Positions 1-64,000 of a stretch of 64,000 bases of DNA are shown piece after piece (position 1 is the first letter of the stretch; the number at the start of each line of letters is the position of its first letter). This stretch comes from Nitrospirota bacterium (lineage in GTDB: Bacteria > JACPQY01): assembly GCA_016180645.1 (NCBI GenBank), contig JACPAV010000003.1, forward strand, positions 1 through 64,000, written 5' to 3'. The translations under genes were made by a program, and so were the position numbers. The notes beneath the pieces are model-generated. The model was not told the DNA's origin and made no database searches. It worked only from the letters and a program-made list of their open reading frames with translations.

Positions 1-2
1 AG

Positions 3-53
3 GGGAGGGTCTTCAGACCCTCCCGACAAGAGGGAGCATCTGAAGATGCTCCC
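3..53. repeat. REPIN-like pair of inverted palindromes
   Basis: Two perfect hairpins, each with 10-bp arms and a 2-nt loop, lie at 3-24 and 32-53. Their loops are TC and GA, so they are copies of one palindrome type in opposite orientation, 7 bases apart. The second is followed by CCTAC. A third palindrome with the same CT-GA-AG centre and a trailing GCTACC lies inside uvrA (4350-4367). Two inverted REP-type hairpins side by side is the arrangement called REPIN. No RAYT transposase gene is in the window. A role as transcription terminator for a gene beyond the left edge is also possible. Confidence 0.6.
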
Positions 54-80
54 CTACGAATCGGCATTCTGTCAGAGGCT

Positions 81-269
81 CTAAGCTCGACTTTTGCCAA
101 TTTCTTGGCGTGTGTGAAGAAATCTTTCCATACGAGGGAGGTTTTGAGGACTCAATTTTGTAACGAGCCCGGAAAACGGCTCCTGTTTCAAAATTCACGG
201 TTGAAAAACGACCTTCCCTCGTGAAGTTATGTTGATACGGCATGGGAAATTGGCAAAAGTCGAGCTTAG
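81..269. repeat. 189-bp element with perfect 24-bp terminal inverted repeats (MITE-like)
   Basis: Bases 81-104 and 246-269 are exact reverse complements over 24 bp. The inside is also largely self-complementary: an AATTTTG/CAAAATT pair and GAGCC/GGCTC arms flank a short loop near 168-180, and a GAGGGA/TCCCTC pair lies further out, so the whole unit can fold into one long hairpin. It has no credible coding capacity. Size and end structure fit a non-autonomous miniature element. I cannot see a clean target-site duplication. The remaining bases up to 426 hold nothing I can support. Confidence 0.55.
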
Positions 270-426
270 GGGCCATTCCGAAGAACGTCAACGCGAACGG
301 CAGTGGCACACTGAGCGTTTGGGTCGGACGAGCGAGGGGAATTCTGGGGAGCGTATGCACAAACATCGCGCTCAGCGCAATCCATGAAACGCAGTACCCT
401 GTCCCCTGCAATGCCGGGCTTCGGGC

Positions 427-1329
427 CTACTGGAACAGCCGGGTGCTGAGGTACTTCTCGCCGCCGTCGGCGAAGAGGGTGACGATGACGCCCTTCTTGA
501 TCTCGTCGGCGAGTTTCACCGCCGCGGCGAGGGCCATTCCGGACGATTGGCCCACGAATAGTCCTTCTTCCCGGACCAGCCTCCGGGACATCGCGTAGGC
601 TTCGTCCGTTCGAATCCGGATCGTCCGATCCGGAACGGTCGGATCGTAAATCCTCGGTACAATTTCCACGGCCTCCAGATTCTTGAGTCCTTCGATCCCA
701 TGCAACTCCTCAAGCGGCTGTGCCGACACCACCTGAATCCTGCGATTGAACTTCTTCATCCTCCGCCCAACGCCCATCAACGTTCCTGTCGTTCCGACCC
801 CGGCCACGAAGTGCGTCACCCGTCCTGCGACTTGGCGCCAGATTTCGGGTGCGGTGGTCTTGAAATGGGCTTTCCAGTTGTTGTCGTTACCGTATTGGTC
901 CGGGTAGTAATACTTCTTTGGATCTTTCGAAACGATTTCGCGCACCTTCAATATCGCTCCATCCGTCCCCCGGAGTGGGTCCGTAAAGACAAGCTCCGCG
1001 CCGTAGGCGCGCAGGATTTGTCTCCGCTCCGTTGACGCATTTTCCGGAAGGCAGACGGTCACACGGTACCCCTTGGCGGCTCCGATCATGGCATAGGCAA
1101 TGGCCGTATTCCCGGACGAGGCATCAATGACCGTTTTGTCCTTCGTGAGGACCCGGCTCTTCTCCGCCTCCACAATCATGTTGAGGGCGGGACGATCCTT
1201 CACCGACCCGCCGGGATTGAACCACTCCGCCTTGGCCCAAATTTCGACGCCGTTCTTCTTGAAAATATGGCGGATAGGCAGCAGCGGGGTCCTGCCGATC
1301 TGGTCCACCACGGTGGGAAGGATTTTCAC
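427..1329 (-). CDS. PLP-dependent cysteine synthase family protein
   Basis: A fold-type II PLP enzyme of 300 residues that would make cysteine from O-acetylserine (or O-phosphoserine) and a sulfur donor in the cytoplasm. Visible motifs: NPGGSVKDR with the Schiff-base lysine at about residue 44, the substrate loop DASSGNTA near 70, and the phosphate-binding glycine loop GVGTTGT near 177. Length fits CysK/CysM. The start ATG overlaps the uvrA stop by 4 bases (ATGA), so it is the last gene of the 5'-nuclease-uvrA operon. The sulfur donor and acceptor cannot be told from sequence, and a cystathionine beta-synthase-like role is an alternative. Confidence 0.88.
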
Positions 1330-4300
1330 CCCAACTCCTTGGTGCCGATCCCCGGAGTCGGCAAAGATGCCGGCAATCTCCTAGCACCCACCGGCTGCGA
1401 TTCAACAACGGGATAGTTGCTCGCCGTCGGAGATCGACGGCTCGAATCTGCAAGGAGAGCCTGGGAATGTGTAAGCGGACCTTGCCTGCCGATCCGGAGA
1501 ACGTCCACCAGATACTGGCCCGTGTAGGAACCCTTGACCTTCGCGACCGCCTCAGGCGTTCCGAGAGCCACAACTTTTCCTCCCGCATCTCCCCCGTCCG
1601 GCCCGAGATCGATGATGTGGTCCGCCGTCTTGATGACTTCGAAATTGTGCTCGATCACGATGACTGTATTGCCCAGCTCCACCAGTCGATGTAGCACGCG
1701 CAACAAGTTCCGGATGTCGGCGAAGTGCAGGCCTGTCGTCGGCTCATCGAGAATGTAGAGCGTCCGCCCCGTGCTCCTCCGCGACAACTCCTTGGAGAGT
1801 TTCACGCGTTGAGCCTCTCCGCCGGAGAGCGTCGTCGCCGCCTGACCGAGTTTCACGTAGCCCAGCCCCACGTCCACAAGCGTTCTGAGCTTCTCACGGA
1901 TGGCCGGGATATTCTCGAAGAAGACCAACGCCTCGTCCACGGTCATGCTGAGAACTTCCGAGATGTGCCTCCCCTTGTACAGGACCTGAAGAGTTTCCCG
2001 GTTGTATCGGCGGCCTTTGCATTCCTCGCACACGACATACACGTCCGGCAGGAAGTGCATTTCGATCTTGATTACGCCGTCGCCTTCGCAGGTCTCACAA
2101 CGCCCGCCCTTCACGTTGAAGGAAAAGCGGCCGGCCTTGTAGCCGCGGGACCTCGACTCCGGAACCTGCGCGAAGAGTTCCCGGATCGGAGTGAACAGTC
2201 CCGTATAGGTCGCCGGATTGCTTCTCGGGGTCCTGCCGATCGGCGATTGGTCCACATCGATTACCTTATCGACAAAATGGGCTCCGACGAGATCGCGATG
2301 CGGCCCCGCCGCCGCCCGGGACTCGAAAAGTTTCTGGGCCATCGCCCGGTAAAGCGTGTCCAACACCAGTGAGCTCTTGCCGGAGCCGGAGACTCCCGTG
2401 ATGCAGATGAACTCACCGAGCGGAAACGAGACGGTGAGGTTCTTGAGGTTGTTCGCAGAGGCGTCCACCAGGGTGATGGACTTCCCGTTCCCCGCGCGCC
2501 GTTGCGCAGGCACGGGAATGAAATCCTTGCCGCACAGGAAGCGCCCCGTCAGTGAGTCTGGGCATTTCTCCAGCTCTTTCGGGTTCCCGGCAAACACAAC
2601 TTCGCCGCCTCGGACCCCGGCGCCGGGCCCGAGATCCACCACGTAGTCCGCCGTGCGAATCGTTTCCTCATCGTGTTCAACCACCACCACGCTGTTCCCC
2701 AAATCGCGCAGGAGGCAGAGCGTCTGGAGCAATTTCCGGTTGTCTTTCTGGTGAAGGCCGATGCTCGGTTCATCCAGGACGTAGAGCACTCCGACCAGGT
2801 GGGACCCGATCTGAGAGGCCAGCCGGATGCGCTGGCCCTCCCCGCCCGAGAGCGTCGCGGCAGGCCGGTCCAGCGTGAGATAGTCCAAGCCTACATCGAC
2901 GAGGAACCGGAGACGCTCCACAATCTCCTTCAAGACGCGCTTGGCGATCTCCTGCTCCCGGGCACCCAAAGTCAGGTGTCCGAAAAACTCGATCCCATGG
3001 AGGATCGACATCTGGACTACCTCGTGGATGTTCTTTCCACTGACGCGGAATGCCAGGCTCTCCTTCCGGACCCGGGCGCCCTTGCACAGCGGACACGGCT
3101 TCTCACCCATGTAGCGTTCAAGCTCCCACTGGTGCCAGCTCCCTTCGAGCTCCCGGTATCGCTCTTCCAACTGTGGGATGACTCCGGCCCAGGTCCTTTC
3201 CCTGCGATCGCCCAAGCGCGAAGGTAGATCCACCCGCTCGCTGCCGGAGCCGAACAGGACCATTTTCTGGATGCGATCCGAGAGATCTTTGAACGGTGTG
3301 TGGATGCTGAACCCGTAGTGCTTGCCCAAGGCCTGGATCAACGGTTCGAATTCCGACGGCTCCAAATCCTGCCACGGCGCGATGGCTCCCTCGCGCAGGG
3401 AGAGCGACGTGCTGGGCACGACGAGGCGTGGATCAAAAAACAGCTTTGTACCCAGCCCCGTGCATTCCGGGCACGCCCCCTGGGGGCTGTTGAAGGAGAA
3501 CATGCGCGGCGTCATTTCCGGGTAGCTGATCCCGCAGTCCACGCATGCGTACCGCTCGCTGAACAGATGCGTCTCCTTCAGCTTGCCCTGTTCATCGACC
3601 ACCTCCACCCGGACCAGCCCGCCGGACTTCCCCGGAGCCAGGTAGGAGAATTTCAAGGCCGTTTCGAGAGAATCCGTCAGCCTCGGCCCGAGCTCCGGTT
3701 TGACCACGAGGCGATCCACCACCAGTTCGATGTCGTGCTTCTTGTTCTTGTCCAGTTCGATCGGGTCGGCCAGATCCAGGATATGTCCATCCACCTTGAC
3801 CCTCGCGAATCCGCCCTTGCGGAGTTCCTCCAATTCCTTTCGGTACTCGCCTTTCCGCGCCTGAACGATCGGCGCCAGGAGGTTGAACCGTGTTCCCGCC
3901 GCCATCGCGCGGATGCGATCCGCCATCTGTTGAACGGTCTGCGAGTGGATGATCTTCCCGCACTGATAGCAGTGCGGCGTTCCGGCTCGCGCGAAGAGAA
4001 GGCGAAGATAGTCGTAAATCTCGGTCACCGTGGCCACGGTCGAGCGCGGATTCTTCGAAACCGTTTTTTGCTCGATGGAGATGGCCGGCGAGAGGCCCTC
4101 AATGGCCTCCACGTCCGGCTTGTCCATTTGCTCCAGAAACTGCCGCGCGTAGGCCGAGAGCGATTCCACGTAGCGACGCTGACCTTCGGCATAGAGGGTG
4201 TCAAAAGCCAAAGATGATTTACCCGATCCGGAAACCCCCGTGAGGACCACCAATTTGTCGCGTGGAATGGCGAGATCGACGTTCTTGAGATTGTGTTCCC

Positions 4301-4460
4301 GGGCGCCCCGGATAACGATCCGAGGGCCGGTGATCGAGCCGCGTTCGGACGCAGGCTGAAGCCTGCGGCTACCCGGATGCGATCTCTGGGAAGCGCGCTC
4401 CTCACGGGTGCGCTCCTGCCCATTCGAACGGCGCCGGCCGTTCTTACGCGAAGAGGCCAT
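1326..4460 (-). CDS. uvrA: Excinuclease ABC subunit A
   Basis: Damage-recognition ATPase of nucleotide excision repair, about 1044 residues. It has two ABC ATPase halves: Walker [10 protein letters not shown] twice, signatures LSGGEGQR and LSGGEAQR, and Walker [11 protein letters not shown] and [10 protein letters not shown]. Zinc-finger cysteine pairs are present ([20 protein letters not shown] with CEECKG). The ATG at 4460 lies within the end of the 5'-nuclease gene (17-base overlap). The usual UvrA start ([12 protein letters not shown]) comes about 48 residues in. The preceding Arg/Ser-rich extension is unusual and contains a translated REP-like palindrome. The C-terminal tail of about 60 residues is also variable. 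Confidence 0.97.
4350..4367. repeat. REP-like palindrome inside the uvrA 5' extension
   Basis: A perfect 8-bp-arm palindrome with a GA loop (CGCAGGCT, GA, AGCCTGCG), followed by GCTACC. It shares its centre and trailing CTAC with the hairpins at 3-53. It lies in frame in the non-conserved N-terminal extension of UvrA and is read there as part of [12 protein letters not shown]. Confidence 0.6.
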
Positions 4461-5316
4461 GGGGGGGCGACTCCAGTTCCGCAAGGAACTTCTTGAATCC
4501 AAGATCGAGGAAGAGGCGTCGCAGATCCGCCGTCATCCACGGTTTTCGGGAAAGATCGTTCACGGAAAGCCCGAGGTCCAAATCGGTCCGAATCGTCGCC
4601 AACTCCCGCGATTGGCGGGCCTTCTCCTCGCTTCCGGTCAATTTCACCTTCGCCACTCCATCGGGCATCGAATCCAGGACCTGATAGATCTTCTCGATCG
4701 AGCCGTATTCCGACAATAGTTTCAGGGCGGTCTTCGGCCCAATCCCCGTCACGCCCGGGATATTATCCGATGCGTCCCCGGCCAATCCGAGAAAGTCCGG
4801 CATCTGTTCCGGCGTCACCCCGAACTTCTCGATCACCTGATCGCGGCGGAACAGTTCGTCGGACATCGGGTCGTAGACGGAGATGAATTCGTCCACGAGC
4901 TGCATCATGTCTTTGTCCCTGGAGACGATCAACACCGGGTACCCCGCTTCGGCGGACCGTTTCGCCAACGTCCCAATGACGTCGTCCGCCTCGAAGCCTT
5001 CGCGCTCCAGCACGGGGATCGAGAACCCGCGGACGATATCCTTGATGTACGGGATCTGTGGGACAAGATCGTCCGGCATCGGTTTCCGATTGGCTTTGTA
5101 CTGGTCGTACAGCTTGTCCCGAAACACCTCCCCTTTCACGTCAAAAGCCATCCCGAGGTACTTCGGATTCTTGTCATGGAACAGTTTGAGGAGCATCTGG
5201 GTAAAGCCATAGACCGCGTTCGTCGGGCGGCCGTCACCTGCGGTCAGTCCGCGAATGGCATAAAAGGCGCGGTAGATCTGCGCCGTGCCATCGACCAGGT
5301 AGACAGGATCGTTCAT
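4444..5316 (-). CDS. Stand-alone 5'-3' exonuclease (PolA N-terminal-like flap nuclease)
   Basis: A 290-residue PIN/H3TH 5'-nuclease, equivalent to the N-terminal domain of DNA polymerase I but without polymerase. It starts [15 protein letters not shown], has acidic metal ligands in AFD (near 50) and EADDVIG (near 110), and the helix-hairpin-helix [18 protein letters not shown] (near 190-210). It probably trims flaps or excised strands in repair. Start chosen at [10 protein letters not shown] because homology begins there. An extended -10 (TGGTATAAT, 5327-5335) lies only 10 bases upstream, so ATGs further upstream would precede the transcript. It overlaps uvrA by 17 bases, placing two repair enzymes in one operon. 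Confidence 0.9.
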
Positions 5317-5326
5317 TGAACGGGGC

Positions 5327-5335
5327 ATTATACCA
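5327..5335 (-). promoter_or_regulatory. Extended -10 promoter for 5'-nuclease-uvrA operon
   Basis: On the minus strand TGGTATAAT is a perfect -10 with the extended TGn motif. No good -35 is seen. The predicted transcription start falls about 4 bases before the ATG at 5316, leaving no room for a Shine-Dalgarno site, so the mRNA would be essentially leaderless. Confidence 0.55.
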
Positions 5336-5388
5336 CGGCTCGCCAGTCGAGGAGCGCCGCGTGGAAACAACCGGGGCGTGCGGATCCG

Positions 5389-6081
5389 CTAGATTTCGCC
5401 GGTTAAGTCGCGGAGGAGGCGACCGGCACCGGAAGGAATCGGATGCCCATGGCCGCAGGCGAGGGTGTCAATGTCCAACTGGGACAGTCGGCGAACGCTC
5501 TCCCACGCTTTTCGCGTATCAGCCGTGAACAGGGCATTGGGACCCGTGAGCTTCCCCATGCGAGTATTCATGGCGTCACCCGTTATGAGCGTCCGGGTTT
5601 TCTCATTGTAGAGCGCGCAGGAACCGGGAGTATGGCCCTCGGCCTTGACGACTTTCCAGGCACCCGCCGAATCGACAGCTTGGTTCTCCTTCATGAGCTG
5701 AACCTTCGCCACCGGCTCGAATCTGAAAAGAATCCGATCGAAAACGAGACTGAGGCCCGTACCCACGACTCCGCGGCCGCGCGGCACCGGCTTCTTTCCC
5801 TGGAGAACTTCCGCATCGTCGGCATGGATCAAGACGTTCTCAATGCCGAACTTCCAATACCCTGCGGCATTCCCCAGATGGTCAGGGTGGTAATGGGTGA
5901 TCACGACCTTGGCGATCTTTTTCGGATCGAAGCCGCCGCTCTCAACCTCCCGAACATATTCGTTGAACTTTCCAGGCGGACCGGCATCTACCACGAACAG
6001 ATCTCCATCCGAATCGACGAGGTAGGAATTCACGAACCCGCCCGATTCGAGGAGCCAAAGTCCGGGAACAATTTTCTTCAG
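5389..6081 (-). CDS. MBL-fold metallohydrolase, probable CTG start
   Basis: Metallo-beta-lactamase fold hydrolase of about 230 residues with the metal motif THYHPDHLGN and later conserved H and D residues (GHTPGSC, TGDAM, GHGHP). The first standard start is GTG at 6033, but reading upstream gives LKKIVPGLWLLESGGFVNSYLV, which looks like a normal MBL N-terminus. The only start-like codon for it is CTG at 6079-6081. That CTG overlaps the TGA stop of the protease gene (CTGA), mimicking a usual ATGA coupling. Substrate unknown; glyoxalase II-like or lactonase-like roles are equally possible. A 5'-truncated gene is the alternative reading. Confidence 0.8.
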   Translation of the reverse strand: MKKIVPGLWLLESGGFVNSYLVDSDGDLFVVDAGPPGKFNEYVREVESGGFDPKKIAKVVITHYHPDHLGNAAGYWKFGIENVLIHADDAEVLQGKKPVPRGRGVVGTGLSLVFDRILFRFEPVAKVQLMKENQAVDSAGAWKVVKAEGHTPGSCALYNEKTRTLITGDAMNTRMGKLTGPNALFTADTRKAWESVRRLSQLDIDTLACGHGHPIPSGAGRLLRDLTGEI

Positions 6082-6455
6082 ATGAGTTTCGCGAGTAGTT
6101 TAGGCTTGGGAATCGTGTAGCTTCCGTTACGTGGAATGGGACGAATGTCATACTGCTCCATATCGAAACAGCCGAGGATCAATTCAGAGGAGCACTCCTC
6201 AAGGAGGTTGGCCGAAACGGGCAGCCAGACACCCTTAAACTCAATCAGGATAGTCACACTGGCACGAACGGGTTTGCCCCTTGATCCATCGGCGAGGACA
6301 ACGGGGATGGGCTTCGGGTTCTTCACTGGAATCCCAACGGCCCTCGCGATGTCGGCCCTGATGAAGGTTGAGGTGGCCCCCGTATCAAATAGCATGCGGA
6401 CCCGTTTTTCGCCGCGATTGCCCCTTACCCGAACTGGAACAATAATTTCTCTCAT
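6078..6455 (-). CDS. Retropepsin-like aspartic protease
   Basis: Single-domain clan AA aspartic peptidase of about 125 residues. The active-site motif LFDTGATSTFI is followed by the hydrophobic flap and the second conserved ELILGCFDME region; such proteins act as dimers. Start taken at MREIIVPV. A longer form starting at 6533 adds 26 residues with no family resemblance. An extended -10 (TGCTATCAT, 6463-6471) sits 7 bases before the chosen ATG, favouring a leaderless transcript from there. It follows herA by about 90 bases. Its target is unknown. Confidence 0.75.
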   Translation of the reverse strand: MREIIVPVRVRGNRGEKRVRMLFDTGATSTFIRADIARAVGIPVKNPKPIPVVLADGSRGKPVRASVTILIEFKGVWLPVSANLLEECSSELILGCFDMEQYDIRPIPRNGSYTIPKPKLLAKLI

Positions 6456-6462
6456 TGGAATG

Positions 6463-6471
6463 ATGATAGCA
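6463..6471 (-). promoter_or_regulatory. Candidate extended -10 for the aspartic protease
   Basis: TGCTATCAT on the minus strand carries the TGn extension and a 5/6 -10 hexamer, 7 bases before ATG 6455. No clear -35. If used, the transcript begins at or next to the start codon. Confidence 0.35.
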
Positions 6472-6548
6472 TCAAACCCAACGTGGGTGAATCGGCTCTT
6501 CAGTTCGTCGGAACGCCAAGTTGACGCCGACATGTAGCAGATTGATCG

Positions 6549-8420
6549 TCACTGCCACAATGCCACTGGGCCGACCGTCTTATTGTTGGGCTCAAAATCC
6601 TCTTCAATCTTGCCGACCTCCACAACCACAGGGACCCTGGCGATGAGCCCGGCGAGGATACAGGTACCGGTGGGTAGGATCGGGAGGGCTTCGAAGGAGA
6701 CTTTGTCGAGGTAGGAGACTGACCTTTCGACGGCCTTGATGTCCTCATTGTTGATGAGCCGGTGAAGAAAGTAGTTGTGAAGCTGGGATATGATCGTGGG
6801 CGATATGTCGTGTGGGCGCTGGCTCGCTATCGTGAGAAAGACCCCGTATTTTCGCCCTTCCTTGATGATCTCCTCAAAGGTCTCCAACCGGTAATCTTTC
6901 CACTGCTCGCTCTCGCGTTCTGACTCCTCCGAGAGGATATTATGCGCCTCATCGACGATCAGATTTAGAGTTCCGGCTTCATCGTCTGCCTCCTTCCTGG
7001 CATCGTACATCTTCTTGCAAAGCATCAAGGGAAGGATCTTCCTCATCCTAATGTTAACTTCGCGCAGGGAGACGATCGTGAAATTCGCATCTTCAGCGTC
7101 GGTCCGCGCTTGCTGAATCGTTATCACTTTCTTCAAGTCATCAACCCGCTTGTCGAGCCGCTTGATCAGGGGTGCAAGATGTTCCCGGTTGGAGAATCCG
7201 CGGATGATGTCCTGGTAGTACTGGATGGTAATACGGAGACGGATCTCGTCGATCGGAGTCATGTTGGCTACCGAGACCTGCAGTGGAGACACCTTCGCTT
7301 CCACAACTTGTGCCTTGAACTCGGGCGCGTTTCCGTATATCCGCGGTCCGCCGCTTTCGTAGTAGTACGTGGCTTGAACATTGTGGAATTGCAAATGGGA
7401 TTCGAAATCGTCTGCCAAGGCCGCAATGTCCCCGTGGCCACCGAGGCATTCATTCAGTTCCCTCAGAAAACTGACCACGATGCCTTTTTCTATCGTCCTG
7501 TCGCCCTTCATGATCGCAGAGAAGATGATTTCCACCATCAACAGCTTCAACCGAACCGCGTCTCGCACCATGTCTGAGAGATAAGGGCTGGACAGCGCGC
7601 GATTCAAGAAAGGGGTCTGCGTTTTTTCAGTTGCCTCCAGGAAAACAACCCAGAAGGCCGGATCGTTGATCATCTCATGCGATATCGGGAAGCGATCACC
7701 GCCTTCTGGCAGCCTGGTCGAAAGCTCGTAGATGTTCTTGTATCGCGGCTCAACTATTACGTTCCTATCGAAACCGACATACTCTCCGTTGAAGTCAATC
7801 AGAAAGAACTTGGCGTGTCGCTGGAAGTTTGGACGATCCTTGTATTTCCTCAAGAGCTCACGATATATCTTGGCCAGCGTGTATGACTTCCCGCTCCCAG
7901 TGTTTCCAAAGATTCCAATATGACTGGCAAGTAGGCTGTTGACCCCAACACGAATGTCCTGCCCTTTCTCCATCGCCAGCGTGCCAATGGTGATCGGATC
8001 GTCTCCCACAGCCAGGAAATCGTGAACCTTCTCAACCTCGTCTCTGTGCAGCAGGAAACATTCGTTATCGATCAGGGGAAGCTCCTTGATCCCACGCTCG
8101 AACCGGTTGCCTTCAAGAAATCCAAGCAGCTTCACGACAAGCGTCCGGCTGACCCTCTGTCTTCCGCTAGCGTAGTCTTTCTCCCTGGTCTGGAGGTCTT
8201 CTCCGATGTACTCACCATCAACCTTGCCGATGATTCTGGCGAACCCCTTGGAAATTTTCACGTAACCGCCTACTGCAATGTTCCGATGCACCCCGCCCTG
8301 GTAGATCAGGTGGGACGAGTTCTTCATCTTGTCGACGGCAACCTTGACAACGCGTCCGTCAACCGATATCACTCGGCCGATCTTGAAGATCGCATCATCC
8401 GCGATCCTCTCGTTATTCAT
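6549..8420 (-). CDS. herA: HerA-family ATPase of a SIR2-HerA defence system
   Basis: A 623-residue HerA/FtsK-superfamily hexameric ATPase/translocase. It has an N-terminal HAS-barrel region (about 10-70), Walker A GNTGSGKS at 172-179, and Walker B LNLIVDEAHN with a following arginine-rich ATPase core. In known SIR2-HerA systems HerA oligomerises with the SIR2 NADase and licenses NAD+ depletion on phage infection. Here its ATG overlaps the SIR2 stop by 8 bases, so the two are coupled. Base composition is visibly less GC-rich than the flanking metabolic genes, which suggests transfer. Confidence 0.9.
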   Translation of the reverse strand: MNNERIADDAIFKIGRVISVDGRVVKVAVDKMKNSSHLIYQGGVHRNIAVGGYVKISKGFARIIGKVDGEYIGEDLQTREKDYASGRQRVSRTLVVKLLGFLEGNRFERGIKELPLIDNECFLLHRDEVEKVHDFLAVGDDPITIGTLAMEKGQDIRVGVNSLLASHIGIFGNTGSGKSYTLAKIYRELLRKYKDRPNFQRHAKFFLIDFNGEYVGFDRNVIVEPRYKNIYELSTRLPEGGDRFPISHEMINDPAFWVVFLEATEKTQTPFLNRALSSPYLSDMVRDAVRLKLLMVEIIFSAIMKGDRTIEKGIVVSFLRELNECLGGHGDIAALADDFESHLQFHNVQATYYYESGGPRIYGNAPEFKAQVVEAKVSPLQVSVANMTPIDEIRLRITIQYYQDIIRGFSNREHLAPLIKRLDKRVDDLKKVITIQQARTDAEDANFTIVSLREVNIRMRKILPLMLCKKMYDARKEADDEAGTLNLIVDEAHNILSEESERESEQWKDYRLETFEEIIKEGRKYGVFLTIASQRPHDISPTIISQLHNYFLHRLINNEDIKAVERSVSYLDKVSFEALPILPTGTCILAGLIARVPVVVEVGKIEEDFEPNNKTVGPVALWQ

Positions 8421-9600
8421 CTACGTTCCCCCCGGTGGCCTCCCCTTCAGCCATTGTCACGCGGCTCGGCCCGGATGGAAATGGCTGATCGGTGATACTC
8501 GAAAAGAGCCTGCGGCTGATCTCTGCGAGCGTGTACTTGAACTCGTCTGAAGGTAGGGAACCCGACTGGGCTTTTTGAGTCGGGGCGATGATTTTCACGT
8601 TGCGGTTCTTGAACTGCGACCCTAGGTTGGTCTCGATATCTTGCCGCGCTTCCGCGCTGTAGGCCACGATGTAAATCATGAGCGTCGGATTGGAGTCCGC
8701 AGCGCGAAGGGTGATGGCCCGGAGGTGCTCGTCCGCGAAGGAGAAACCAAGGACAAAGAGCGCGGTGTTCTCCTTTTCCATCTCATTCGAGAATATTCGG
8801 AGAAGCTCGTAATACTGATGGTTGAGGAGAGTGAGTTTGAATTTTTCCTTGGTGGGGTTGACAATGAGCAAATCCTCGTATGCCTGAGCAAAGCAATTCA
8901 TCCACCCTTCGAACTTGTGGCCAGTGGCCGCGGTGGAAAGTGTCTCCACAGTGGTACCCTCTGGCACGGCTAGAACCTCAGGCAATCCCGCTCGCAGTTC
9001 TTTCAAGCGTCGGACCGCCGACAGGTCACTGGAGAAGCCCATTCGTACGCCGGGCATCTTGCACCAAGTCAAGGAGCCATGGACCTTCAGCAGGTTGAAA
9101 ACGGGTATCTCTGACACGTTGTCGTATTGGAGGCTCCGTTTGAAATGAGACTTCTTGAAATTTCCAAGGTCGAAGGTCGGGGCAAAGCGTCCGCCAAATC
9201 CGTCGTTGAATTCCAAGGACAGCTTCTCTAGAGCCTTTTCCAAGAAGATGTCTAGGTTGGTCGTAAAGAGATTCGCCTCCTTGCCAAGGAGCGTCGATTT
9301 TCGGTCAAGCAGTATCCCGTTGATTATCCTTAGGAAGTCACAGTAGTGTCCGAGAGTCTCGTCCGCCTCCACCGCTGAGTCCAATATGTCGACGTTTCTG
9401 GAAATGGCTGCATCGAAGTATTTGCAGTAGAGGGCGAATCGAATGACTTGCTTCTTCTCCACCGGCAAGGCACTCACCTCTACTTCGGTCAAGAGCTTTT
9501 CGATGCCCCCCAGTGTCGCCAGATACGGTTGCGACAGCCCCGCCCCCAACAGGAAGTTGAGGTTACAATCCTGAAGTACGGCCTTGAGGTTCTCGATCAT
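8413..9600 (-). CDS. SIR2-like NADase effector of a SIR2-HerA defence system
   Basis: A 395-residue SIR2-family protein. It has the NAD-binding GAGLS at 19-23, the catalytic-site motif TTNLD with Asn115, and KVHGS with the likely catalytic His174. A C-terminal SIR2-like segment LGFSFADEHL follows. In this family the protein hydrolyses NAD+ to abort infection rather than deacetylating. It is the first gene of the module and overlaps herA. I see no strong Shine-Dalgarno site; TACAAC lies 11 bases before the ATG. The 156 bases upstream, up to the carboxyltransferase stop, hold no gene. Confidence 0.88.
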   Translation of the reverse strand: MIENLKAVLQDCNLNFLLGAGLSQPYLATLGGIEKLLTEVEVSALPVEKKQVIRFALYCKYFDAAISRNVDILDSAVEADETLGHYCDFLRIINGILLDRKSTLLGKEANLFTTNLDIFLEKALEKLSLEFNDGFGGRFAPTFDLGNFKKSHFKRSLQYDNVSEIPVFNLLKVHGSLTWCKMPGVRMGFSSDLSAVRRLKELRAGLPEVLAVPEGTTVETLSTAATGHKFEGWMNCFAQAYEDLLIVNPTKEKFKLTLLNHQYYELLRIFSNEMEKENTALFVLGFSFADEHLRAITLRAADSNPTLMIYIVAYSAEARQDIETNLGSQFKNRNVKIIAPTQKAQSGSLPSDEFKYTLAEISRRLFSSITDQPFPSGPSRVTMAEGEATGGNVDE

Positions 9601-9756
9601 GGCAAGGACGTTGTACCGTCATTGGGTTCCGTCTTTGAGTCATTGTTGATATTCTTGGCGTCCCCCCGAGTTCTTGACCGTTCTTTTTAGGTGAAAATCG
9701 GAAACAGTGACGTCCGAAGATCCGCCGCTTGCCCGGCGATGCGGGGTGACTGCCGT

Positions 9757-11322
9757 TCACACAGGCAGGACGCCGTGCTTGCGCCAGGGGCGCTCCACCA
9801 CCTTGTTCCAGTAGAGGTCGAGACCTTGGGCAAGCTTGAGCCGGGTTTCACGGGGATCGATCACGTCATCCACCAGCGCCCATCCGGCGGACTTGTAGGC
9901 GTTGATGTACGGACGGATCATATCGGCCATGTTCTTCTTGGCTTCCTCCGTCATTTCCGCGGCCTTCGTGCTCCGCCCGAAGATGCCGACCATGCCCTCG
10001 GCGCCCATGACGGAAATTTCCGCCGTGGGCCACGCGACGATTAGGTCCGGTTCGAAGGCCCGGCCGCACATGACGTAGTATCCCGCGCCGTAGGCCTTGC
10101 GCACCACCACGGTCAGTTTGGGAACGGTCGCCTCGCTCACCGCAAAGAGCATCTTCGACCCATGCCGGATGATGCCCTCCTTCTCCACTTTGCTTCCGAT
10201 CATGAAACCGGGCACGTCCTGGAAAAATACGAGCGGGATGTTGAAGGCATCGCACATCCATACAAACCGAGCGGCTTTGTCGGACGCGTTGATATCGAGG
10301 ACGCCGCCGTAGTGCATCGGGTTGTTGGCGACGATGCCGCACGGCCTGCCCCCGATCCGCGCGAAGCACGTGATGAGATTCCGCGCCCAGCGGGGCTTCA
10401 ATTCCAGGAATTTGCCATGATCCGCGACGAGCTTGATAAGTTTGTGCATGTCGTACGCACCGCGCGGATTGTCCGGCACCACTTTGAGGAAATCCTCATC
10501 TTTCCGGTCGATCGGATCGTCGCACGGCAGGACCGGCGGTTTCTCGCCGTTGTGAGAGGGAAAATAGCTCAAGTAGTCTTTCACCAGATTGATGCACTGC
10601 TCATCATTGGACACTTCCACGTCGCCGCACCCACTCACTTCGCAATGGATTTTTGCTCCGCCGAGATCGTTCTCGTTGATGTCCTCGCCGGTCACCGCCT
10701 TCACCAGCGGTGGGCCGCCCAAGGCCATCGAGCTGATGTTGCTGACCATGGGGACAAAATCGGCGAGACCCGGAATGTACGCCGTGCCGGCCATGCCGGG
10801 CCCCATCATCGCGGCGACGAGCGGGACCACGCCCGACATGATCACTTCCTCCCGGAACAGGTGACCCGTCCCGGCGAAGAGCGACACCATGTCCGGATGA
10901 CCCGCTCCCTGCGCCGCCCGGATCCGAGCGCCGCCGGAGTCCACGAACCACACCAGGGGCATTCGGTCCTTCAGGGCGATCTCCCTTATCCGCGTGGCTT
11001 TGGTTTCACCCACCTGCCCCATGGACCCGCCGAAGACCGTAAAATCGTATGCGATGACGGCCACCCGGCGGCCGTTCACCTTTCCGTAGCCGCTGACGAC
11101 GCCGTCGGCCGCCGCATACTCATCGGTCATCATTTGCGTTCCATGAATGCCCATCTCGACAAACGTGCCCGGATCGAAGAAAAGCGCGATGCGTTCCCGG
11201 GCTGTCAACTTGTTCCTGTCGTGCTGCCGCTTGATCTTGTCCGGCCCGCCCATGTCCAGCGCACGGGCCCGCCGCTTTTCGAGGTCTTCGACCTGGCCCT
11301 GCCAGTACTCCAGCGCGCCCAT
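9757..11322 (-). CDS. Acyl-CoA (propionyl-CoA type) carboxylase carboxyltransferase subunit
   Basis: About 521 residues, the length of PccB/MmdA-type carboxyltransferases. It moves CO2 from carboxybiotin to propionyl- or acetyl-CoA. Two crotonase-fold halves are visible: the N-terminal half with VVSGYGKVNGRRVAVIAYDF and SGGARI, and the C-terminal half with QDVPGFMIG and GAEGMVGI. The start ATG (MGALEYW) is 4 bases after the stop of the keto acid cleavage gene. The annotatable longer ORF overlaps that gene with non-homologous sequence. Its biotin carboxylase and carrier partners are probably the genes at 15487 and 17031. Acyl specificity is inferred from the mutase nearby. Confidence 0.9.
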   Translation of the reverse strand: MGALEYWQGQVEDLEKRRARALDMGGPDKIKRQHDRNKLTARERIALFFDPGTFVEMGIHGTQMMTDEYAAADGVVSGYGKVNGRRVAVIAYDFTVFGGSMGQVGETKATRIREIALKDRMPLVWFVDSGGARIRAAQGAGHPDMVSLFAGTGHLFREEVIMSGVVPLVAAMMGPGMAGTAYIPGLADFVPMVSNISSMALGGPPLVKAVTGEDINENDLGGAKIHCEVSGCGDVEVSNDEQCINLVKDYLSYFPSHNGEKPPVLPCDDPIDRKDEDFLKVVPDNPRGAYDMHKLIKLVADHGKFLELKPRWARNLITCFARIGGRPCGIVANNPMHYGGVLDINASDKAARFVWMCDAFNIPLVFFQDVPGFMIGSKVEKEGIIRHGSKMLFAVSEATVPKLTVVVRKAYGAGYYVMCGRAFEPDLIVAWPTAEISVMGAEGMVGIFGRSTKAAEMTEEAKKNMADMIRPYINAYKSAGWALVDDVIDPRETRLKLAQGLDLYWNKVVERPWRKHGVLPV

Positions 11323-11326
11323 GGTC

Positions 11327-12211
11327 CTACGCGGCGGATTTGACGGCAGCGTCCACGCGGGGCCGCAATCCGAGAATCTGGCGCGCTTCATCCACCGTGG
11401 CCACCTCCCGGCCGACCATACGGACCATCTTGACGGCCGCCTCGACCAGCTCGCCGTTTGAGCGGGCCATTTTCCCGTCCGGCAGATAGAAATTGTCCTC
11501 GAAGCCTACGCGGATGTTTCCGCCGACCACGAGCGCGGTAGCCGTGAGTCTCCAGGTGGCATGACTCACCGGAATGGTCTTCCAGGTGGCTCCTACCGGC
11601 AGTTTCCGGATGATATGGAGGAGGTCTTCCGGCTCGGCGGCGGTCCCCCCGCTACCCAGGATCAGGCTGTAATCCGGCGGCGCCTTAAGCACGCCCATTT
11701 CGATCAGGTGGTGGGAGTTGTTCACGTGACCGGTATCGAAACACTCGCATTCCGGTTTCACGCCCACCTTGTTCATCTCATTCACAAAGAAGATGATCTC
11801 ACTCATGTTGTTCTGAAAGGTGAAATCCCAGACGAATTGCTTCCGCTTGGCGGAGTACTTCAGATAGTTGACGCTCCCCATGTTGAGGGCCCCGATATCC
11901 GGGCGGATATTCTGGATGTGAGCAATGCGGTCTTCAGGGGGAACGCCAATGGCCCCCGTGGAAAAGTTGATGATGAGAGGGCATCGCGCCAGGATTTCCT
12001 CCCGCTCCCGGCGGTACATTTCAGGACGGAGCGACGGCGTGCCGTCCTCCTCGCGTGCGTGGATGTGGACGACCGCGCCACCCGCGTCGTACACCCGTTT
12101 GGCTTCCTCTCCGTACTCCTTCGGTGTGTACGGGATGCCTTCCGCCTGCTTTCGGTTGGCCAGGGCGCCGGTCATGGCGCAGGTGATCACCACTTTGTCT
12201 TCGAATTTCAT
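11327..12211 (-). CDS. Beta-keto acid cleavage enzyme (BKACE, 3-keto-5-aminohexanoate cleavage family)
   Basis: 294-residue TIM-barrel, zinc-dependent Claisen-type enzyme (formerly DUF849). Members condense a beta-keto acid with acetyl-CoA and release acetoacetate plus a CoA ester. The start VVITCAMTGA and the metal motif VVHIHARE (about 45-52) are typical, and NFSTG and the later GGNIRVGFEDN region with the third metal ligand are present. It is translated just before the carboxyltransferase, so its CoA product may feed that enzyme. The true keto-acid substrate cannot be read from sequence. Confidence 0.9.
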   Translation of the reverse strand: MKFEDKVVITCAMTGALANRKQAEGIPYTPKEYGEEAKRVYDAGGAVVHIHAREEDGTPSLRPEMYRREREEILARCPLIINFSTGAIGVPPEDRIAHIQNIRPDIGALNMGSVNYLKYSAKRKQFVWDFTFQNNMSEIIFFVNEMNKVGVKPECECFDTGHVNNSHHLIEMGVLKAPPDYSLILGSGGTAAEPEDLLHIIRKLPVGATWKTIPVSHATWRLTATALVVGGNIRVGFEDNFYLPDGKMARSNGELVEAAVKMVRMVGREVATVDEARQILGLRPRVDAAVKSAA

Positions 12212-12242
12212 TTCAGACCCCTTTCAGTCCTGATGGGAACGA

Positions 12243-13766
12243 TCAAAACCCTTCGAACAACGCCTCGGCCGTGTCCGCGCTTCTAAGGGCCTCCACGATC
12301 CGAACGTTCTTTTCCTCCATGAGATTGACCACGGCCGATTCTGCAAGCGGCTGGTCGCCCTTCCACATGACACGGAGAACGGGACGCGTGTAGTCTTCCT
12401 CATTGGCGCCGATGACGCGGCCCACGCGGTCGTCGGAGAGCCGCACGTAGCTGCCGATAGGATACAGGGAGATGTACTGGAGAAAGGCGCGAACGCTGTC
12501 CGCGTCCACTTCCTTCCGGTAGACCATTTGGAGCGTGAGCCGCATGGCGTCGTGCGGCTTGTAGGCCGCCCGGTAGGCCCGCGGTTTGGTGAGCGCCTCG
12601 TACACGTCGGCCACGCTGATCATCTTGGCGAAGCGATGGATTTTGTCCTCCGAGTACCGGCGCGTATACCCGCCGCCGTCCAGCCGCTCGTGCACCTGGA
12701 AGACGATCAGCGGAACCGTCGCCGGCATGCCGCGGATACGGCGCAGGATGGTCACCGCGTGATACGGATGCTTGTTCACTTCAATCCGCTCGTAGGGCGT
12801 CAGTTTTCCCTTCTTGTTGATGATTTCCTCCGGCACCCAGAGCATGCCGATATCGTGAAGGAGGGCGCCGTAGCCGACCTCGAGAACCTGCGTCGGATTG
12901 TACCCCAGGGCGGTGGCGATGTTCATCGCCAAGATGGACACGTTGATGCTGTGGGACGGCAGATAGGTGCCTTGCCAGCGAAGGTTGGTAAAGTTGAGGA
13001 GAAGCTCCTTGTCGTCCACCAGAAGACCGATCACTTCCCGGCAGAGGTCACCCACGCGTGAGCCGGAGAAGGTTTCGTTCTCCTTGAGCATGCGCATCAT
13101 CTTGTCCGTGTGGGTCAGGCAATTCTTGTAGACCCCGAACGACCGCGCGATCTCCGACTCCGTGCGCCGCCGCGCCCGGTCCTTCCGCGAGAGTTCCTTG
13201 TGCAGGGGGCGGCCCATCGGACGCACGTCCAAGTCCAGTTCCTGGAGCTGCTTCTCGATCGTCTCGAGGCTCAGATCGACGTCGTCTTTCAGAAGTTCGG
13301 AGTCGCGGAACTTCAGGGATTCCACCTTGAAGGGCTGCGGCATTTCCCGGCGGATCATCGAGAGGTAGGCTTCCGGCTCGTGCTGACGCCGCTCCTCCCC
13401 CGATCGCTCGCGATACAAATTCACGTAGTTGCGATTGACCAGACCCTTCTTCATTCCCTCCGTGATCTTCACGCCTTTTTCGATCAACAGGACGCCCTTG
13501 TCGTTGCTGAGGGGATAGGCCAGTGTGGAGCCCACTTCGAGGTCTTTCACAGGGATCGCCGCCGCCCGGCATTGAAAGAGAAAATCTTCGAGCCAGTCCT
13601 CCGGTCCCAACTCGGCCACAATTTGGATCCCGGCTTTCTTCATCAAGCCCACGTGATCGGGTGTGAGGACATCGCCCTTCGAATGAAGGAGCATCCCGCT
13701 CTCGTGATAGACGGGATACATCAGCATCACGCCGGTCGCCAGATCATCCACGGCTATCTTTCTCAG
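12243..13766 (-). CDS. HD-GYP domain phosphodiesterase with CTG start
   Basis: About 507 residues. An N-terminal region (RKIAVDDLATGVMLMYPVY and a second related copy) precedes a C-terminal HD-GYP domain that would degrade c-di-GMP. The HD motif LLHDIG is intact. The family motif HHExxDGxGYP reads VHERLDGGGYTRR, with the first His and the Pro changed, so activity is uncertain. The only start codon that fits is CTG at 13764-13766, 6 bases after a perfect GGAGGT (13773-13778); an in-frame stop lies just upstream and the next GTG (13751) removes family-conserved residues. Divergent from a GGDEF gene. Confidence 0.85.
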   Translation of the reverse strand: MRKIAVDDLATGVMLMYPVYHESGMLLHSKGDVLTPDHVGLMKKAGIQIVAELGPEDWLEDFLFQCRAAAIPVKDLEVGSTLAYPLSNDKGVLLIEKGVKITEGMKKGLVNRNYVNLYRERSGEERRQHEPEAYLSMIRREMPQPFKVESLKFRDSELLKDDVDLSLETIEKQLQELDLDVRPMGRPLHKELSRKDRARRRTESEIARSFGVYKNCLTHTDKMMRMLKENETFSGSRVGDLCREVIGLLVDDKELLLNFTNLRWQGTYLPSHSINVSILAMNIATALGYNPTQVLEVGYGALLHDIGMLWVPEEIINKKGKLTPYERIEVNKHPYHAVTILRRIRGMPATVPLIVFQVHERLDGGGYTRRYSEDKIHRFAKMISVADVYEALTKPRAYRAAYKPHDAMRLTLQMVYRKEVDADSVRAFLQYISLYPIGSYVRLSDDRVGRVIGANEEDYTRPVLRVMWKGDQPLAESAVVNLMEEKNVRIVEALRSADTAEALFEGF

Positions 13767-13958
13767 GGGTCCACCTCCGAACGGGGTATTCTAGCAATCT
13801 CAAGGCGGACTGCAAGTTGGCCTTCCTTTCGTTGGACGGTCCCGATCGGTTCCACCCCGAGCCGCCCCGTGTCCCCCCGAGCCGGCGGGACCCGCCCTCG
13901 CATTCCCCTGAGTCCACCGGGTCCGATGGAAGTACACTATAGTAGAACATTTTGTCCG

Positions 13959-13987
13959 ATCGTACCGGTCATGACGCACTGTGTCAA
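13959..13987 (-). promoter_or_regulatory. Sigma70-type promoter for the HD-GYP gene
   Basis: Minus-strand TTGACA (13982-13987) is followed after 17 bases by TACGAT (13959-13964). It points at the HD-GYP gene, about 190 bases away. The rest of 13767-14083 holds no gene I can support, only the promoter of the GGDEF gene at its other end. Confidence 0.45.
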
Positions 13988-14046
13988 ACGGATTCCCTCC
14001 GGCTCCTCCCTCCCAGACGCTTGGGGTTCCGCCCGAGGCCGTTCCC

Positions 14047-14075
14047 TTGTCGCACGCGCGACGTTGGACTACAAT
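14047..14075 (+). promoter_or_regulatory. Sigma70-type promoter giving a near-leaderless GGDEF transcript
   Basis: TTGTCG (14047-14052), a 17-base spacer and TACAAT (14070-14075) precede the ATG at 14084 by only 8 bases. Transcription would begin within a base or two of the start codon, and no Shine-Dalgarno sequence fits. Confidence 0.55.
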
Positions 14076-14083
14076 GATTCCGA

Positions 14084-15136
14084 ATGGACCCCACCCCCGT
14101 CTCACCCGACGATCCTGAACTCCAACCGTTCCAACGTGATCCCGCCGCGACGGACTCCGCAGACATTCCACCGGACCGCCGTGCGGGAACGGTCGCTCAT
14201 CTCCCCGTCCCCATCCAGACGGACAGCGTGGTCAGGGGCAAGGGCGTCCTCGTCATCGACGACTCCGATCCCACGCGCCAGGCGATCCTTGCCATCATCA
14301 AGGAGTCACGCCTGTTCGAAAATCACTACGAAGCCGCCAGCGGAGCCGAAGGCGTGAAGGCCCTCCAGCGGAACGAGATCGACCTCGTCATCTGCGACGT
14401 CAACATGCCGGGGATCGACGGATTGAAATTCCTCGGCCTGGCGCGCCGCCATTTCCGCGACATCCCGATCCTGATGCTGACGACCCGGCAGGACTGGCAG
14501 ACGAAGGTGAAGTCTTTCGATCTCGGCGCCTCCGACTACGTCGAGAAAGGAGACTGGAGCGAGCGGGGACCCGAGCTTCGCGCGCGGGTCAAGACCCATC
14601 TCGAACTCAAGAAGAGCCGCGACCAACTCCGCGAACTCGCGAGTGTGGACGAGTTGACGAGGGTGTACAACCGCCGGCACTTCATCGAGGTGATGGAGAG
14701 GGAATTCAGCCGCTCCGTCCGCTACCAGAAGCCGATTTCGTTCATTCTGCTGGACATTGACCATTTCAAGGAAATCAACGATACTCACGGCCACCAGGTT
14801 GGAGACATGGTGCTGAAAGAACTCGCCGGCCTCGTGCAAACAAGCCTTCGCGGATCGGACGTGGTGGCCCGATACGGCGGTGAAGAGTTCGCCATCATTC
14901 TTCCCGAGACCGAACTGGACGGCGCGGTGGCGGCGGCCGAGAAAATACGGAAGAACGTCGCTCGCAATCCCTTTCCGGGCGCCGATGCCTCGCTCCAGAT
15001 CAAGGTCAGCCTCGGCGTGGCGAATTGGCCCCGCCACAAGGTGACCCACATCGACCAATTGATCCGGGTGGCCGACGACGCGCTGTATATCGCCAAGGAA
15101 TCCGGGCGCGACAAAGTGGTTGTCGCTCAAGCGTAA
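14084..15136 (+). CDS. Response regulator with GGDEF diguanylate cyclase domain
   Basis: 350 residues: a disordered N-terminus of about 50, a receiver domain (about 53-170) with acidic pair DD at 59-60, phospho-acceptor Asp105 in VICDVNMPG and Lys155, then a GGDEF domain (about 185-345). The active site is GGEEF at 265-269. The RGSD at 256-259 sits exactly five residues before it, a complete inhibitory c-di-GMP I-site, so product inhibition is expected. It would make c-di-GMP when phosphorylated by an unseen kinase. Divergent from the HD-GYP protein, so opposing c-di-GMP enzymes are paired. Confidence 0.92.
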
Positions 15137-15152
15137 TTGCAGAAGGAGATCC

Positions 15153-15470
15153 ATGCCCATCTACGAATACCGATGCCCTTCATGCTCTCATCAATTCGAG
15201 TACCTCCAGAAAATCACCGACGCGAAGAGCGTGAAGTGCCCGAAATGCGGAACGCGTTCGCGGCGGCAAATCTCAAACACTTCCTTCATCCTCAAGGGTA
15301 GCGGCTGGTACAAGACCGACTATGCCTCCAAGGAATCGAAGCGCCAGCGCGAGAGCGACTCGGGATCAACCGACTCGGGGAAGACCGAAAGCAAAACAAA
15401 GAGCGAGCCCAAGTCCCAGGCGTCGACCCCCTCGACGGGATCCTCCTCCACCGCCGATTCCAGCCGCTGA
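15153..15470 (+). CDS. FmdB-family zinc ribbon protein
   Basis: 105-residue protein. An N-terminal zinc ribbon begins [17 protein letters not shown] and has the second pair CPKCG, the FmdB/CxxC regulatory family signature. The rest is a low-complexity Ser/Thr/Lys tail, common in this family. A good Shine-Dalgarno AAGGAG lies 6 bases before the ATG at 15153. Function is not established for the family; a regulatory or metal-binding role is usually assumed. It lies 16 bases after the GGDEF gene and 16 before accC, so it may be co-transcribed with both. Confidence 0.88.
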
Positions 15471-15486
15471 GTCCTCTCCTACCCCG

Positions 15487-17025
15487 ATGCCGTCATTCGC
15501 CGAGGCCGCAGGTAAGACGTTCCAGAAAGTTCTGATTGCCAATCGCGGCGAAATCGCCGTCCGGGTGATCCGCGCGCTGCGCGAATTCGGGATACGGTCG
15601 GTGGCCGTATTTTCACAGGCCGACCGCAAGGCTCTCCACGTGCTCCAAGCGGATGAGGCCGTTGAGATCGGCCCGCCCGCCCCCCGCGAAAGCTACCTCA
15701 ACACCGAGCGACTGCTCGATGCGGCGAAGAAGACGGGGGCGCAGGCCATCCATCCCGGCTATGGCTTTCTGTCGGAGAACGAGGAATTCGCCCAGGCCTG
15801 CGCCGACCGGGGGATCACCTTCATCGGCCCCCCCCCCAAGGCCATCCATCTGATGGGATCGAAAACCCGCGCCCGCGAACTCATGGCCGAGGCGGGCGTG
15901 CCCATCGTGCCCGGCATGAAGAAGCCCATCGACAACATCGAGGATGCGAAGGGGCTCGCCCGCGAGATCGGCTATCCCGTTCTTCTCAAGGCCGCGGGGG
16001 GAGGCGGCGGGAAAGGAATGCGGATCGTGGAGAAAGAGACGGACTTTGCCAAGCTGTTTGAGCGCGCCACCTCCGAGGCGAAATCCGCCTTCGGCCGCGG
16101 CGAAGTGTACATGGAGAAGTACGTGCGCAAGCCCCGACACATTGAAATCCAGGTCTTTGCCGACGCTCACGGCCACGCCGTCCACCTGGGCGAGCGCGAG
16201 TGCTCGATTCAGAGGCGATACCAGAAGGTCGTCGAGGAATGCCCTTCGCCCTTCCTCAAGGCGGACACGCGCCGCCGCATGGGTGAGGCGGCGGTTCAGG
16301 CGGCCAAAGCGGTCGGCTATGTGAACGCGGGAACCGTCGAATTCGTCGTCGATCCGGACCAGAACTTCTATTTCCTCGAAATGAACACCCGCCTTCAGGT
16401 GGAGCATCCGGTGACGGAGCTGGTGAATCGAATCGATCTCGTGAAGGCGCAACTCGGTGTGGCGGCCGGAGCCGCCCTGCCTTGGACCCAGGAGGATATC
16501 CGCCCTTCCGGTTGGGCCATCGAGTGCCGGATTTACGCCGAGGACCCCTCGAAGAAGTTTTTCCCGGCCCCGGGGACGATCAGCCGGCTGCACGAGCCTT
16601 CGGGTCCATGGGTCCGGGTGGACAGCGGCATCTACGAGGGATGGACCGTGCCCGTGTTCTACGATCCGCTTCTCGCGAAACTGGTTACGTGGGGAGTCGA
16701 CCGGCTGGACGCCGTGGGCCGGATGAAACGCGCCCTGGGCGAGTTCGACCTTCAGGGCATCCGGCACAACATTCCCTTCCTTCTCTGGCTGATGGACAGC
16801 GCGCGCTTCCGCGCAGGCGATCTGGATACGCATTTCATCGATGATGAGTTCCTCTCGAAATCCGTCAACCTCGATAACGGCGCCGGGACCGAGATGGCCG
16901 CCCTGGCCGCGGCCGTCTTTCGGCACTTGGATCGCGAATCCGCCTCCGCACAGGTCGCCGCGGGAAATCATTCGGGCGATATCAGCCCCTGGTTGGTCAC
17001 CGGCCGCAAGATGGCTCTGCGTTGA
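15487..17025 (+). CDS. accC: Biotin carboxylase subunit of acyl-CoA carboxylase
   Basis: 512 residues. It carboxylates biotin on the carrier protein using ATP and bicarbonate. Visible: the N-terminal KVLIANRGEIAVRVIRAL, the ATP-grasp glycine loop AAGGGGGKGMR, the HIEIQVFAD strand, and the active-site loop EMNTRLQVEHPVTE. It is longer than stand-alone AccC (about 450), in the range of propionyl/acetyl-CoA carboxylase biotin carboxylase subunits. The carrier gene follows within 5 bases. Start set at MPSFAEAAG just before the conserved N-terminus; the upstream ORF overlaps fmdB in another frame. Confidence 0.94.
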   Translation: MPSFAEAAGKTFQKVLIANRGEIAVRVIRALREFGIRSVAVFSQADRKALHVLQADEAVEIGPPAPRESYLNTERLLDAAKKTGAQAIHPGYGFLSENEEFAQACADRGITFIGPPPKAIHLMGSKTRARELMAEAGVPIVPGMKKPIDNIEDAKGLAREIGYPVLLKAAGGGGGKGMRIVEKETDFAKLFERATSEAKSAFGRGEVYMEKYVRKPRHIEIQVFADAHGHAVHLGERECSIQRRYQKVVEECPSPFLKADTRRRMGEAAVQAAKAVGYVNAGTVEFVVDPDQNFYFLEMNTRLQVEHPVTELVNRIDLVKAQLGVAAGAALPWTQEDIRPSGWAIECRIYAEDPSKKFFPAPGTISRLHEPSGPWVRVDSGIYEGWTVPVFYDPLLAKLVTWGVDRLDAVGRMKRALGEFDLQGIRHNIPFLLWLMDSARFRAGDLDTHFIDDEFLSKSVNLDNGAGTEMAALAAAVFRHLDRESASAQVAAGNHSGDISPWLVTGRKMALR

Positions 17026-17030
17026 TCCCC

Positions 17031-17543
17031 ATGCGATACACCGTTTTCATTGGAGGACAAACTCACGACGTCGACATCCAACGGCAGTCCGAACGGGTCC
17101 TGCACGCCCAGGTTGGAGGACGCACACTTGCGCTGGATGTTTCTCTGATCGATTCCCGGACGCTCTCCCTCCTCACCCAGGGCAACTCCCTTCGCTACAG
17201 CATCTCTGGATTGGATAACGACAAAGTGCGCATTTCCCACGGCAGCCACACCTGGGACGCGGAGGTGAAATCGGGATCGGGGGGGACGGTCCATGCCGCC
17301 CGGCGAAGCGCGAAAAAAGGCCGCGTGCCCGTACTGGCTCCGATGCCGGGAAAGGTCCTCCGGGTTCTTTGCAAAGAGGGAGACCGCGTGAAGGCCGGGG
17401 ATTGCATTTCCATCATCGAGGCCATGAAAATGGAGAACGAGATCAAATGCCCGAAGGACGGATTGATTGCCAAGGTCGAAGCACGCGAGGGCGATATCGT
17501 TGATTCCGGCGAGACCCTTCTGATCGTGGACGACCCGGCCTGA
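17031..17543 (+). CDS. Biotin carboxyl carrier protein of acyl-CoA carboxylase
   Basis: 170 residues ending in a biotinyl-lipoyl domain (about 98-170), with the biotinylated lysine in EAMKMEN and the preceding PMPGKVLRV strand. The N-terminal 90 residues resemble the linker/BT-like region found in propionyl-CoA carboxylase carriers. The ATG at 17031 is 5 bases after the accC stop. A TTG overlapping that stop (17022) is the alternative start. It carries carboxybiotin between AccC and the carboxyltransferase, probably the one at 9757, since no other is in the window. Confidence 0.9.
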
Positions 17544-17562
17544 CGGCCCTTCACGGGATCGC

Positions 17563-19227
<1,665 letters not shown>

Positions 19228-20475
19228 TCAGAAATCAACCTTGAGGTCGCGGACTTCCGTGGGTTCGATGATCGCGAGTTTGTCCAAGTCCGCCGGAGCC
19301 GAATAGCCGGTGGGCGTGGTGGAGCCGTTGGACACGTAGCCGCTCGCATCAAAGAAGACGGGATTGTCCAGAGCCATCACGAAGGAAATATTCGCCACCT
19401 CCTTGTTATTAGGATCGACTTCGCCCACGACCCGGAGGATGTCCAGGAACTGTGCTTTTGTCATCACGGCATTCGACGTCGGAACGCCCTCCTTGAGTTT
19501 GCCGGTGGTTTGGAGCAGCGCCGCGATCGCGGCGAAGTCCATTTCAGCCTTCGGCGCGTTCTTCGCATAGCTGTACACGGCGTCCGTGAAAACGGCCCCG
19601 ACGCCGTAGGTGGTGAAGAAGTTGGCATCCGTTTTCACGCCATCGGTGGGGACGGCGAGCTTCACCGTTGCGCGGTCCGCCGCCTCATCGATCCTGGCCA
19701 CGAACACGTAGTTGCGGGCTGCCTGCCCGAACCATTTGTCATCGGCCCCGGCGTAGGGGTGGTGGCTGTTGCCAGAAAGGAGGATGATACTCCCCTGCTT
19801 CCGCGCATCGAGCTTGATGGCGTCCATCTTCCAGTCGTCCAGCGGGTCCTGTTTCTCCAGCAACCCCGAAGCCTCGATCACCATCTGCTTGTCGGCCTCG
19901 TTCGAGGCGTCGAACGTCAGACGAACGCGTCCCTCTTTGGGCAGCGAAGGATCCATCCTATTGAGATTGAGCGTGATGATGCCCTTTTTGCGGCCGACGT
20001 TGTCGAACTCCAGCACGATGATACGCGAGCCATCGGCAGGAAGGGGATCGAGTGTCAATTTGTGTGTCAGGCCCGTTTTCGTGGACTTCTGCACGGTCAG
20101 GTTGAATTTCCCATTCTCGATGGGGCCGCTCCAGTTGTCCGGCAGATTCGTCGGGACATTGCCGACGATGTCCTTGATCAGGTCGCGGAACTGGGCCCCG
20201 ATCCCCACATACAACCGGATGGCACCGAAGATCTCTTTGACCGCCGCCTTTTGGGCCGCCGTGAGGGTCGTCGCCCGTTCGGGGGCGCCACGCACCTGGG
20301 ATTGAGACGAGATTGATTTTGGAAGGTCGAATCCAACATCTGATGCGCTGACGCCGATTCCACTGGCGCCGCTTACCGATCCCGAGCCTGAAGTCTTCGT
20401 GTCCTCTTGCGCCCCGCAACCGGCGAAAGCCAATCCAACCGCGAGAAAACCCGTCAAAAACTTTTTCTCACCCAC
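19228..20475 (-). CDS. Lipoprotein of unknown function
   Basis: 415 residues with a type II signal peptide (lipobox FAGC at about 17-20), then a Ser/Gly-rich linker and a globular region without a motif I recognise. The start is GTG at 20475, with GGAGG 6 bases upstream. The body is rich in polar beta-type segments and has a repeated DPL/LDP pattern. The 212 bases upstream hold the CATGCGG repeat cluster, which might regulate it. It is not in an operon: the neighbour gene ends upstream and the mutase gene converges on it. Confidence 0.8.
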   Translation of the reverse strand: MGEKKFLTGFLAVGLAFAGCGAQEDTKTSGSGSVSGASGIGVSASDVGFDLPKSISSQSQVRGAPERATTLTAAQKAAVKEIFGAIRLYVGIGAQFRDLIKDIVGNVPTNLPDNWSGPIENGKFNLTVQKSTKTGLTHKLTLDPLPADGSRIIVLEFDNVGRKKGIITLNLNRMDPSLPKEGRVRLTFDASNEADKQMVIEASGLLEKQDPLDDWKMDAIKLDARKQGSIILLSGNSHHPYAGADDKWFGQAARNYVFVARIDEAADRATVKLAVPTDGVKTDANFFTTYGVGAVFTDAVYSYAKNAPKAEMDFAAIAALLQTTGKLKEGVPTSNAVMTKAQFLDILRVVGEVDPNNKEVANISFVMALDNPVFFDASGYVSNGSTTPTGYSAPADLDKLAIIEPTEVRDLKVDF

Positions 20476-20608
20476 AGTACACCTCCATTAGATGCCAATT
20501 GCCTAACGACCGGACCCTACTCCCCTGCGCGCTGAGCGTCAACCTCTTGGAAGCCTCCCCGCCGAAGGGATCTCCACCGATCCGAGCAATGCATGAATGA
20601 AAGACCTG

Positions 20609-20679
20609 AACCCATGCGGCATGTGACCCCATGCGGCATGCGGTGACCGCATGCGGACCCCATGCGCGTGCGTGCATGT
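20609..20679. repeat. CATGCGG repeat cluster with a 9-bp inverted repeat
   Basis: About four degenerate copies of ACCCCATGCGGCATG lie in tandem between the lipoprotein start and the end of the small partner gene. Around base 20645 the arms GCATGCGGT and ACCGCATGC form a 19-bp near-perfect palindrome with a 1-base centre. It could be an operator array for the lipoprotein. The rest of 20476-20687 shows nothing else. Confidence 0.5.
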
Positions 20680-20687
20680 GAGGCGGA

Positions 20688-21314
20688 TCATCCTGAACCC
20701 AGGGCGGGGAACCATTCGGTCAGCACCCGTCTCAGCTTCAGGAACGCTGAGTCCGAGCACCTACGAAGGCTCACGCTTCGTGCAATACAGGCGTATATCG
20801 AGGACGAGCGGGGAATGCGAGCCTTCTCCAAGACGGCTTCCATTGCGAGGCGAGGGTCGGTTGGTTTTGCACGCCCGGAGATCCAATAGTTGTTGTGTTC
20901 CATCCAAGTGCGCATATTCCCCCACCGAGCTTGCCAACCCAAGCAACGTGCTACGTGGGGGGAATCCGCAAAGACCCAGTTTTCAATCTCAGGAACGATC
21001 AGGATGACTTCCGCCCTATTTCCCCAGCCGCCAGCGGAAAGAGAGATCTTCAGATTCGATTCGAGGGTGGCCGGTGCCATAGCCTCTTGGCCGCAACCCG
21101 AATAGTCGAAAACCACGAGTGCATGCCTGAACGTCTGGACATGAGGCTGGAGAAACTGTCGAGATTCCCTGAGGACACCTGGATCCCTCCGCTGATGAAC
21201 GTATGTTTCAGAATCAATGGAACGTGTCCCCAAGGATTTTGGCCGAGACAAGATCGCCCGTATGCTGTGATCGATATTCTTGTCTGCAACAAGGGTGATG
21301 AGGTCTTTCTGCAC
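20688..21314 (-). CDS. Small partner protein of AAA ATPase, candidate defence effector
   Basis: 208 residues starting GTG, 9 bases after the ATPase stop, hence co-transcribed. It begins LITLVADKNIDHSIRAIL and has ALVVFDYSGCGQE (near 70-80) and ILIVPEIENWVFADSP (near 103-118). The alternating strands with acidic ends suggest a TOPRIM- or nuclease-like alpha/beta fold, but I cannot assign catalytic residues. Small proteins encoded beside OLD/AAA15-type ATPases are effectors in systems such as PARIS. Similar proteins also occur in larger methylation-associated defence loci, from memory and unchecked. Less GC-rich than its neighbours. Confidence 0.7.
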   Translation of the reverse strand: MQKDLITLVADKNIDHSIRAILSRPKSLGTRSIDSETYVHQRRDPGVLRESRQFLQPHVQTFRHALVVFDYSGCGQEAMAPATLESNLKISLSAGGWGNRAEVILIVPEIENWVFADSPHVARCLGWQARWGNMRTWMEHNNYWISGRAKPTDPRLAMEAVLEKARIPRSSSIYACIARSVSLRRCSDSAFLKLRRVLTEWFPALGSG

Positions 21315-21323
21315 GCTTTGGCG

Positions 21324-22592
21324 TCACCCGAGAACGCCGCTCGCAAAGAGCGTTCCCAAATCCGTCTCTCCTCTCCACTGCCTGAGTTTGGGGTGTTCAG
21401 AGCCCCGTACCACATCGGTAGCGCCATCGGTGTTCTTGGCAAAACAGAGGACCTGATTCGGTTTGGCAATGCTCAGCACAACGGGTGAATGCGTTGCCAG
21501 GAGGATTTGTGCGTCATATACGGAAGAGAGGGAATGGTAAACCGTTTCGACTGCTTTCGGGTGCACACCATTCTCCGGTTCCTCGACCAAGAACGTTGCC
21601 TGTTGGACGTCCGCGACATATGCCAAGAGCGTCAGTGCGAGCATGCGGAGGGTTCCGTCTGAAACGAGCCATGATGGGACCTTCAGCCCGCTCTCATACT
21701 CAATGATCAAGTATCGGCTTCGATCTTCACTCCTCTCAACGGTTCGGATCGCTTTCAGATCCGGGAGTGCAGTCCGTACATGAGCCAGCCACGCCGAGTA
21801 TCTCTGCTTGTCCCTGCTCTTGAGGATTTCAACCGCCCAAGGAAGATTGGATCCATCTGGAAGAAAGAATTTCGGAGCACCAGGGGGGCACGGCTGGCTC
21901 ATCTTGGCGCTGTTCAGAGTCAGTGTTTGCACTCCCAGCATCAGCAGCTGCTTAAACCAAGTTGCCGTCGGGAATTTCGTTTCATCTTCAGGAAGATTCG
22001 CGAGGGCGCATTTCTGTGGACCCAATCGGAACAGGTTGTTCCACGCCGAGGTCTCGGACGAAAAATAATCATTCCCAGATTCCGCGACTTTGTTGACGAC
22101 TTTTTTCCATCCTGGCGGTGATTTCCGGCCCGTTTCCGTGACGATAGTGATTGGGGGCGGCGGGGGCTGAGGAAACAAGTCTTTTTGCGGATAGATTCCG
22201 GTCGTCTTGTCCGGATCCGGGGCGAGCCAAAAGGTTTCGCTCAGCAGTGTAATCGTGCCATTCTCCTTGTTCGCCCCAACTCGAATTTCGTATCTTGCTC
22301 GGCCGTAGTTTCCATTCTTGAGCATCGCCCTTCGCGATTCAGGCAACTTGACTTCAACGGCCAATTCAAATGCTTCACCTTCGCGCATCCATACAAGATC
22401 GCGTAACTCCGGGGCTCTCCTTGAAACGGCTTGGTAGGGCCCGAAGTAGACCAGATCCGACATGAACGCGAGTACGTCCAAGAACGTTGATTTGCCGCTT
22501 GCGTTGGGACCGACCAACACTTGGAATCTGTCCAAACCCTGATCCAAGTAGCGCAGACAACGATAGTTAAGGGCCTCGATTCTAGAAATCAT
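21324..22592 (-). CDS. AAA15/21-family ATPase (ABC/SMC-like head)
   Basis: 422 residues with an SMC/OLD-like ATPase fold: Walker A GPNASGKST at 28-36, an SDGTLR signature-like motif near 325, Walker B FLVEEPENGVHP and the H-loop LLATHSP. It has no nuclease domain of its own, unlike OLD. With the downstream small gene it forms a two-gene ATPase-plus-partner unit of a type frequent in defence islands. The -10 box (TGCTATGAT) lies 11 bases before the ATG with no clear Shine-Dalgarno. Phage target and effector mechanism are unknown. Confidence 0.85.
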   Translation of the reverse strand: MISRIEALNYRCLRYLDQGLDRFQVLVGPNASGKSTFLDVLAFMSDLVYFGPYQAVSRRAPELRDLVWMREGEAFELAVEVKLPESRRAMLKNGNYGRARYEIRVGANKENGTITLLSETFWLAPDPDKTTGIYPQKDLFPQPPPPPITIVTETGRKSPPGWKKVVNKVAESGNDYFSSETSAWNNLFRLGPQKCALANLPEDETKFPTATWFKQLLMLGVQTLTLNSAKMSQPCPPGAPKFFLPDGSNLPWAVEILKSRDKQRYSAWLAHVRTALPDLKAIRTVERSEDRSRYLIIEYESGLKVPSWLVSDGTLRMLALTLLAYVADVQQATFLVEEPENGVHPKAVETVYHSLSSVYDAQILLATHSPVVLSIAKPNQVLCFAKNTDGATDVVRGSEHPKLRQWRGETDLGTLFASGVLG

Positions 22593-22603
22593 CTCTGGAA
22601 AGA

Positions 22604-22612
22604 ATCATAGCA
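22604..22612 (-). promoter_or_regulatory. Candidate extended -10 for the AAA ATPase pair
   Basis: TGCTATGAT on the minus strand, 11 bases before ATG 22592, has the TGn extension and a 5/6 hexamer. The leader would be about 4 bases. Confidence 0.35.
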
Positions 22613-22729
22613 CAGGACGGAGGGAGTCATGGATGGACTGCTGTTCTGGCGCAGGCTTCGATCAGAGCGACCCGATTCGCAATCGCATGGATCAAATGCC
22701 CCGTTCACGCGGGCTGCACTTTGCACGCG

Positions 22730-23809
22730 TCAGCGGCGCGCAACGAGGCCGGAGCCGCGGCAGGAGGTGGGGGGATCGCCGTTGATGCCGTCGAGTTTCA
22801 CGTTTTCACACTGGAACGAGTAGGCCAGTTTTCCTTCCGACACTTTCACGGCGGCGCCTTCGGGATTCCCGGAGTATTCAAACTTCACGGAACCGGATTC
22901 GAGGCGGACCTTCCGCTCGCGCAGCTTCGGATCGCCGCTTTCCAAGGCCGCGGACGGCGTTATGTCGCCCAGCGTCACCTCCACACGCGCATTGGAGATG
23001 GTCTCTCCATCCAAATAGGCCCCACCCCTCGACACCAAGGTTCGGCCCGACGGATCTGAAAGCCAGTTCCAGTAGAATCCTCTCCGCTCGCCCAACACCA
23101 CCCACTCGGTCCACTCCACGTCGCCTTGAAAGCTCCCCGAAGCCTGATCCTGAATGGAGCCCCACCGACGCGCGACAAAGCCAAATGCTGAAACTCGACG
23201 ATCACCTTCCTTCGGCCAGAAGCAGCCTCCGGGGCCCATGATAACGATGGACGACTCGACTCCGGTCAGCCGGTGATTCCACAAGGCGGCCTCGGGATAC
23301 ATGCGGCAGTAGTTCGGGCGCTCGCCTTCCTTCCACGACGCCTCCAACACCGGTCGCAGGTCCATCTGGCGCGTGCTCGTGGGGGTGCGTCCGGCCAGCA
23401 GGAATTTCCCCATCTGTTCGACGTAGAGCGTGCCATCGCGGAAAGGCGCGGCTTCCAGCCCCTCCGGGAGATACCTTTCTGAAGCTTCATTGAGGGCGGG
23501 CGCCCACCAGCGATTCCATGCGCGGATGCGCGGGATATCCAGCGGGCGAGCGGATTCGTCGGTGAGTGAAACCTGCCCCTCGTATTGGATCGTGGTGTGG
23601 GATTCCAGGGAGACGAAGGTGGCCTCGTAGGTCACCCAATCGGATTCGAGCTTCCGGGCCATCTCCTCCCCTACATTGAGTGGAGTGGAAGGAACCCGAT
23701 CGAGCACGCCGATCGCCCATCGCCTCAGGCGACCTCCTCGAATCGTGGCCACCATGGCCGCGATGACCGCGAGGAGCGACACCAGTACGATCAGGCGACT
23801 TCTAAGCAT
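22730..23809 (-). CDS. Membrane-anchored protein of unknown function
   Basis: About 359 residues. The N-terminus MLRSRLIVLVSLLAVIAAM is a membrane anchor or uncleaved signal, and the rest would be periplasmic. The C-terminal half alternates short beta segments (ARVEVTLGDI, VRLESGSVKFEYSG, KLAYSFQCENVKLDG), suggestive of an LptC/LptA-like or filamin-type beta fold, which I cannot confirm. I recognise no family. The start ATG lies 14 bases after the stop of the HAMP-domain gene, so the two are one operon. Confidence 0.72.
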   Translation of the reverse strand: MLRSRLIVLVSLLAVIAAMVATIRGGRLRRWAIGVLDRVPSTPLNVGEEMARKLESDWVTYEATFVSLESHTTIQYEGQVSLTDESARPLDIPRIRAWNRWWAPALNEASERYLPEGLEAAPFRDGTLYVEQMGKFLLAGRTPTSTRQMDLRPVLEASWKEGERPNYCRMYPEAALWNHRLTGVESSIVIMGPGGCFWPKEGDRRVSAFGFVARRWGSIQDQASGSFQGDVEWTEWVVLGERRGFYWNWLSDPSGRTLVSRGGAYLDGETISNARVEVTLGDITPSAALESGDPKLRERKVRLESGSVKFEYSGNPEGAAVKVSEGKLAYSFQCENVKLDGINGDPPTSCRGSGLVARR

Positions 23810-23822
23810 GGAACTTCGGGTA

Positions 23823-24440
23823 TCAAGTCTTGAAGGCGCTGAGGGCGCGGTCCAATTCTTCCTGTTTCGCCGCAAGCAATTTCGCGGCGGTTGCCGCGTC
23901 GTTCGCCGATGTTTTGCCGTCCTGCAGTCGGCCGCTCAGGGCCACGGCTTCATCAACCAGAACTTTGCTCAAGTTCTGGGCCGCCTGGAGCTTGGTGGAC
24001 AATGTGGACAGGGTTTGGTTGTAGATTTCACGGAAATCTTGGAGGTAGTCTCTCTCGCGCAGCCTGATGCGAACGGAAAGATCTCCCTCGCCCACTTGTC
24101 TCGTGATCAGTTTCAGCCGGTAGATCGGCCCCGCCAAACGGTTCGACCATACGATGGCTACGAGACCGAGAATGGCGAAGACCGTCAGCGTGGCCGGCAC
24201 CATCCAGCCATTGGCGAAGAAGAGTTGCTGGGCCGCCTGAAACTGCCGGTGGCCGTCCGTATCGGGCGAGAGAGCCGCCTTGAGCGCGGGATACAGCATG
24301 AGCGCCAGAAGGAGGGCGGTGTAGGCCGCAAGATAAATCCAGATCTCCAGCACGATGGCGATCTGAAGGCCGCGGTCGATGAGGTATCGTCTTCGCCTGA
24401 GAGGCGGTCGGCCGGATGCGGACGGTGGTGAGATAGTCAT
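23823..24440 (-). CDS. HAMP-domain membrane protein without output domain
   Basis: 205 residues: two membrane segments (about 24-50 and 77-98) around a short periplasmic loop, then a HAMP-like segment (NRLAGPIYRLKLITRQVGEGDLSVRI) and a C-terminal coiled coil. There is no methyl-accepting, kinase, GGDEF or phosphatase domain, so it is either a truncated transducer or a stand-alone HAMP adaptor working with the next gene product. A strong Shine-Dalgarno GGAGG precedes the ATG at 24440. Confidence 0.78.
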   Translation of the reverse strand: MTISPPSASGRPPLRRRRYLIDRGLQIAIVLEIWIYLAAYTALLLALMLYPALKAALSPDTDGHRQFQAAQQLFFANGWMVPATLTVFAILGLVAIVWSNRLAGPIYRLKLITRQVGEGDLSVRIRLRERDYLQDFREIYNQTLSTLSTKLQAAQNLSKVLVDEAVALSGRLQDGKTSANDAATAAKLLAAKQEELDRALSAFKT

Positions 24441-24570
24441 ATTTCCTCCCTCGTCATGTCTTGATTCCGGAGGACGCGCATGGCCTCGGAAGGCCCTCCG
24501 CGTCCCACACCCTGTTCATATGACAATGGCAGATCAAGTGCAAGAAGTATTCAGCCCGGTTCTACGGGGG

Positions 24571-24680
24571 AAACCCTCACCCCAACCCTCTCCCCCTTGC
24601 CAAGGATGGCATGGGGCCATGATATGTCGCCGCGCCCAGGATGGCGCGGCATAGACCATGGCCTTTCAGGGAGAGGGGGT
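24571..24680. repeat. Nested palindromic intergenic repeat
   Basis: An outer pair CCCTCTCCC (24586-24594) and GGGAGAGGG (24669-24677), the hallmark of a widespread intergenic repeat, is split by an inner hairpin. Inside, GGCCATG...CATGGCC encloses GCCGCGCC/GGCGCGGC with a CAGGAT loop. It follows the stop of the giant lipoprotein gene and could end its transcript. The remainder of 24441-24694 shows nothing else. Confidence 0.55.
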
Positions 24681-24694
24681 ACCTTTGCTCGAAC

Positions 24695-27600
24695 TCAAGG
24701 TATGAGGGGAACGTATTGGCTGGTGGTTTGAAGGGCCGTTCCGCCCGAATCGCTTCCGCCGATGGAGAAGATCCGGCCGCTCACGCTGACCGCCCCATGG
24801 ACGCGTCGCGCTGCGCCGAGGATCGTCCTGGCGGTCCAAGTGTCCGACAACGGCTCGTACTCGTGAGTGAGGGCCGACACGGTGCCATCGGTACCGCCGA
24901 GCACGAAAACCCGGCCATCGAGCCCGGCCGCGGCCAGATCGGATCTGGGGGTGGGCACGCCGGTCTTGGCCGTCCAAGTATCGGACGTAGGGTTGTATTC
25001 TTCCATGGCGCCGGCGTATGCGCCATTCCAGCCGCCCGCCACATAGATTTTCTCATGGGCGACGGCCGCCGCCATGGCGTAGCGGGCCGTGGGCATGGCG
25101 GTCTTGGACGTCCACGTGTTGCCGACCGGATCGTATTCGTTGCAATTCGCCAGAGTGGATGTGCCGTCGAATCCGCCGATTAGATAGATCTTCCCGTTCA
25201 CGGCCGCGGCCACGTGCTGGTGGCGATTGGAGGGCAGGACAGCTTTCACAGCCCAGGTATTCGCGATGGGGTCGTATTCGTCGTTCAGATTGTAAATCGT
25301 CGGGACGTTGTCCTTGCCACCCATCACGTAGATCTTGCCGTTGGCCGCGGCGGCGGAGAGTTCCCACCGCGCGGTAGGCAGTGCCGTCTTGACGGCCCAC
25401 GAGTTGGCCACAGGATCGTACTCCTCGTTTTCGGCTGATGGCGTACCCTTGTCCCCGCCGATGGCATAGATCCTCCCGTTGACCTCGGAGACGGCGAGAG
25501 CGCGCCGAGCGGTGAGCATCGGGGCCTTGTTCACCCAAGCATCGACGGGCGCGCCCGGTGCCATGGGCGTGTACTCCTCGTTTGCACCGGAGAGCGAGCC
25601 GAAATTATCGCGACCGCCAATCGCATAGACTCTGCCACCGGCTGTGGTGGCGGCGAAACGGTATCGTACTGTTGGGAGTGCCGCTGCCGTTGCCCACGAA
25701 TCGCCTACAGGGTTGTATTCCTCCACCGTGGAATACGCGGAGGCGTTGTACCCGCCCATGACATAGAGCTTTCCGCCGACGGAGGCGACCGCCGGACCGT
25801 ATCGGGCCGTTGGGGCGGCCGTTTTTGTCGTCCACGTGTTGGCGATCACATCGTATTCCTCCGTGGAGCTCAGCGCCGCGCCGTTCCATCCGCACGAAAC
25901 ATAGATCTTATTGCCGATGGCGGCCGCTCCCGTATCGCTCCGGGGCGTACCCTGGGCCGCCTTGCTGACCCATGTATCAGTCGACGGCGTGTATTCGCGG
26001 ACGGCGGCGACGTAGACAGACGAATTGAATCCGCCGAAGACGTAGATCTTTCCGTTGGCGGCCGCCGCTTGAGGGCCGCTGACGGCGTTGGGCATAACCG
26101 CCTTGGTCGCCCACGTGTTCGCAGCGGTGTCGTATTCGTAGTTGGTATTCTGGACGGTGCCGTTGACGCCACCCAGAGCATAGACTTTTCCCGCCAGACA
26201 GGCGGCGGCCACTTGTTGACTGCCCGCAGGCATCGCAGCCTTGGCCGCCCACGCGTTGGCCACCGGATCGAACTCTTCGTTCGCGGTGGTCAGGCCGAAG
26301 ATGTCTCCACCGACGGCGTAGACCTTCCCGTTCCCGCAGGCCGCCACGCCATGATGATACCGGGCCGTTGTCATGGCGGTTTTCGACGCCCAGGTGTTTC
26401 CGCCCGCCGCGCCGACTTTTTCAGCGGTGTTCGTATCGGAATTCCCCGCCTCGTCCTGCGCGCGGACGACGAAGTAGTAGTTCGTATTCTTCACGAGGCC
26501 GCTGCTGACGGCATAGGTCGTAGCCCCCGCCGCAGTGGTGTATGTGGCAGTGAATGAGCCACCGCAGGTTCCCGCACTCGTCGACTGGCAGATCTTGTAG
26601 ACCAGAGAGCCGGCGGCCGTTACCGTGTCGGATCCCGCCGCCCACCCCAAGGTAATGGAAAGATTGTTCACCGCGAGCGAACTGATCCCGGCAAAGGTGG
26701 GAGTGGAGGTGTCGAAGGTGAAGGTGCTCCCCGTCCCCGGCGTTTCCACGCTGTTCAAGTTGTCCGTTGCTCGGGATTGGATCGTGTACTGGATTCCGTC
26801 AACCCAGGCCGGGACGGTGGAATAGCTCCAAGAAGTCGTTCCCGTTGTGAGAAGCCATGTTGTGGCGGGGTTGAAGGCCGTTCCGTTCCAGTACTTGCCG
26901 TCCGAGACTCGCAGGATTGTGATTTCGACTTTCTGTACACCGCTGCCGGTCCCGGGATCGGTTGACGAACCCGCCATCGAGGCGAGTGCGGCCAGTTTCG
27001 CGTTGTTGGCGGGACTTGTGACGGAAGAGGTCGGGGGCACGCCGTCCGGCACCACGCCATTGGAGGAAGCCCACGCACCGGTATTCCCCGCGGCATCCAA
27101 CGCGCGAGCGCAATTGTAGTAGGTGGTGTAGTTGGTCAGGGTCAGCCCGGTGGTGTTTTTCCAGTTGTTTGCGCCGTTGCCGGCCGTGGCGAGGACGTCT
27201 CCCGTGCAGCCCGTGGTGGTGCTGATGTTGTAGTCGTACGAGGTCACGTTGATGTTGTCGCCGAAGCCGGCCCAATTCGCATCCATGGTCGAAGTGGATG
27301 ACTGGAAGGCGAGGTCCGCGCCGGTGCCATCGCTTACCGATCCCGATACTGGGGCGATGGTGTCCTTTTGAACGAAGAACACGTCGTTCAAAACGGCGGA
27401 GTTACCCGCGTTGTCGAAGGCCCTCACGCTGACGAAGTTGTTCGTCCACTGGTTCAGGGACGCAAAGGCCACGCCCCAGTTCGTCGTGTACGAGGCCGTG
27501 CCGATCCCTGTGGCAATGTTAGTGAACACAATGAGCTGGGTACCGGTCTGCCCGGTGGCATCCCACACGGTGTATTGGACGTAGCTCAAATTGCTGCCAC

Positions 27601-30600
27601 CGGCGTCGTTGAAGTCCACATCGTAGATCGCGCCGGGATCGGCATTCCGCCAGGTGGTGTCGCCCGCCTGGTTGTCGGCGATCGTGGGAGAGGCGATGTC
27701 GTTGGTGGCGGTGGCCGCCGAGGACTGATTGGTGGCGGCATCGGTGGCGGTCACATAGACTGTTGCATTCGCATTGTCACCGATGGAAAGGGATGTGAAC
27801 GAGCCGTCGCCTGCCGCGGTTCCAGAGACGATCAGAGTCGTGAGCAGGCCATCCGCCCATACTTTGACCGTTGAGTTTGCCTCGACGGAGCCCACAGGGC
27901 CGGACACCGAGTCGGCCGTACTTGGGGCGTTCTGGGCTACGGCGACTCCCGTAGGCGTTGCCGGGGGCGTCGTATCGAGAATGATCGTGTCGGTGAAATC
28001 CGCGGAGAGGTTCGACATGAGGTCGCGGATTTGGAAGGTCACCGTCTTGGACCCATCGCCCGCCGTGAGCGTCCAGGCTTTGGAGGCCGAGGGCGCCTCA
28101 AAGATCTCGGTGTCCCAGACGCCGTCGTTCGAGTAGCGCACCTGGTCCACTCCGGCGCCGGAGGCGTCGCTGTAAACCAAAGCCAGCGTGACCGACTGGC
28201 TGTTCGCGTAGGCGGCGCTGCTGTTGATGACCACGCTGCCGGTGGGACCCTGTTTGTCGATCATCACCGTCACGCTGCATTTCTTGGTTTCGACATTGCC
28301 CACGGAGTCGCCGGACTGATAGCAGACGACTTTCTTGCACGCGCTGCCGGAGGAGCAGGTGACGGGAACGGCGGTGCCCGCTGTGGAAGGAGTGCAGCCC
28401 GAGCCGGTTCCGGTCAATTTTCGGATTCGATGGTTCGAAGTGTCTGCGATGTAGAGGTCGCCCGCGGCGTCCAATTCCACGTCGCTGGGGTACTGCAATG
28501 TTGCAGAGGCCGCCGGGCCGCCATCGCCGCTGAAGCCGCCCGAACCCGTGCCGGCCAACGTCGTGATGATACCTGATGCATCCACCTTTCGAATGACATG
28601 ATTCGAGGTGTCGGCGATGTAGACGTTTCCGGCCGCGTCGGCCACCGCTTCTTTTGCATAGGAGAGGGTCGCCGCGGTCGCCAGTCCGCCGTCGCCGGTG
28701 TACCCGTTCGTGCCCGTTCCCGCGATGGTGGTGACGGTACCCCCCGGATCGCGCTTGTAGACGCGGTAGCTGGACGTGAAGAAGAGATTGCCGGAGGCAT
28801 CAACGGAGACGCCGATGTTTCCGCCTACGGATGTACCGGAAAGCAGAGTGATGGTTCCGCTGCCATCCACTTTTCTGACGCTACCGCATTCGCCGCCGAT
28901 GAAAATATTTCCCGCCGAATCGACTGCGATGTCGTGGACGTAAGTGAGCGTGGCGCTGGTGGCGGGTCCGCCATCGCCCGTGCAGCCTTGTGAACCGGTC
29001 CCGACCACGATGCTGAGCGTGCCACCGGTATCCACTTTGAAGACCTGATGGGTGTTCCGCTCGGCGATGTAGATGTTCCCAGAGCCGTCTACCGCCACGT
29101 CTTCCGGCATGCCCAAAGTGTAATTCGTGGCTGCGCACGGCGCCGCGCAACCCGCGCCGCCGCCGGCGACAGTGCTGATCGTGCCGCCGGGCGTGACCTT
29201 GCGGACGCGGGCCTGACCGGTGTCCGCGATATACAAGTTGCCGGCCGAATCGAAGGCCTGACCGGCCTTCTCCGCGCCAAGGATCAGACTGAGTTGTGCG
29301 CTCGTGGCGGGGCCTCCGTCGCCGAGCGATCCGCCGCCGCCCGCGAAGGTGCTGATGACGGCGGGAGGATCGGTCACGCAGTAGTTGGTGGAGGCGACGC
29401 CGGAACCCGTCCCGTCGGATGGGCTGAGGTTCACCCCGACATCGGCCGCTTGCCACGGCGTGGGAGCGTCGTCGGTGGTCGTCGGCGCCTGCTTGTCGAT
29501 CTGAATGAATTTCGAGACCACGCTCTGGACGTTGCCCACGGCATCGGTCGATTGATATCGCGCGTAGTTCTGGCAAACCGACGAGGGCGAACAGGTAACG
29601 GAAATGGACGTCCCCGGTGTGCTTGGGGCGCACGTATCCGAGGCATCGACGCAGTACGATGTGGCGGCGACTCCCGAGCCGGTCTTGTCATCGAGCGTCA
29701 GAGTCACCGTTACGTCCGCCCCTTGCCAGCCCGCGGGAGCGTCATCGGTCGTGGCCGGCGCTTCCTTATCCATTCGGACCAGTTTGGAGATGACGGTTTC
29801 CACATTGCCCACCGCATCGGTGGCTTGGAAGCGTACGTAGGTGGGGCACACGGTGGCCGGAGAGCAGGCGACGGCGAATGGCGCGGTGTAGACCGTGGCG
29901 GGAGCACAGGAATCCGCGCCATCGAGGCAGTAGTTGATTCCGGACACACCCGATCCGCCGCCATCGCCCGCCGAGAGGGTGACCGTCACATCGGCGCCCT
30001 GCCAGGCGACGGGTGCATCATCTGTGGTGGCCGGCGCCTGCTTGTCGATGCGCACCAGCTTGGAGACAACGGATTCCGCATTCCCAACCCCATCCACCGA
30101 ATTGAAACGGATGTACGTTTGGCAGACCGAACCGGTGGAGCAGGGGATGGAGACCGGGGCCGTGTAGGCGCTGGTTGGCGCGCAGGTGTTCGTGCTATCC
30201 GTACAGTACGTTGTGGAGGCGATACCGGACCCGGCTCCGTCGAAACCGCTCAGGGTGACGGAAACGTCTGCCCCTTGCCATGCCGCGGGGGCATCGTCCG
30301 ATGTCGTCGGCGCCTGCTTGTCGATTCGAACCAGTTTGGACTGGGTGGTTTCCAAGTTTCCCACATTGTCCGTCGACCGGTAGCGAACGTACCGGGGGCA
30401 AACCGTCCCGACGGGGCAAGTGACGGAGACCGCCGTTCCCGCGGTGGACGGAACGCAAGTGTTGGCGGAATCCACGCAATAGTTCGTTCCGGCTACTCCC
30501 GAGCGGGCATCGGTGGGACTCAGAGTCACCGTCACATCACCGGGAACCCAGGAGGCCGGCCCGTCGTCGGTCGTGGTCGGCGGAATCGTATCGCAGGTCC

Positions 30601-33484
30601 TGGAAACCGTCGCCGAACCGCCGATGTTTCCGGCCGCATCCGCGGCCCGCATGTTGAGGCTGAGAAGAGTCCCGTCGGCGCAAACAATGCCGACTTTGGA
30701 GCAGGTTCCTGCGCTGTAGGCAGCCGCCAGCCACGTTGAGCCTCCATTCACGGTGTATTGGCAGTTCGTGATGGGGTTCAGATCCGTGAAGGTCGTGCTG
30801 ACATTATAGATGCCATCGACGTGGGTGGCCGTAGCGGTTGAGGCAGGCGCTACCGCTCCGGCGCTCGGTGGCGTGACATCCACCGTGAACTGTCGCGCGG
30901 TCGAATAGACGCTCGCGTTCTCAGCGGCATCGAGGGCCCGGATGCGCCAATAATACGGCGCCTCCGGAAGCGGATTGGGATATGCGAAACCGCTCGCCGT
31001 TAACCCCGTGTATTCGACCACCCCATAGGTAAATAAGGCATTGGCCGAAATTTGAAACTCGACGGAGACGGTATCGGCGGACTTGGTCCACGTGAACGAC
31101 GGTTTGACTATGTTCGTATGCGTCCCGTTCGTGAGCACTCCGGGCAGGGGCACGGCGGGGGGAACCGTATCCACCGTCCACATGTAGGACAACGGCGGGG
31201 AACTATTGCCCACCGGATCCCAGCCCACCAAGACGAAATTGTGTTCTCCGTCCTTCAGACCGGTGAGCGTGGTGGGAGACTTGCATCCGCCCGCAGGAGC
31301 CCCGTCGAGCGAGCAAGTCACCCACACTTCGAGATCGTCAGAAGCAAACCCGAAGACGGGTGAGCTGACATTGGAAATCAACCGGGGATGAAGCGTAAAC
31401 CAAACCACCGGGGGGGTGAGATCGAGGAGCCAATCATACCGGGCCGGTGTGGGGTCGTGGTTTCCCGCGGGGTCCACCGCTTCCACGGCAAGACGGTGCG
31501 CGCCGCCTTTCAGTTCCTTGATGGAGAGAGGGGAGGAACAGCCCGTCGGGGGGGCGTCGTCGAGGGAGCATTCGAAAGCGGCACTCGAGTCGGGCGATTC
31601 GAAGAGAAAACCGGCCGAGGTGATCGCCGTTCGCGCATCGGGATGGCCGGTGATTCGTGTGTCCGGCGGGGTCAGGTCCACGTTCCACGTGAACGAAGCG
31701 GGAGTCGGATCGCGGTTCCCCGCGGCATCCTGTGCGAATACGCCGAGCGTGTGCGCCCCTTCCGTCACCGTCAGCACAGCGGGTGAAGTGCACGGCGCCG
31801 GTGTCCCCACGTCGAGCTGGCAGTAGTAAGAACAGGCGGTGGGCGATGGTCCGCCTGAGGCGGATTGGGCGGTGGAAGGATCAGAGCATGAGAACTCGAA
31901 GGAAGCGGACGCGCTCTTGACGAGGATAGCCGGATGCATCGAGATCGTCGTTTCCGGCGGGGCGGTATCCACCGTGAAGGTCACTTGGGCGGGTGAGGCA
32001 TCCACATTTCCGGCCGCATCCCTGGCGCGAACTGAAAACTGGTAGACTCCATCGCCTTTCGTCAGAGTCAACACCAAGGGCGATTTACAGGCGATGAACG
32101 CCGAGCCGTTCAGCGAGCACTCGAAGGTGAAGCCGGGTTCGTTGTCCGTTCCGGAAAACTGGAAATTGGCCGAGGGCTGGTTGATGAGGAGGGCCGGCGG
32201 GACCGTGAATTGAGTCTCCGGCGGGGTCGTGTCCTTCATGGCCAGATAGATTTTCAGCGTGACCGGCGTGGCGTCGGCATTGCCCACCGCATCTACGGCT
32301 TTCACGGAGAGAGCGTGTGCCCCATTGGGCGCCGTGGGTTGATAGACCGCGGGACAGGGTTGAAACGGCCCACCGTCCAGGGAGCATCGAAAGACACATG
32401 TCGTGTCGTCGCACCCCAACTTGAACACATCGGCGGCAGTGGCGATCACGCAGAACTCCGCCACTTCTTTGCACGGGGAGGTCACGGTGGTTTCCGGAGG
32501 CGTAAGATCCACGGGCTTGAGTTCGATCTTGACCTCCGTGGCGGTTTGCGTGCCTGACCGTTTCAGGTCGTCCTTCACTTTTGTTTCCAGTTTGGTCGCC
32601 ACATTCTCGAAAGCCTTTTGGACCTGCGCCTCCGTGGGCTTGCTCTCCGCGTCCTTGGCTGCGGCCAGAGCTTGTTTCAGATCGCCGGCAGGTTTCCCCT
32701 CGCCCGAGGCAGAGGAGTTCAGCACCGTGACCACTTCGGTAAGGGTGGCCACGCCGTCTCCATCGCCATCCGGGAGTTGGACCTCATCCTCGGTCAGATC
32801 CTTGTCTTCCATTTGGAACGCTCCGCCGGCGCCCGAGTCGGACCTGCCTCCGTCGGCCCCGGTCGACCCGGCTACATTCACCTGGGTATCCAATTCGACG
32901 AGCGGAACATCGGCGTTGCTCTCCGGGTGAACTTTCGTTTCGAACTGGTTTCCCCCTTCAATGAACTGATCCTGCGACATCACGAAGGCGGTTTCGTAGA
33001 CGAAAACGATGTCGGCACCGCCATCCTGACGTTTCGGGGCGGATCGAGGGTTGTTGGCGGGCATTCGATTCGCACCATGGCTCGCTCCCCGCGCATCGGC
33101 TCCCCTTACTCCGCCGCGGACGCCTCCGCGAATTCCGCCCTGCTCGGCGCCCTGGACGCCGCCCCGGATGCCGGACGCCTCAGCGCCCCGAATGCCGGAT
33201 TGGACCTCGCCCCGGATGCCCCCGCGGATCCCGCCGCGAATTCCTTCCGCGACGAGCTGACCATTGACGTACACGTCCGTCACGAGTTGACTCTTCTCCG
33301 CGATTCCGTTGAGCGCGGCCGCCGTTTCGGCCGAGAGCGGGAGGGCCATCTCCAAACCCATGGCCCGGGAGGGCATCTTCCGGATGGGGAGGTCTGAGAT
33401 CTTGTTGACGCAGGCTGCAAAGGCCAGTGCGGCCATAATCACTGCCCCCATCCCGATCGATCGGATTGGTCCCCCGGTGTTCAT
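24695..33484 (-). CDS. Giant multidomain lipoprotein with NHL and kelch propellers
   Basis: About 2929 residues, anchored by a lipobox (LAFAAC, near 20-25). Order: GIRGG repeats (33080-33255); an EF-hand-like loop DGDGDGVATLTE; about five Ig-like CSLDG repeats (about 32480-31150); an FN3-like segment; five DDAPxxW repeats of about 85 residues (about 30600-28260); an NHL six-blade propeller (about 29360-28420) placed inside the fifth repeat; more Ig/FN3 modules; and twelve kelch motifs (about 26400-24700), enough for two six-bladed propellers. Likely an outer-surface adhesin or carbohydrate-binding protein. ATG 33484 is chosen; GTG 33508, with GGAGG 4 bases upstream, is an alternative. Confidence 0.85.
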   Translation of the reverse strand: MNTGGPIRSIGMGAVIMAALAFAACVNKISDLPIRKMPSRAMGLEMALPLSAETAAALNGIAEKSQLVTDVYVNGQLVAEGIRGGIRGGIRGEVQSGIRGAEASGIRGGVQGAEQGGIRGGVRGGVRGADARGASHGANRMPANNPRSAPKRQDGGADIVFVYETAFVMSQDQFIEGGNQFETKVHPESNADVPLVELDTQVNVAGSTGADGGRSDSGAGGAFQMEDKDLTEDEVQLPDGDGDGVATLTEVVTVLNSSASGEGKPAGDLKQALAAAKDAESKPTEAQVQKAFENVATKLETKVKDDLKRSGTQTATEVKIELKPVDLTPPETTVTSPCKEVAEFCVIATAADVFKLGCDDTTCVFRCSLDGGPFQPCPAVYQPTAPNGAHALSVKAVDAVGNADATPVTLKIYLAMKDTTPPETQFTVPPALLINQPSANFQFSGTDNEPGFTFECSLNGSAFIACKSPLVLTLTKGDGVYQFSVRARDAAGNVDASPAQVTFTVDTAPPETTISMHPAILVKSASASFEFSCSDPSTAQSASGGPSPTACSYYCQLDVGTPAPCTSPAVLTVTEGAHTLGVFAQDAAGNRDPTPASFTWNVDLTPPDTRITGHPDARTAITSAGFLFESPDSSAAFECSLDDAPPTGCSSPLSIKELKGGAHRLAVEAVDPAGNHDPTPARYDWLLDLTPPVVWFTLHPRLISNVSSPVFGFASDDLEVWVTCSLDGAPAGGCKSPTTLTGLKDGEHNFVLVGWDPVGNSSPPLSYMWTVDTVPPAVPLPGVLTNGTHTNIVKPSFTWTKSADTVSVEFQISANALFTYGVVEYTGLTASGFAYPNPLPEAPYYWRIRALDAAENASVYSTARQFTVDVTPPSAGAVAPASTATATHVDGIYNVSTTFTDLNPITNCQYTVNGGSTWLAAAYSAGTCSKVGIVCADGTLLSLNMRAADAAGNIGGSATVSRTCDTIPPTTTDDGPASWVPGDVTVTLSPTDARSGVAGTNYCVDSANTCVPSTAGTAVSVTCPVGTVCPRYVRYRSTDNVGNLETTQSKLVRIDKQAPTTSDDAPAAWQGADVSVTLSGFDGAGSGIASTTYCTDSTNTCAPTSAYTAPVSIPCSTGSVCQTYIRFNSVDGVGNAESVVSKLVRIDKQAPATTDDAPVAWQGADVTVTLSAGDGGGSGVSGINYCLDGADSCAPATVYTAPFAVACSPATVCPTYVRFQATDAVGNVETVISKLVRMDKEAPATTDDAPAGWQGADVTVTLTLDDKTGSGVAATSYCVDASDTCAPSTPGTSISVTCSPSSVCQNYARYQSTDAVGNVQSVVSKFIQIDKQAPTTTDDAPTPWQAADVGVNLSPSDGTGSGVASTNYCVTDPPAVISTFAGGGGSLGDGGPATSAQLSLILGAEKAGQAFDSAGNLYIADTGQARVRKVTPGGTISTVAGGGAGCAAPCAATNYTLGMPEDVAVDGSGNIYIAERNTHQVFKVDTGGTLSIVVGTGSQGCTGDGGPATSATLTYVHDIAVDSAGNIFIGGECGSVRKVDGSGTITLLSGTSVGGNIGVSVDASGNLFFTSSYRVYKRDPGGTVTTIAGTGTNGYTGDGGLATAATLSYAKEAVADAAGNVYIADTSNHVIRKVDASGIITTLAGTGSGGFSGDGGPAASATLQYPSDVELDAAGDLYIADTSNHRIRKLTGTGSGCTPSTAGTAVPVTCSSGSACKKVVCYQSGDSVGNVETKKCSVTVMIDKQGPTGSVVINSSAAYANSQSVTLALVYSDASGAGVDQVRYSNDGVWDTEIFEAPSASKAWTLTAGDGSKTVTFQIRDLMSNLSADFTDTIILDTTPPATPTGVAVAQNAPSTADSVSGPVGSVEANSTVKVWADGLLTTLIVSGTAAGDGSFTSLSIGDNANATVYVTATDAATNQSSAATATNDIASPTIADNQAGDTTWRNADPGAIYDVDFNDAGGSNLSYVQYTVWDATGQTGTQLIVFTNIATGIGTASYTTNWGVAFASLNQWTNNFVSVRAFDNAGNSAVLNDVFFVQKDTIAPVSGSVSDGTGADLAFQSSTSTMDANWAGFGDNINVTSYDYNISTTTGCTGDVLATAGNGANNWKNTTGLTLTNYTTYYNCARALDAAGNTGAWASSNGVVPDGVPPTSSVTSPANNAKLAALASMAGSSTDPGTGSGVQKVEITILRVSDGKYWNGTAFNPATTWLLTTGTTSWSYSTVPAWVDGIQYTIQSRATDNLNSVETPGTGSTFTFDTSTPTFAGISSLAVNNLSITLGWAAGSDTVTAAGSLVYKICQSTSAGTCGGSFTATYTTAAGATTYAVSSGLVKNTNYYFVVRAQDEAGNSDTNTAEKVGAAGGNTWASKTAMTTARYHHGVAACGNGKVYAVGGDIFGLTTANEEFDPVANAWAAKAAMPAGSQQVAAACLAGKVYALGGVNGTVQNTNYEYDTAANTWATKAVMPNAVSGPQAAAANGKIYVFGGFNSSVYVAAVREYTPSTDTWVSKAAQGTPRSDTGAAAIGNKIYVSCGWNGAALSSTEEYDVIANTWTTKTAAPTARYGPAVASVGGKLYVMGGYNASAYSTVEEYNPVGDSWATAAALPTVRYRFAATTAGGRVYAIGGRDNFGSLSGANEEYTPMAPGAPVDAWVNKAPMLTARRALAVSEVNGRIYAIGGDKGTPSAENEEYDPVANSWAVKTALPTARWELSAAAANGKIYVMGGKDNVPTIYNLNDEYDPIANTWAVKAVLPSNRHQHVAAAVNGKIYLIGGFDGTSTLANCNEYDPVGNTWTSKTAMPTARYAMAAAVAHEKIYVAGGWNGAYAGAMEEYNPTSDTWTAKTGVPTPRSDLAAAGLDGRVFVLGGTDGTVSALTHEYEPLSDTWTARTILGAARRVHGAVSVSGRIFSIGGSDSGGTALQTTSQYVPLIP

Positions 33485-33818
33485 TTGACTATCCCCGCTT
33501 CGATTCACAATACCTCCAGCTGTTACGGCTACCCTCGTCGATATGCTATCTCGGGTTCGACTGGGAGCCCCACCCTTTTTTCTCGATTACTCCACCTTCT
33601 ATGTCATGGTGACCCGCGTTGGCGTCACGCTAATTCCCTGCGGTGGCACAACGCACAGTCTCCGCTGTATTTGGGCCGGATTCTATCTCGCCGACCGTAC
33701 CAAAGTAAAGCAAAATCGCACTTGGAGTGAAACTCGAATTATGATCTATATCAGTATTCCAGAAGTGGGAAATTCCTTCCATTTTGAGCCGATTTGTGTG
33801 AGACTGCCGACGCTTGCG
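33485..33818. other. Intergenic region between divergent surface-protein genes
   Basis: 334 bases between the divergent giant lipoprotein and OmpA-domain genes, noticeably more AT-rich near 33690-33790. It must hold both promoters, but I find no -35/-10 pair good enough to name, no terminator and no credible small gene. Confidence 0.4.
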
Positions 33819-35633
33819 ATGTGGCGTCTCTTTTTTGCAACAGCCATCTGCGTGGCCGTATTCCGCCCCCCGCTTTCTCTGGGCGAGGACGCAGTGGCCG
33901 GCCAACCCTCGGCGGATAACTCGATGTCGCTGTCCGGGCTGCCGGGCGCTTTCCGCGCGATTACGGGATTTCTGCCTTCTGCCGAACGGGTTTTTCAGTC
34001 CAGCACGGCGGGGTATTTTTCCAAGAAAGGTCTGACCCTCAGCGGCGAGGACCACAGCGGCATTGAAGGGCGATACGCCTTGTCGGTCCGACCATGGTCC
34101 ATGGGGCGATTCACCCGGATGACCTTTGCCTTCTCGATGGAGGGCCGGTTTTATCGGCTTGATTCCGAAGATGGGAAGGGCGACACGACCACGTTGGGCA
34201 ATCTGGGCCTCGGTTTCACCTATTCGTTGTGGCAGGGAGAGAACGCCGGCGTGAGCGTGGCTGTTCCCATTCTCATTCCGGCGCGTCCGGGCGGCGGCCC
34301 GGATGTGAGCGCGATGAGTCCGGAGTATTCGCTCGCCGCTTCCTTCCGAAAACTTTCGCCGCGCGGGGCGTTGCGTCACATCTTCGACATCAACGCGGGA
34401 TACGCGGTGGACAAGACCGAGACCGTTCTCAAGCACGCGAAGGTGGATCTCATCCGTCGAACGCGGCTGGCCGCCGGGGCGATCAGCGAGACCGCGTTTG
34501 TTGCCCGCCTGGCCTACTCCGCGCAAGTCCCGGGGAGACGCGCCACCCCTTCGCCCTTCTTCGAAGTTTCCACATGGCGTGACGTGGATGGAAAGGCGAT
34601 CAATTCGTTTGGTGAAAAAACAAAATTGAAGTTCTCGGCCAACCCGGTGATCGTCACGCCCGGTCTGAAATCCTTCGTCTACTCGAATCTTCAGGCCGAT
34701 CTCGCGGTGGATCTCGGGCAGTTGACGGGTCGGTTTCCCGACGAGAATGAAGTCATCGCCCCGTGGAGAATCTGGGTGGGCCTGGCGTGGCTGCCGTACG
34801 AGGCGCCGGGACTCCACGCGGCCGAAATGGAGTACCCCCGGGAGGTCCCGTTTGCGACGCCGGAGATGTTTGGATTTGGAGTTCCCGCCGGAGTCGGCGG
34901 AGCGCCCTCCTCTCCGGCCGCGGTTCAAATTCCATCCGGACTCCCTGCCGGGGGTACGGTCGCCGAGCCGGCGCCGCCTCGACCGCTTCCATTCGCCCCC
35001 TACCGAACAGAGGTGGAAGGTCCCATGATCGAGGAGGTGAAGTCCGCGGCGCGGTATCTCGCCGTTCACACCGATGCCCTCGCCCGCGTGGAGGGGCACA
35101 CCGACTCGAAGGGGCCGAAGTGGTACAACAAGATGTTGTCGACGGAGCGCGCGAAGTCGGTTGTGGAATTTCTTGTGGCCGAGGGGATCGATGCCTCGCG
35201 GCTGATGCCGGTCGGCCTGGCCGATGCGGAGCCCATTGCGCCCAACAATACGCGCGAGGGGCGGTCCAAGAACCGGCGCGTCGAGATCGTCATCATTCAG
35301 CCGGCGCCCTGGAGCATCGGATTTGCCCACCACAGGACGAAACTCGGAACGAAAGGGCAGGCGGTCCTCGACGAAATCGCCCGCCTCCTGAGTGAGAAGC
35401 CCGGCGCCAGGCTGCGGATTGAAGGCCACAGCGACGGGACCGGCGCCGAAGTTTGGAAAGCTCTTTACGCCACATGGCGGGCGGGGGCCGTTCGGGACTA
35501 TCTTGTGGCCAAGGGCGTGGACCTGGGCCGGGCGGACGTCGTTACCTATTCCGATCTGAAACCGGTCGCTCAGAACACCGACCCTGCGGGCCGCGCCCAA
35601 AACCGGCGGGTCGATCTCCGAATCACCGAGTAG
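33819..35633 (+). CDS. Outer-membrane protein with two tandem OmpA domains
   Basis: 604 residues. A signal peptide (MWRLFFATAICVAVF) begins at the chosen ATG; upstream sequence in the same frame is non-homologous. A beta-strand-rich region (about 50-370) resembles an outer-membrane barrel, then comes a Pro-rich linker. Two peptidoglycan-binding OmpA-C domains follow: the first with ARVEGHTDSKG and NRRVEIVI, the second with LRIEGHSDGTG and NRRVDLRI. It would tether the outer membrane to the cell wall. Two OmpA domains in tandem is uncommon. It is divergent from the giant lipoprotein, so a shared surface role is possible. Confidence 0.85.
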   Translation: MWRLFFATAICVAVFRPPLSLGEDAVAGQPSADNSMSLSGLPGAFRAITGFLPSAERVFQSSTAGYFSKKGLTLSGEDHSGIEGRYALSVRPWSMGRFTRMTFAFSMEGRFYRLDSEDGKGDTTTLGNLGLGFTYSLWQGENAGVSVAVPILIPARPGGGPDVSAMSPEYSLAASFRKLSPRGALRHIFDINAGYAVDKTETVLKHAKVDLIRRTRLAAGAISETAFVARLAYSAQVPGRRATPSPFFEVSTWRDVDGKAINSFGEKTKLKFSANPVIVTPGLKSFVYSNLQADLAVDLGQLTGRFPDENEVIAPWRIWVGLAWLPYEAPGLHAAEMEYPREVPFATPEMFGFGVPAGVGGAPSSPAAVQIPSGLPAGGTVAEPAPPRPLPFAPYRTEVEGPMIEEVKSAARYLAVHTDALARVEGHTDSKGPKWYNKMLSTERAKSVVEFLVAEGIDASRLMPVGLADAEPIAPNNTREGRSKNRRVEIVIIQPAPWSIGFAHHRTKLGTKGQAVLDEIARLLSEKPGARLRIEGHSDGTGAEVWKALYATWRAGAVRDYLVAKGVDLGRADVVTYSDLKPVAQNTDPAGRAQNRRVDLRITE

Positions 35634-35762
35634 CTCCTCCCCCGCCGGCCGACCCCCCATCCGGCTGCATCATCTCCATCGGTAGCTGCCTGATTTCTGA
35701 GGTCCAATGAAGGCGGCGCATCCGGGCTGGTCCCGCCGCTCACGCTTCTTCGCAGCCCCCGA

Positions 35763-36422
35763 TCAAATTGCCGGCGCCAGCCGTCCATGCTTCAACGTGA
35801 CCACCCGATCACCCAGTTCGCCGATCTCCGGATTGTGAGTGACCACAACGATGGTTTTGCCCTCCGCATGGAAACGGCGCAGAAGGTCCAGGACAATTCG
35901 CTCGTTGTCGACGTCGAGGTTCCCCGTCGGCTCATCGGCCAGGACGATCGCAGGATGATTGATAAGAGCCCGCGCGATACAAACGCGCTGTTGCTCGCCC
36001 CCGGAAAGTTGCGACGGCTTGTGAGCCAGGCGGCCGCCCATCCCCACGGACTCCAGCGACTCTGAGGCTTCCCGCTCATCCACCATGCTGTGGAAATACT
36101 GAGCCAGCATGACGTTCTCCAAGGCGGAAAGGTAAGGAACGAGGTGAAACTGTTGGAACACCAGTCCGATTTTTTCCCTCCGCCATCGGATGAGGGCGTC
36201 GCCGTTCAGCCGCGAAATATCCTGCCCGTCGAAGAGGAGGGCGCCGGTCGTCGGGACATCCAGGCAGGCGATCAGATTGAGGAGCGTGGTCTTTCCCGAA
36301 CCCGACGGCCCCATGATCGACACCCATTCGCCCGGTCGGATATCAAGATCAACCCCCTCAAGCGCCTGCACGTCGCCGTACCGCTTGCCCACGCTTTTCG
36401 TTTCGATGCAAGTCATGTTCAA
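35763..36422 (-). CDS. ABC transporter ATPase of the P19 iron system
   Basis: 219 residues, LolD/MacB type. Walker A GPSGSGKTTLL, signature LSGGEQQRVCIA, Walker B IVLADEPTGN and the H-loop VVVTHN are complete. It is the last gene of a seven-gene operon whose order (FTR1, P19, DUF2318, two permeases, ATPase) matches the Campylobacter p19 locus, so it should power the two FtsX-like permeases above. ATGA overlap of 4 bases with the preceding permease. Between its stop and the convergent OmpA gene (129 bases) I see no terminator. Confidence 0.92.
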   Translation of the reverse strand: MNMTCIETKSVGKRYGDVQALEGVDLDIRPGEWVSIMGPSGSGKTTLLNLIACLDVPTTGALLFDGQDISRLNGDALIRWRREKIGLVFQQFHLVPYLSALENVMLAQYFHSMVDEREASESLESVGMGGRLAHKPSQLSGGEQQRVCIARALINHPAIVLADEPTGNLDVDNERIVLDLLRRFHAEGKTIVVVTHNPEIGELGDRVVTLKHGRLAPAI

Positions 36423-37549
36423 TCCCCTTTCAAGAGGACGGCCGGCTGGATCTTCCGAACCTGGCGGAGCGGGAGGATCGCTCCGAGCAGGCTGAGCAAC
36501 ATCGAGAGAACGAGAAGGAAGGGGATCAGCCCCGGGTGAAAATCCATGGAGGTTCCGAACATGGTCCGTTCCATCCGTTCCGCCATCGCCGCGCCCAGAA
36601 GAGATCCGACGATGCCGCCCACTAGCCCGATCACCGCCACTTCGCAGAGGAAGTGAAGATTCAATCGCCGGCTCGTGGCCCCCAGCACCGTCATCAGCGC
36701 CATTTCTCTCCGCCGCTCGGTGACCATCGTCATCAAAGCAATCAGAAGCCCCAGGAGGGAAGAGGCGGTGATAAGAATGACGACCGTCTGAACGATGGAT
36801 CGAATCCTGCCCAGGATTCGGCCTTCCGACTCCCGGAGCCTTCGGATGGGATGGGCGCGGGCGCCGGGAACGGCCGACTCCACTTTCCGCGCGAGCGCAT
36901 CGACATCCACATCTTCGGCGAGGAGGTTGACCAACACCATGTGTACTTGCCCAGGCCGATCAAACAGCCGCTGGGCGTGAGGCAAAGGCAGAAAGACTTG
37001 GTCGTCCTCCGCCCCCCCTGTGTCCACGATCGCCGTGATCACGCAGGAATGGGTCCGTCCTCCCGATTGAAGCATCGCGGCTTCCCCCAGTTGAACATTC
37101 AGCTTCTCCGCGACGGACTTCCCCAGGAGACACGCATCCATTCCGGCCGCGCCCGCCGGTTCGCCCTCCTGAATCTGCCAGTACGGAGTCACCGTGCGGA
37201 TCGCGTCGAACCGCATCCCGGCTGCCGCCATCCGGCGTCCATTCCACTCCACCACGTCGTACAGGAAAGGTTGAGCGCCCAGGACGTGTCCCTCGTGAAC
37301 CAGACCCGTCATTGTCGTCACGGAATCCTCCGGAAGGGTTTCGACACCGTCGGCGGGTTGGATCACGAAGTTCGCGCCGCTCTCCCGGAGTTCGCGGCTC
37401 ATCTGGACACGTACATCGGCGTACAGCGTCATGAATGCACCGATGACGGAGGTCCCCAGCCCGACCGACAGTACGGCCACCCACACGCGGCCGGACCTCT
37501 CCTTGAGCGATCGGAAAAGTAGCCGCAAGAAAAAGCGCGAAGGATCCAT
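36419..37549 (-). CDS. FtsX/MacB-type ABC permease (second)
   Basis: 376 residues: one N-terminal membrane helix, a periplasmic domain of about 200 residues and three C-terminal helices, the MacB/FtsX plan. It pairs with the permease upstream and the ATPase downstream. Such proteins work as mechanotransmitters rather than channels, so the complex may drive periplasmic or reductive steps of iron handling in the P19 system. It starts 7 bases after the first permease. Confidence 0.88.
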   Translation of the reverse strand: MDPSRFFLRLLFRSLKERSGRVWVAVLSVGLGTSVIGAFMTLYADVRVQMSRELRESGANFVIQPADGVETLPEDSVTTMTGLVHEGHVLGAQPFLYDVVEWNGRRMAAAGMRFDAIRTVTPYWQIQEGEPAGAAGMDACLLGKSVAEKLNVQLGEAAMLQSGGRTHSCVITAIVDTGGAEDDQVFLPLPHAQRLFDRPGQVHMVLVNLLAEDVDVDALARKVESAVPGARAHPIRRLRESEGRILGRIRSIVQTVVILITASSLLGLLIALMTMVTERRREMALMTVLGATSRRLNLHFLCEVAVIGLVGGIVGSLLGAAMAERMERTMFGTSMDFHPGLIPFLLVLSMLLSLLGAILPLRQVRKIQPAVLLKGD

Positions 37550-37555
37550 CGCGCT

Positions 37556-38842
37556 TTACCCCTCCGCCAACGTTTGAGCAGGCCGGATCTTCCAGATGAC
37601 GCGCGCCGGGAGGAGCGACCCGCCGAGGGCCACCCACGTGGACAACATCACCGTCAGCGGCAGCACCCACCACTTGAGGGACGCCCATGCGCCGAATACA
37701 TGCAAGCTGATGAACTGGGAGAGGGCCATTCCCATCAGGCATCCCAGCGCGCCTCCGACAACGCCCACGATGCCCATCTCACCCAGGAAGAGAAAGGCCA
37801 GCGTGCGGTTGGAGGCGCCGAGGGCCTTCGCCAATCCAATTTCCGTCCTGCGATCCATCACCATGGCGCTCATGAGACTGAAGACTCCAAGAGCCGATCC
37901 CAAGAGTGCCACGAGGGTGACCACGGCCATCAGGAATTGGACTTTCCGAACCACGACCCCCTCCGATTCCGCCACCTGGCGGACAACCTTGGCCGCCACC
38001 CCAGGGAGGGCCTCTTCAATCTGGTAGGCCACGGCATCCACATACGGGGAACAATACCAGGTGTCGAATTCACGCGTGGTCAACTCATGGCGATGAAACC
38101 GCGCCCGCCTGGCCAGATCGTTGTCCGGAGATGTGAGAGCACTCACCAGCACTTGATCGACAGCGTCCTTCCGTCCGGTCAGGTCCTCCATCGCTTCAAG
38201 CCCGCAAAGAATCTGCTCGTCCTCGCTCCCACCCGTTCGCACCACGCCCGAGACCTGAAGGGGCACCGACGGCCCCCCCCCCGGTCGGCCCACGCGGACC
38301 ACACCGCCCGGACGAATCCCCAGTTCCCGCGCCAGCGCGATCCCGACCAGGCAGCCGGGGAGCTGCGCCTGCTCATCGGGCCAGTTTCCTTCCACCTCCC
38401 ACCACGGATGAATCAGCGAAAGACCGGTCACAAACCGCTCGTCTCCCTCCACCGGATAGCTCCGGCGGAACCACGTTCCGACCATCGTCGCTTCGCGCGT
38501 CCCCACTTTCACGTTCGTGGTGGCGAGCGGCGCGAACGCCACGATGTTGTTGCGCCAGAAAATCTCTTTCATCTTGCCTAGGCCGTTCAAAGGGATGCCC
38601 TCCTTGTGGGCGAGCGGGTTGTAGTCCACGCCGCCGATCTGCAACGGAATCGCCTCCGTGCGCGGCGCTAAAATGAGGTTGGCGCCGAACCCCTTCATCT
38701 CGCGGCTCATCTGGTCTCCGATGTCGAGCGTCAGGTTGAGGAGGGCCGCCGCCAGCGCGGCGCCCAGGGCGACACTGACCACGGCCAAGCTCTTCCGCCG
38801 CAGGTCGTTCCGCAGCGAGGCCCTGAGCATCCGGAAGATCAT
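37556..38842 (-). CDS. FtsX/MacB-type ABC permease (first)
   Basis: 428 residues with the same four-helix MacB/FtsX layout and a larger periplasmic domain (about 45-300). N-terminal sequence RNDLRRKSLAVVSVALGAAL is typical. Its start overlaps the DUF2318 gene by 4 bases (ATGA), showing translational coupling in the P19 iron operon. A heterodimer with the second permease is expected. Confidence 0.88.
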   Translation of the reverse strand: MIFRMLRASLRNDLRRKSLAVVSVALGAALAAALLNLTLDIGDQMSREMKGFGANLILAPRTEAIPLQIGGVDYNPLAHKEGIPLNGLGKMKEIFWRNNIVAFAPLATTNVKVGTREATMVGTWFRRSYPVEGDERFVTGLSLIHPWWEVEGNWPDEQAQLPGCLVGIALARELGIRPGGVVRVGRPGGGPSVPLQVSGVVRTGGSEDEQILCGLEAMEDLTGRKDAVDQVLVSALTSPDNDLARRARFHRHELTTREFDTWYCSPYVDAVAYQIEEALPGVAAKVVRQVAESEGVVVRKVQFLMAVVTLVALLGSALGVFSLMSAMVMDRRTEIGLAKALGASNRTLAFLFLGEMGIVGVVGGALGCLMGMALSQFISLHVFGAWASLKWWVLPLTVMLSTWVALGGSLLPARVIWKIRPAQTLAEG

Positions 38843-40080
38843 CCGACCTCCGAACTCGCAAAGAATCGCGCACCCTCACCCTGGACCAGATCCTGTTCTT
38901 GGATGACCAGCCGGCCGTTCTCCACTCGGAGCGGGAACGGAATGGGATTGCAGCCGCCCCGTCGACCGACCGTGGGACCGTAAACGGCCGAACCGCACGC
39001 CAGGCAGATCAGGTACTTTCCATTCTTCACGTACCCCTTGGAGCCGCACATCAGACAGGCATCGTATCCCGCCCGGATTGAACCTGTTTCGTCCTTGAGC
39101 ACGATGAACCGGATGGCCCGCCCATGGGCATCCTCATACACGTAGCGCCTCAACTCTTCCTTTTTGAGCGAGTCGACCGCAATCATGATCTCCCCTCCGT
39201 CGGCCTTCACCTCGGTGGCATGCGTCAGGCGTGGAGGAACGCCCGCGTAGGATTCATAGTAGAAGGTCACCGCCGCCATAAGGCCGATCGCCAGGATCGC
39301 CGCGCGACCGAAGTGCCACTCCTGCCTCGCCTCCCAAAGCGCCTTGCGCCTGAGCGCCGGGTTCACCGCAGCACTTTCCTCCCGACTCACGCGCTTTCGC
39401 CGGACGTAGGCCGCGGTTGAGAATACGAGCGCGAGCGCCATCTGGGCGGTGCTGAAAGCGTCAATGTGGTTCACCAGGTAGACAAGCGTTCCGAAGAGTT
39501 TCTCGGGCACGGTCGCCCACCCGTGGAGAACCATGGAGTAGTATCCCCAGGTGAAATGTTCCGCGGCCAGGGTCGCCGCGCTCAGTCCGGCCACAAGACC
39601 GCCCGGCGATCCACGGACGCGTGGAGCGACCTTGGACACAGCCGCGAAAGCGATGGCACAGAGGAGAACGCCCATGACTCCCCCGGCGGCGAAGAGAAGG
39701 AAATCGGAGTTCAGCACGTTGAGCCGTCCGAGCGACTTCTCGCCCGCGTACGCCCCCAACGCCGCCGCTCTCTGTGAAACGAGCAGAACGCCGCCGATCC
39801 GAAGGCCCCATCGAGACCACGATCCCTTTCCGGCCACGAACACCAGAAGCAGGAGGAACCCCGCGCCGATCATGAGGATCCCTTCGACGACGGTCCGCAC
39901 ATCGAAGAAGGCGTAGAGGAAGACCAGCGCTCCGCCCAGGATCAACCCTGCCGCCCAAAATCGAGAATCGAACGGGACCGCGCCTTCTCCGTGCCTGGCT
40001 CGGAGGCGATCCCTCAACAGCGCCAATACGAAGAGCGCCGGAAAGAGATACCGTACGGCGTGGCTCAGGGGTTCGGCCAT
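38839..40080 (-). CDS. DUF2318 membrane protein of the P19 iron system
   Basis: 413 residues. Six or more membrane helices (about 10-270) are followed by a periplasmic or cytoplasmic DUF2318 domain with cysteine pairs CLMCGSKGY and CLACGSAVYG, which may bind a metal or Fe-S centre. In the p19 locus of Campylobacter the equivalent protein (Cj1660-like) sits in the same place and is thought to help move electrons or iron across the inner membrane. That role is inference. Confidence 0.88.
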   Translation of the reverse strand: MAEPLSHAVRYLFPALFVLALLRDRLRARHGEGAVPFDSRFWAAGLILGGALVFLYAFFDVRTVVEGILMIGAGFLLLLVFVAGKGSWSRWGLRIGGVLLVSQRAAALGAYAGEKSLGRLNVLNSDFLLFAAGGVMGVLLCAIAFAAVSKVAPRVRGSPGGLVAGLSAATLAAEHFTWGYYSMVLHGWATVPEKLFGTLVYLVNHIDAFSTAQMALALVFSTAAYVRRKRVSREESAAVNPALRRKALWEARQEWHFGRAAILAIGLMAAVTFYYESYAGVPPRLTHATEVKADGGEIMIAVDSLKKEELRRYVYEDAHGRAIRFIVLKDETGSIRAGYDACLMCGSKGYVKNGKYLICLACGSAVYGPTVGRRGGCNPIPFPLRVENGRLVIQEQDLVQGEGARFFASSEVG

Positions 40081-40099
40081 TCGATCAACACATTTCCTC

Positions 40100-41398
40100 T
40101 CAGATATCCAACTGGAGTCTCAGCCCGAAGATGTAGAAATCGTCCGCCGCCTTGTCGCCGCCCGGATCGCGCACGTACTGGACATCGGGGCTGAGGTTCA
40201 ACCCGCCCACAGCCTGAATCTTGTACGTGTAGTACGCCTCCGCGTACATCTCCCCCCCTTTGGGATTTCCTTCATCGAGTTCGGGCGCCGCGTCACTGTA
40301 ATCGCCGCTGGTGTGCGCGTAACCCGCGGCCAGTCCCAGGAGATCGCCGCCACGATTCCAGGCGTTCCCCACGAGCCGGCCGCCCACGGTGACGACCTGA
40401 TCGGACCGGCCAACCCTCGGATCCTGGCGGCCATAACGAAGGAACAAAGCCAATCCGCTCATGACCTGCTGATCGAGGCTTGTCCCGAAGCCCCAGTTCG
40501 ACCGGCCCGTCCGTGCAACGTCTGCAAAATCCTGGTGATCCGTTTGGTTGGTCCAAACATAAAAGCGGTAGTTGCCCTTCAGGCCGTAGTAGGAACGGCT
40601 GACATCCAACTCGCCGATCAGGAAGGGGTGGTCGAAGGGCCGGGCGAAATCGCCGTCGCCCTCGAAGACACCCACCTGCCCCTCCACGCTCAGAGCCTTG
40701 TTGAAAATGGACGTGAATCGATAGGCAAACCGGGTGCCGAGTCCGTATCCGTTGTCATCGCCGCCCCAGTCGATGGACAAGTTGTTCACGAACAGGTCCG
40801 CTAGAAAGCTGTGGGTCTCGTCGCCCGCCACGGCGTTCTGGTCGAAAAACCCCGCAGGATCGATTTTTCCCACGGCGAACGACACCCGCTTGTCCCGGAA
40901 AGAAGGATAGGGAAGCTCCGCGCCAAACCAGGCCTCGGCCAGCTTAAAGCTGTCCTCGTTCACCTCCAGATCTGCATTGGGCCCCGAGAACGTGGGGGGC
41001 AGATGGGGGGCAATCCCATCTCCCTGCCCCGCAAGCAGCCGAGTGAGTCCCAACCCATAGGTCCCAAGCGGAAACAAAATGGACAAATCGCCCGATAGAC
41101 TGGTCTCGGCCGTGTCGCCACCCGACGGACTGTTCTCGTCGTTGTTCAACGTCGCATGGTTGACCATCGTCAAACCGGCCCCAAGCTCCAATCCGCTTAG
41201 CGATTCGAGGACGGACGTCCCCGTCTTCTGCCGATAGCCGAGCCGTTCAACCTCGTCCTCGAGGACAACGATTCGTTCGTCCACTTCCCGTTCGCGCTCG
41301 GTTTTCTGACCCGAAGTTTCCGCCTCCGAGCGAACGACTGAAAGGGCGAGAAAGATCAAGCCCGACAACACCGCCGACCAGAGCTTCAAGGTCGTCAT
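40100..41398 (-). CDS. OprB-type porin inside the P19 iron operon
   Basis: 432 residues. Signal peptide, a short coiled coil (about 28-55), then a beta barrel. The stretch GKIDPAGFFDQNAVAGDET with FVNN resembles the carbohydrate-selective OprB porin family, and the C-terminus ends LRLQLDI, a typical terminal strand. Start at ATG 41398, with AAGGAG 8 bases upstream. It lies between p19 and the DUF2318 gene, a position I do not know from other p19 loci, so it probably admits iron or its chelate through the outer membrane. Confidence 0.85.
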   Translation of the reverse strand: MTTLKLWSAVLSGLIFLALSVVRSEAETSGQKTEREREVDERIVVLEDEVERLGYRQKTGTSVLESLSGLELGAGLTMVNHATLNNDENSPSGGDTAETSLSGDLSILFPLGTYGLGLTRLLAGQGDGIAPHLPPTFSGPNADLEVNEDSFKLAEAWFGAELPYPSFRDKRVSFAVGKIDPAGFFDQNAVAGDETHSFLADLFVNNLSIDWGGDDNGYGLGTRFAYRFTSIFNKALSVEGQVGVFEGDGDFARPFDHPFLIGELDVSRSYYGLKGNYRFYVWTNQTDHQDFADVARTGRSNWGFGTSLDQQVMSGLALFLRYGRQDPRVGRSDQVVTVGGRLVGNAWNRGGDLLGLAAGYAHTSGDYSDAAPELDEGNPKGGEMYAEAYYTYKIQAVGGLNLSPDVQYVRDPGGDKAADDFYIFGLRLQLDI

Positions 41399-41435
41399 GG
41401 TTTGCTCCTTTCCGATGCGGAATTTCCGATCCGCA

Positions 41436-41978
41436 TCAATATCCCTTCCCTTTGCCGAGCCCGAGGTACTTGAAGGTCCACTCCACTTTGAATGATGGAA
41501 ACCACGGCCGGACTCCGGTCGCCTTGTCCGTGTGTCGCCCGAACCCATTTTTCGAAGGGTTCTCGATCGTGTACTCCACTTTGTAGTTGCCGATTCCGGG
41601 CATGAGAACGTTGTCGCCGTAGTGCGGACCATCGGCGGCCACCATGGGCATCATCATGCCTTCCACCTTCTGGCCGTTGTCGAGATTCGTCAGCTTGTAG
41701 CTCACCGCAAGGTAGGGGACCCATTCTCCCTCTCCGAATCCGTTCGGGTTCTGGTCGGTTGCGTGTATGTCGGCTTCAATATGGATGTCCGCCTTCTCCT
41801 CTTTTTCGGCCGACATGGGCGGGTCCATTTTGATGGGCTGGAGATAAACCGCGGCCACCTCCATCCCGTATCGGACCTGGGGAAGGCCGATGGGGTATTC
41901 CGTAAACGCCAGACTCAACTGAACGGCCGCTGCCAGAACGGCGACCGACGAAATTCCGATTCCGATGATTCTTTTCAT
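41436..41978 (-). CDS. P19-type periplasmic iron transport protein
   Basis: 180 residues with a cleavable signal peptide (MKRIIGIGISSVAVLAAAV). It matches the P19/Tpd family: TEYPIG, YGMEVAAVYLQPI, DIHIEADIHA, MMMPMVAADGPHYGDNV and GRHTDK carry the Met, Glu and His residues that bind Cu and Fe in this dimeric protein. It delivers ferric or ferrous iron to the FTR1 permease. Its ATG overlaps the FTR1 stop by 4 bases. Confidence 0.93.
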   Translation of the reverse strand: MKRIIGIGISSVAVLAAAVQLSLAFTEYPIGLPQVRYGMEVAAVYLQPIKMDPPMSAEKEEKADIHIEADIHATDQNPNGFGEGEWVPYLAVSYKLTNLDNGQKVEGMMMPMVAADGPHYGDNVLMPGIGNYKVEYTIENPSKNGFGRHTDKATGVRPWFPSFKVEWTFKYLGLGKGKGY

Positions 41979-43276
41979 GATTTCTCCTTTCCAACCTGTT
42001 GAGTGTTCGATTGAACGATTGCGCCGACGGCCGGGGAAGACCTCCTACGCCGTGCCATGAACGTGAAAACAACCAGGAGGAGCGCCCCGACGAAAAGGCC
42101 CTGCGCCACGATCCCCTCGAGTGTGGGGTAAATCCCCGCCCACTCGATGTGCGGGATGAAGCCGACGGCTGTTTCGCCAAGGAGGTTTCCCTCCTGAAGT
42201 TCGCGGATTCCCTTTCCTGCGAAAACAAACGCGAGGTAGTAGAGAAAAAGACTTGTCACCGCGAAAAACGGACGGAGCGGGAATCGATTCATGGCGCCAC
42301 GAAAGACGACAAAGACGAGGACCAGCGCGAGGCAACCGGCCGCGAATCCGCCCCAGAGCGGGCCGGCGGAGATTCCTTCCCCGGCGGCCAAGGCATGATA
42401 GAAGAGGACGGTCTCCGCCCCCTCCCGGTAGACCGCCAGGAAAGCCACGGCGCTCAGAGCGACCGTGCTTCCCCCGGTGACGGCCTCTCCCGCCTTCCTT
42501 TGTACGTATTCCTGCCATTTTCTCCCTGCCGTCTTGCTGATCAACCAATAGCTCACATAGAAAAGGACGAGCGAGGCGAGGAGCAGCGTCAGGCCCTCGA
42601 GCACCTCTTGGCTCGCCGGTGAAACGTCCATGACCTTCTTGAAGAGGTAGGCGGTCAGAACGCTTGCCGCCAGGGCGAGGCCCGACGCCGCGTAGAGGAT
42701 CCGGATCTCCCTCATCCTCCCCATACGGGCGAGGTAGGCGATCAATGCGCCGATGACCAGAATCGCCTCGATGCCCTCCCGGAAGATGATCAGGAAGGAC
42801 TGGAGGAAGGCCCCTTGGTTCGAGGAGTGCGACCCTCCTCCGCTCCCGCCGGCACCCGATTCATCGGCCGACGGATCGCCGAAGGCCTGCCCGGCGTCGT
42901 ATCCGCTCAGACTCCGAACCGCGTCCGTCAGGTCCATGCGAAGTTGTTCCGCCTTCGCTTCGATTTCGCCGACGGGCGCCTTGGCATCCACGAGCAGGCG
43001 GAGATCGCGGAACTTCCTCTCCAACTTGTAGTTGCGATTGGCGGAGATGAACTGCCGAACGGCGATTTCAAGACCGCTCGCTTCGTAGGCGACGAAATAG
43101 GCATCGGAGAAGTGCTTGTCCGCCTGTGCGGCGTCGCCGGTTCGGTAGGCCCCGATCCCCGCGGCGAGGTACCGTTCGACCTCCTGCCGGCCCTTCTCCC
43201 AGGAGGTCTCCCCCCACGCCGCGGAGTGGACCAGCAGCAGAAGCCCCGCGGCCGGGGCCGTCAGCCACCGCCTCAT
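41975..43276 (-). CDS. FTR1-family iron permease with N-terminal periplasmic domain
   Basis: 433 residues. Signal peptide (MRRWLTAPAAGLLLLV), a periplasmic helical region of about 130 residues and then seven membrane helices with the two Fe-binding REXXE motifs, REGIE and REGAE. The layout matches the permease encoded beside p19 in Campylobacter. Start set at ATG 43276, before the signal peptide; the longer ORF runs into the promoter region. A Fur box (43342-43360) lies 66 bases upstream, so the operon should be iron-repressed. Confidence 0.92.
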   Translation of the reverse strand: MRRWLTAPAAGLLLLVHSAAWGETSWEKGRQEVERYLAAGIGAYRTGDAAQADKHFSDAYFVAYEASGLEIAVRQFISANRNYKLERKFRDLRLLVDAKAPVGEIEAKAEQLRMDLTDAVRSLSGYDAGQAFGDPSADESGAGGSGGGSHSSNQGAFLQSFLIIFREGIEAILVIGALIAYLARMGRMREIRILYAASGLALAASVLTAYLFKKVMDVSPASQEVLEGLTLLLASLVLFYVSYWLISKTAGRKWQEYVQRKAGEAVTGGSTVALSAVAFLAVYREGAETVLFYHALAAGEGISAGPLWGGFAAGCLALVLVFVVFRGAMNRFPLRPFFAVTSLFLYYLAFVFAGKGIRELQEGNLLGETAVGFIPHIEWAGIYPTLEGIVAQGLFVGALLLVVFTFMARRRRSSPAVGAIVQSNTQQVGKEKS

Positions 43277-43341
43277 CGCGCTCGCTCGGACCACCCTTCC
43301 GATCTTATTGGTAACGATAGTCAAATCCATCGAAATACATC

Positions 43342-43360
43342 GCACATGATATTCATTCTC
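43342..43360 (-). promoter_or_regulatory. Fur box before the P19 operon
   Basis: Minus-strand GAGAATGAATATCATGTGC matches 13 of 19 positions of the Fur consensus (GATAATGATAATCATTATC). It lies between the end of the Bfd-like gene and the FTR1 start. Confidence 0.65.
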
Positions 43361-43382
43361 ACTTTGGAAACACTGACGGAGA

Positions 43383-43556
43383 TCAGGTTTCTTGGAAAGA
43401 TTCCAGACGGGCCGGCGAACGGATGAGAACTGCTCCCCGACCGTCCCGACCGCCGGCTACGACTTCTCGCGACACATCCTCCAGCGTGCGGGCGCCCTCC
43501 CGGCACGTCCGCTCCAAATCACGCTCCCGGACTCCCGCGCACAGACACACAATCAC
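43383..43556 (-). CDS. Bfd-like protein lacking two of four cluster cysteines
   Basis: 57 residues. MIVCLCAGVRERDL and EGARTLEDV match bacterioferritin-associated ferredoxin, with Cys4 and Cys6 in place. Where Bfd has the second pair (Cys38 and Cys41) this protein has Asp38 and Gly41 (GGRDGRG), with spacing preserved. The GTG start overlaps the TonB receptor stop by 4 bases (GTGA) and GGAGG lies 6 bases upstream, so it is translated. Without the second pair it may not hold a normal [2Fe-2S] cluster; Cys18 is an extra cysteine. Last gene of the second iron operon. Confidence 0.7.
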   Translation of the reverse strand: MIVCLCAGVRERDLERTCREGARTLEDVSREVVAGGRDGRGAVLIRSPARLESFQET

Positions 43557-45829
43557 CGATGCCCTCCCCCACCCCATCGATACCTCAGCCCGCTGAGAAC
43601 CTGGAGCGGCGGACCCGGGCGCGCGCCGAACGGCCGGCGCGAGAGCATGTACTCCTCATTGAGAAGATTCTGCGCCGTGAGGTAGATCTGCGCCCGCTCC
43701 GTCACCTCGTAGCCCACCGAACCGTCGATCACCACGTGGCCCTCGACGCGTTCGTTCGGCGGGATCGGCCCCTGCCCGGCGACGTCCCTCATGTCCCCCG
43801 CGTAGGAAAGGGACAGGTCGACCGACCACGCCCGGCGCGAGGCTCCGGCCATCAGCGTGGCCTGGTGGTTGGGCACGTACGGAAGCTCATCCCCCGGCTC
43901 CACATCGCCAAACTGGGGATTCTCCGACGTGAAGCGGGTGCGGAAATCGGATTGCGTGTAAGTATAGGCAACATCGCCATGGAGGCGCACGCCGCCGGGC
44001 GCCTGGATCGAATGCTTCAGCGCGGCCTCAAGCCCATAAACGAATACCGCGCCGGCGTTGAACTGGCGATTCAGCAGTTCCTCGGGGCAGCCGCTGGAAA
44101 GGGTGCATTCCCCGGTCAGGTTCGAGTAGTCGTTGAAGAACCCGATGACCCCGGCTTCCCCCTCCCGCCATTCGAGTCGAGTCCCGCCCTCGTAGTTGGT
44201 GCTCCGCTCGGGTCTCACCTCCGCGGGCTGTCCCGGCGAAACGGGACTGAACCCCTCGTGAACCCCGGCCAGAGCGACGAGCCACGGGAGAATCTTGGCC
44301 TGCGCACCCATTCCGGGCAGCCACACGGCTCCGGAGCCGACCATGCGGTTTCCGCTCAGCCGATCTTCGAACTCCGTTCCGATCCGCTCCGTTCGCACGC
44401 CCGGTACAAGCAGCAACGGGCCCATTTCGATTTGATCGGAAAGATGGATCGCCCAAGCCCGGGCCGAACCCAGACTGTTTGCCGTCGTCGACGACTCGCC
44501 TCCATCCGGAACGAGCGTGGCGCCGGTCATGAGGTAGCCGTCTTCCGTGTGATTTCTCCGAATACGATCCGTGTGGAACCGAATGCCCGGCTCGATGGAT
44601 TGACGGACCGGTCCCCAAGTCGGGCGCCAGTGCCCCACGAGAGCAACCCCTTCCGAAACGAATTTCCTGTCGTTGGTTCCCACCAGGAGGGTCTGGTCCT
44701 CGCCCGCCGAGTCTTCATCCCCTTTCAGGACGGCCGCGTAGACCGCCGGCTGGCCCTCCTCCGAATTCTCCAGCAGATCCTTGAGATCGCCCCCCCCCCG
44801 AAATCGATTCAGCTTCCGCCAGGCACGCGAGAAGTCGTGCCGGTACAGGGCGGCCTGAAGGTCAAGCGATTCCGCCCACGCCACCCGGTAGTCGAAACGG
44901 GCGGAGGTTCGGGTAAGATCCATCCGGTCGCGCCGGCTGGCGGCATACCGCCTGTAGGGACTCCGATCAAAGTCCTGATCCGTCAACCCGAGATAGGTCT
45001 CGTTCGAGATTTCATCGGCGTATCCCAACCGCAGACCGACTTGGTGTTGAAGAGTGCCGGCCGGATCGGTCCGGACCTCGACCTTCCCCACGAATTCGTT
45101 TTTCTCGAAGCCGGTGTTCCCCCCCCCGTCCAATTCCTTGAAACCGGCCGTTTGGAGCCGGACACCCTCCAGGAGCGCGCCCCACCGCGGGCCGCCCGAT
45201 CCCCAGTATCCGTGAAGCTTGCCGAATCGGTCCGTGCCCAGTCCGAGATCCACGAATCCCTTGCTCTCGCGGGGGATGGGCCGGCTCCGCAGATTCAGCG
45301 CGCCGCCGATCGTGTTGGGTCCGTATCGGATCGAGGCGGGCCCCTTCAGGACTTCCACGCCGGTCATCCGGGCCATGAGGGGGAAGTAATAGGCGGCGGG
45401 CGCGGAATACGGAGCGGGGGCAAACAATACGCCGTCCTCCATCAGCGTCACCTTCGAGCTGCGCTCTGAGCTCGCGCCGCGGAAACCGATGTTGGGTCGA
45501 AGTCCGTAGCCCTCCTCCCCTCGCACGTACACGCCGGGAACCTGCTGGAGGACGCGATGAACGTCCGCGTAATCGAACCGCTTGAGGTCGGTCTCGTCCA
45601 GCACATGAACGGAACCCGGAATGCGGGGACGGCTCTCTTCAACCACCACTTCGAGGGACGGGCCTGCGGCCGATTTCTCCTCACGCGTCGGCCACTCGAC
45701 CTCATGACGCGTCCGTTCCCCCTCGCCGGCCCAGGCCGGGGTGAGGCCACTCAACATCGCCCCAATCCAACCGGAGAAGAGTCGTTGCCTCGCTCCCCGT
45801 GACATGTGGGGGATCCAACCGACGCTCAC
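43553..45829 (-). CDS. TonB-dependent receptor (FecA-like)
   Basis: 758 residues from the GTG at 45829, which overlaps the previous stop (GTGA); ATG 45805 is an alternative giving a compact signal peptide. A plug domain with VEVLKGPASIRYGPNTIGGALNL is followed by a 22-strand barrel. Plug sequence (GVYVRGEEGYGLRPNIGFRGA) resembles FecA-type receptors for ferric citrate or siderophores, though there is no clear N-terminal signalling domain. It should take up an iron chelate at the outer membrane. Substrate is not determinable. Confidence 0.9.
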   Translation of the reverse strand: MSVGWIPHMSRGARQRLFSGWIGAMLSGLTPAWAGEGERTRHEVEWPTREEKSAAGPSLEVVVEESRPRIPGSVHVLDETDLKRFDYADVHRVLQQVPGVYVRGEEGYGLRPNIGFRGASSERSSKVTLMEDGVLFAPAPYSAPAAYYFPLMARMTGVEVLKGPASIRYGPNTIGGALNLRSRPIPRESKGFVDLGLGTDRFGKLHGYWGSGGPRWGALLEGVRLQTAGFKELDGGGNTGFEKNEFVGKVEVRTDPAGTLQHQVGLRLGYADEISNETYLGLTDQDFDRSPYRRYAASRRDRMDLTRTSARFDYRVAWAESLDLQAALYRHDFSRAWRKLNRFRGGGDLKDLLENSEEGQPAVYAAVLKGDEDSAGEDQTLLVGTNDRKFVSEGVALVGHWRPTWGPVRQSIEPGIRFHTDRIRRNHTEDGYLMTGATLVPDGGESSTTANSLGSARAWAIHLSDQIEMGPLLLVPGVRTERIGTEFEDRLSGNRMVGSGAVWLPGMGAQAKILPWLVALAGVHEGFSPVSPGQPAEVRPERSTNYEGGTRLEWREGEAGVIGFFNDYSNLTGECTLSSGCPEELLNRQFNAGAVFVYGLEAALKHSIQAPGGVRLHGDVAYTYTQSDFRTRFTSENPQFGDVEPGDELPYVPNHQATLMAGASRRAWSVDLSLSYAGDMRDVAGQGPIPPNERVEGHVVIDGSVGYEVTERAQIYLTAQNLLNEEYMLSRRPFGARPGPPLQVLSGLRYRWGGGGHR

Positions 45830-46833
45830 ACCCGTGCGGACCGGCCTCTCGGCAAGACCCGCCTGACTGCCGCCGCCATCGGGTCCAGAAGGGCCGACGT
45901 CAAATCATCGATCCGGTGGTTCAGGACAGGACCGTCCAACCCGAAGCGCGCGGGTCTCCCCTCCCGCGCCAATCGAAGCGATCCCCCCAGCGCGTCCCAA
46001 AGGGCCAGCCATGAGCCGTAGTTCGCCGTGAACTCCTTCGCCGCGGTGCCGTGGTGAATCTGATGCTGGGCGGGACTGATGAGGATCCGCTCCAACGCTC
46101 CGCCGTAGGAAAGCCAGACATGGGAGTGCCGGAGATTTCCCCCGAGGCAATTGAGCACAAACCCAATCGCATTGATTCCAAGAACCTGGGCCTGCACCGC
46201 CTTGTCCCGGAAGGCATAAAAGAAGATCCCCGCGACGAGGCCGGTGACGAGCCAGCCGCGGACGGCAAACAGCGCGCTTTCCACCGGATGGCTGCGGTAC
46301 AGCGTGACGGGCGTCATCACCTCCGCCGAGTGGTGCACCTTGTGAAACTCCCAGAGGAAGGGGACCTCGTGGGCGAGCCGATGAAGCAGGTAGTGGCTGA
46401 GATCCCAGGCCAGGAAGAGGGTGACGGTGTAGAGTCCCGTGACCTGCCCCGCCGTCAAGGCCGTGGCGCCGGCCGCGCCGAATCCGCGATCCAACGCTCG
46501 GACCACGACACCGGCCAGGCCGAAGGCGGAGAGCGCCCACGGCGCCGCCCAGATCGCTCGAAGGAGAGCCTTGGCGAACACGAACTTGTAATCCAACCGC
46601 GCCGACCGGTGGGACCAAATCTTCCATGAGAAAAAGAGGCGGCCGGCGCCGTCGGGATCCGATGAACCCACCCCCCATGACGCCGCGGCTTGAACGCCGA
46701 GCGCCACGAATGCGCTTCCCGCAAGATACACCCAGAAAAGCCGCTCTGAAGGGTCGATGAAGAAAGAAAACGGCTCCAGGAGCGGTGCGAGATACCGCGC
46801 GCTCCAACCCAGGTCGACCGGCAATCGTTCCAT
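45826..46833 (-). CDS. Sterol desaturase/fatty acid hydroxylase-family membrane protein
   Basis: 335 residues, a membrane di-iron oxygenase of the fatty acid hydroxylase superfamily. Histidine boxes are complete: HYLLHRLAH, FHKVHHSAE and HQIHHG, which hold two irons. Four to six membrane helices surround them. Start overlaps the imelysin stop by one base (TGATG). A lipid-hydroxylating enzyme coupled to iron-uptake genes is unusual; it might modify a lipid or siderophore tail, or act only when iron is scarce. Substrate unknown. Confidence 0.88.
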   Translation of the reverse strand: MERLPVDLGWSARYLAPLLEPFSFFIDPSERLFWVYLAGSAFVALGVQAAASWGVGSSDPDGAGRLFFSWKIWSHRSARLDYKFVFAKALLRAIWAAPWALSAFGLAGVVVRALDRGFGAAGATALTAGQVTGLYTVTLFLAWDLSHYLLHRLAHEVPFLWEFHKVHHSAEVMTPVTLYRSHPVESALFAVRGWLVTGLVAGIFFYAFRDKAVQAQVLGINAIGFVLNCLGGNLRHSHVWLSYGGALERILISPAQHQIHHGTAAKEFTANYGSWLALWDALGGSLRLAREGRPARFGLDGPVLNHRIDDLTSALLDPMAAAVRRVLPRGRSARV

Positions 46834-48077
46834 CAGTCCGAGTCCCCCGAACCCTCTTTCGGAAGCGACAACTGGAGGGCCGTGGCGAAATCTCCTTTGA
46901 GCGCGTCGGTCATCGCCTTCACGGCCGCATGCGCCGCGCGCACGGAATCGGGATTCGCCGTCAGGGCCTCCCTAAGCGATCCGGGGATCGAATCGACGGC
47001 CCGCAGCGCCTTGGTCGTGTCCGCGTCGATCTCCGTCGCGAGGTCCGCCCTGCCGACCGCCGCCAGGGCGTGGTCGAATCCCAACGCGGCATTTGAGGAA
47101 CCGCCTCGAAACACCCTCTGGAACCCCTCGAGATTGGCCGCGATGTTCTCCTTCGAATGATCGGCCCACGGGGATTCCAACGCATCCGGGCAGACGGCCT
47201 GTGAGCAGTCCTTCAGCCCCGCCGGCTTCGCCAGTTTGCGGTCCTTCGTGACGAGATCGATGTAGAACAGCGCGCCGAGCAATTCGTCCAGCGCCTTCTG
47301 CGGGGATGAATACACCGACGAGCCGTTCCCGGCATCGGCCCATTGTCCCGCGAAGTCGCCCTGCGCCGGATCCCAGGCCCCGAGCAGGCGATCCGCATCC
47401 TCGGCGATCCGACCGGCCACCGCATGAGCATAGTCGGCACGACGTTTGGCCTTTTCCGAATCCGTCAACGCCCCCCACGCGCCCTGATTGATCGAGACTT
47501 GAGGAGGACACGTGTTCTCAGGCCGGTCGAAGAAGAGCAGATACTCCAACGCGTCCAACCCGAACACATTCGGAAGTTCGGTGTCGAAGAAACCTGGAAC
47601 GGTGTAGGCGCCTTCCACCAACTCCTGGTCCACCCGGCACGAGTTCACGGTCGGCCACGAGTAGATCCGGTCGCGAAGGCCCTGGCCCCCGCCTGTCTTG
47701 GAACTCGGTCCCGCCGGTCCGATCTGAAGGAGCTCGAGCTCCTGCCAGGCGGTCATGGACTTTCGCCACGCCTGGCGCGCGGCGGCGCGATTCTCGCCGA
47801 CATCCACCGCGCCCGCGGCCACCCCTTTCGAGTGCTCTCCCGTCGCGGTCCTCAATTCATCCGACGCGGCCTTGAACTCCCGGAGCAGGGGGAGAACGAC
47901 CTCCGCTCCGACAGTGCTGAGCAGCGCTCGGCGGTCAAAGGGCTCGTTCCCGGCGGACCCCGCAGGCATCCCCCCCCCCGGCTCGGGGTCCCCGCAGAAA
48001 GCGATACGGCCCGCGGCGGCGGCGCAGAGGAGGACGACCAGCCAGGGGAACGCCGCGCGCCTTCCGTCCCGACTCAC
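46833..48077 (-). CDS. Imelysin-family (M75-like) iron-regulated periplasmic protein
   Basis: 414 residues with an N-terminal signal peptide. Two four-helix bundle repeats of the imelysin family. The signature GxHxxE reads GLDALEYLLF here, with Asp for His, as part of the NVFGLDALEYLL motif; other family members also vary at this His. The second half repeats the bundle (SNAALGFDHAL). Imelysins are surface or periplasmic iron-binding proteins, not proven peptidases. ATGA overlap with the DUF4856 gene. Confidence 0.88.
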   Translation of the reverse strand: MSRDGRRAAFPWLVVLLCAAAAGRIAFCGDPEPGGGMPAGSAGNEPFDRRALLSTVGAEVVLPLLREFKAASDELRTATGEHSKGVAAGAVDVGENRAAARQAWRKSMTAWQELELLQIGPAGPSSKTGGGQGLRDRIYSWPTVNSCRVDQELVEGAYTVPGFFDTELPNVFGLDALEYLLFFDRPENTCPPQVSINQGAWGALTDSEKAKRRADYAHAVAGRIAEDADRLLGAWDPAQGDFAGQWADAGNGSSVYSSPQKALDELLGALFYIDLVTKDRKLAKPAGLKDCSQAVCPDALESPWADHSKENIAANLEGFQRVFRGGSSNAALGFDHALAAVGRADLATEIDADTTKALRAVDSIPGSLREALTANPDSVRAAHAAVKAMTDALKGDFATALQLSLPKEGSGDSD

Positions 48078-49651
48078 CAGCCCCCCTTGCCGTTCGCGTC
48101 TCCCATGTTGGCCTCCGCGAACCCGTAGGCCGACTGGAGGAGGCCGCGGCCCTCGATCAGGCCCTGTCTATACGAGGCAATTCGGTCCGCCGCCGCCCCC
48201 GGAAGGACGGGAGCGTCCTCCAGCAGCTCGTGAAGGCGGGTGAACTGAGCGTCGCTCAGCTTCTTCCGCGGATTGAACTGGAGCCCGAGGGCGAACCCCT
48301 TGAGCTCGGAGTAGGCCTTGGCGTGGTCCTCGAACTTGTAGTCCGCCGTTCCGAACTTGGCCATGATCTGAAGAACCTCGTTGATGTAATGCAGAACGGT
48401 GGCCGAAAACGCCTTCTCCCAAGCAAGGACGGCCTGGTCGCGCAGTTCCTTCACGCGCGCCATTTCATCTGGAAGCAGCTCGCGCCCCGCCGCGGCCCCT
48501 GCAATCGCCCGCATTTCCAGGAAGGCCGTCATCGTCTCCTGCGTGATATTGGTCTTCGCCGCGGCATGGCTCCCTCGGTCGCGCTTCGCCGCGTTGGCCG
48601 ACCCCGCGAAATTGTATTCGCTTTTGAAGTCGATACTGCCGTCACCGTCGGTGTCGTAGCTCCCCTTCTTGTAGCCGTCGCGCCCGCCCGCGGCCGCGAT
48701 TTCATCGTCGGTGTAGTCCAGGTAGTCGCGCGCCGCCCCGAAGTACCCGAGGGCCTCGTCGATGGCGTGTTCGAGCGTCGAATACGCCGCTCCTTCGGCG
48801 TCCGGCTTGGCATTCGAGGACTTCAATCCCTTGTTGTCCACGTCGTCGTCGAGGTAGTCGTCCGTTCCCTGCGAATACGTCACGGCCGTCACCAGGCACT
48901 TCTGGATCAGCTCCGCCAGGTCGAGGCCGGAGGCCGTCACGTGGACGGGCAACGGCTTGTCCGTCTTCGGGACCCCGTTCCCATCCACTCCATACCGCTT
49001 CTCACCGTTCCTGCGGCCCAGGACGTTGGCCTCCAGCGTCTCGAAAAGCGCCGTGATCAGTTGCTCCGGAGTCGACACCCCTCCTCCGTGGTCGGCGATG
49101 GTCGTGGATTTCCAGCCCGCAAACGCACCTCCCTTCCAGTTCTTGTAATCGGTCGAGGCGTCGTTCCCGGCCGTCTTGCCCACAAGGTCCGCGCTGCCGA
49201 GATCCTTGTAGACCTTCTGCTTCGATGCGGGGTCGGTCTTGAGCGCGATCGGCAAATCGCCGCTCGTGTCGCTCTTGAACCGGTAGTAGAAGTCCAGGGC
49301 TTTGACCACGTCTCCTTCGGCCGCGGCGTTGAAGTCGCCCGCATCCACTTTCGTCGAAAGCCCCTTGGCGTAACTTTTCAGATCCTCGATGAGCACCTGC
49401 CTCATCGTCTGGCCCGAGTAGCTCACGGAACTCTCGCCGGGCTTGAACTTGCTCTCGAAGGCATACCGCGTCGGCGCCTGAACGGAACCCAGCACCGAGG
49501 TGGCGCTCGACGAGCCTTGGCCCGAGGACGTCGCGTCCGACACCGACGTCCCCGGAGCGGAGGCCGAACCATCATCATCCGAGCAAGCGGACACAAGCAG
49601 GCAGGACAAGAAGCCCCAGAGCGCCACACCAAACCCAAATCCCTTTTTCAT
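48074..49651 (-). CDS. DUF4856 lipoprotein
   Basis: 525 residues with a lipobox (LLVSAC near 18-23) and a Ser/Thr linker. The body begins YAFESKFKPGESSVSYSGQTMRQ, the hallmark of DUF4856, a family usually encoded next to imelysins and TonB receptors. An EF-hand-like loop DTDGDGSIDF occurs near 345. It is mostly helical and probably binds iron with imelysin on the periplasmic face. Start ATG 49651 with AAGGAG 7 bases upstream. Function in the family is unproven. Confidence 0.85.
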   Translation of the reverse strand: MKKGFGFGVALWGFLSCLLVSACSDDDGSASAPGTSVSDATSSGQGSSSATSVLGSVQAPTRYAFESKFKPGESSVSYSGQTMRQVLIEDLKSYAKGLSTKVDAGDFNAAAEGDVVKALDFYYRFKSDTSGDLPIALKTDPASKQKVYKDLGSADLVGKTAGNDASTDYKNWKGGAFAGWKSTTIADHGGGVSTPEQLITALFETLEANVLGRRNGEKRYGVDGNGVPKTDKPLPVHVTASGLDLAELIQKCLVTAVTYSQGTDDYLDDDVDNKGLKSSNAKPDAEGAAYSTLEHAIDEALGYFGAARDYLDYTDDEIAAAGGRDGYKKGSYDTDGDGSIDFKSEYNFAGSANAAKRDRGSHAAAKTNITQETMTAFLEMRAIAGAAAGRELLPDEMARVKELRDQAVLAWEKAFSATVLHYINEVLQIMAKFGTADYKFEDHAKAYSELKGFALGLQFNPRKKLSDAQFTRLHELLEDAPVLPGAAADRIASYRQGLIEGRGLLQSAYGFAEANMGDANGKGGW

Positions 49652-49676
49652 TCCGATTCTCCTTTCGATAATCAAT

Positions 49677-50453
49677 CTATAAATAGGCGCGTCGGAGCCA
49701 TCGTTCCCGAACGGTCGCCACCATCAGCCACGCCACGGGCGCCAGAACGAGGGCATACGTGAGCCACTGTCCGTATCGCCCTTCGGGACCAAAAGGCTCG
49801 GTCGCCCAGTGCAGGCGATCGTTGAGCGATTTGTTCAAGGGCAGAACGGAGGCTTCCGTCAGTTCGTGGAACCCGTAGATCAGGAGCTGAACCAGGAAGA
49901 TGAGGAGGAAAAGGCTCGTGACTTGGAAGAACTGCGCGAGGTTGACTCGATGGCCGTAGCGCCCCCAGGCCCACGCCATCGCGCCGGCGGCGGCCAAGCC
50001 GATGAGTGCCCCGGCCAGCACGTCCCTCGCCGAGGAGCCGAACAACACGCTGTTCAACAGGATCGCCGTCTCCATGCCCTCGCGCGTGACCATGAGGACC
50101 GTGAAGAGGAACACGCCGGTCAACGCGCCGAGGCTGCCCTTCTCGGAGGCCGAATCGAGACTTGATTCCACCCGCTTCTTCAACGTCCGCGCGGCAAACC
50201 ACATATGAACCGTGAGCGTGCCGACGAGACCGGCCGCCGCCACCGCCAGGATCCCTTCCCAGAGCGGCTGATTCATCGCCCGGTCGAGCAGAAGCCCGGC
50301 GCCCGCGCTCGCAAGCACCGAAGCCATCACGCCCCACCCGACGGCCCGGACCAGCGCCTTCCGGCCCGTCTTTCTGAGGTACGCCACGCTGATCGCCACG
50401 ATCAGGAACGCCTCCATCCCTTCCCTTAGCGTGATGACGGTCGCCTCGAACAC
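49677..50453 (-). CDS. FTR1/EfeU-type iron permease
   Basis: 258 residues, seven membrane helices and two REXXE motifs (LREGMEAFL near residue 10 and TREGMETAIL near 125), typical of the EfeU/FTR1 inner-membrane iron permease. The GTG start has GGAGG 6 bases upstream. It is the first gene of the second iron operon, behind two Fur boxes (50498-50516 and 50525-50543). There are no EfeO or EfeB genes here; imelysin and DUF4856 protein probably take that role. Confidence 0.92.
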   Translation of the reverse strand: MFEATVITLREGMEAFLIVAISVAYLRKTGRKALVRAVGWGVMASVLASAGAGLLLDRAMNQPLWEGILAVAAAGLVGTLTVHMWFAARTLKKRVESSLDSASEKGSLGALTGVFLFTVLMVTREGMETAILLNSVLFGSSARDVLAGALIGLAAAGAMAWAWGRYGHRVNLAQFFQVTSLFLLIFLVQLLIYGFHELTEASVLPLNKSLNDRLHWATEPFGPEGRYGQWLTYALVLAPVAWLMVATVRERWLRRAYL

Positions 50454-50497
50454 GAGACCTCCCTCCGGGCGCTCCGCCCTCGTTCATCCTCTCTGTT

Positions 50498-50516
50498 GAG
50501 ATTCGTTATCATGACC
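50498..50516 (-). promoter_or_regulatory. Fur box A before the EfeU-type operon
   Basis: Core TTATCAT with flanks gives 13 of 19 matches to the Fur consensus in the palindromic alignment. Its centre is 27 bases from that of the stronger box at 50525-50543. Confidence 0.5.
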
Positions 50517-50524
50517 GTCTTAGT

Positions 50525-50543
50525 GCACATGATACGCATTATC
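50525..50543 (-). promoter_or_regulatory. Fur box B before the EfeU-type operon
   Basis: Matches 14 of 19 Fur consensus positions, with arms ATGATA and ATTATC. On the minus strand it includes GATAAT, a possible -10. Confidence 0.65.
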
Positions 50544-50613
50544 ACCTACCGGTCCTTGACGACGGTCAACTTTCCTGAACGCACCGCCCCCCCCGTCCCT
50601 CCGAAACCAAGTC

Positions 50614-50856
50614 TCACTGAAAAGAACTCCCCGTTGATCCAGCGCCGCCTTCCGCCTGACCGAACCACATCCGGGCCAAGGCGTCCGAGGCCAAACCCAT
50701 GAATCGGACGAACTCCTCCGGCTGGAGGTGCACGGCCGCCACGCCAAACGACAGGCAAACGCAGCCGTTGGGGCAACCGCGGATCGCCATGGGCAGGCCT
50801 TCGTCTTCTCCATTCTCCCCGCCGACCGGGCCGATGCTGCCGCCCAGACCCTTCAT
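50614..50856 (-). CDS. Small cysteine-containing protein under Fur control
   Basis: 80 residues, start ATG 50856 with GGAGG 7 bases upstream. The core CPNGCVCLSFGVAAVHLQPEEF carries three closely spaced cysteines before a beta strand pair and a helix. I recognise no named family, though small CxxxCxC/CxCGC-type proteins of similar plan occur in iron clusters. It has its own TTGACA-TATCAT promoter with a Fur box between the hexamers. It may bind iron or an Fe-S centre, which is inference. Confidence 0.75.
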   Translation of the reverse strand: MKGLGGSIGPVGGENGEDEGLPMAIRGCPNGCVCLSFGVAAVHLQPEEFVRFMGLASDALARMWFGQAEGGAGSTGSSFQ

Positions 50857-50879
50857 CGCGAACCTCCTCCCCTTGTAGT

Positions 50880-50898
50880 GATACTGATTCTCATATTC
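50880..50898 (-). promoter_or_regulatory. Fur box C before the small Cys protein
   Basis: Matches 14 of 19 Fur consensus positions. It lies downstream of the -10 in the 5' leader. Centre 27 bases from box D. Confidence 0.6.
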
Positions 50899-50906
50899 AT
50901 GTAATT

Positions 50907-50938
50907 GCAAATGATACTCATTATCAGTAAGTTGTCAA
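50907..50938 (-). promoter_or_regulatory. Sigma70 promoter overlapped by Fur box D
   Basis: On the minus strand TTGACA (50933-50938), a 16-base spacer and TATCAT (50911-50916) form a good promoter. The Fur box at 50907-50925 matches 16 of 19 consensus positions and covers the -10 and half the spacer, a classic repressor position. Confidence 0.75.
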
Positions 50939-50965
50939 GGACAAAATGCCGGCTCCCCGGGAAGA

Positions 50966-50994
50966 TTGACATCACGGGCTCAAGTCACTAAAAT
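50966..50994 (+). promoter_or_regulatory. Sigma70 promoter for the L,D-transpeptidase-fold gene
   Basis: TTGACA (50966-50971), 17-base spacer, TAAAAT (50989-50994). It predicts a start near 51001, about 30 bases before ATG 51032. Confidence 0.7.
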
Positions 50995-51031
50995 ATGGGC
51001 CGTTTTGGAACACGGACACCGGTTCAAAGGA

Positions 51032-52747
51032 ATGAACGCGCGATTCGCCCTGTGGGCTTGCCTCTACCTGGGCCTGATCCTCGGCTCGTCCACCGCGTCC
51101 GCCGTCCCCGCCCCGCCGGATCCCTCCCCGCGAATCCAGGATGCGGATGAACACCTCCGACAGGCCGCGGCCATCTACGGCCAACTGCTCGATAGCGGAC
51201 TCCTGCCCGCGGACAAGCGGACGCTCCTCAAATCCCTCCTCGAATCCCAGCCTCCTGAAACGGTCAACCTTTACTACTTGGGCTTGCTCCATCGGGCCGA
51301 AGGCCGCTGGTCCGAGGCCCTCGCCTACTTCCAACGAGCGGCCCGGGCCATGCCCGAATTCGGCGAGAATCGTTTCGCGCAGAAGGGAGTGCGGTTCGAG
51401 CAAGAAGGGCGCGAGAACGAGGCGATTCTGGAATACTCCACGGCGCTCAAACTCAATCCCCAGCTCGACAGCCTCCGTCTCCGACTCGCGCAGCTCCTCA
51501 TCGGAGAGAGGGACTTCGAGGCCGCTGAACGGCATCTCCAGCCCCTTCTCGATCATAAATCCCTCCGGGCACAGGCCCTGACTCTGTCCGGCCAGATCGC
51601 GCTCGAGAAGGGACAACTCGATCGCGCCGTCCAAGCCCTTGAATCCGCCCTCCGTGAGGACTCGGGGATCTCCCCGGCCCGTTTGCTCCTCGCGCGTGCC
51701 TACCGTTCGCAGGGACTCCACGAGAAAGCACTCGAGCAGTACGATCAGGTGCTTCCCCTGTTCCCATCCGACGAAGCCCTGCGCAAGGAAGCCTCGGAGA
51801 CCAAAGGTCTGGTGGGGCGAATCCGGGAGGAACGGGAAAAACTTCACTACCCCAACGCCTTGGTCGACGTCGGCGGGAGCGCTCCCTACGCCCTCCTCGT
51901 CGAGAAATCCACCCAGCGCGTCTACCTCTACAAGCAGAACCTGGGCGGCAACATGGAGCGCATCGCCACCTACGATACGACTACGGGCAAGACCTCCGGA
52001 GACAAGATTTCCCGCGGAGACCAGCGAACACCCGAGGGCGTCTATTTCCTCACCGCCCGCATCCCACGGCAACGGCTCGAGCCGCGGTTCGGAGCCATGG
52101 CGTTCCCCATGAACTACCCGAACGAGATCGACCAGTGGCTTGGAAAATCGGGCGGTGGCATCTGGCTTCACGGTGTGGATCCGAAGGATGAAAGCCGGCC
52201 CCCTTTCAATTCGCGCGGATGCGTGGTGGTGAAGAACGAGACTCTGAATGCGCTCTCGAATTTCATCACCGTGAATCTGACGCCCATTGCCGTGGTCGAA
52301 AAGGCCACCTACGCGGGCCGCGACAAGACCTTGAAGGACCGGGAGCTTCTCCGTCGAACCCTGCAAGGCTGGTCGCAAAGCTGGGAGAAAAGCGACCTCC
52401 CATCGTACATCCGCTACTACTCCGATCGCTTCAGGGGACAAGGCCGCAACAAGGCCGCCTGGAAGGACTACAAGTCGCGCGTATTCGCCTCCAAGGAAGG
52501 CGTCAGCATCCGCCTCGAGGAACTGAAACTCCTGCGGTATGACAGGACAACGCCCTTCGGCGAAGAGGTGGTCGTGGCGCAGTACATCCAGCACTACCGA
52601 TCCAAGGGACTCAATGACACGGGCCTCAAACGGCTGTACCTGGTTCGTGAAGGCTCGGACTACAAGATCCTCACCGAAACCTGGTTGCCCTTCCGGCCCG
52701 TCGAACCCTTCCCCCTCGTGGGAGCGGGACTCGTCGAGCCGGAATGA
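51032..52747 (+). CDS. Csd6-like YkuD-domain peptidoglycan enzyme with TPR region
   Basis: 571 residues. Signal peptide (ALWACLYLGLILGSS), a TPR-like helical region (about 40-270), a YkuD L,D-transpeptidase domain (about 285-420) with IWLHG and the catalytic SRGCV cysteine, and an NTF2-like C-terminal domain (about 435-565). YkuD plus NTF2-like is the layout of Csd6/Pgp2, L,D-carboxypeptidases that trim tetrapeptides in curved bacteria; the TPR part is extra. Start ATG 51032 with AAAGGA close by. ATGA overlap with a Csd4-like gene supports the cell-shape reading, but transpeptidase activity is not excluded. Confidence 0.85.
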   Translation: MNARFALWACLYLGLILGSSTASAVPAPPDPSPRIQDADEHLRQAAAIYGQLLDSGLLPADKRTLLKSLLESQPPETVNLYYLGLLHRAEGRWSEALAYFQRAARAMPEFGENRFAQKGVRFEQEGRENEAILEYSTALKLNPQLDSLRLRLAQLLIGERDFEAAERHLQPLLDHKSLRAQALTLSGQIALEKGQLDRAVQALESALREDSGISPARLLLARAYRSQGLHEKALEQYDQVLPLFPSDEALRKEASETKGLVGRIREEREKLHYPNALVDVGGSAPYALLVEKSTQRVYLYKQNLGGNMERIATYDTTTGKTSGDKISRGDQRTPEGVYFLTARIPRQRLEPRFGAMAFPMNYPNEIDQWLGKSGGGIWLHGVDPKDESRPPFNSRGCVVVKNETLNALSNFITVNLTPIAVVEKATYAGRDKTLKDRELLRRTLQGWSQSWEKSDLPSYIRYYSDRFRGQGRNKAAWKDYKSRVFASKEGVSIRLEELKLLRYDRTTPFGEEVVVAQYIQHYRSKGLNDTGLKRLYLVREGSDYKILTETWLPFRPVEPFPLVGAGLVEPE

Positions 52748-54495
52748 TTTCGCTCGCGCTCCTCCTCGCCCTGATCGCCGGGATCCTCATGCCGGCGGCT
52801 GCCGGCGCCCACACCGAACGATTCACCTACTTTGAGAACACGGACTACGCCCTCGAAGTTTTCAAGATTTACGGCCGCGAGCCCGGCGCCACCATACTCA
52901 TCATCGGCGGCATTCAGGGGGACGAACCCACGGGATACCTCACCGCCGATCTGTACGCCGATCAGAGCATGAAGCGCGGCAATCTGATCGTCGTCCCACG
53001 AGCCAACTTCCACACCATCATCCGCAACACCCGCGCGATCAACGCGGACATGAATCGGCAGTTCAACAAGACCAAGCGCGAGGAGATTTACGAGGAACAG
53101 GTGGTGCAGGTGTTGCAGGAACTCATGAGGGAAAGCCAACTCCTCCTCAATCTCCACGACGGGTCCGGTTTCTTCTCGCCGGAGTCACGCGACGACCAGG
53201 TGAACCCCAAGCGCTGGGGCCAGAGCCTCATCATCGACTACGAGCATTTCGAGACGGAAGGCAAGAAGATCGTCCCGTTGAGAGACATCGCCGAGGGAGT
53301 GGTGGAACGGGTCAATGCCGAGATCTCCACACCGCAGCACCATTTCCACGTGAAGAACACCCGCACCGCCGATCCGGACTCACCCCATCCCGAGCAGCGC
53401 CTCTCGGCCACGTTTTACGCCGTGACGAATGCGGGCATCCCCGCGTTTGGCGTGGAAACCAGCAAGAGCATCAACCCCTATTCGCTCCGGATGAGATACC
53501 AGTCGATGGTGATCAATGAGTTTCTCAAGACGTTCAACGCCGAGCTGGACCTCCCACCGGTCCGGTTCGATCCCCCCCAACTCGAGTTTCTGGTCCTGAG
53601 CATCAACCGAGAGCGGCCGATCATCGTTAAGGACCGGGAGACGATCCGCCTGGCCGAGGGCGATCGGATCGAAGTCGAGCACATCCAATCGAACTATCGG
53701 CGCGGTTTGTCCGTGGACGTGGCCGGCGTCGGTGGCGACAGCGACCTCCACCGTCCCCTCACGATCAACAAGGAAACCACGATCCTCGTCCGAAAAGACA
53801 GCCTGAAATGCGGGGAGATCCACATTGAAACGGAGCGCCGCGCTCCGGCATCGGCGGCCGGCCCGGTCCTCCGTGTGCGCCGGAATCAACAGGAAGTCGC
53901 CCTCCGCCCGAGCGATGTCCTCGACGCCGCCGTAGGGGATGAAGTGACGCTGCTGTCGATTGAGACGGGCTCAGCCGGATCGTCGCCCGTGAAACTGAAT
54001 CTCGTCGGTTTCATTCCCCACGACCAGCGGCGGGACAACCGCGGGCACGACTTATCGTACCCGGTCGACACCGCCAAGGATCTCTTGCCGGCGTGGTCCG
54101 TGGACAAGAGAGGCGACCTTTATCGGATCACGGCCACACAGTCCTCGAAGGAGATCGGGCAGTGGTTCTTGCGGCTCAGCCGTCCCCAGGTCCGGTATCT
54201 CCTGGTGGAAATCAACGGGACGCGAACGTGGTTCACACCGGACGAATCGATCCGGCTGCACGACCCGGATGAAATCAAGATTATCGACGTGGAAAGCAAC
54301 CTGCCGAATTCGGATGGGCTGACGGTGAATTTCCGGGGCTACAGGAATCCCCTGGGATCCGATGACCGCGGCGTCCCGATCCGGCGCGATCAGCTTCTTC
54401 CCGAATTCTCGACCGGCGCGCAAGGCCGCGAATACCGGATACTCATTTCCAACCGCCAACTCCTCATCGCGGAGCTGCGGGTCGACTATCCCTGA
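52744..54495 (+). CDS. Csd4-like M99 carboxypeptidase
   Basis: 583 residues with a signal peptide (MISLALLLALIAGILMP). The zinc site reads GGIQGDEPTG and NLHDG: Gln and Glu in the first motif and His in the second, the Gln-Glu-His set that distinguishes Csd4/Pgp1 (family M99) from ordinary M14 carboxypeptidases. It would remove meso-diaminopimelate from peptidoglycan tripeptides in the periplasm. Three Ig-like C-terminal repeats (about 270-580, each with IxVEHIQSN or similar) follow the catalytic domain, as in the family. It converges on the flippase gene with a 10-base overlap. Confidence 0.88.
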   Translation: MISLALLLALIAGILMPAAAGAHTERFTYFENTDYALEVFKIYGREPGATILIIGGIQGDEPTGYLTADLYADQSMKRGNLIVVPRANFHTIIRNTRAINADMNRQFNKTKREEIYEEQVVQVLQELMRESQLLLNLHDGSGFFSPESRDDQVNPKRWGQSLIIDYEHFETEGKKIVPLRDIAEGVVERVNAEISTPQHHFHVKNTRTADPDSPHPEQRLSATFYAVTNAGIPAFGVETSKSINPYSLRMRYQSMVINEFLKTFNAELDLPPVRFDPPQLEFLVLSINRERPIIVKDRETIRLAEGDRIEVEHIQSNYRRGLSVDVAGVGGDSDLHRPLTINKETTILVRKDSLKCGEIHIETERRAPASAAGPVLRVRRNQQEVALRPSDVLDAAVGDEVTLLSIETGSAGSSPVKLNLVGFIPHDQRRDNRGHDLSYPVDTAKDLLPAWSVDKRGDLYRITATQSSKEIGQWFLRLSRPQVRYLLVEINGTRTWFTPDESIRLHDPDEIKIIDVESNLPNSDGLTVNFRGYRNPLGSDDRGVPIRRDQLLPEFSTGAQGREYRILISNRQLLIAELRVDYP

Positions 54496-55520
54496 CCCGC
54501 CGCGGATTCCACTCCAGGCCGGCTTCCTTGAGAAGGGAGCCGGCGGCGTCTCAGGAGGACATCGGTCAGCCAAATGAGACCGCTGCCCAAGCCGTTGGCT
54601 CCGAAGTACGTGATCCCGTGGAAGGCTGTGATGAACGCAAGCGCTTCCACACGATCCACCCCGTACACGTGAACGAGAAACGCCGTGCCGATCACGTGGT
54701 AGCCCCCGGCCGAGGCCGGAGTGGGGACTAGCGTGCTCAGGCCCGAAACGGCGAAGATGAGAAACGCGCCACGAGCTCCGATCCGCTCCAGCAGGCCGAA
54801 GGCATCGAGGCCCAGGGTAAACGTGGCCATGTAGAGGCCCCACAGGGGAATCGTCCAGAGCGTCGTTATGACCCAGCTCCGGGCGGAACGCATGAAACTC
54901 AGTCCGTCCGTAAACGAGTGGAGCAGGGAGAAAAGCCGACGGCGCCAGCCGGCAGGATGTTTTTCCGCCGCACCGGCCAGGGCTTTCATCAACCTCTCTG
55001 AGCGAATCGCGGTGATCAGACCGAGCATGACTCCAAACCCCGCGAAGGCCACCCAGCGCCCGTAAACAAGCCAGTGACCGAGGTAATCCAACGGCCCTTC
55101 CGGCATGATGACCAGAGCCACCATGATGACCAGGCCCAACACCACGACATCCAAAAGTCGCTCCGCGCCGATGGTCGCCGTGGCCGTGGCCAGCGGTATT
55201 TTCTGAGTCCGATTCAGGTAGAGCAGCCGTACGATCTCCCCCCCTCTCGGGAGCACGTTGTTCACCGCGTACCCGGCGCAGACCGCGGCGAACGAAGAGA
55301 AACGGCTCACGGGACGGCGGACCATGACAATCCAGCGCGCTCCACGAACGTAGTTGCTCACCAGAAGGGCGAGACACGCCAGCAGGAGTTCGATCTTGTT
55401 GGCCCGTTCGAGAAGAGGCGGGATCTGGCGCAGAGCTTCCACGCCTTTTCCTCGAAAAGCCCAATAGAGGAGTCCCGCGGTGAGCAGCAGCCCGATCAGG
55501 GTCTGGAGCACGCGTTTCAC
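54486..55520 (-). CDS. Flippase-like membrane protein (LPG synthase TM domain, UPF0104)
   Basis: 344 residues and about eight membrane helices. The conserved opening (LLYWAFRGKGVEALRQ) and the later SNYVRGARW and GYAVNNVLPRGGEIVRLLYL motifs define the lysylphosphatidylglycerol-synthase-type membrane domain without its catalytic C-terminal half. Such proteins are proposed lipid or polyprenol flippases. Encoded 4 bases after the metallophosphoesterase, so the two may handle the same lipid. Confidence 0.88.
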   Translation of the reverse strand: MKRVLQTLIGLLLTAGLLYWAFRGKGVEALRQIPPLLERANKIELLLACLALLVSNYVRGARWIVMVRRPVSRFSSFAAVCAGYAVNNVLPRGGEIVRLLYLNRTQKIPLATATATIGAERLLDVVVLGLVIMVALVIMPEGPLDYLGHWLVYGRWVAFAGFGVMLGLITAIRSERLMKALAGAAEKHPAGWRRRLFSLLHSFTDGLSFMRSARSWVITTLWTIPLWGLYMATFTLGLDAFGLLERIGARGAFLIFAVSGLSTLVPTPASAGGYHVIGTAFLVHVYGVDRVEALAFITAFHGITYFGANGLGSGLIWLTDVLLRRRRLPSQGSRPGVESAAGQG

Positions 55521-55524
55521 AATG

Positions 55525-57012
55525 TCAATCCTCCTCCAGAAGGACGGCAGGCTTGGGCCGTTCCACTTCGGGACTCCACGACATCAGATCGGCCCGTCCA
55601 TCCAGGATCTCAAGATAAGTAAACTGAATCCGTTCCCGGGGTTCGATACGAAACGCCGTGAAGGTGGTGATCCACGTTCCCGTATTGAAATGCCAGCCGG
55701 ACGCCTCCGGGATCGGGCAGATGTCCTCACTGTGCGTATGTCCGAACACGACGAAGCGGACTCCCGCGAGTCTCGCAATTTCGGCCGCAGCCTGGCGATA
55801 AGGGGACTTCGGTTCGCGCTTCATGGTCCGGTAGAGCCAAAAGACCAGACCGGACAGCAGCAGGGTCACCAACAGAATGTTCGTGAGCACAAACAGGGAC
55901 GATCGAGCCCATCCACTTTCAAGATTGGACCATAGGACGGACTGCGCCAGAAACCACAGCCAGAGAGTCAGCGCCGTCCCTCCCAGCGCGGAAGCCAGGC
56001 CCAGTACAACGCGTTTGAAAATCCGCTCGACGATGAGGGAAACGTGCCCGCCCGGCTCTTTCATGGATTCGATGCGTTCCAGGTTCGCGCCCAGACCCGA
56101 CTCCTCCGCCAGATTCTTCAGTTCCCCCCGATGCCGCTCGGCCACCCGTTTCTCCCAATCCTGGTGACCCTGCACACACGGCTTGGCCATCTTGAAAAAG
56201 AGCGGGCCGTACCAGAACGCCGCGCGCAGAATCGCCGAAGGGCGATTGACCAGCAGCCACAAGAAGTATTGCGCATTCGACCTCCGTCCCGGAACGACGA
56301 AGGTGACCTGACCAAACCGGTTGTAGAGGTATCTTTGGAAATAGGAGCCGAAGGGCAGGTCGATTTCGTCCGGGTAGCATCCGCACGGGGTCGAGGGGAG
56401 CTCCGGCTTGATGAGGTAGTCGAAGGCGTTATACGTATCATACTGGTGGCCGTGTTCCACCCAAAGCAAACCCGGCACGTGAAAGAACCAGGAACGGAAG
56501 CAAAGGCGATTCAGAGCATCGCTGTTCGCGCCAAGGTGAAAACTCACGGCCCCGCGGATCTTGTTTCTCAGCGGCTCAATCTGAAGCTCGTGATCATGAT
56601 TGCCCGGGAGAATGATGACCTGTTGGCCCGCGTCGAGCAGTTCGGCAAGCCCTTTGAAAAATACCGCGTGACCCCGCACCACGGCGTCCATTTTCGCCTC
56701 AAGCTCCTCAAGGACCGTCGCATACCCCAACCGGGATACTCCTCCCCTGGCGCCTTTCAACCGGAACCGCTCGCGGTGCTGCTCATCCACCCGGTCGATC
56801 CGAAGAAGGTCCACGAAGTCGCCGTTGATGATCAGCTTCACCGTTCGCTTTCGTTCGCGCGCCTTCCGGATGAGGAACCGGCAGAAGAGAAGAAACTCCT
56901 GGTCAAAGAAAAAGTTTTCAAGATGGAAGTATCTTCCGCTGGAAGGGTTCCGGCCCGGTCCGAGGTGAAGATCGCTGACAATGATGTAATCTTCGGCGGA
57001 ATCCGGTTTCAT
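55525..57012 (-). CDS. Calcineurin-like metallophosphoesterase with inserted membrane hairpin
   Basis: 495 residues. Metal motifs in order: SDLHLG, NGDFVD, LPGNHDHE, EHGHQYD and, after a break, FGHTHSEDI, all intact. Two membrane helices (about 340-400, before the final motif) interrupt the domain, so it is membrane-held with the active site on the cytoplasmic side. It resembles UDP-diacylglucosamine-type lipid phosphoesterases only in general fold. Start at MKPDSAEDY just before the first motif, ATG 57030 being the alternative. Confidence 0.85.
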   Translation of the reverse strand: MKPDSAEDYIIVSDLHLGPGRNPSSGRYFHLENFFFDQEFLLFCRFLIRKARERKRTVKLIINGDFVDLLRIDRVDEQHRERFRLKGARGGVSRLGYATVLEELEAKMDAVVRGHAVFFKGLAELLDAGQQVIILPGNHDHELQIEPLRNKIRGAVSFHLGANSDALNRLCFRSWFFHVPGLLWVEHGHQYDTYNAFDYLIKPELPSTPCGCYPDEIDLPFGSYFQRYLYNRFGQVTFVVPGRRSNAQYFLWLLVNRPSAILRAAFWYGPLFFKMAKPCVQGHQDWEKRVAERHRGELKNLAEESGLGANLERIESMKEPGGHVSLIVERIFKRVVLGLASALGGTALTLWLWFLAQSVLWSNLESGWARSSLFVLTNILLVTLLLSGLVFWLYRTMKREPKSPYRQAAAEIARLAGVRFVVFGHTHSEDICPIPEASGWHFNTGTWITTFTAFRIEPRERIQFTYLEILDGRADLMSWSPEVERPKPAVLLEED

Positions 57013-57146
57013 GGCACCCCATGGTAGCACACAGGGGAAGGGCCAACAGCAACATCCGAGAGCGTTCCTGTTCCCGTTTCAAGAAGATCGGGGGCGTCTC
57101 ACTCAACCCTTGACAAATTCCCACTGGCTGCGGTAGCGTGGCGGGC

Positions 57147-57366
57147 GTTACGGTGCGAGTCTCCCGCGCGAACGTGCGGGAGTGAAAAAAGGGAACTCCG
57201 TTGAATGCGGAGGCGGTCCCGCCGCTGTAACCCCGCCCCTTGCCGAAAGGCAAGGGACAAACGCTTGGTCGCTCCGCCGAAAGGCGAAGCCAAAGCCACT
57301 GGCCGGAAATCGGTTCGGGAAGGCACGACCAAGCGGCGGGGGAGCCAGAAAACCTGCTCGCACCAA
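57147..57366 (+). ncRNA. Cobalamin riboswitch aptamer
   Basis: The closing stem pairs GGTGCGAG (57152-57159) with CTCGCACC (57357-57364). Inside are the conserved core GGAACTCC...GCGGAGGCGGTCCCGCCGCTGTAACC (about 57190-57232), the GCCACTGG segment (57294-57301) and the B12 box AGCCAGAAAACCTGC (57343-57357). Together they make a class I adenosylcobalamin-type aptamer. It lies before btuB and should switch the transport and salvage operon off when cobalamin is plentiful. Confidence 0.95.
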
Positions 57367-57473
57367 GGCCCGGACTTTGCCGGGTTACGACCCGAAGAAC
57401 GGGTCGAGAACGGGAAAAACGCCGCGATCCTCGCGGAAAGGGATAAGGCGTGATGAAGAAGCTGGGTGCAATC

Positions 57474-57506
57474 CCCGTTCCGAGCAATCGGAACGGGATT
57501 TTTTTT
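57474..57506 (+). terminator. Rho-independent terminator of the riboswitch
   Basis: A perfect 10-bp stem (CCCGTTCCGA with TCGGAACGGG), a GCAA tetraloop and eight Ts (57499-57506). It ends before the receptor start, so it is the expression platform. About 105 bases separate it from the aptamer; two small hairpins there (57387-57405 and 57420-57436) may help in antitermination. Confidence 0.9.
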
Positions 57507-57521
57507 GTCCGGAAAAAAGCC

Positions 57522-59516
57522 ATGGCCGGGATCATGGCCGTTTTCCTGTGGCCGATCGCCCATTCGGCAGGCGCGGATACCCCTTCCACCGCCGACTCCC
57601 CCCCCCCGATCATGGAGGAGGTGGTCGTCACCGGCCGCCGCGTCGTCGACCCCACGGCCCAATCCACCTTGATTCTGACGGAGCGGTATGCGGACCGGCC
57701 CGTCACGCTCCCGGAAATTCTCCAATCGGTCGCGGGGGTGAAAATCAGCCGCTTCGGCGGCCTCGGCAGCTTCGCCACCATTTCGATCCGCGGCTCCACG
57801 GCGGACCAGGTCCGGTTCTACCTGGACGGCGTTCCCCTGAACACGGTTCAGGGCGGCGGGCTCGACCTCTCGACGATCCCTCTCGACCTCATCGAGAGCA
57901 TCGAGGTCTTCCGCGGACAGACTCCTGCCGAGTTCGGTCAGGCCGGAATCGGCGGGATCGTGGACATCCACACGCGTCGGCCCGACGGAACTTTCCTCAC
58001 CCGCATCAAGACCGGCGGCGGGTCTTTCGACTCGCTCCTGGGTTCCGCCGTCCACTCGGGGCACACATCGGGATTCCGGTACCTCCTCGGCACGGACGTC
58101 CAGCAAACACAGGGGGACTTTCCCTATCTCGACGACAACGGAACTCCTTTCAATCAGGATGACGACGATCGGGTGACGCGATCGAACAACGAATCGTTGG
58201 CGTGGGGCGCCGCCGGCCGCGCGGAGTACGAGCTGGGCGCGAACGACGCCATCGAAATGGCGATTCACACGCACACAAAAGATCAGGGCGTGCCCGGCCT
58301 TGGAAACTTTCGCAGTCGCACCGCCACCCTTGAAACGGCGCGCCAATCGGCCACCCTCGCCTGGCGCCGAATGCGAAGCGGGCCGGAATCCGTGGAAGCA
58401 AGGGTCTCCGGCTTCGTCACCCTCCAGCGACAATCCTTCAAAGACACCGCGGGCGAAATCGGCGTCGCCAGTCAGGATAACCGTGATCGCACGCTGGGCT
58501 GGGGAGCGAACGGGCGCGCGGCCATGCCGATCGGCGAGCGTCAACGATGGACGGCCTTCGCGGAGGTTCGGCAGGAAGCGTTCACCCCCAGAGACGCCCT
58601 CTTCCCCAATCCGCTGACCGCGGGCCGACGGGACACGATGGTGGTGACGCTACAGGACGAGGTGGAGATTTTCCCTCCGCGGTTGCTGATCGTTCCTTCC
58701 GGCCGATTTGAATACGCGCTGAACCGGGCCTGGCTCGTCGCGCCACAAACGTCAGACCGCGTCTCCGCAACGGAGCGCCGCACGCTGGCCAACCCGACCG
58801 GCAGGCTCGGCGCTCGTTACAAGATCCGCCACGATCTTACGGCCTCGGCCAATGTCGGCACCGCCTATCGAATTCCCGACTTCACCGAGTTGTACGGCGA
58901 CCGCGGATTCATCCAGGGCAATCCCGATCTCAAGCCGGAATCGGGACTGAATGCCGATGCGGGTCTCCTCCACGAAGTGCCGCGCGCGGGCGTGATGGAT
59001 TCCCTCCGGACGGGTATCGTGCTCTTCGGCAGCCGGGTGACGAACCTGATCCAGTTCGTCCAAAACTCGCAGCAGACGGCCGTGGCCGAGAATTTCAACC
59101 GCGTGCGGGTTTTGGGACTCGAGGCCCAACTCGATGCCTCCCTGCTCCGGCACGCGGAAGTGTCCACCACCTACACGCACCAGAGGACAACGGACGTCAG
59201 CCCTTCGGCCACCCACCGCGGGCGGACGGTCCCCGGCCGGCCTTTCAATGAAGTCACGGCACGAAGCGGCATCTTCAACGCCTGGGGAAAAGTCTTCTAC
59301 GAATTCGAATTCACCGAGGGCAACTTTCTGGACCGATCCAATTTCCTCCTCGTGCCCGCGCGATTGATCCATAATACGGGCGTCACCTTCAAATTCCTCA
59401 AGCGATTCTCGGCCACCGCCGAGGCGAAAAACATCACGGCGAATCAGCTCGTCGATTACAACGGATTCCCGTTGCCGGGGCGCTCCTACTTCGGATCGCT
59501 CACGGCTACCTTCTAG
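57522..59516 (+). CDS. btuB: TonB-dependent vitamin B12 receptor
   Basis: 664 residues with signal peptide, TonB box-like IMEEVVVTG, plug domain (ISIRGSTADQVRFYLDGVPLNT, IEVFRGQTP) and barrel. Start chosen at ATG 57522, after the riboswitch terminator; the longer ORF starts inside the terminator. Position behind a cobalamin riboswitch and before btuF and cob genes identifies the substrate as cobalamin or cobinamide. It carries the vitamin across the outer membrane with TonB energy. Confidence 0.93.
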   Translation: MAGIMAVFLWPIAHSAGADTPSTADSPPPIMEEVVVTGRRVVDPTAQSTLILTERYADRPVTLPEILQSVAGVKISRFGGLGSFATISIRGSTADQVRFYLDGVPLNTVQGGGLDLSTIPLDLIESIEVFRGQTPAEFGQAGIGGIVDIHTRRPDGTFLTRIKTGGGSFDSLLGSAVHSGHTSGFRYLLGTDVQQTQGDFPYLDDNGTPFNQDDDDRVTRSNNESLAWGAAGRAEYELGANDAIEMAIHTHTKDQGVPGLGNFRSRTATLETARQSATLAWRRMRSGPESVEARVSGFVTLQRQSFKDTAGEIGVASQDNRDRTLGWGANGRAAMPIGERQRWTAFAEVRQEAFTPRDALFPNPLTAGRRDTMVVTLQDEVEIFPPRLLIVPSGRFEYALNRAWLVAPQTSDRVSATERRTLANPTGRLGARYKIRHDLTASANVGTAYRIPDFTELYGDRGFIQGNPDLKPESGLNADAGLLHEVPRAGVMDSLRTGIVLFGSRVTNLIQFVQNSQQTAVAENFNRVRVLGLEAQLDASLLRHAEVSTTYTHQRTTDVSPSATHRGRTVPGRPFNEVTARSGIFNAWGKVFYEFEFTEGNFLDRSNFLLVPARLIHNTGVTFKFLKRFSATAEAKNITANQLVDYNGFPLPGRSYFGSLTATF

Positions 59517-59525
59517 TTCAACGGC

Positions 59526-60410
59526 ATGATCACCCCGAACCTCATCTCGGTCGCCGCGATTCTCGCGACGCTTGCCTCGGGCCTCCGCGCGGAGTCAACC
59601 CAGCCGGCGTGTCACCGGATCGTTTCCCTGGCCCCAAGCGTAACCGAAATCCTTTTCGCGCTGGGGTTGGGTGAGAGCGTCGTCGGGGTAACCCGGTTCT
59701 GCGCCTTCCCTCCGGAGGCCGCCCGGAAGGACAAAGTCGGAGGATATGTCGATACCAACTATGAGGCGATAGCCGCCCTCGATCCGGACCTTGTCGTGCT
59801 CCTGCCGGAGCAGGCCGAACAGGAACGAATCCTCATGAATCTCGGCATTCGAACGCTGGGGGTCGATCACCGGAATGCCGCGGGAATTCTGAATTCCATC
59901 GCCACGATCGGGACGACGTGCGGGAAAGGCGTGGAGGCGGAGGCCCTCGTCGCTGATCTGCGGCGGCGGGTGGACGGAATCAGAGACCGCGTGCGGAAGG
60001 CCCCGCGCCCCACGGTCCTCATCTCCCTCGGCCCGAATGCGGGAGGCGGGGTGCTCCAGGACGGCATACGCACGTTCGCCCGCGGAGGATTGTTCGACGA
60101 ATTGCTGACCCTCGCCGGTGGGAGGAATGCCTACGGCGGACTTTCGCCTGAGTATCCCGTTCTCTCCGCCGAAGGCATCCTTCAATTGAACCCGCAGGTC
60201 ATCATCGAGTTGGTTCCCGACCTCGAGAGGATGGGATGGCGCAAGGAATCGCTGTTGGAGCGGTGGAAACCCCTGCAAGCCGTGGATGCCGTCAAGAACG
60301 GCCGAATCTACATTTTCAGCCAGGATTACGTAAACGTTCCGAGCACTCGATTCGTGCTGCTCCTGGAAGCGCTGGCCCGGGCGATCCATCCTGAACTGAA
60401 GTGGAATTGA
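59526..60410 (+). CDS. btuF: Cobalamin ABC transporter substrate-binding protein
   Basis: 294 residues with a signal peptide. The class III binding-protein fold begins RIVSLAPSVTEILFALGLGE and includes DLVVLLPEQAEQ and the C-terminal RIYIFSQDYVNVPSTR. It starts 9 bases after btuB. It binds cobalamin in the periplasm for BtuCD, which is not in the window. Its stop overlaps the cobU ATG (TGATG). Confidence 0.9.
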   Translation: MITPNLISVAAILATLASGLRAESTQPACHRIVSLAPSVTEILFALGLGESVVGVTRFCAFPPEAARKDKVGGYVDTNYEAIAALDPDLVVLLPEQAEQERILMNLGIRTLGVDHRNAAGILNSIATIGTTCGKGVEAEALVADLRRRVDGIRDRVRKAPRPTVLISLGPNAGGGVLQDGIRTFARGGLFDELLTLAGGRNAYGGLSPEYPVLSAEGILQLNPQVIIELVPDLERMGWRKESLLERWKPLQAVDAVKNGRIYIFSQDYVNVPSTRFVLLLEALARAIHPELKWN

Positions 60411-60952
60411 TGGGCATGGGCAAAATAGTGCTGATCACGGGTGGAGCGAGGAGCGGGAAGAGCGACTACGCGCTCGAACTGGCCGACGCCTACAAAATGA
60501 AAGCCTTCATCGCGACCGCCGAACCGGTGGACGAGGAGATGCGCCGGCGCATCGAAACTCATCGACGGGAGCGTGACTCATCTTTTCTCACGATCGAGGA
60601 ACCCATCCGGATTGCGAAGGCGCTGCTCGACCTCCCGAAAGAGATCGAAGTGAGCGTCATCGACTGCCTCACCGTCTGGCTCGGAAACCTCATGCACAGA
60701 TTCGGAGAAGAAGTCGGCGATCATGCTGAGATCATTTCGTTTCAGAGGGCGATTCGGAAGCCACGCCACGACCTCATCATCGTCACCAACGAAGTGGGCA
60801 TGGGCATCGTGCCCCCAAACGCCGCCGCGAGACAATTTCGGGACCTTGCGGGAAGACTGAACCGGCAGGTGGCGGACATGGCCGGTCGGGTCATTCTGAT
60901 GGTTTGCGGCATGCCGATTACCGTGAAGGAGCAACCTCGTGGATCGTCTTAG
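60410..60952 (+). CDS. cobU: Adenosylcobinamide kinase / guanylyltransferase
   Basis: 180 residues, the usual CobU length. P-loop GGARSGKS (near residue 10), the guanylylated-His region RIETHRRERD and VIDCLTVWLGNL are typical. It phosphorylates adenosylcobinamide and attaches GMP from GTP. Start at ATG 60410 overlaps the btuF stop; ATG 60416 is an alternative. Overlaps cobT by 14 bases. Confidence 0.95.
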   Translation: MGMGKIVLITGGARSGKSDYALELADAYKMKAFIATAEPVDEEMRRRIETHRRERDSSFLTIEEPIRIAKALLDLPKEIEVSVIDCLTVWLGNLMHRFGEEVGDHAEIISFQRAIRKPRHDLIIVTNEVGMGIVPPNAAARQFRDLAGRLNRQVADMAGRVILMVCGMPITVKEQPRGSS

Positions 60953-62000
60953 CGAAATCTTCGATTCCATCGCGCCGGTCGACCATCGTATGGACGCCGA
61001 CGTTCGATCCCGACTGGACAACCTGACGAAACCGAAAGACAGCCTGGGGCGTTTGGAGGATATCGTCGTTCAGTTCTGCTCGGTACGGGGCACGCTTGAA
61101 CCCCACATCGAGAAGAAGACGATCTTCACGTTTGCCGGCGACCATGGCGTCGCCGAGGAAGGAGTCTCCGCCTATCCGAAAGCGGTGACGCCGCAGATGG
61201 TCAGGAACATGCTGGCGGGCGGCGCGGCGGTCAACGTGCTCGCGCGGCACGTCGGGGCGGAGGTCCGCGTCGTGGATATCGGTGTGGACGATCCGCTGGA
61301 GAATGCGCCCGGTCTCGTTCGCCGGAAGGTCAGAATGGGAACGAGCAACATTGCGCGGGGACCGGCCATGACCGTTGATGAAGCGCTTCGCGCGATTCAC
61401 GTGGGCATCGAGCTCGCCCGGGAGGCTCAGAAGGACGGGGCAGCGCTTCTCGGCGTGGGCGATATGGGCATCGCCAATACAACGCCATCGGCGGCTCTCT
61501 ACGCCGCCCTGCTCCCGGCGCCCGTGGAAGAAGTGACGGGCCGCGGAACGGGAATCGATGACAACGCCCTGTCTCGCAAGGTGAACGTCATCAAGCGCGC
61601 GTTGACCGTGAACCGTGACAGTCTGTCCGATGCTCTCAACGCACTCGCCGCGGTCGGTGGATTTGAAATAGCCGGGATCACCGGCGTCATCCTGGGAGCG
61701 GCCTCCTGCCGCATTCCCGTCGTCGTGGACGGTTTCATCTCGTCCGCCGGAGCACTCGTAGCTTGCAGGATGTGCGATCGTCTCAAGGACTATCTCTTTT
61801 TCAGCCATTGCTCGCAGGAATCCGGGCACAAGGCCTTTTTCCGGCGGTTCGGCGTCGAGCCGCTTCTGGACTTGGGAATGCGTCTGGGCGAGGGAACGGG
61901 AGCGGCGTTGGCCGTTTCTCTCATCGAAGCAGCCGTGAAGATCTACAACGAGATGGCCACCTTCGGATCGGCGGGCGTTTCGGGAAGGAGCACGACTTGA
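60939..62000 (+). CDS. cobT: Nicotinate-nucleotide-dimethylbenzimidazole phosphoribosyltransferase
   Basis: 353 residues, full family length. It activates dimethylbenzimidazole to alpha-ribazole phosphate for the lower ligand. Visible: KPKDSLGRLEDI, the FAGDHGV active-site loop, LGVGDMGIANTT and GMRLGEGTGAAL with the catalytic Glu. Start is GTG at 60939 with AAGGAG 7 bases upstream, inside the end of cobU. Confidence 0.95.
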   Translation: MDRLSEIFDSIAPVDHRMDADVRSRLDNLTKPKDSLGRLEDIVVQFCSVRGTLEPHIEKKTIFTFAGDHGVAEEGVSAYPKAVTPQMVRNMLAGGAAVNVLARHVGAEVRVVDIGVDDPLENAPGLVRRKVRMGTSNIARGPAMTVDEALRAIHVGIELAREAQKDGAALLGVGDMGIANTTPSAALYAALLPAPVEEVTGRGTGIDDNALSRKVNVIKRALTVNRDSLSDALNALAAVGGFEIAGITGVILGAASCRIPVVVDGFISSAGALVACRMCDRLKDYLFFSHCSQESGHKAFFRRFGVEPLLDLGMRLGEGTGAALAVSLIEAAVKIYNEMATFGSAGVSGRSTT

Positions 62001-62809
62001 TCGCGGATCATTCCGCAACACGCCGGAACCCGTTCGGAGGCCTTGTGACGGCCATTCGCACGCTGACCATCCTTCCATCCCCCGGCGCGGATGCCGTGAA
62101 ACTCTCGGATGCGCTCCCCTGGTTTCCCATCGTGGGCTTGGCGTTGGGAATGCTGCTCTACGCCGGGATCCGGATGCTCGATTTCATGGCGGGCGACCGC
62201 TGGCCGGAAGGCATCGCCGCGGCAACGATCGTGGCCGGAACGATATTGACCGGCGGCCTGCACCTGGACGGCCTGGCGGATTGGGCCGACAGCCTCGGCG
62301 GCGGGGGCAACCGTCAAAGAATGCTGGACATCATGAAGGACTCGCGGACGGGAGCGTTCGGTGTCATCGCCGTGGTGAGCGTCATCCTGCTGAAATGGAT
62401 CGCGCTCTCCCGGCTGATTTCGTTGCACCTCGCCATTTGGATGGTCGCCGCCTACGTTGTATCGAGGTGCATGCAGGCGGATCTCGCGGGCCGCTTGCCC
62501 TACGCGCGGATCGACGGAACGGCCGCCCCGTTCATCCACCCGGCCGGCATGGCTCGCCGCGCCGTCATTCTTGGCTCCGGCCTGTCGATCATGCTCCTCC
62601 TCTGCGGATTTGCCGGAGGCGCGATTTTTCTGGTCGGTGGGCTGGCAGCGTGGCTGTTCGGACGATGGTGCCTGCTCCGCCTTGCCGGGGTCACCGGGGA
62701 CCTCCTCGGAGCGTGCAGCGAATGGACCGAAGTTTTGACCCTCTTCCTCTGCGCCTTCGCGGGCGAAAAAATCATCCCTTGGAGTCGATCACTCTGGTCG
62801 CTCCCATAA
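61997..62809 (+). CDS. cobS: Adenosylcobinamide-GDP ribazoletransferase (cobalamin synthase)
   Basis: 270 residues and several membrane helices. The catalytic motif GGLHLDGLADWADS is clear, and KDSRTGAFG follows. It joins adenosylcobinamide-GDP and alpha-ribazole in the inner membrane, the last nucleotide-loop step. The start is TTG at 61997, overlapping the cobT stop (TTGA) with AAGGAG 7 bases before; the longer ORF runs inside cobT. It closes the btuBF-cobUTS operon. Confidence 0.93.
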   Translation: MIADHSATRRNPFGGLVTAIRTLTILPSPGADAVKLSDALPWFPIVGLALGMLLYAGIRMLDFMAGDRWPEGIAAATIVAGTILTGGLHLDGLADWADSLGGGGNRQRMLDIMKDSRTGAFGVIAVVSVILLKWIALSRLISLHLAIWMVAAYVVSRCMQADLAGRLPYARIDGTAAPFIHPAGMARRAVILGSGLSIMLLLCGFAGGAIFLVGGLAAWLFGRWCLLRLAGVTGDLLGACSEWTEVLTLFLCAFAGEKIIPWSRSLWSLP

Positions 62810-62852
62810 GTAAAACCGTAAAGATTCATATGCTACGAAAGGAGAATCAAAC

Positions 62853-64000
62853 ATGAGAAAACTCACATCCCGTCTTGGCTTAATCCTATTTACCGCATTC
62901 CTGCTGGGCATCGGATGCGCGGAGAAGGAGAAAACCGGCGGCCTCGCCCCCTCGAAGGGCGCGGTCATCGTCACAACGGATTTCGGCGGAAGCGGAACCG
63001 TGGCCTCGCTGAGCCTCGGTCCCGACCCCGCCCTTTGGAGCCTGAGCGACAAGCTCGAACTGGTCTCCAGCGATCCTACGGTCCGCGTTTTCGGGTCGAG
63101 GGTCTACGTGATCAATCGTTTCGGAGCCGACAACATTCAGTTGCTCGACCCGAACAACAATTATCTCACCGCCGGTCAATACTCCATCGGCAAAGGGGCC
63201 AATCCGCATGATATCCTTGAGCTCAGCGCGACGAAGGCTTACGTCACGCGGTTCGAGCCACCCTACGATGACATCCTGATCGTGAATCCGACCACCGGAG
63301 ATGAGCTGGGTACGATTTCCCTCAAGGGGGTGTCCGGTCTCAACAAAACGTCCACGCCCCGACCGCACCAGATGATCAAGGTGGACGACCGGGTCTACGT
63401 GATCCTTCAGAATCTCGACAGTGCTTTTTCGGAGACGGGGAACAGCCTCCTGGCCGTCATCGATCCGGCGTCGGATGCCCTGATCGATGCGGATCCTGCC
63501 ACTCCCGAAATCGATACCATCGACCTCGGACTCAAGAACGCGAGTGGAAATGCCCTCTACAAAGATGAGGTCTTCATCGCCGGGGCGGGCGACTACCTCG
63601 CTCAGAATCCGGCGGCGGAAGCCGGCGTCGTGGCGGTGAATGTAAAGACGCATGCCGTTCGCACGATCATCGGCGGTGCCGCGCTTTCCGGAAGACCGGG
63701 AGAGGATTTGGCCGTCACGGAGTCCGGCCGAGGTTATCTCGCCGTTACCGATTCCGCCTACCCTGCAACGTTCAAACCGTCCCTTCTGGAATTCGACGCC
63801 GCGACAGGATCCTTGGGCGCGGCCATATACACGGGCAGCTCGACGGCCTCCGCCCTTCAGTCGTTCGAATTGGACAGCCGAGGCCACCTCTTGATCCTGG
63901 ACCGCGATCCCGCGAACCCCGGGGTGGTGGTTGTGGACACGAAAACCCGCGCCACCATTGGGGATCGGTTTCCCACAAGCATTCCCCCGGCCGCCATCGC
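62853..64000 (+). CDS. Lipoprotein with beta-propeller character (partial, runs off window)
   Basis: At least 382 residues, open to the right edge. The signal peptide ends in a lipobox (LLGIGC near 17-22). The remainder has repeated strands with VIDP, VVAVNVKTHAV and VVVVDTKTRA, resembling YncE/quinoprotein-type propeller blades. A good Shine-Dalgarno AAAGGAG lies 8 bases before the ATG. Following the B12 genes by 43 bases, it may be transcribed with them and bind cobinamide or heme-like ligands at the surface; that is speculation. Confidence 0.75.
   Translation, partial: MRKLTSRLGLILFTAFLLGIGCAEKEKTGGLAPSKGAVIVTTDFGGSGTVASLSLGPDPALWSLSDKLELVSSDPTVRVFGSRVYVINRFGADNIQLLDPNNNYLTAGQYSIGKGANPHDILELSATKAYVTRFEPPYDDILIVNPTTGDELGTISLKGVSGLNKTSTPRPHQMIKVDDRVYVILQNLDSAFSETGNSLLAVIDPASDALIDADPATPEIDTIDLGLKNASGNALYKDEVFIAGAGDYLAQNPAAEAGVVAVNVKTHAVRTIIGGAALSGRPGEDLAVTESGRGYLAVTDSAYPATFKPSLLEFDAATGSLGAAIYTGSSTASALQSFELDSRGHLLILDRDPANPGVVVVDTKTRATIGDRFPTSIPPAAI

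Follow-up and report, generated by a model that had tools for sequence, protein, structure and literature searches.

A six-bladed NHL propeller interrupts the last OmpL47-type repeat of a giant mosaic protein in a Nitrospirota bacterium

TRIM71/Lin41 and the Bacteroides proteins 3tc9 and 3hrp carry an Ig-like domain and a propeller in tandem, with the Ig-like domain first. A different arrangement is found in the integrin beta subunit, in which the beta-A (I-like) domain is inserted in the Ig-like hybrid domain (PMC5054827). Another close known system is the OmpL47-type domain family with OmpL47 of Leptospira, which has been described as surface exposed and as binding weakly to several host matrix proteins (PMC2935396). 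The locus analysed here lies on a 64,000-nucleotide stretch of a Nitrospirota contig (JACPAV010000003.1, positions 1 to 64,000; hereafter the window), and its parts (OmpL47-type repeats, an NHL propeller and a Kelch tip) are ordinary; what stands out is the nesting of the propeller in a sandwich repeat. Searches of open-access papers turned up no description of an NHL propeller placed within a sandwich domain.

The propeller is encoded within a gene for a giant mosaic protein (24695..33508, minus strand; an ORF of 2937 aa). Its N-terminal signal with a possible lipobox is followed by IRGG repeats, an Ig-like array and five OmpL47-type repeats, and subsequently by more Ig/fn3-like domains and a C-terminal Kelch propeller region (approximately aa 2451–2937; 24698..26158, minus strand). 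The signal peptide was placed at aa 9–33 (MNTGG...ALAFAAC; 33410..33484, minus strand) from the sequence and the N-termini of paralogues. The N-terminus reads ...MAALAFAAC-VNKISDLP, with an F at –3 of the putative lipobox, and cleaner lipoboxes occur in paralogues (ILSSCYRK, VSSCSNKK and VPAC). The giant protein may plausibly be a lipoprotein, and it is probably exposed at the surface.

Dense GIRGG/GVRGG repeats lie behind the N-terminus (approximately 33070–33250 of the window; aa about 87–145), as they do in other family members such as L047. Such giant mosaic ORFs are very numerous in this genome (4.7 Mb, 65 contigs), where they form a family with lipobox-like N-termini, Ig-like arrays and assorted propellers; many exceed 1200 aa (for example L003–L020 and L079–L098), and the window protein alone has 192 matches there. 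An OmpA-family ORF (33543–35633, plus strand) is divergently oriented to the giant gene, and with a GTG start only a few bases would separate the two; beyond it an ABC transporter ATPase and then two MacB/FtsX-type permeases occupy 35763–38842 (minus strand). A cobalamin riboswitch (RF00174, 66.9 bits) was found at 57140–57375 (plus strand).

The initial annotation had described five consecutive DDAPxxW repeats sharing a segment NYCV...CTPSTAGT. Five repeats are indeed present, with motifs at aa 981, 1071, 1163, 1255 and 1346, but the first reads DDGPASW, followed by DDAPAAW, DDAPVAW, DDAPAGW and DDAPTPW; likewise, the common segment exists but varies between copies (YCV/YCT/YCL, then CVPST/CAPTS/CAPAT/CAPST). 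Repeats 1 to 4 are uninterrupted and measure 90, 92, 92 and 91 aa (aa 975–1064, 30317..30586; aa 1065–1156, 30041..30316; aa 1157–1248, 29765..30040; and aa 1249–1339, 29492..29764, all on the minus strand). Repeat 5 breaks exactly between NYCV (aa 1375–1378), which ends its N half (aa 1340–1378; 29375..29491, minus strand), and CTPSTAGT (from aa 1705), which begins its C half (aa 1705–1752; 28253..28396, minus strand), precisely as had been claimed. Between the two halves lie 326 inserted residues (aa 1379–1704; 28397..29374, minus strand), identified as a six-bladed NHL propeller by Pfam NHL, TEN_NHL, AlphaFold2 and VIA-align; six blades had been proposed before, with a length of about 310 residues that proved slightly short.

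A profile of the host repeats found repeats 1 to 4 whole, at 137–145 bits each. In repeat 5 the same profile matched in two parts, positions 1–40 at aa 1340–1379 (56 bits) and positions 43–91 at aa 1703–1752 (58 bits), and at the level of sequence such a split match, meeting at profile positions 40/43, is far beyond chance. The Ig-like host domain is, by its family match, more precisely the NCBIfam OmpL47-type domain NF047446, which covered repeats 1 to 4 in four stretches (119.1 bits against a cut-off of 40). On the fifth repeat with the insert in place, this model matched only a scrap (profile positions 6–26 of 68), and neither half alone gave a match, whereas the joined halves scored 24.0 bits and spanned positions 6–63 of 68; the joined halves of two relatives scored 21.6 and 22.8 bits. 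These joined scores lie below the NCBIfam cut-off of 40 bits, as does that of a single uninterrupted repeat, at just 28.5 bits. Thus the profile is covered by the two host halves without a gap of note, and homologues that lack the interruption are known. For annotators this carries a warning, in that the split repeat scores under automatic cut-offs and would be missed. The GC and GC3 contents of the insert equal those of the rest of the gene, and its junctions show no transposon-like direct repeat (longest 7 nt, against a mean of 6.4 in shuffled sequence), so that the insert gives the impression of having long been integrated in the gene.

The insert itself matched Pfam NHL (PF01436) at 87.3 bits (cut-off 20) and TEN_NHL at 90.7 bits (cut-off 27.1). 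Six blades were counted by sequence parsing, with blade 4 short, and a blade profile recovered five. AlphaFold2 returned a complete, closed propeller with pLDDT mostly above 90, and the six-bladed Pizza and PknD match its fold at Z of about 31–33. A blade with cysteines, AGGGAGCxxPCAAT, comes second in the window insert and fifth in its counterpart from a sibling genus (L041); blades appear to have been shuffled or duplicated inside the nested propeller. On a putative viral contig (L060, IMGVR_UViG_3300042882_000984), three NHL propellers come after a TQG collagen-like repeat, with non-NHL domains of ~150 residues between them.

Whether the host closes in structure prediction depended on the alignment supplied. 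With NHL homologues only, the propeller was confident and the host halves were disordered (pLDDT about 30–60). When uninterrupted OmpL47 repeats were aligned across the insertion, however, the host reached mostly 70–88 with a pTM of 0.81, and host strands formed on both sides of the propeller (18–21 and 34–40 before it; 374–377, 383–394 and 409–413 after it). The C halves were misplaced in alignments that combined full host-only rows with NHL-only rows, and these alignments were excluded from folding. Because the added alignment rows pair the two host halves, the model offers support, and not proof, for a host sandwich that closes around the propeller. Among the fold-search matches listed, no solved structure had the host aligned as a nested sandwich; since the propeller fills these lists, this is no evidence of absence. 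Taken together, the split profile match, the OmpL47-type score obtained from the joined halves only, the two relatives and the predicted strands on both sides support the proposal that the propeller is nested in one Ig-like domain.

The insertion recurs at the same site in relatives, and the uninterrupted repeats lack it, in answer to the question that the initial annotation had raised. A paralogue in the same genome (contig C50) reads STNYCI, 330 aa of insert and CAPSTSGT, and a third protein, from a different genus within the family (L041; JACPQY010000001.1, from a groundwater MAG with the label Nitrospirae bacterium), reads STTNYCV, 355 aa and CTPATPGA; the phylum was sampled with two genomes, namely that of the window and this one of another genus. 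Each of the three proteins has its interruption in the final repeat of the array. A tree computed with the insert removed placed the three interrupted hosts in one group, requiring one change (support 80/86; 84% of bootstrap trees), which lends moderate support to a single origin. The simplest history would be one insertion before the split of the two genera, followed by vertical inheritance and paralogue formation. The C-terminal propeller is Kelch in the window protein (11 stretches) and in the sibling (12), and RCC1 in the paralogue L043 (14), as if the tip propeller had been exchanged as a module between otherwise similar proteins.

In uninterrupted repeats the hairpin tip is closed by a CX6C pair, and in nested repeats the same two cysteines bracket the propeller. 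In the window protein these are Cys 1377 on the N side (29378..29380, minus strand) and Cys 1705 on the C side (28394..28396, minus strand), which probably form a disulfide at the propeller neck. Moreover, all three interrupted hosts carry two added cysteines, one through an R-to-C change in what is presumably strand F and the other through insertion of a C in what is presumably strand G (in the window protein Cys 1729, 28322..28324, and Cys 1744, 28277..28279, both on the minus strand). At those positions this pair is absent from uninterrupted copies; one archaeal repeat (L054) has two extra cysteines at other positions.

A second host fold was found in the sibling genome, where six NHL blades interrupt an fn3 domain of a 3072-aa protein (L042, G001:C10; aa about 1663–2108). 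The fn3 sequence breaks after SWPPAGAIG and resumes at GASNYKLKRD, in what should be the BC loop of the domain. A home-made fn3 profile left this case undecided, and it was decided by Pfam fn3, which scored the joined flanks at 24.9 bits (positions 9–75 of 84), just below its cut-off of 25, and the separate flanks at 16.4 bits on the right and without a match on the left. Among the giant sandwich ORFs inspected in the two genomes, all four NHL propellers with sandwich domains on both sides are nested; the other propellers inspected (L044, L048, L049, L093, L115, L117 and L118) run up to the C-terminus or close to it, with L044 truncated at the edge of its contig. Tentatively, this might reflect a rule for the phylum, by which an NHL propeller inside a sandwich chain is always nested and never in tandem, separately for OmpL47-type and fn3 hosts and with compensating neck disulfides in the OmpL47-type ones; the basis is four propellers, of which three or more have a common ancestry, and we regard the rule as possible but rather doubtful. 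If true, surface rods with side branches would generally be built by nesting.

Among 386 sampled genomes, a junction profile matched across the junction in no more than two, both of them from the phylum; the OmpL47-nested NHL propeller was absent from the 384 sampled genomes outside it, two of which had host halves only, as had a further 7 genomes of another phylum. In 64 genomes of one order (around G006), the matches listed comprised NHL parts and no junction-spanning match. Junction peptide patterns, which are strict and do not amount to a census, occurred at four loci in 84,980 GTDB species genomes, one being the known sibling; the others (L052, L054 and L055) were rejected as nested cases, as they hold uninterrupted OmpL47 repeats. 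Viral contigs gave no match to the junction patterns or the host alignment, and tblastn against plasmids and phages gave either NHL matches with no clear host half or nothing. Eight further sandwich models, run on 138 ORFs, gave several hundred matches, and none of these was split.

These data very probably reflect a complete NHL propeller set in a hairpin of the last OmpL47-type sandwich, with the host closed and the rod continuous. A misjoining of repeat-rich NHL and Ig genes during metagenome assembly is conceivable in a genome of 65 contigs with many related giant ORFs, which is the setting where chimaeras arise. However, the same junction is seen twice more, in a paralogue that is 59% identical and in a second, separate genome from the other genus, and reading frame, GC and GC3 run on without a break, making such an artefact extremely improbable. 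It might also be argued that the half-repeats are remnants flanking a tandem propeller, or that each completes the propeller or pairs elsewhere, as the poorly ordered halves in the first AlphaFold2 model and the modest joined OmpL47 scores would allow. Yet core motifs and conserved cysteines are kept in all three proteins and a matched cysteine pair has been gained, unlike what decay would leave, and the model closes when homologous repeats are in the alignment; we consider this reading very unlikely.

Somewhat less improbable, but still unlikely, is that the OmpL47 hairpin serves as a recurrent landing site for different domains, with the propeller as a cassette open to free exchange. The fn3 case in the sibling genome, where an NHL propeller is nested in another host fold, points in this direction, as do the C-terminal propellers, which vary freely between Kelch and RCC1. 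Against it, all three OmpL47 insertions are NHL propellers at the same residue, their hosts group together, the junctions lack the direct repeat sought above, and the survey with the other sandwich models revealed no split.

Under the preferred reading of a propeller nested in a closed host, the insertion point would correspond to a hairpin turn, presumably the one that links strand C to strand C′ in the last OmpL47-type sandwich. Since the first and last strands of the propeller lie side by side, it would fit the hairpin tip like any loop, and because its ends are adjacent in this way the rod would remain continuous, with the propeller off its side. Two crossings of the chain would hold the propeller in place, probably together with a neck disulfide of the CX6C-derived pair; the extra cysteine pair would strengthen what are presumably the final two strands of the host. 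The whole would have been inherited as a unit since the insertion, the host domain having gained its own extra cysteine pair.

The position of the propeller in the rod, together with the Kelch or RCC1 tip, suggests a multi-headed binding protein. We infer a sideways display of the propeller and a function in surface binding or adhesion; more specifically, the propeller may act as a mid-rod head for binding a ligand or partner, while the tip carries another propeller, Kelch or RCC1, that can be interchanged; the protein itself would resemble an adhesin or serve to capture nutrients, a role to which we give roughly even chances. The usual picture of giant surface proteins in bacteria is one of beads on a string, and a conserved branch point would mean side heads on a continuous rod. 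The nested propeller also offers a natural, testable template for grafting propellers at two points.

Among known systems, the insert is most similar, in sequence (phmmer 8e-83) and in fold, to the NHL propellers of teneurins and of a teneurin-like protein (9ifo and 9pt5). The likeness to 9ifo (VIA-align Z 40.9, 43% identity over 320 aligned residues) concerns the propeller only (model 37–368), and the Pfam and NCBIfam matches of the window protein include no YD/RHS family that would indicate the YD-repeat shell of teneurins. By analogy with the integrin beta subunit, a whole ligand-binding domain would sit in a loop of an Ig-like domain within a rod-like surface protein; in those animal proteins, however, the insert is VWA-like, whereas here it is an NHL propeller without VWA/MIDAS character, and no relationship is implied. 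The OmpL47-type family (NF047446) has the host in common, given that repeats 1 to 4 and the joined fifth match it; its name suggests a beta-barrel, whereas the window repeats read as a beta-sandwich and not a membrane barrel, carry conserved cysteine pairs and in one case hold a propeller of 326 aa. Finally, TRIM71/Lin41 (6fpt) and the Bacteroides proteins 3tc9 and 3hrp share the NHL-type propeller fold, but in the window protein the propeller sits inside the sandwich.
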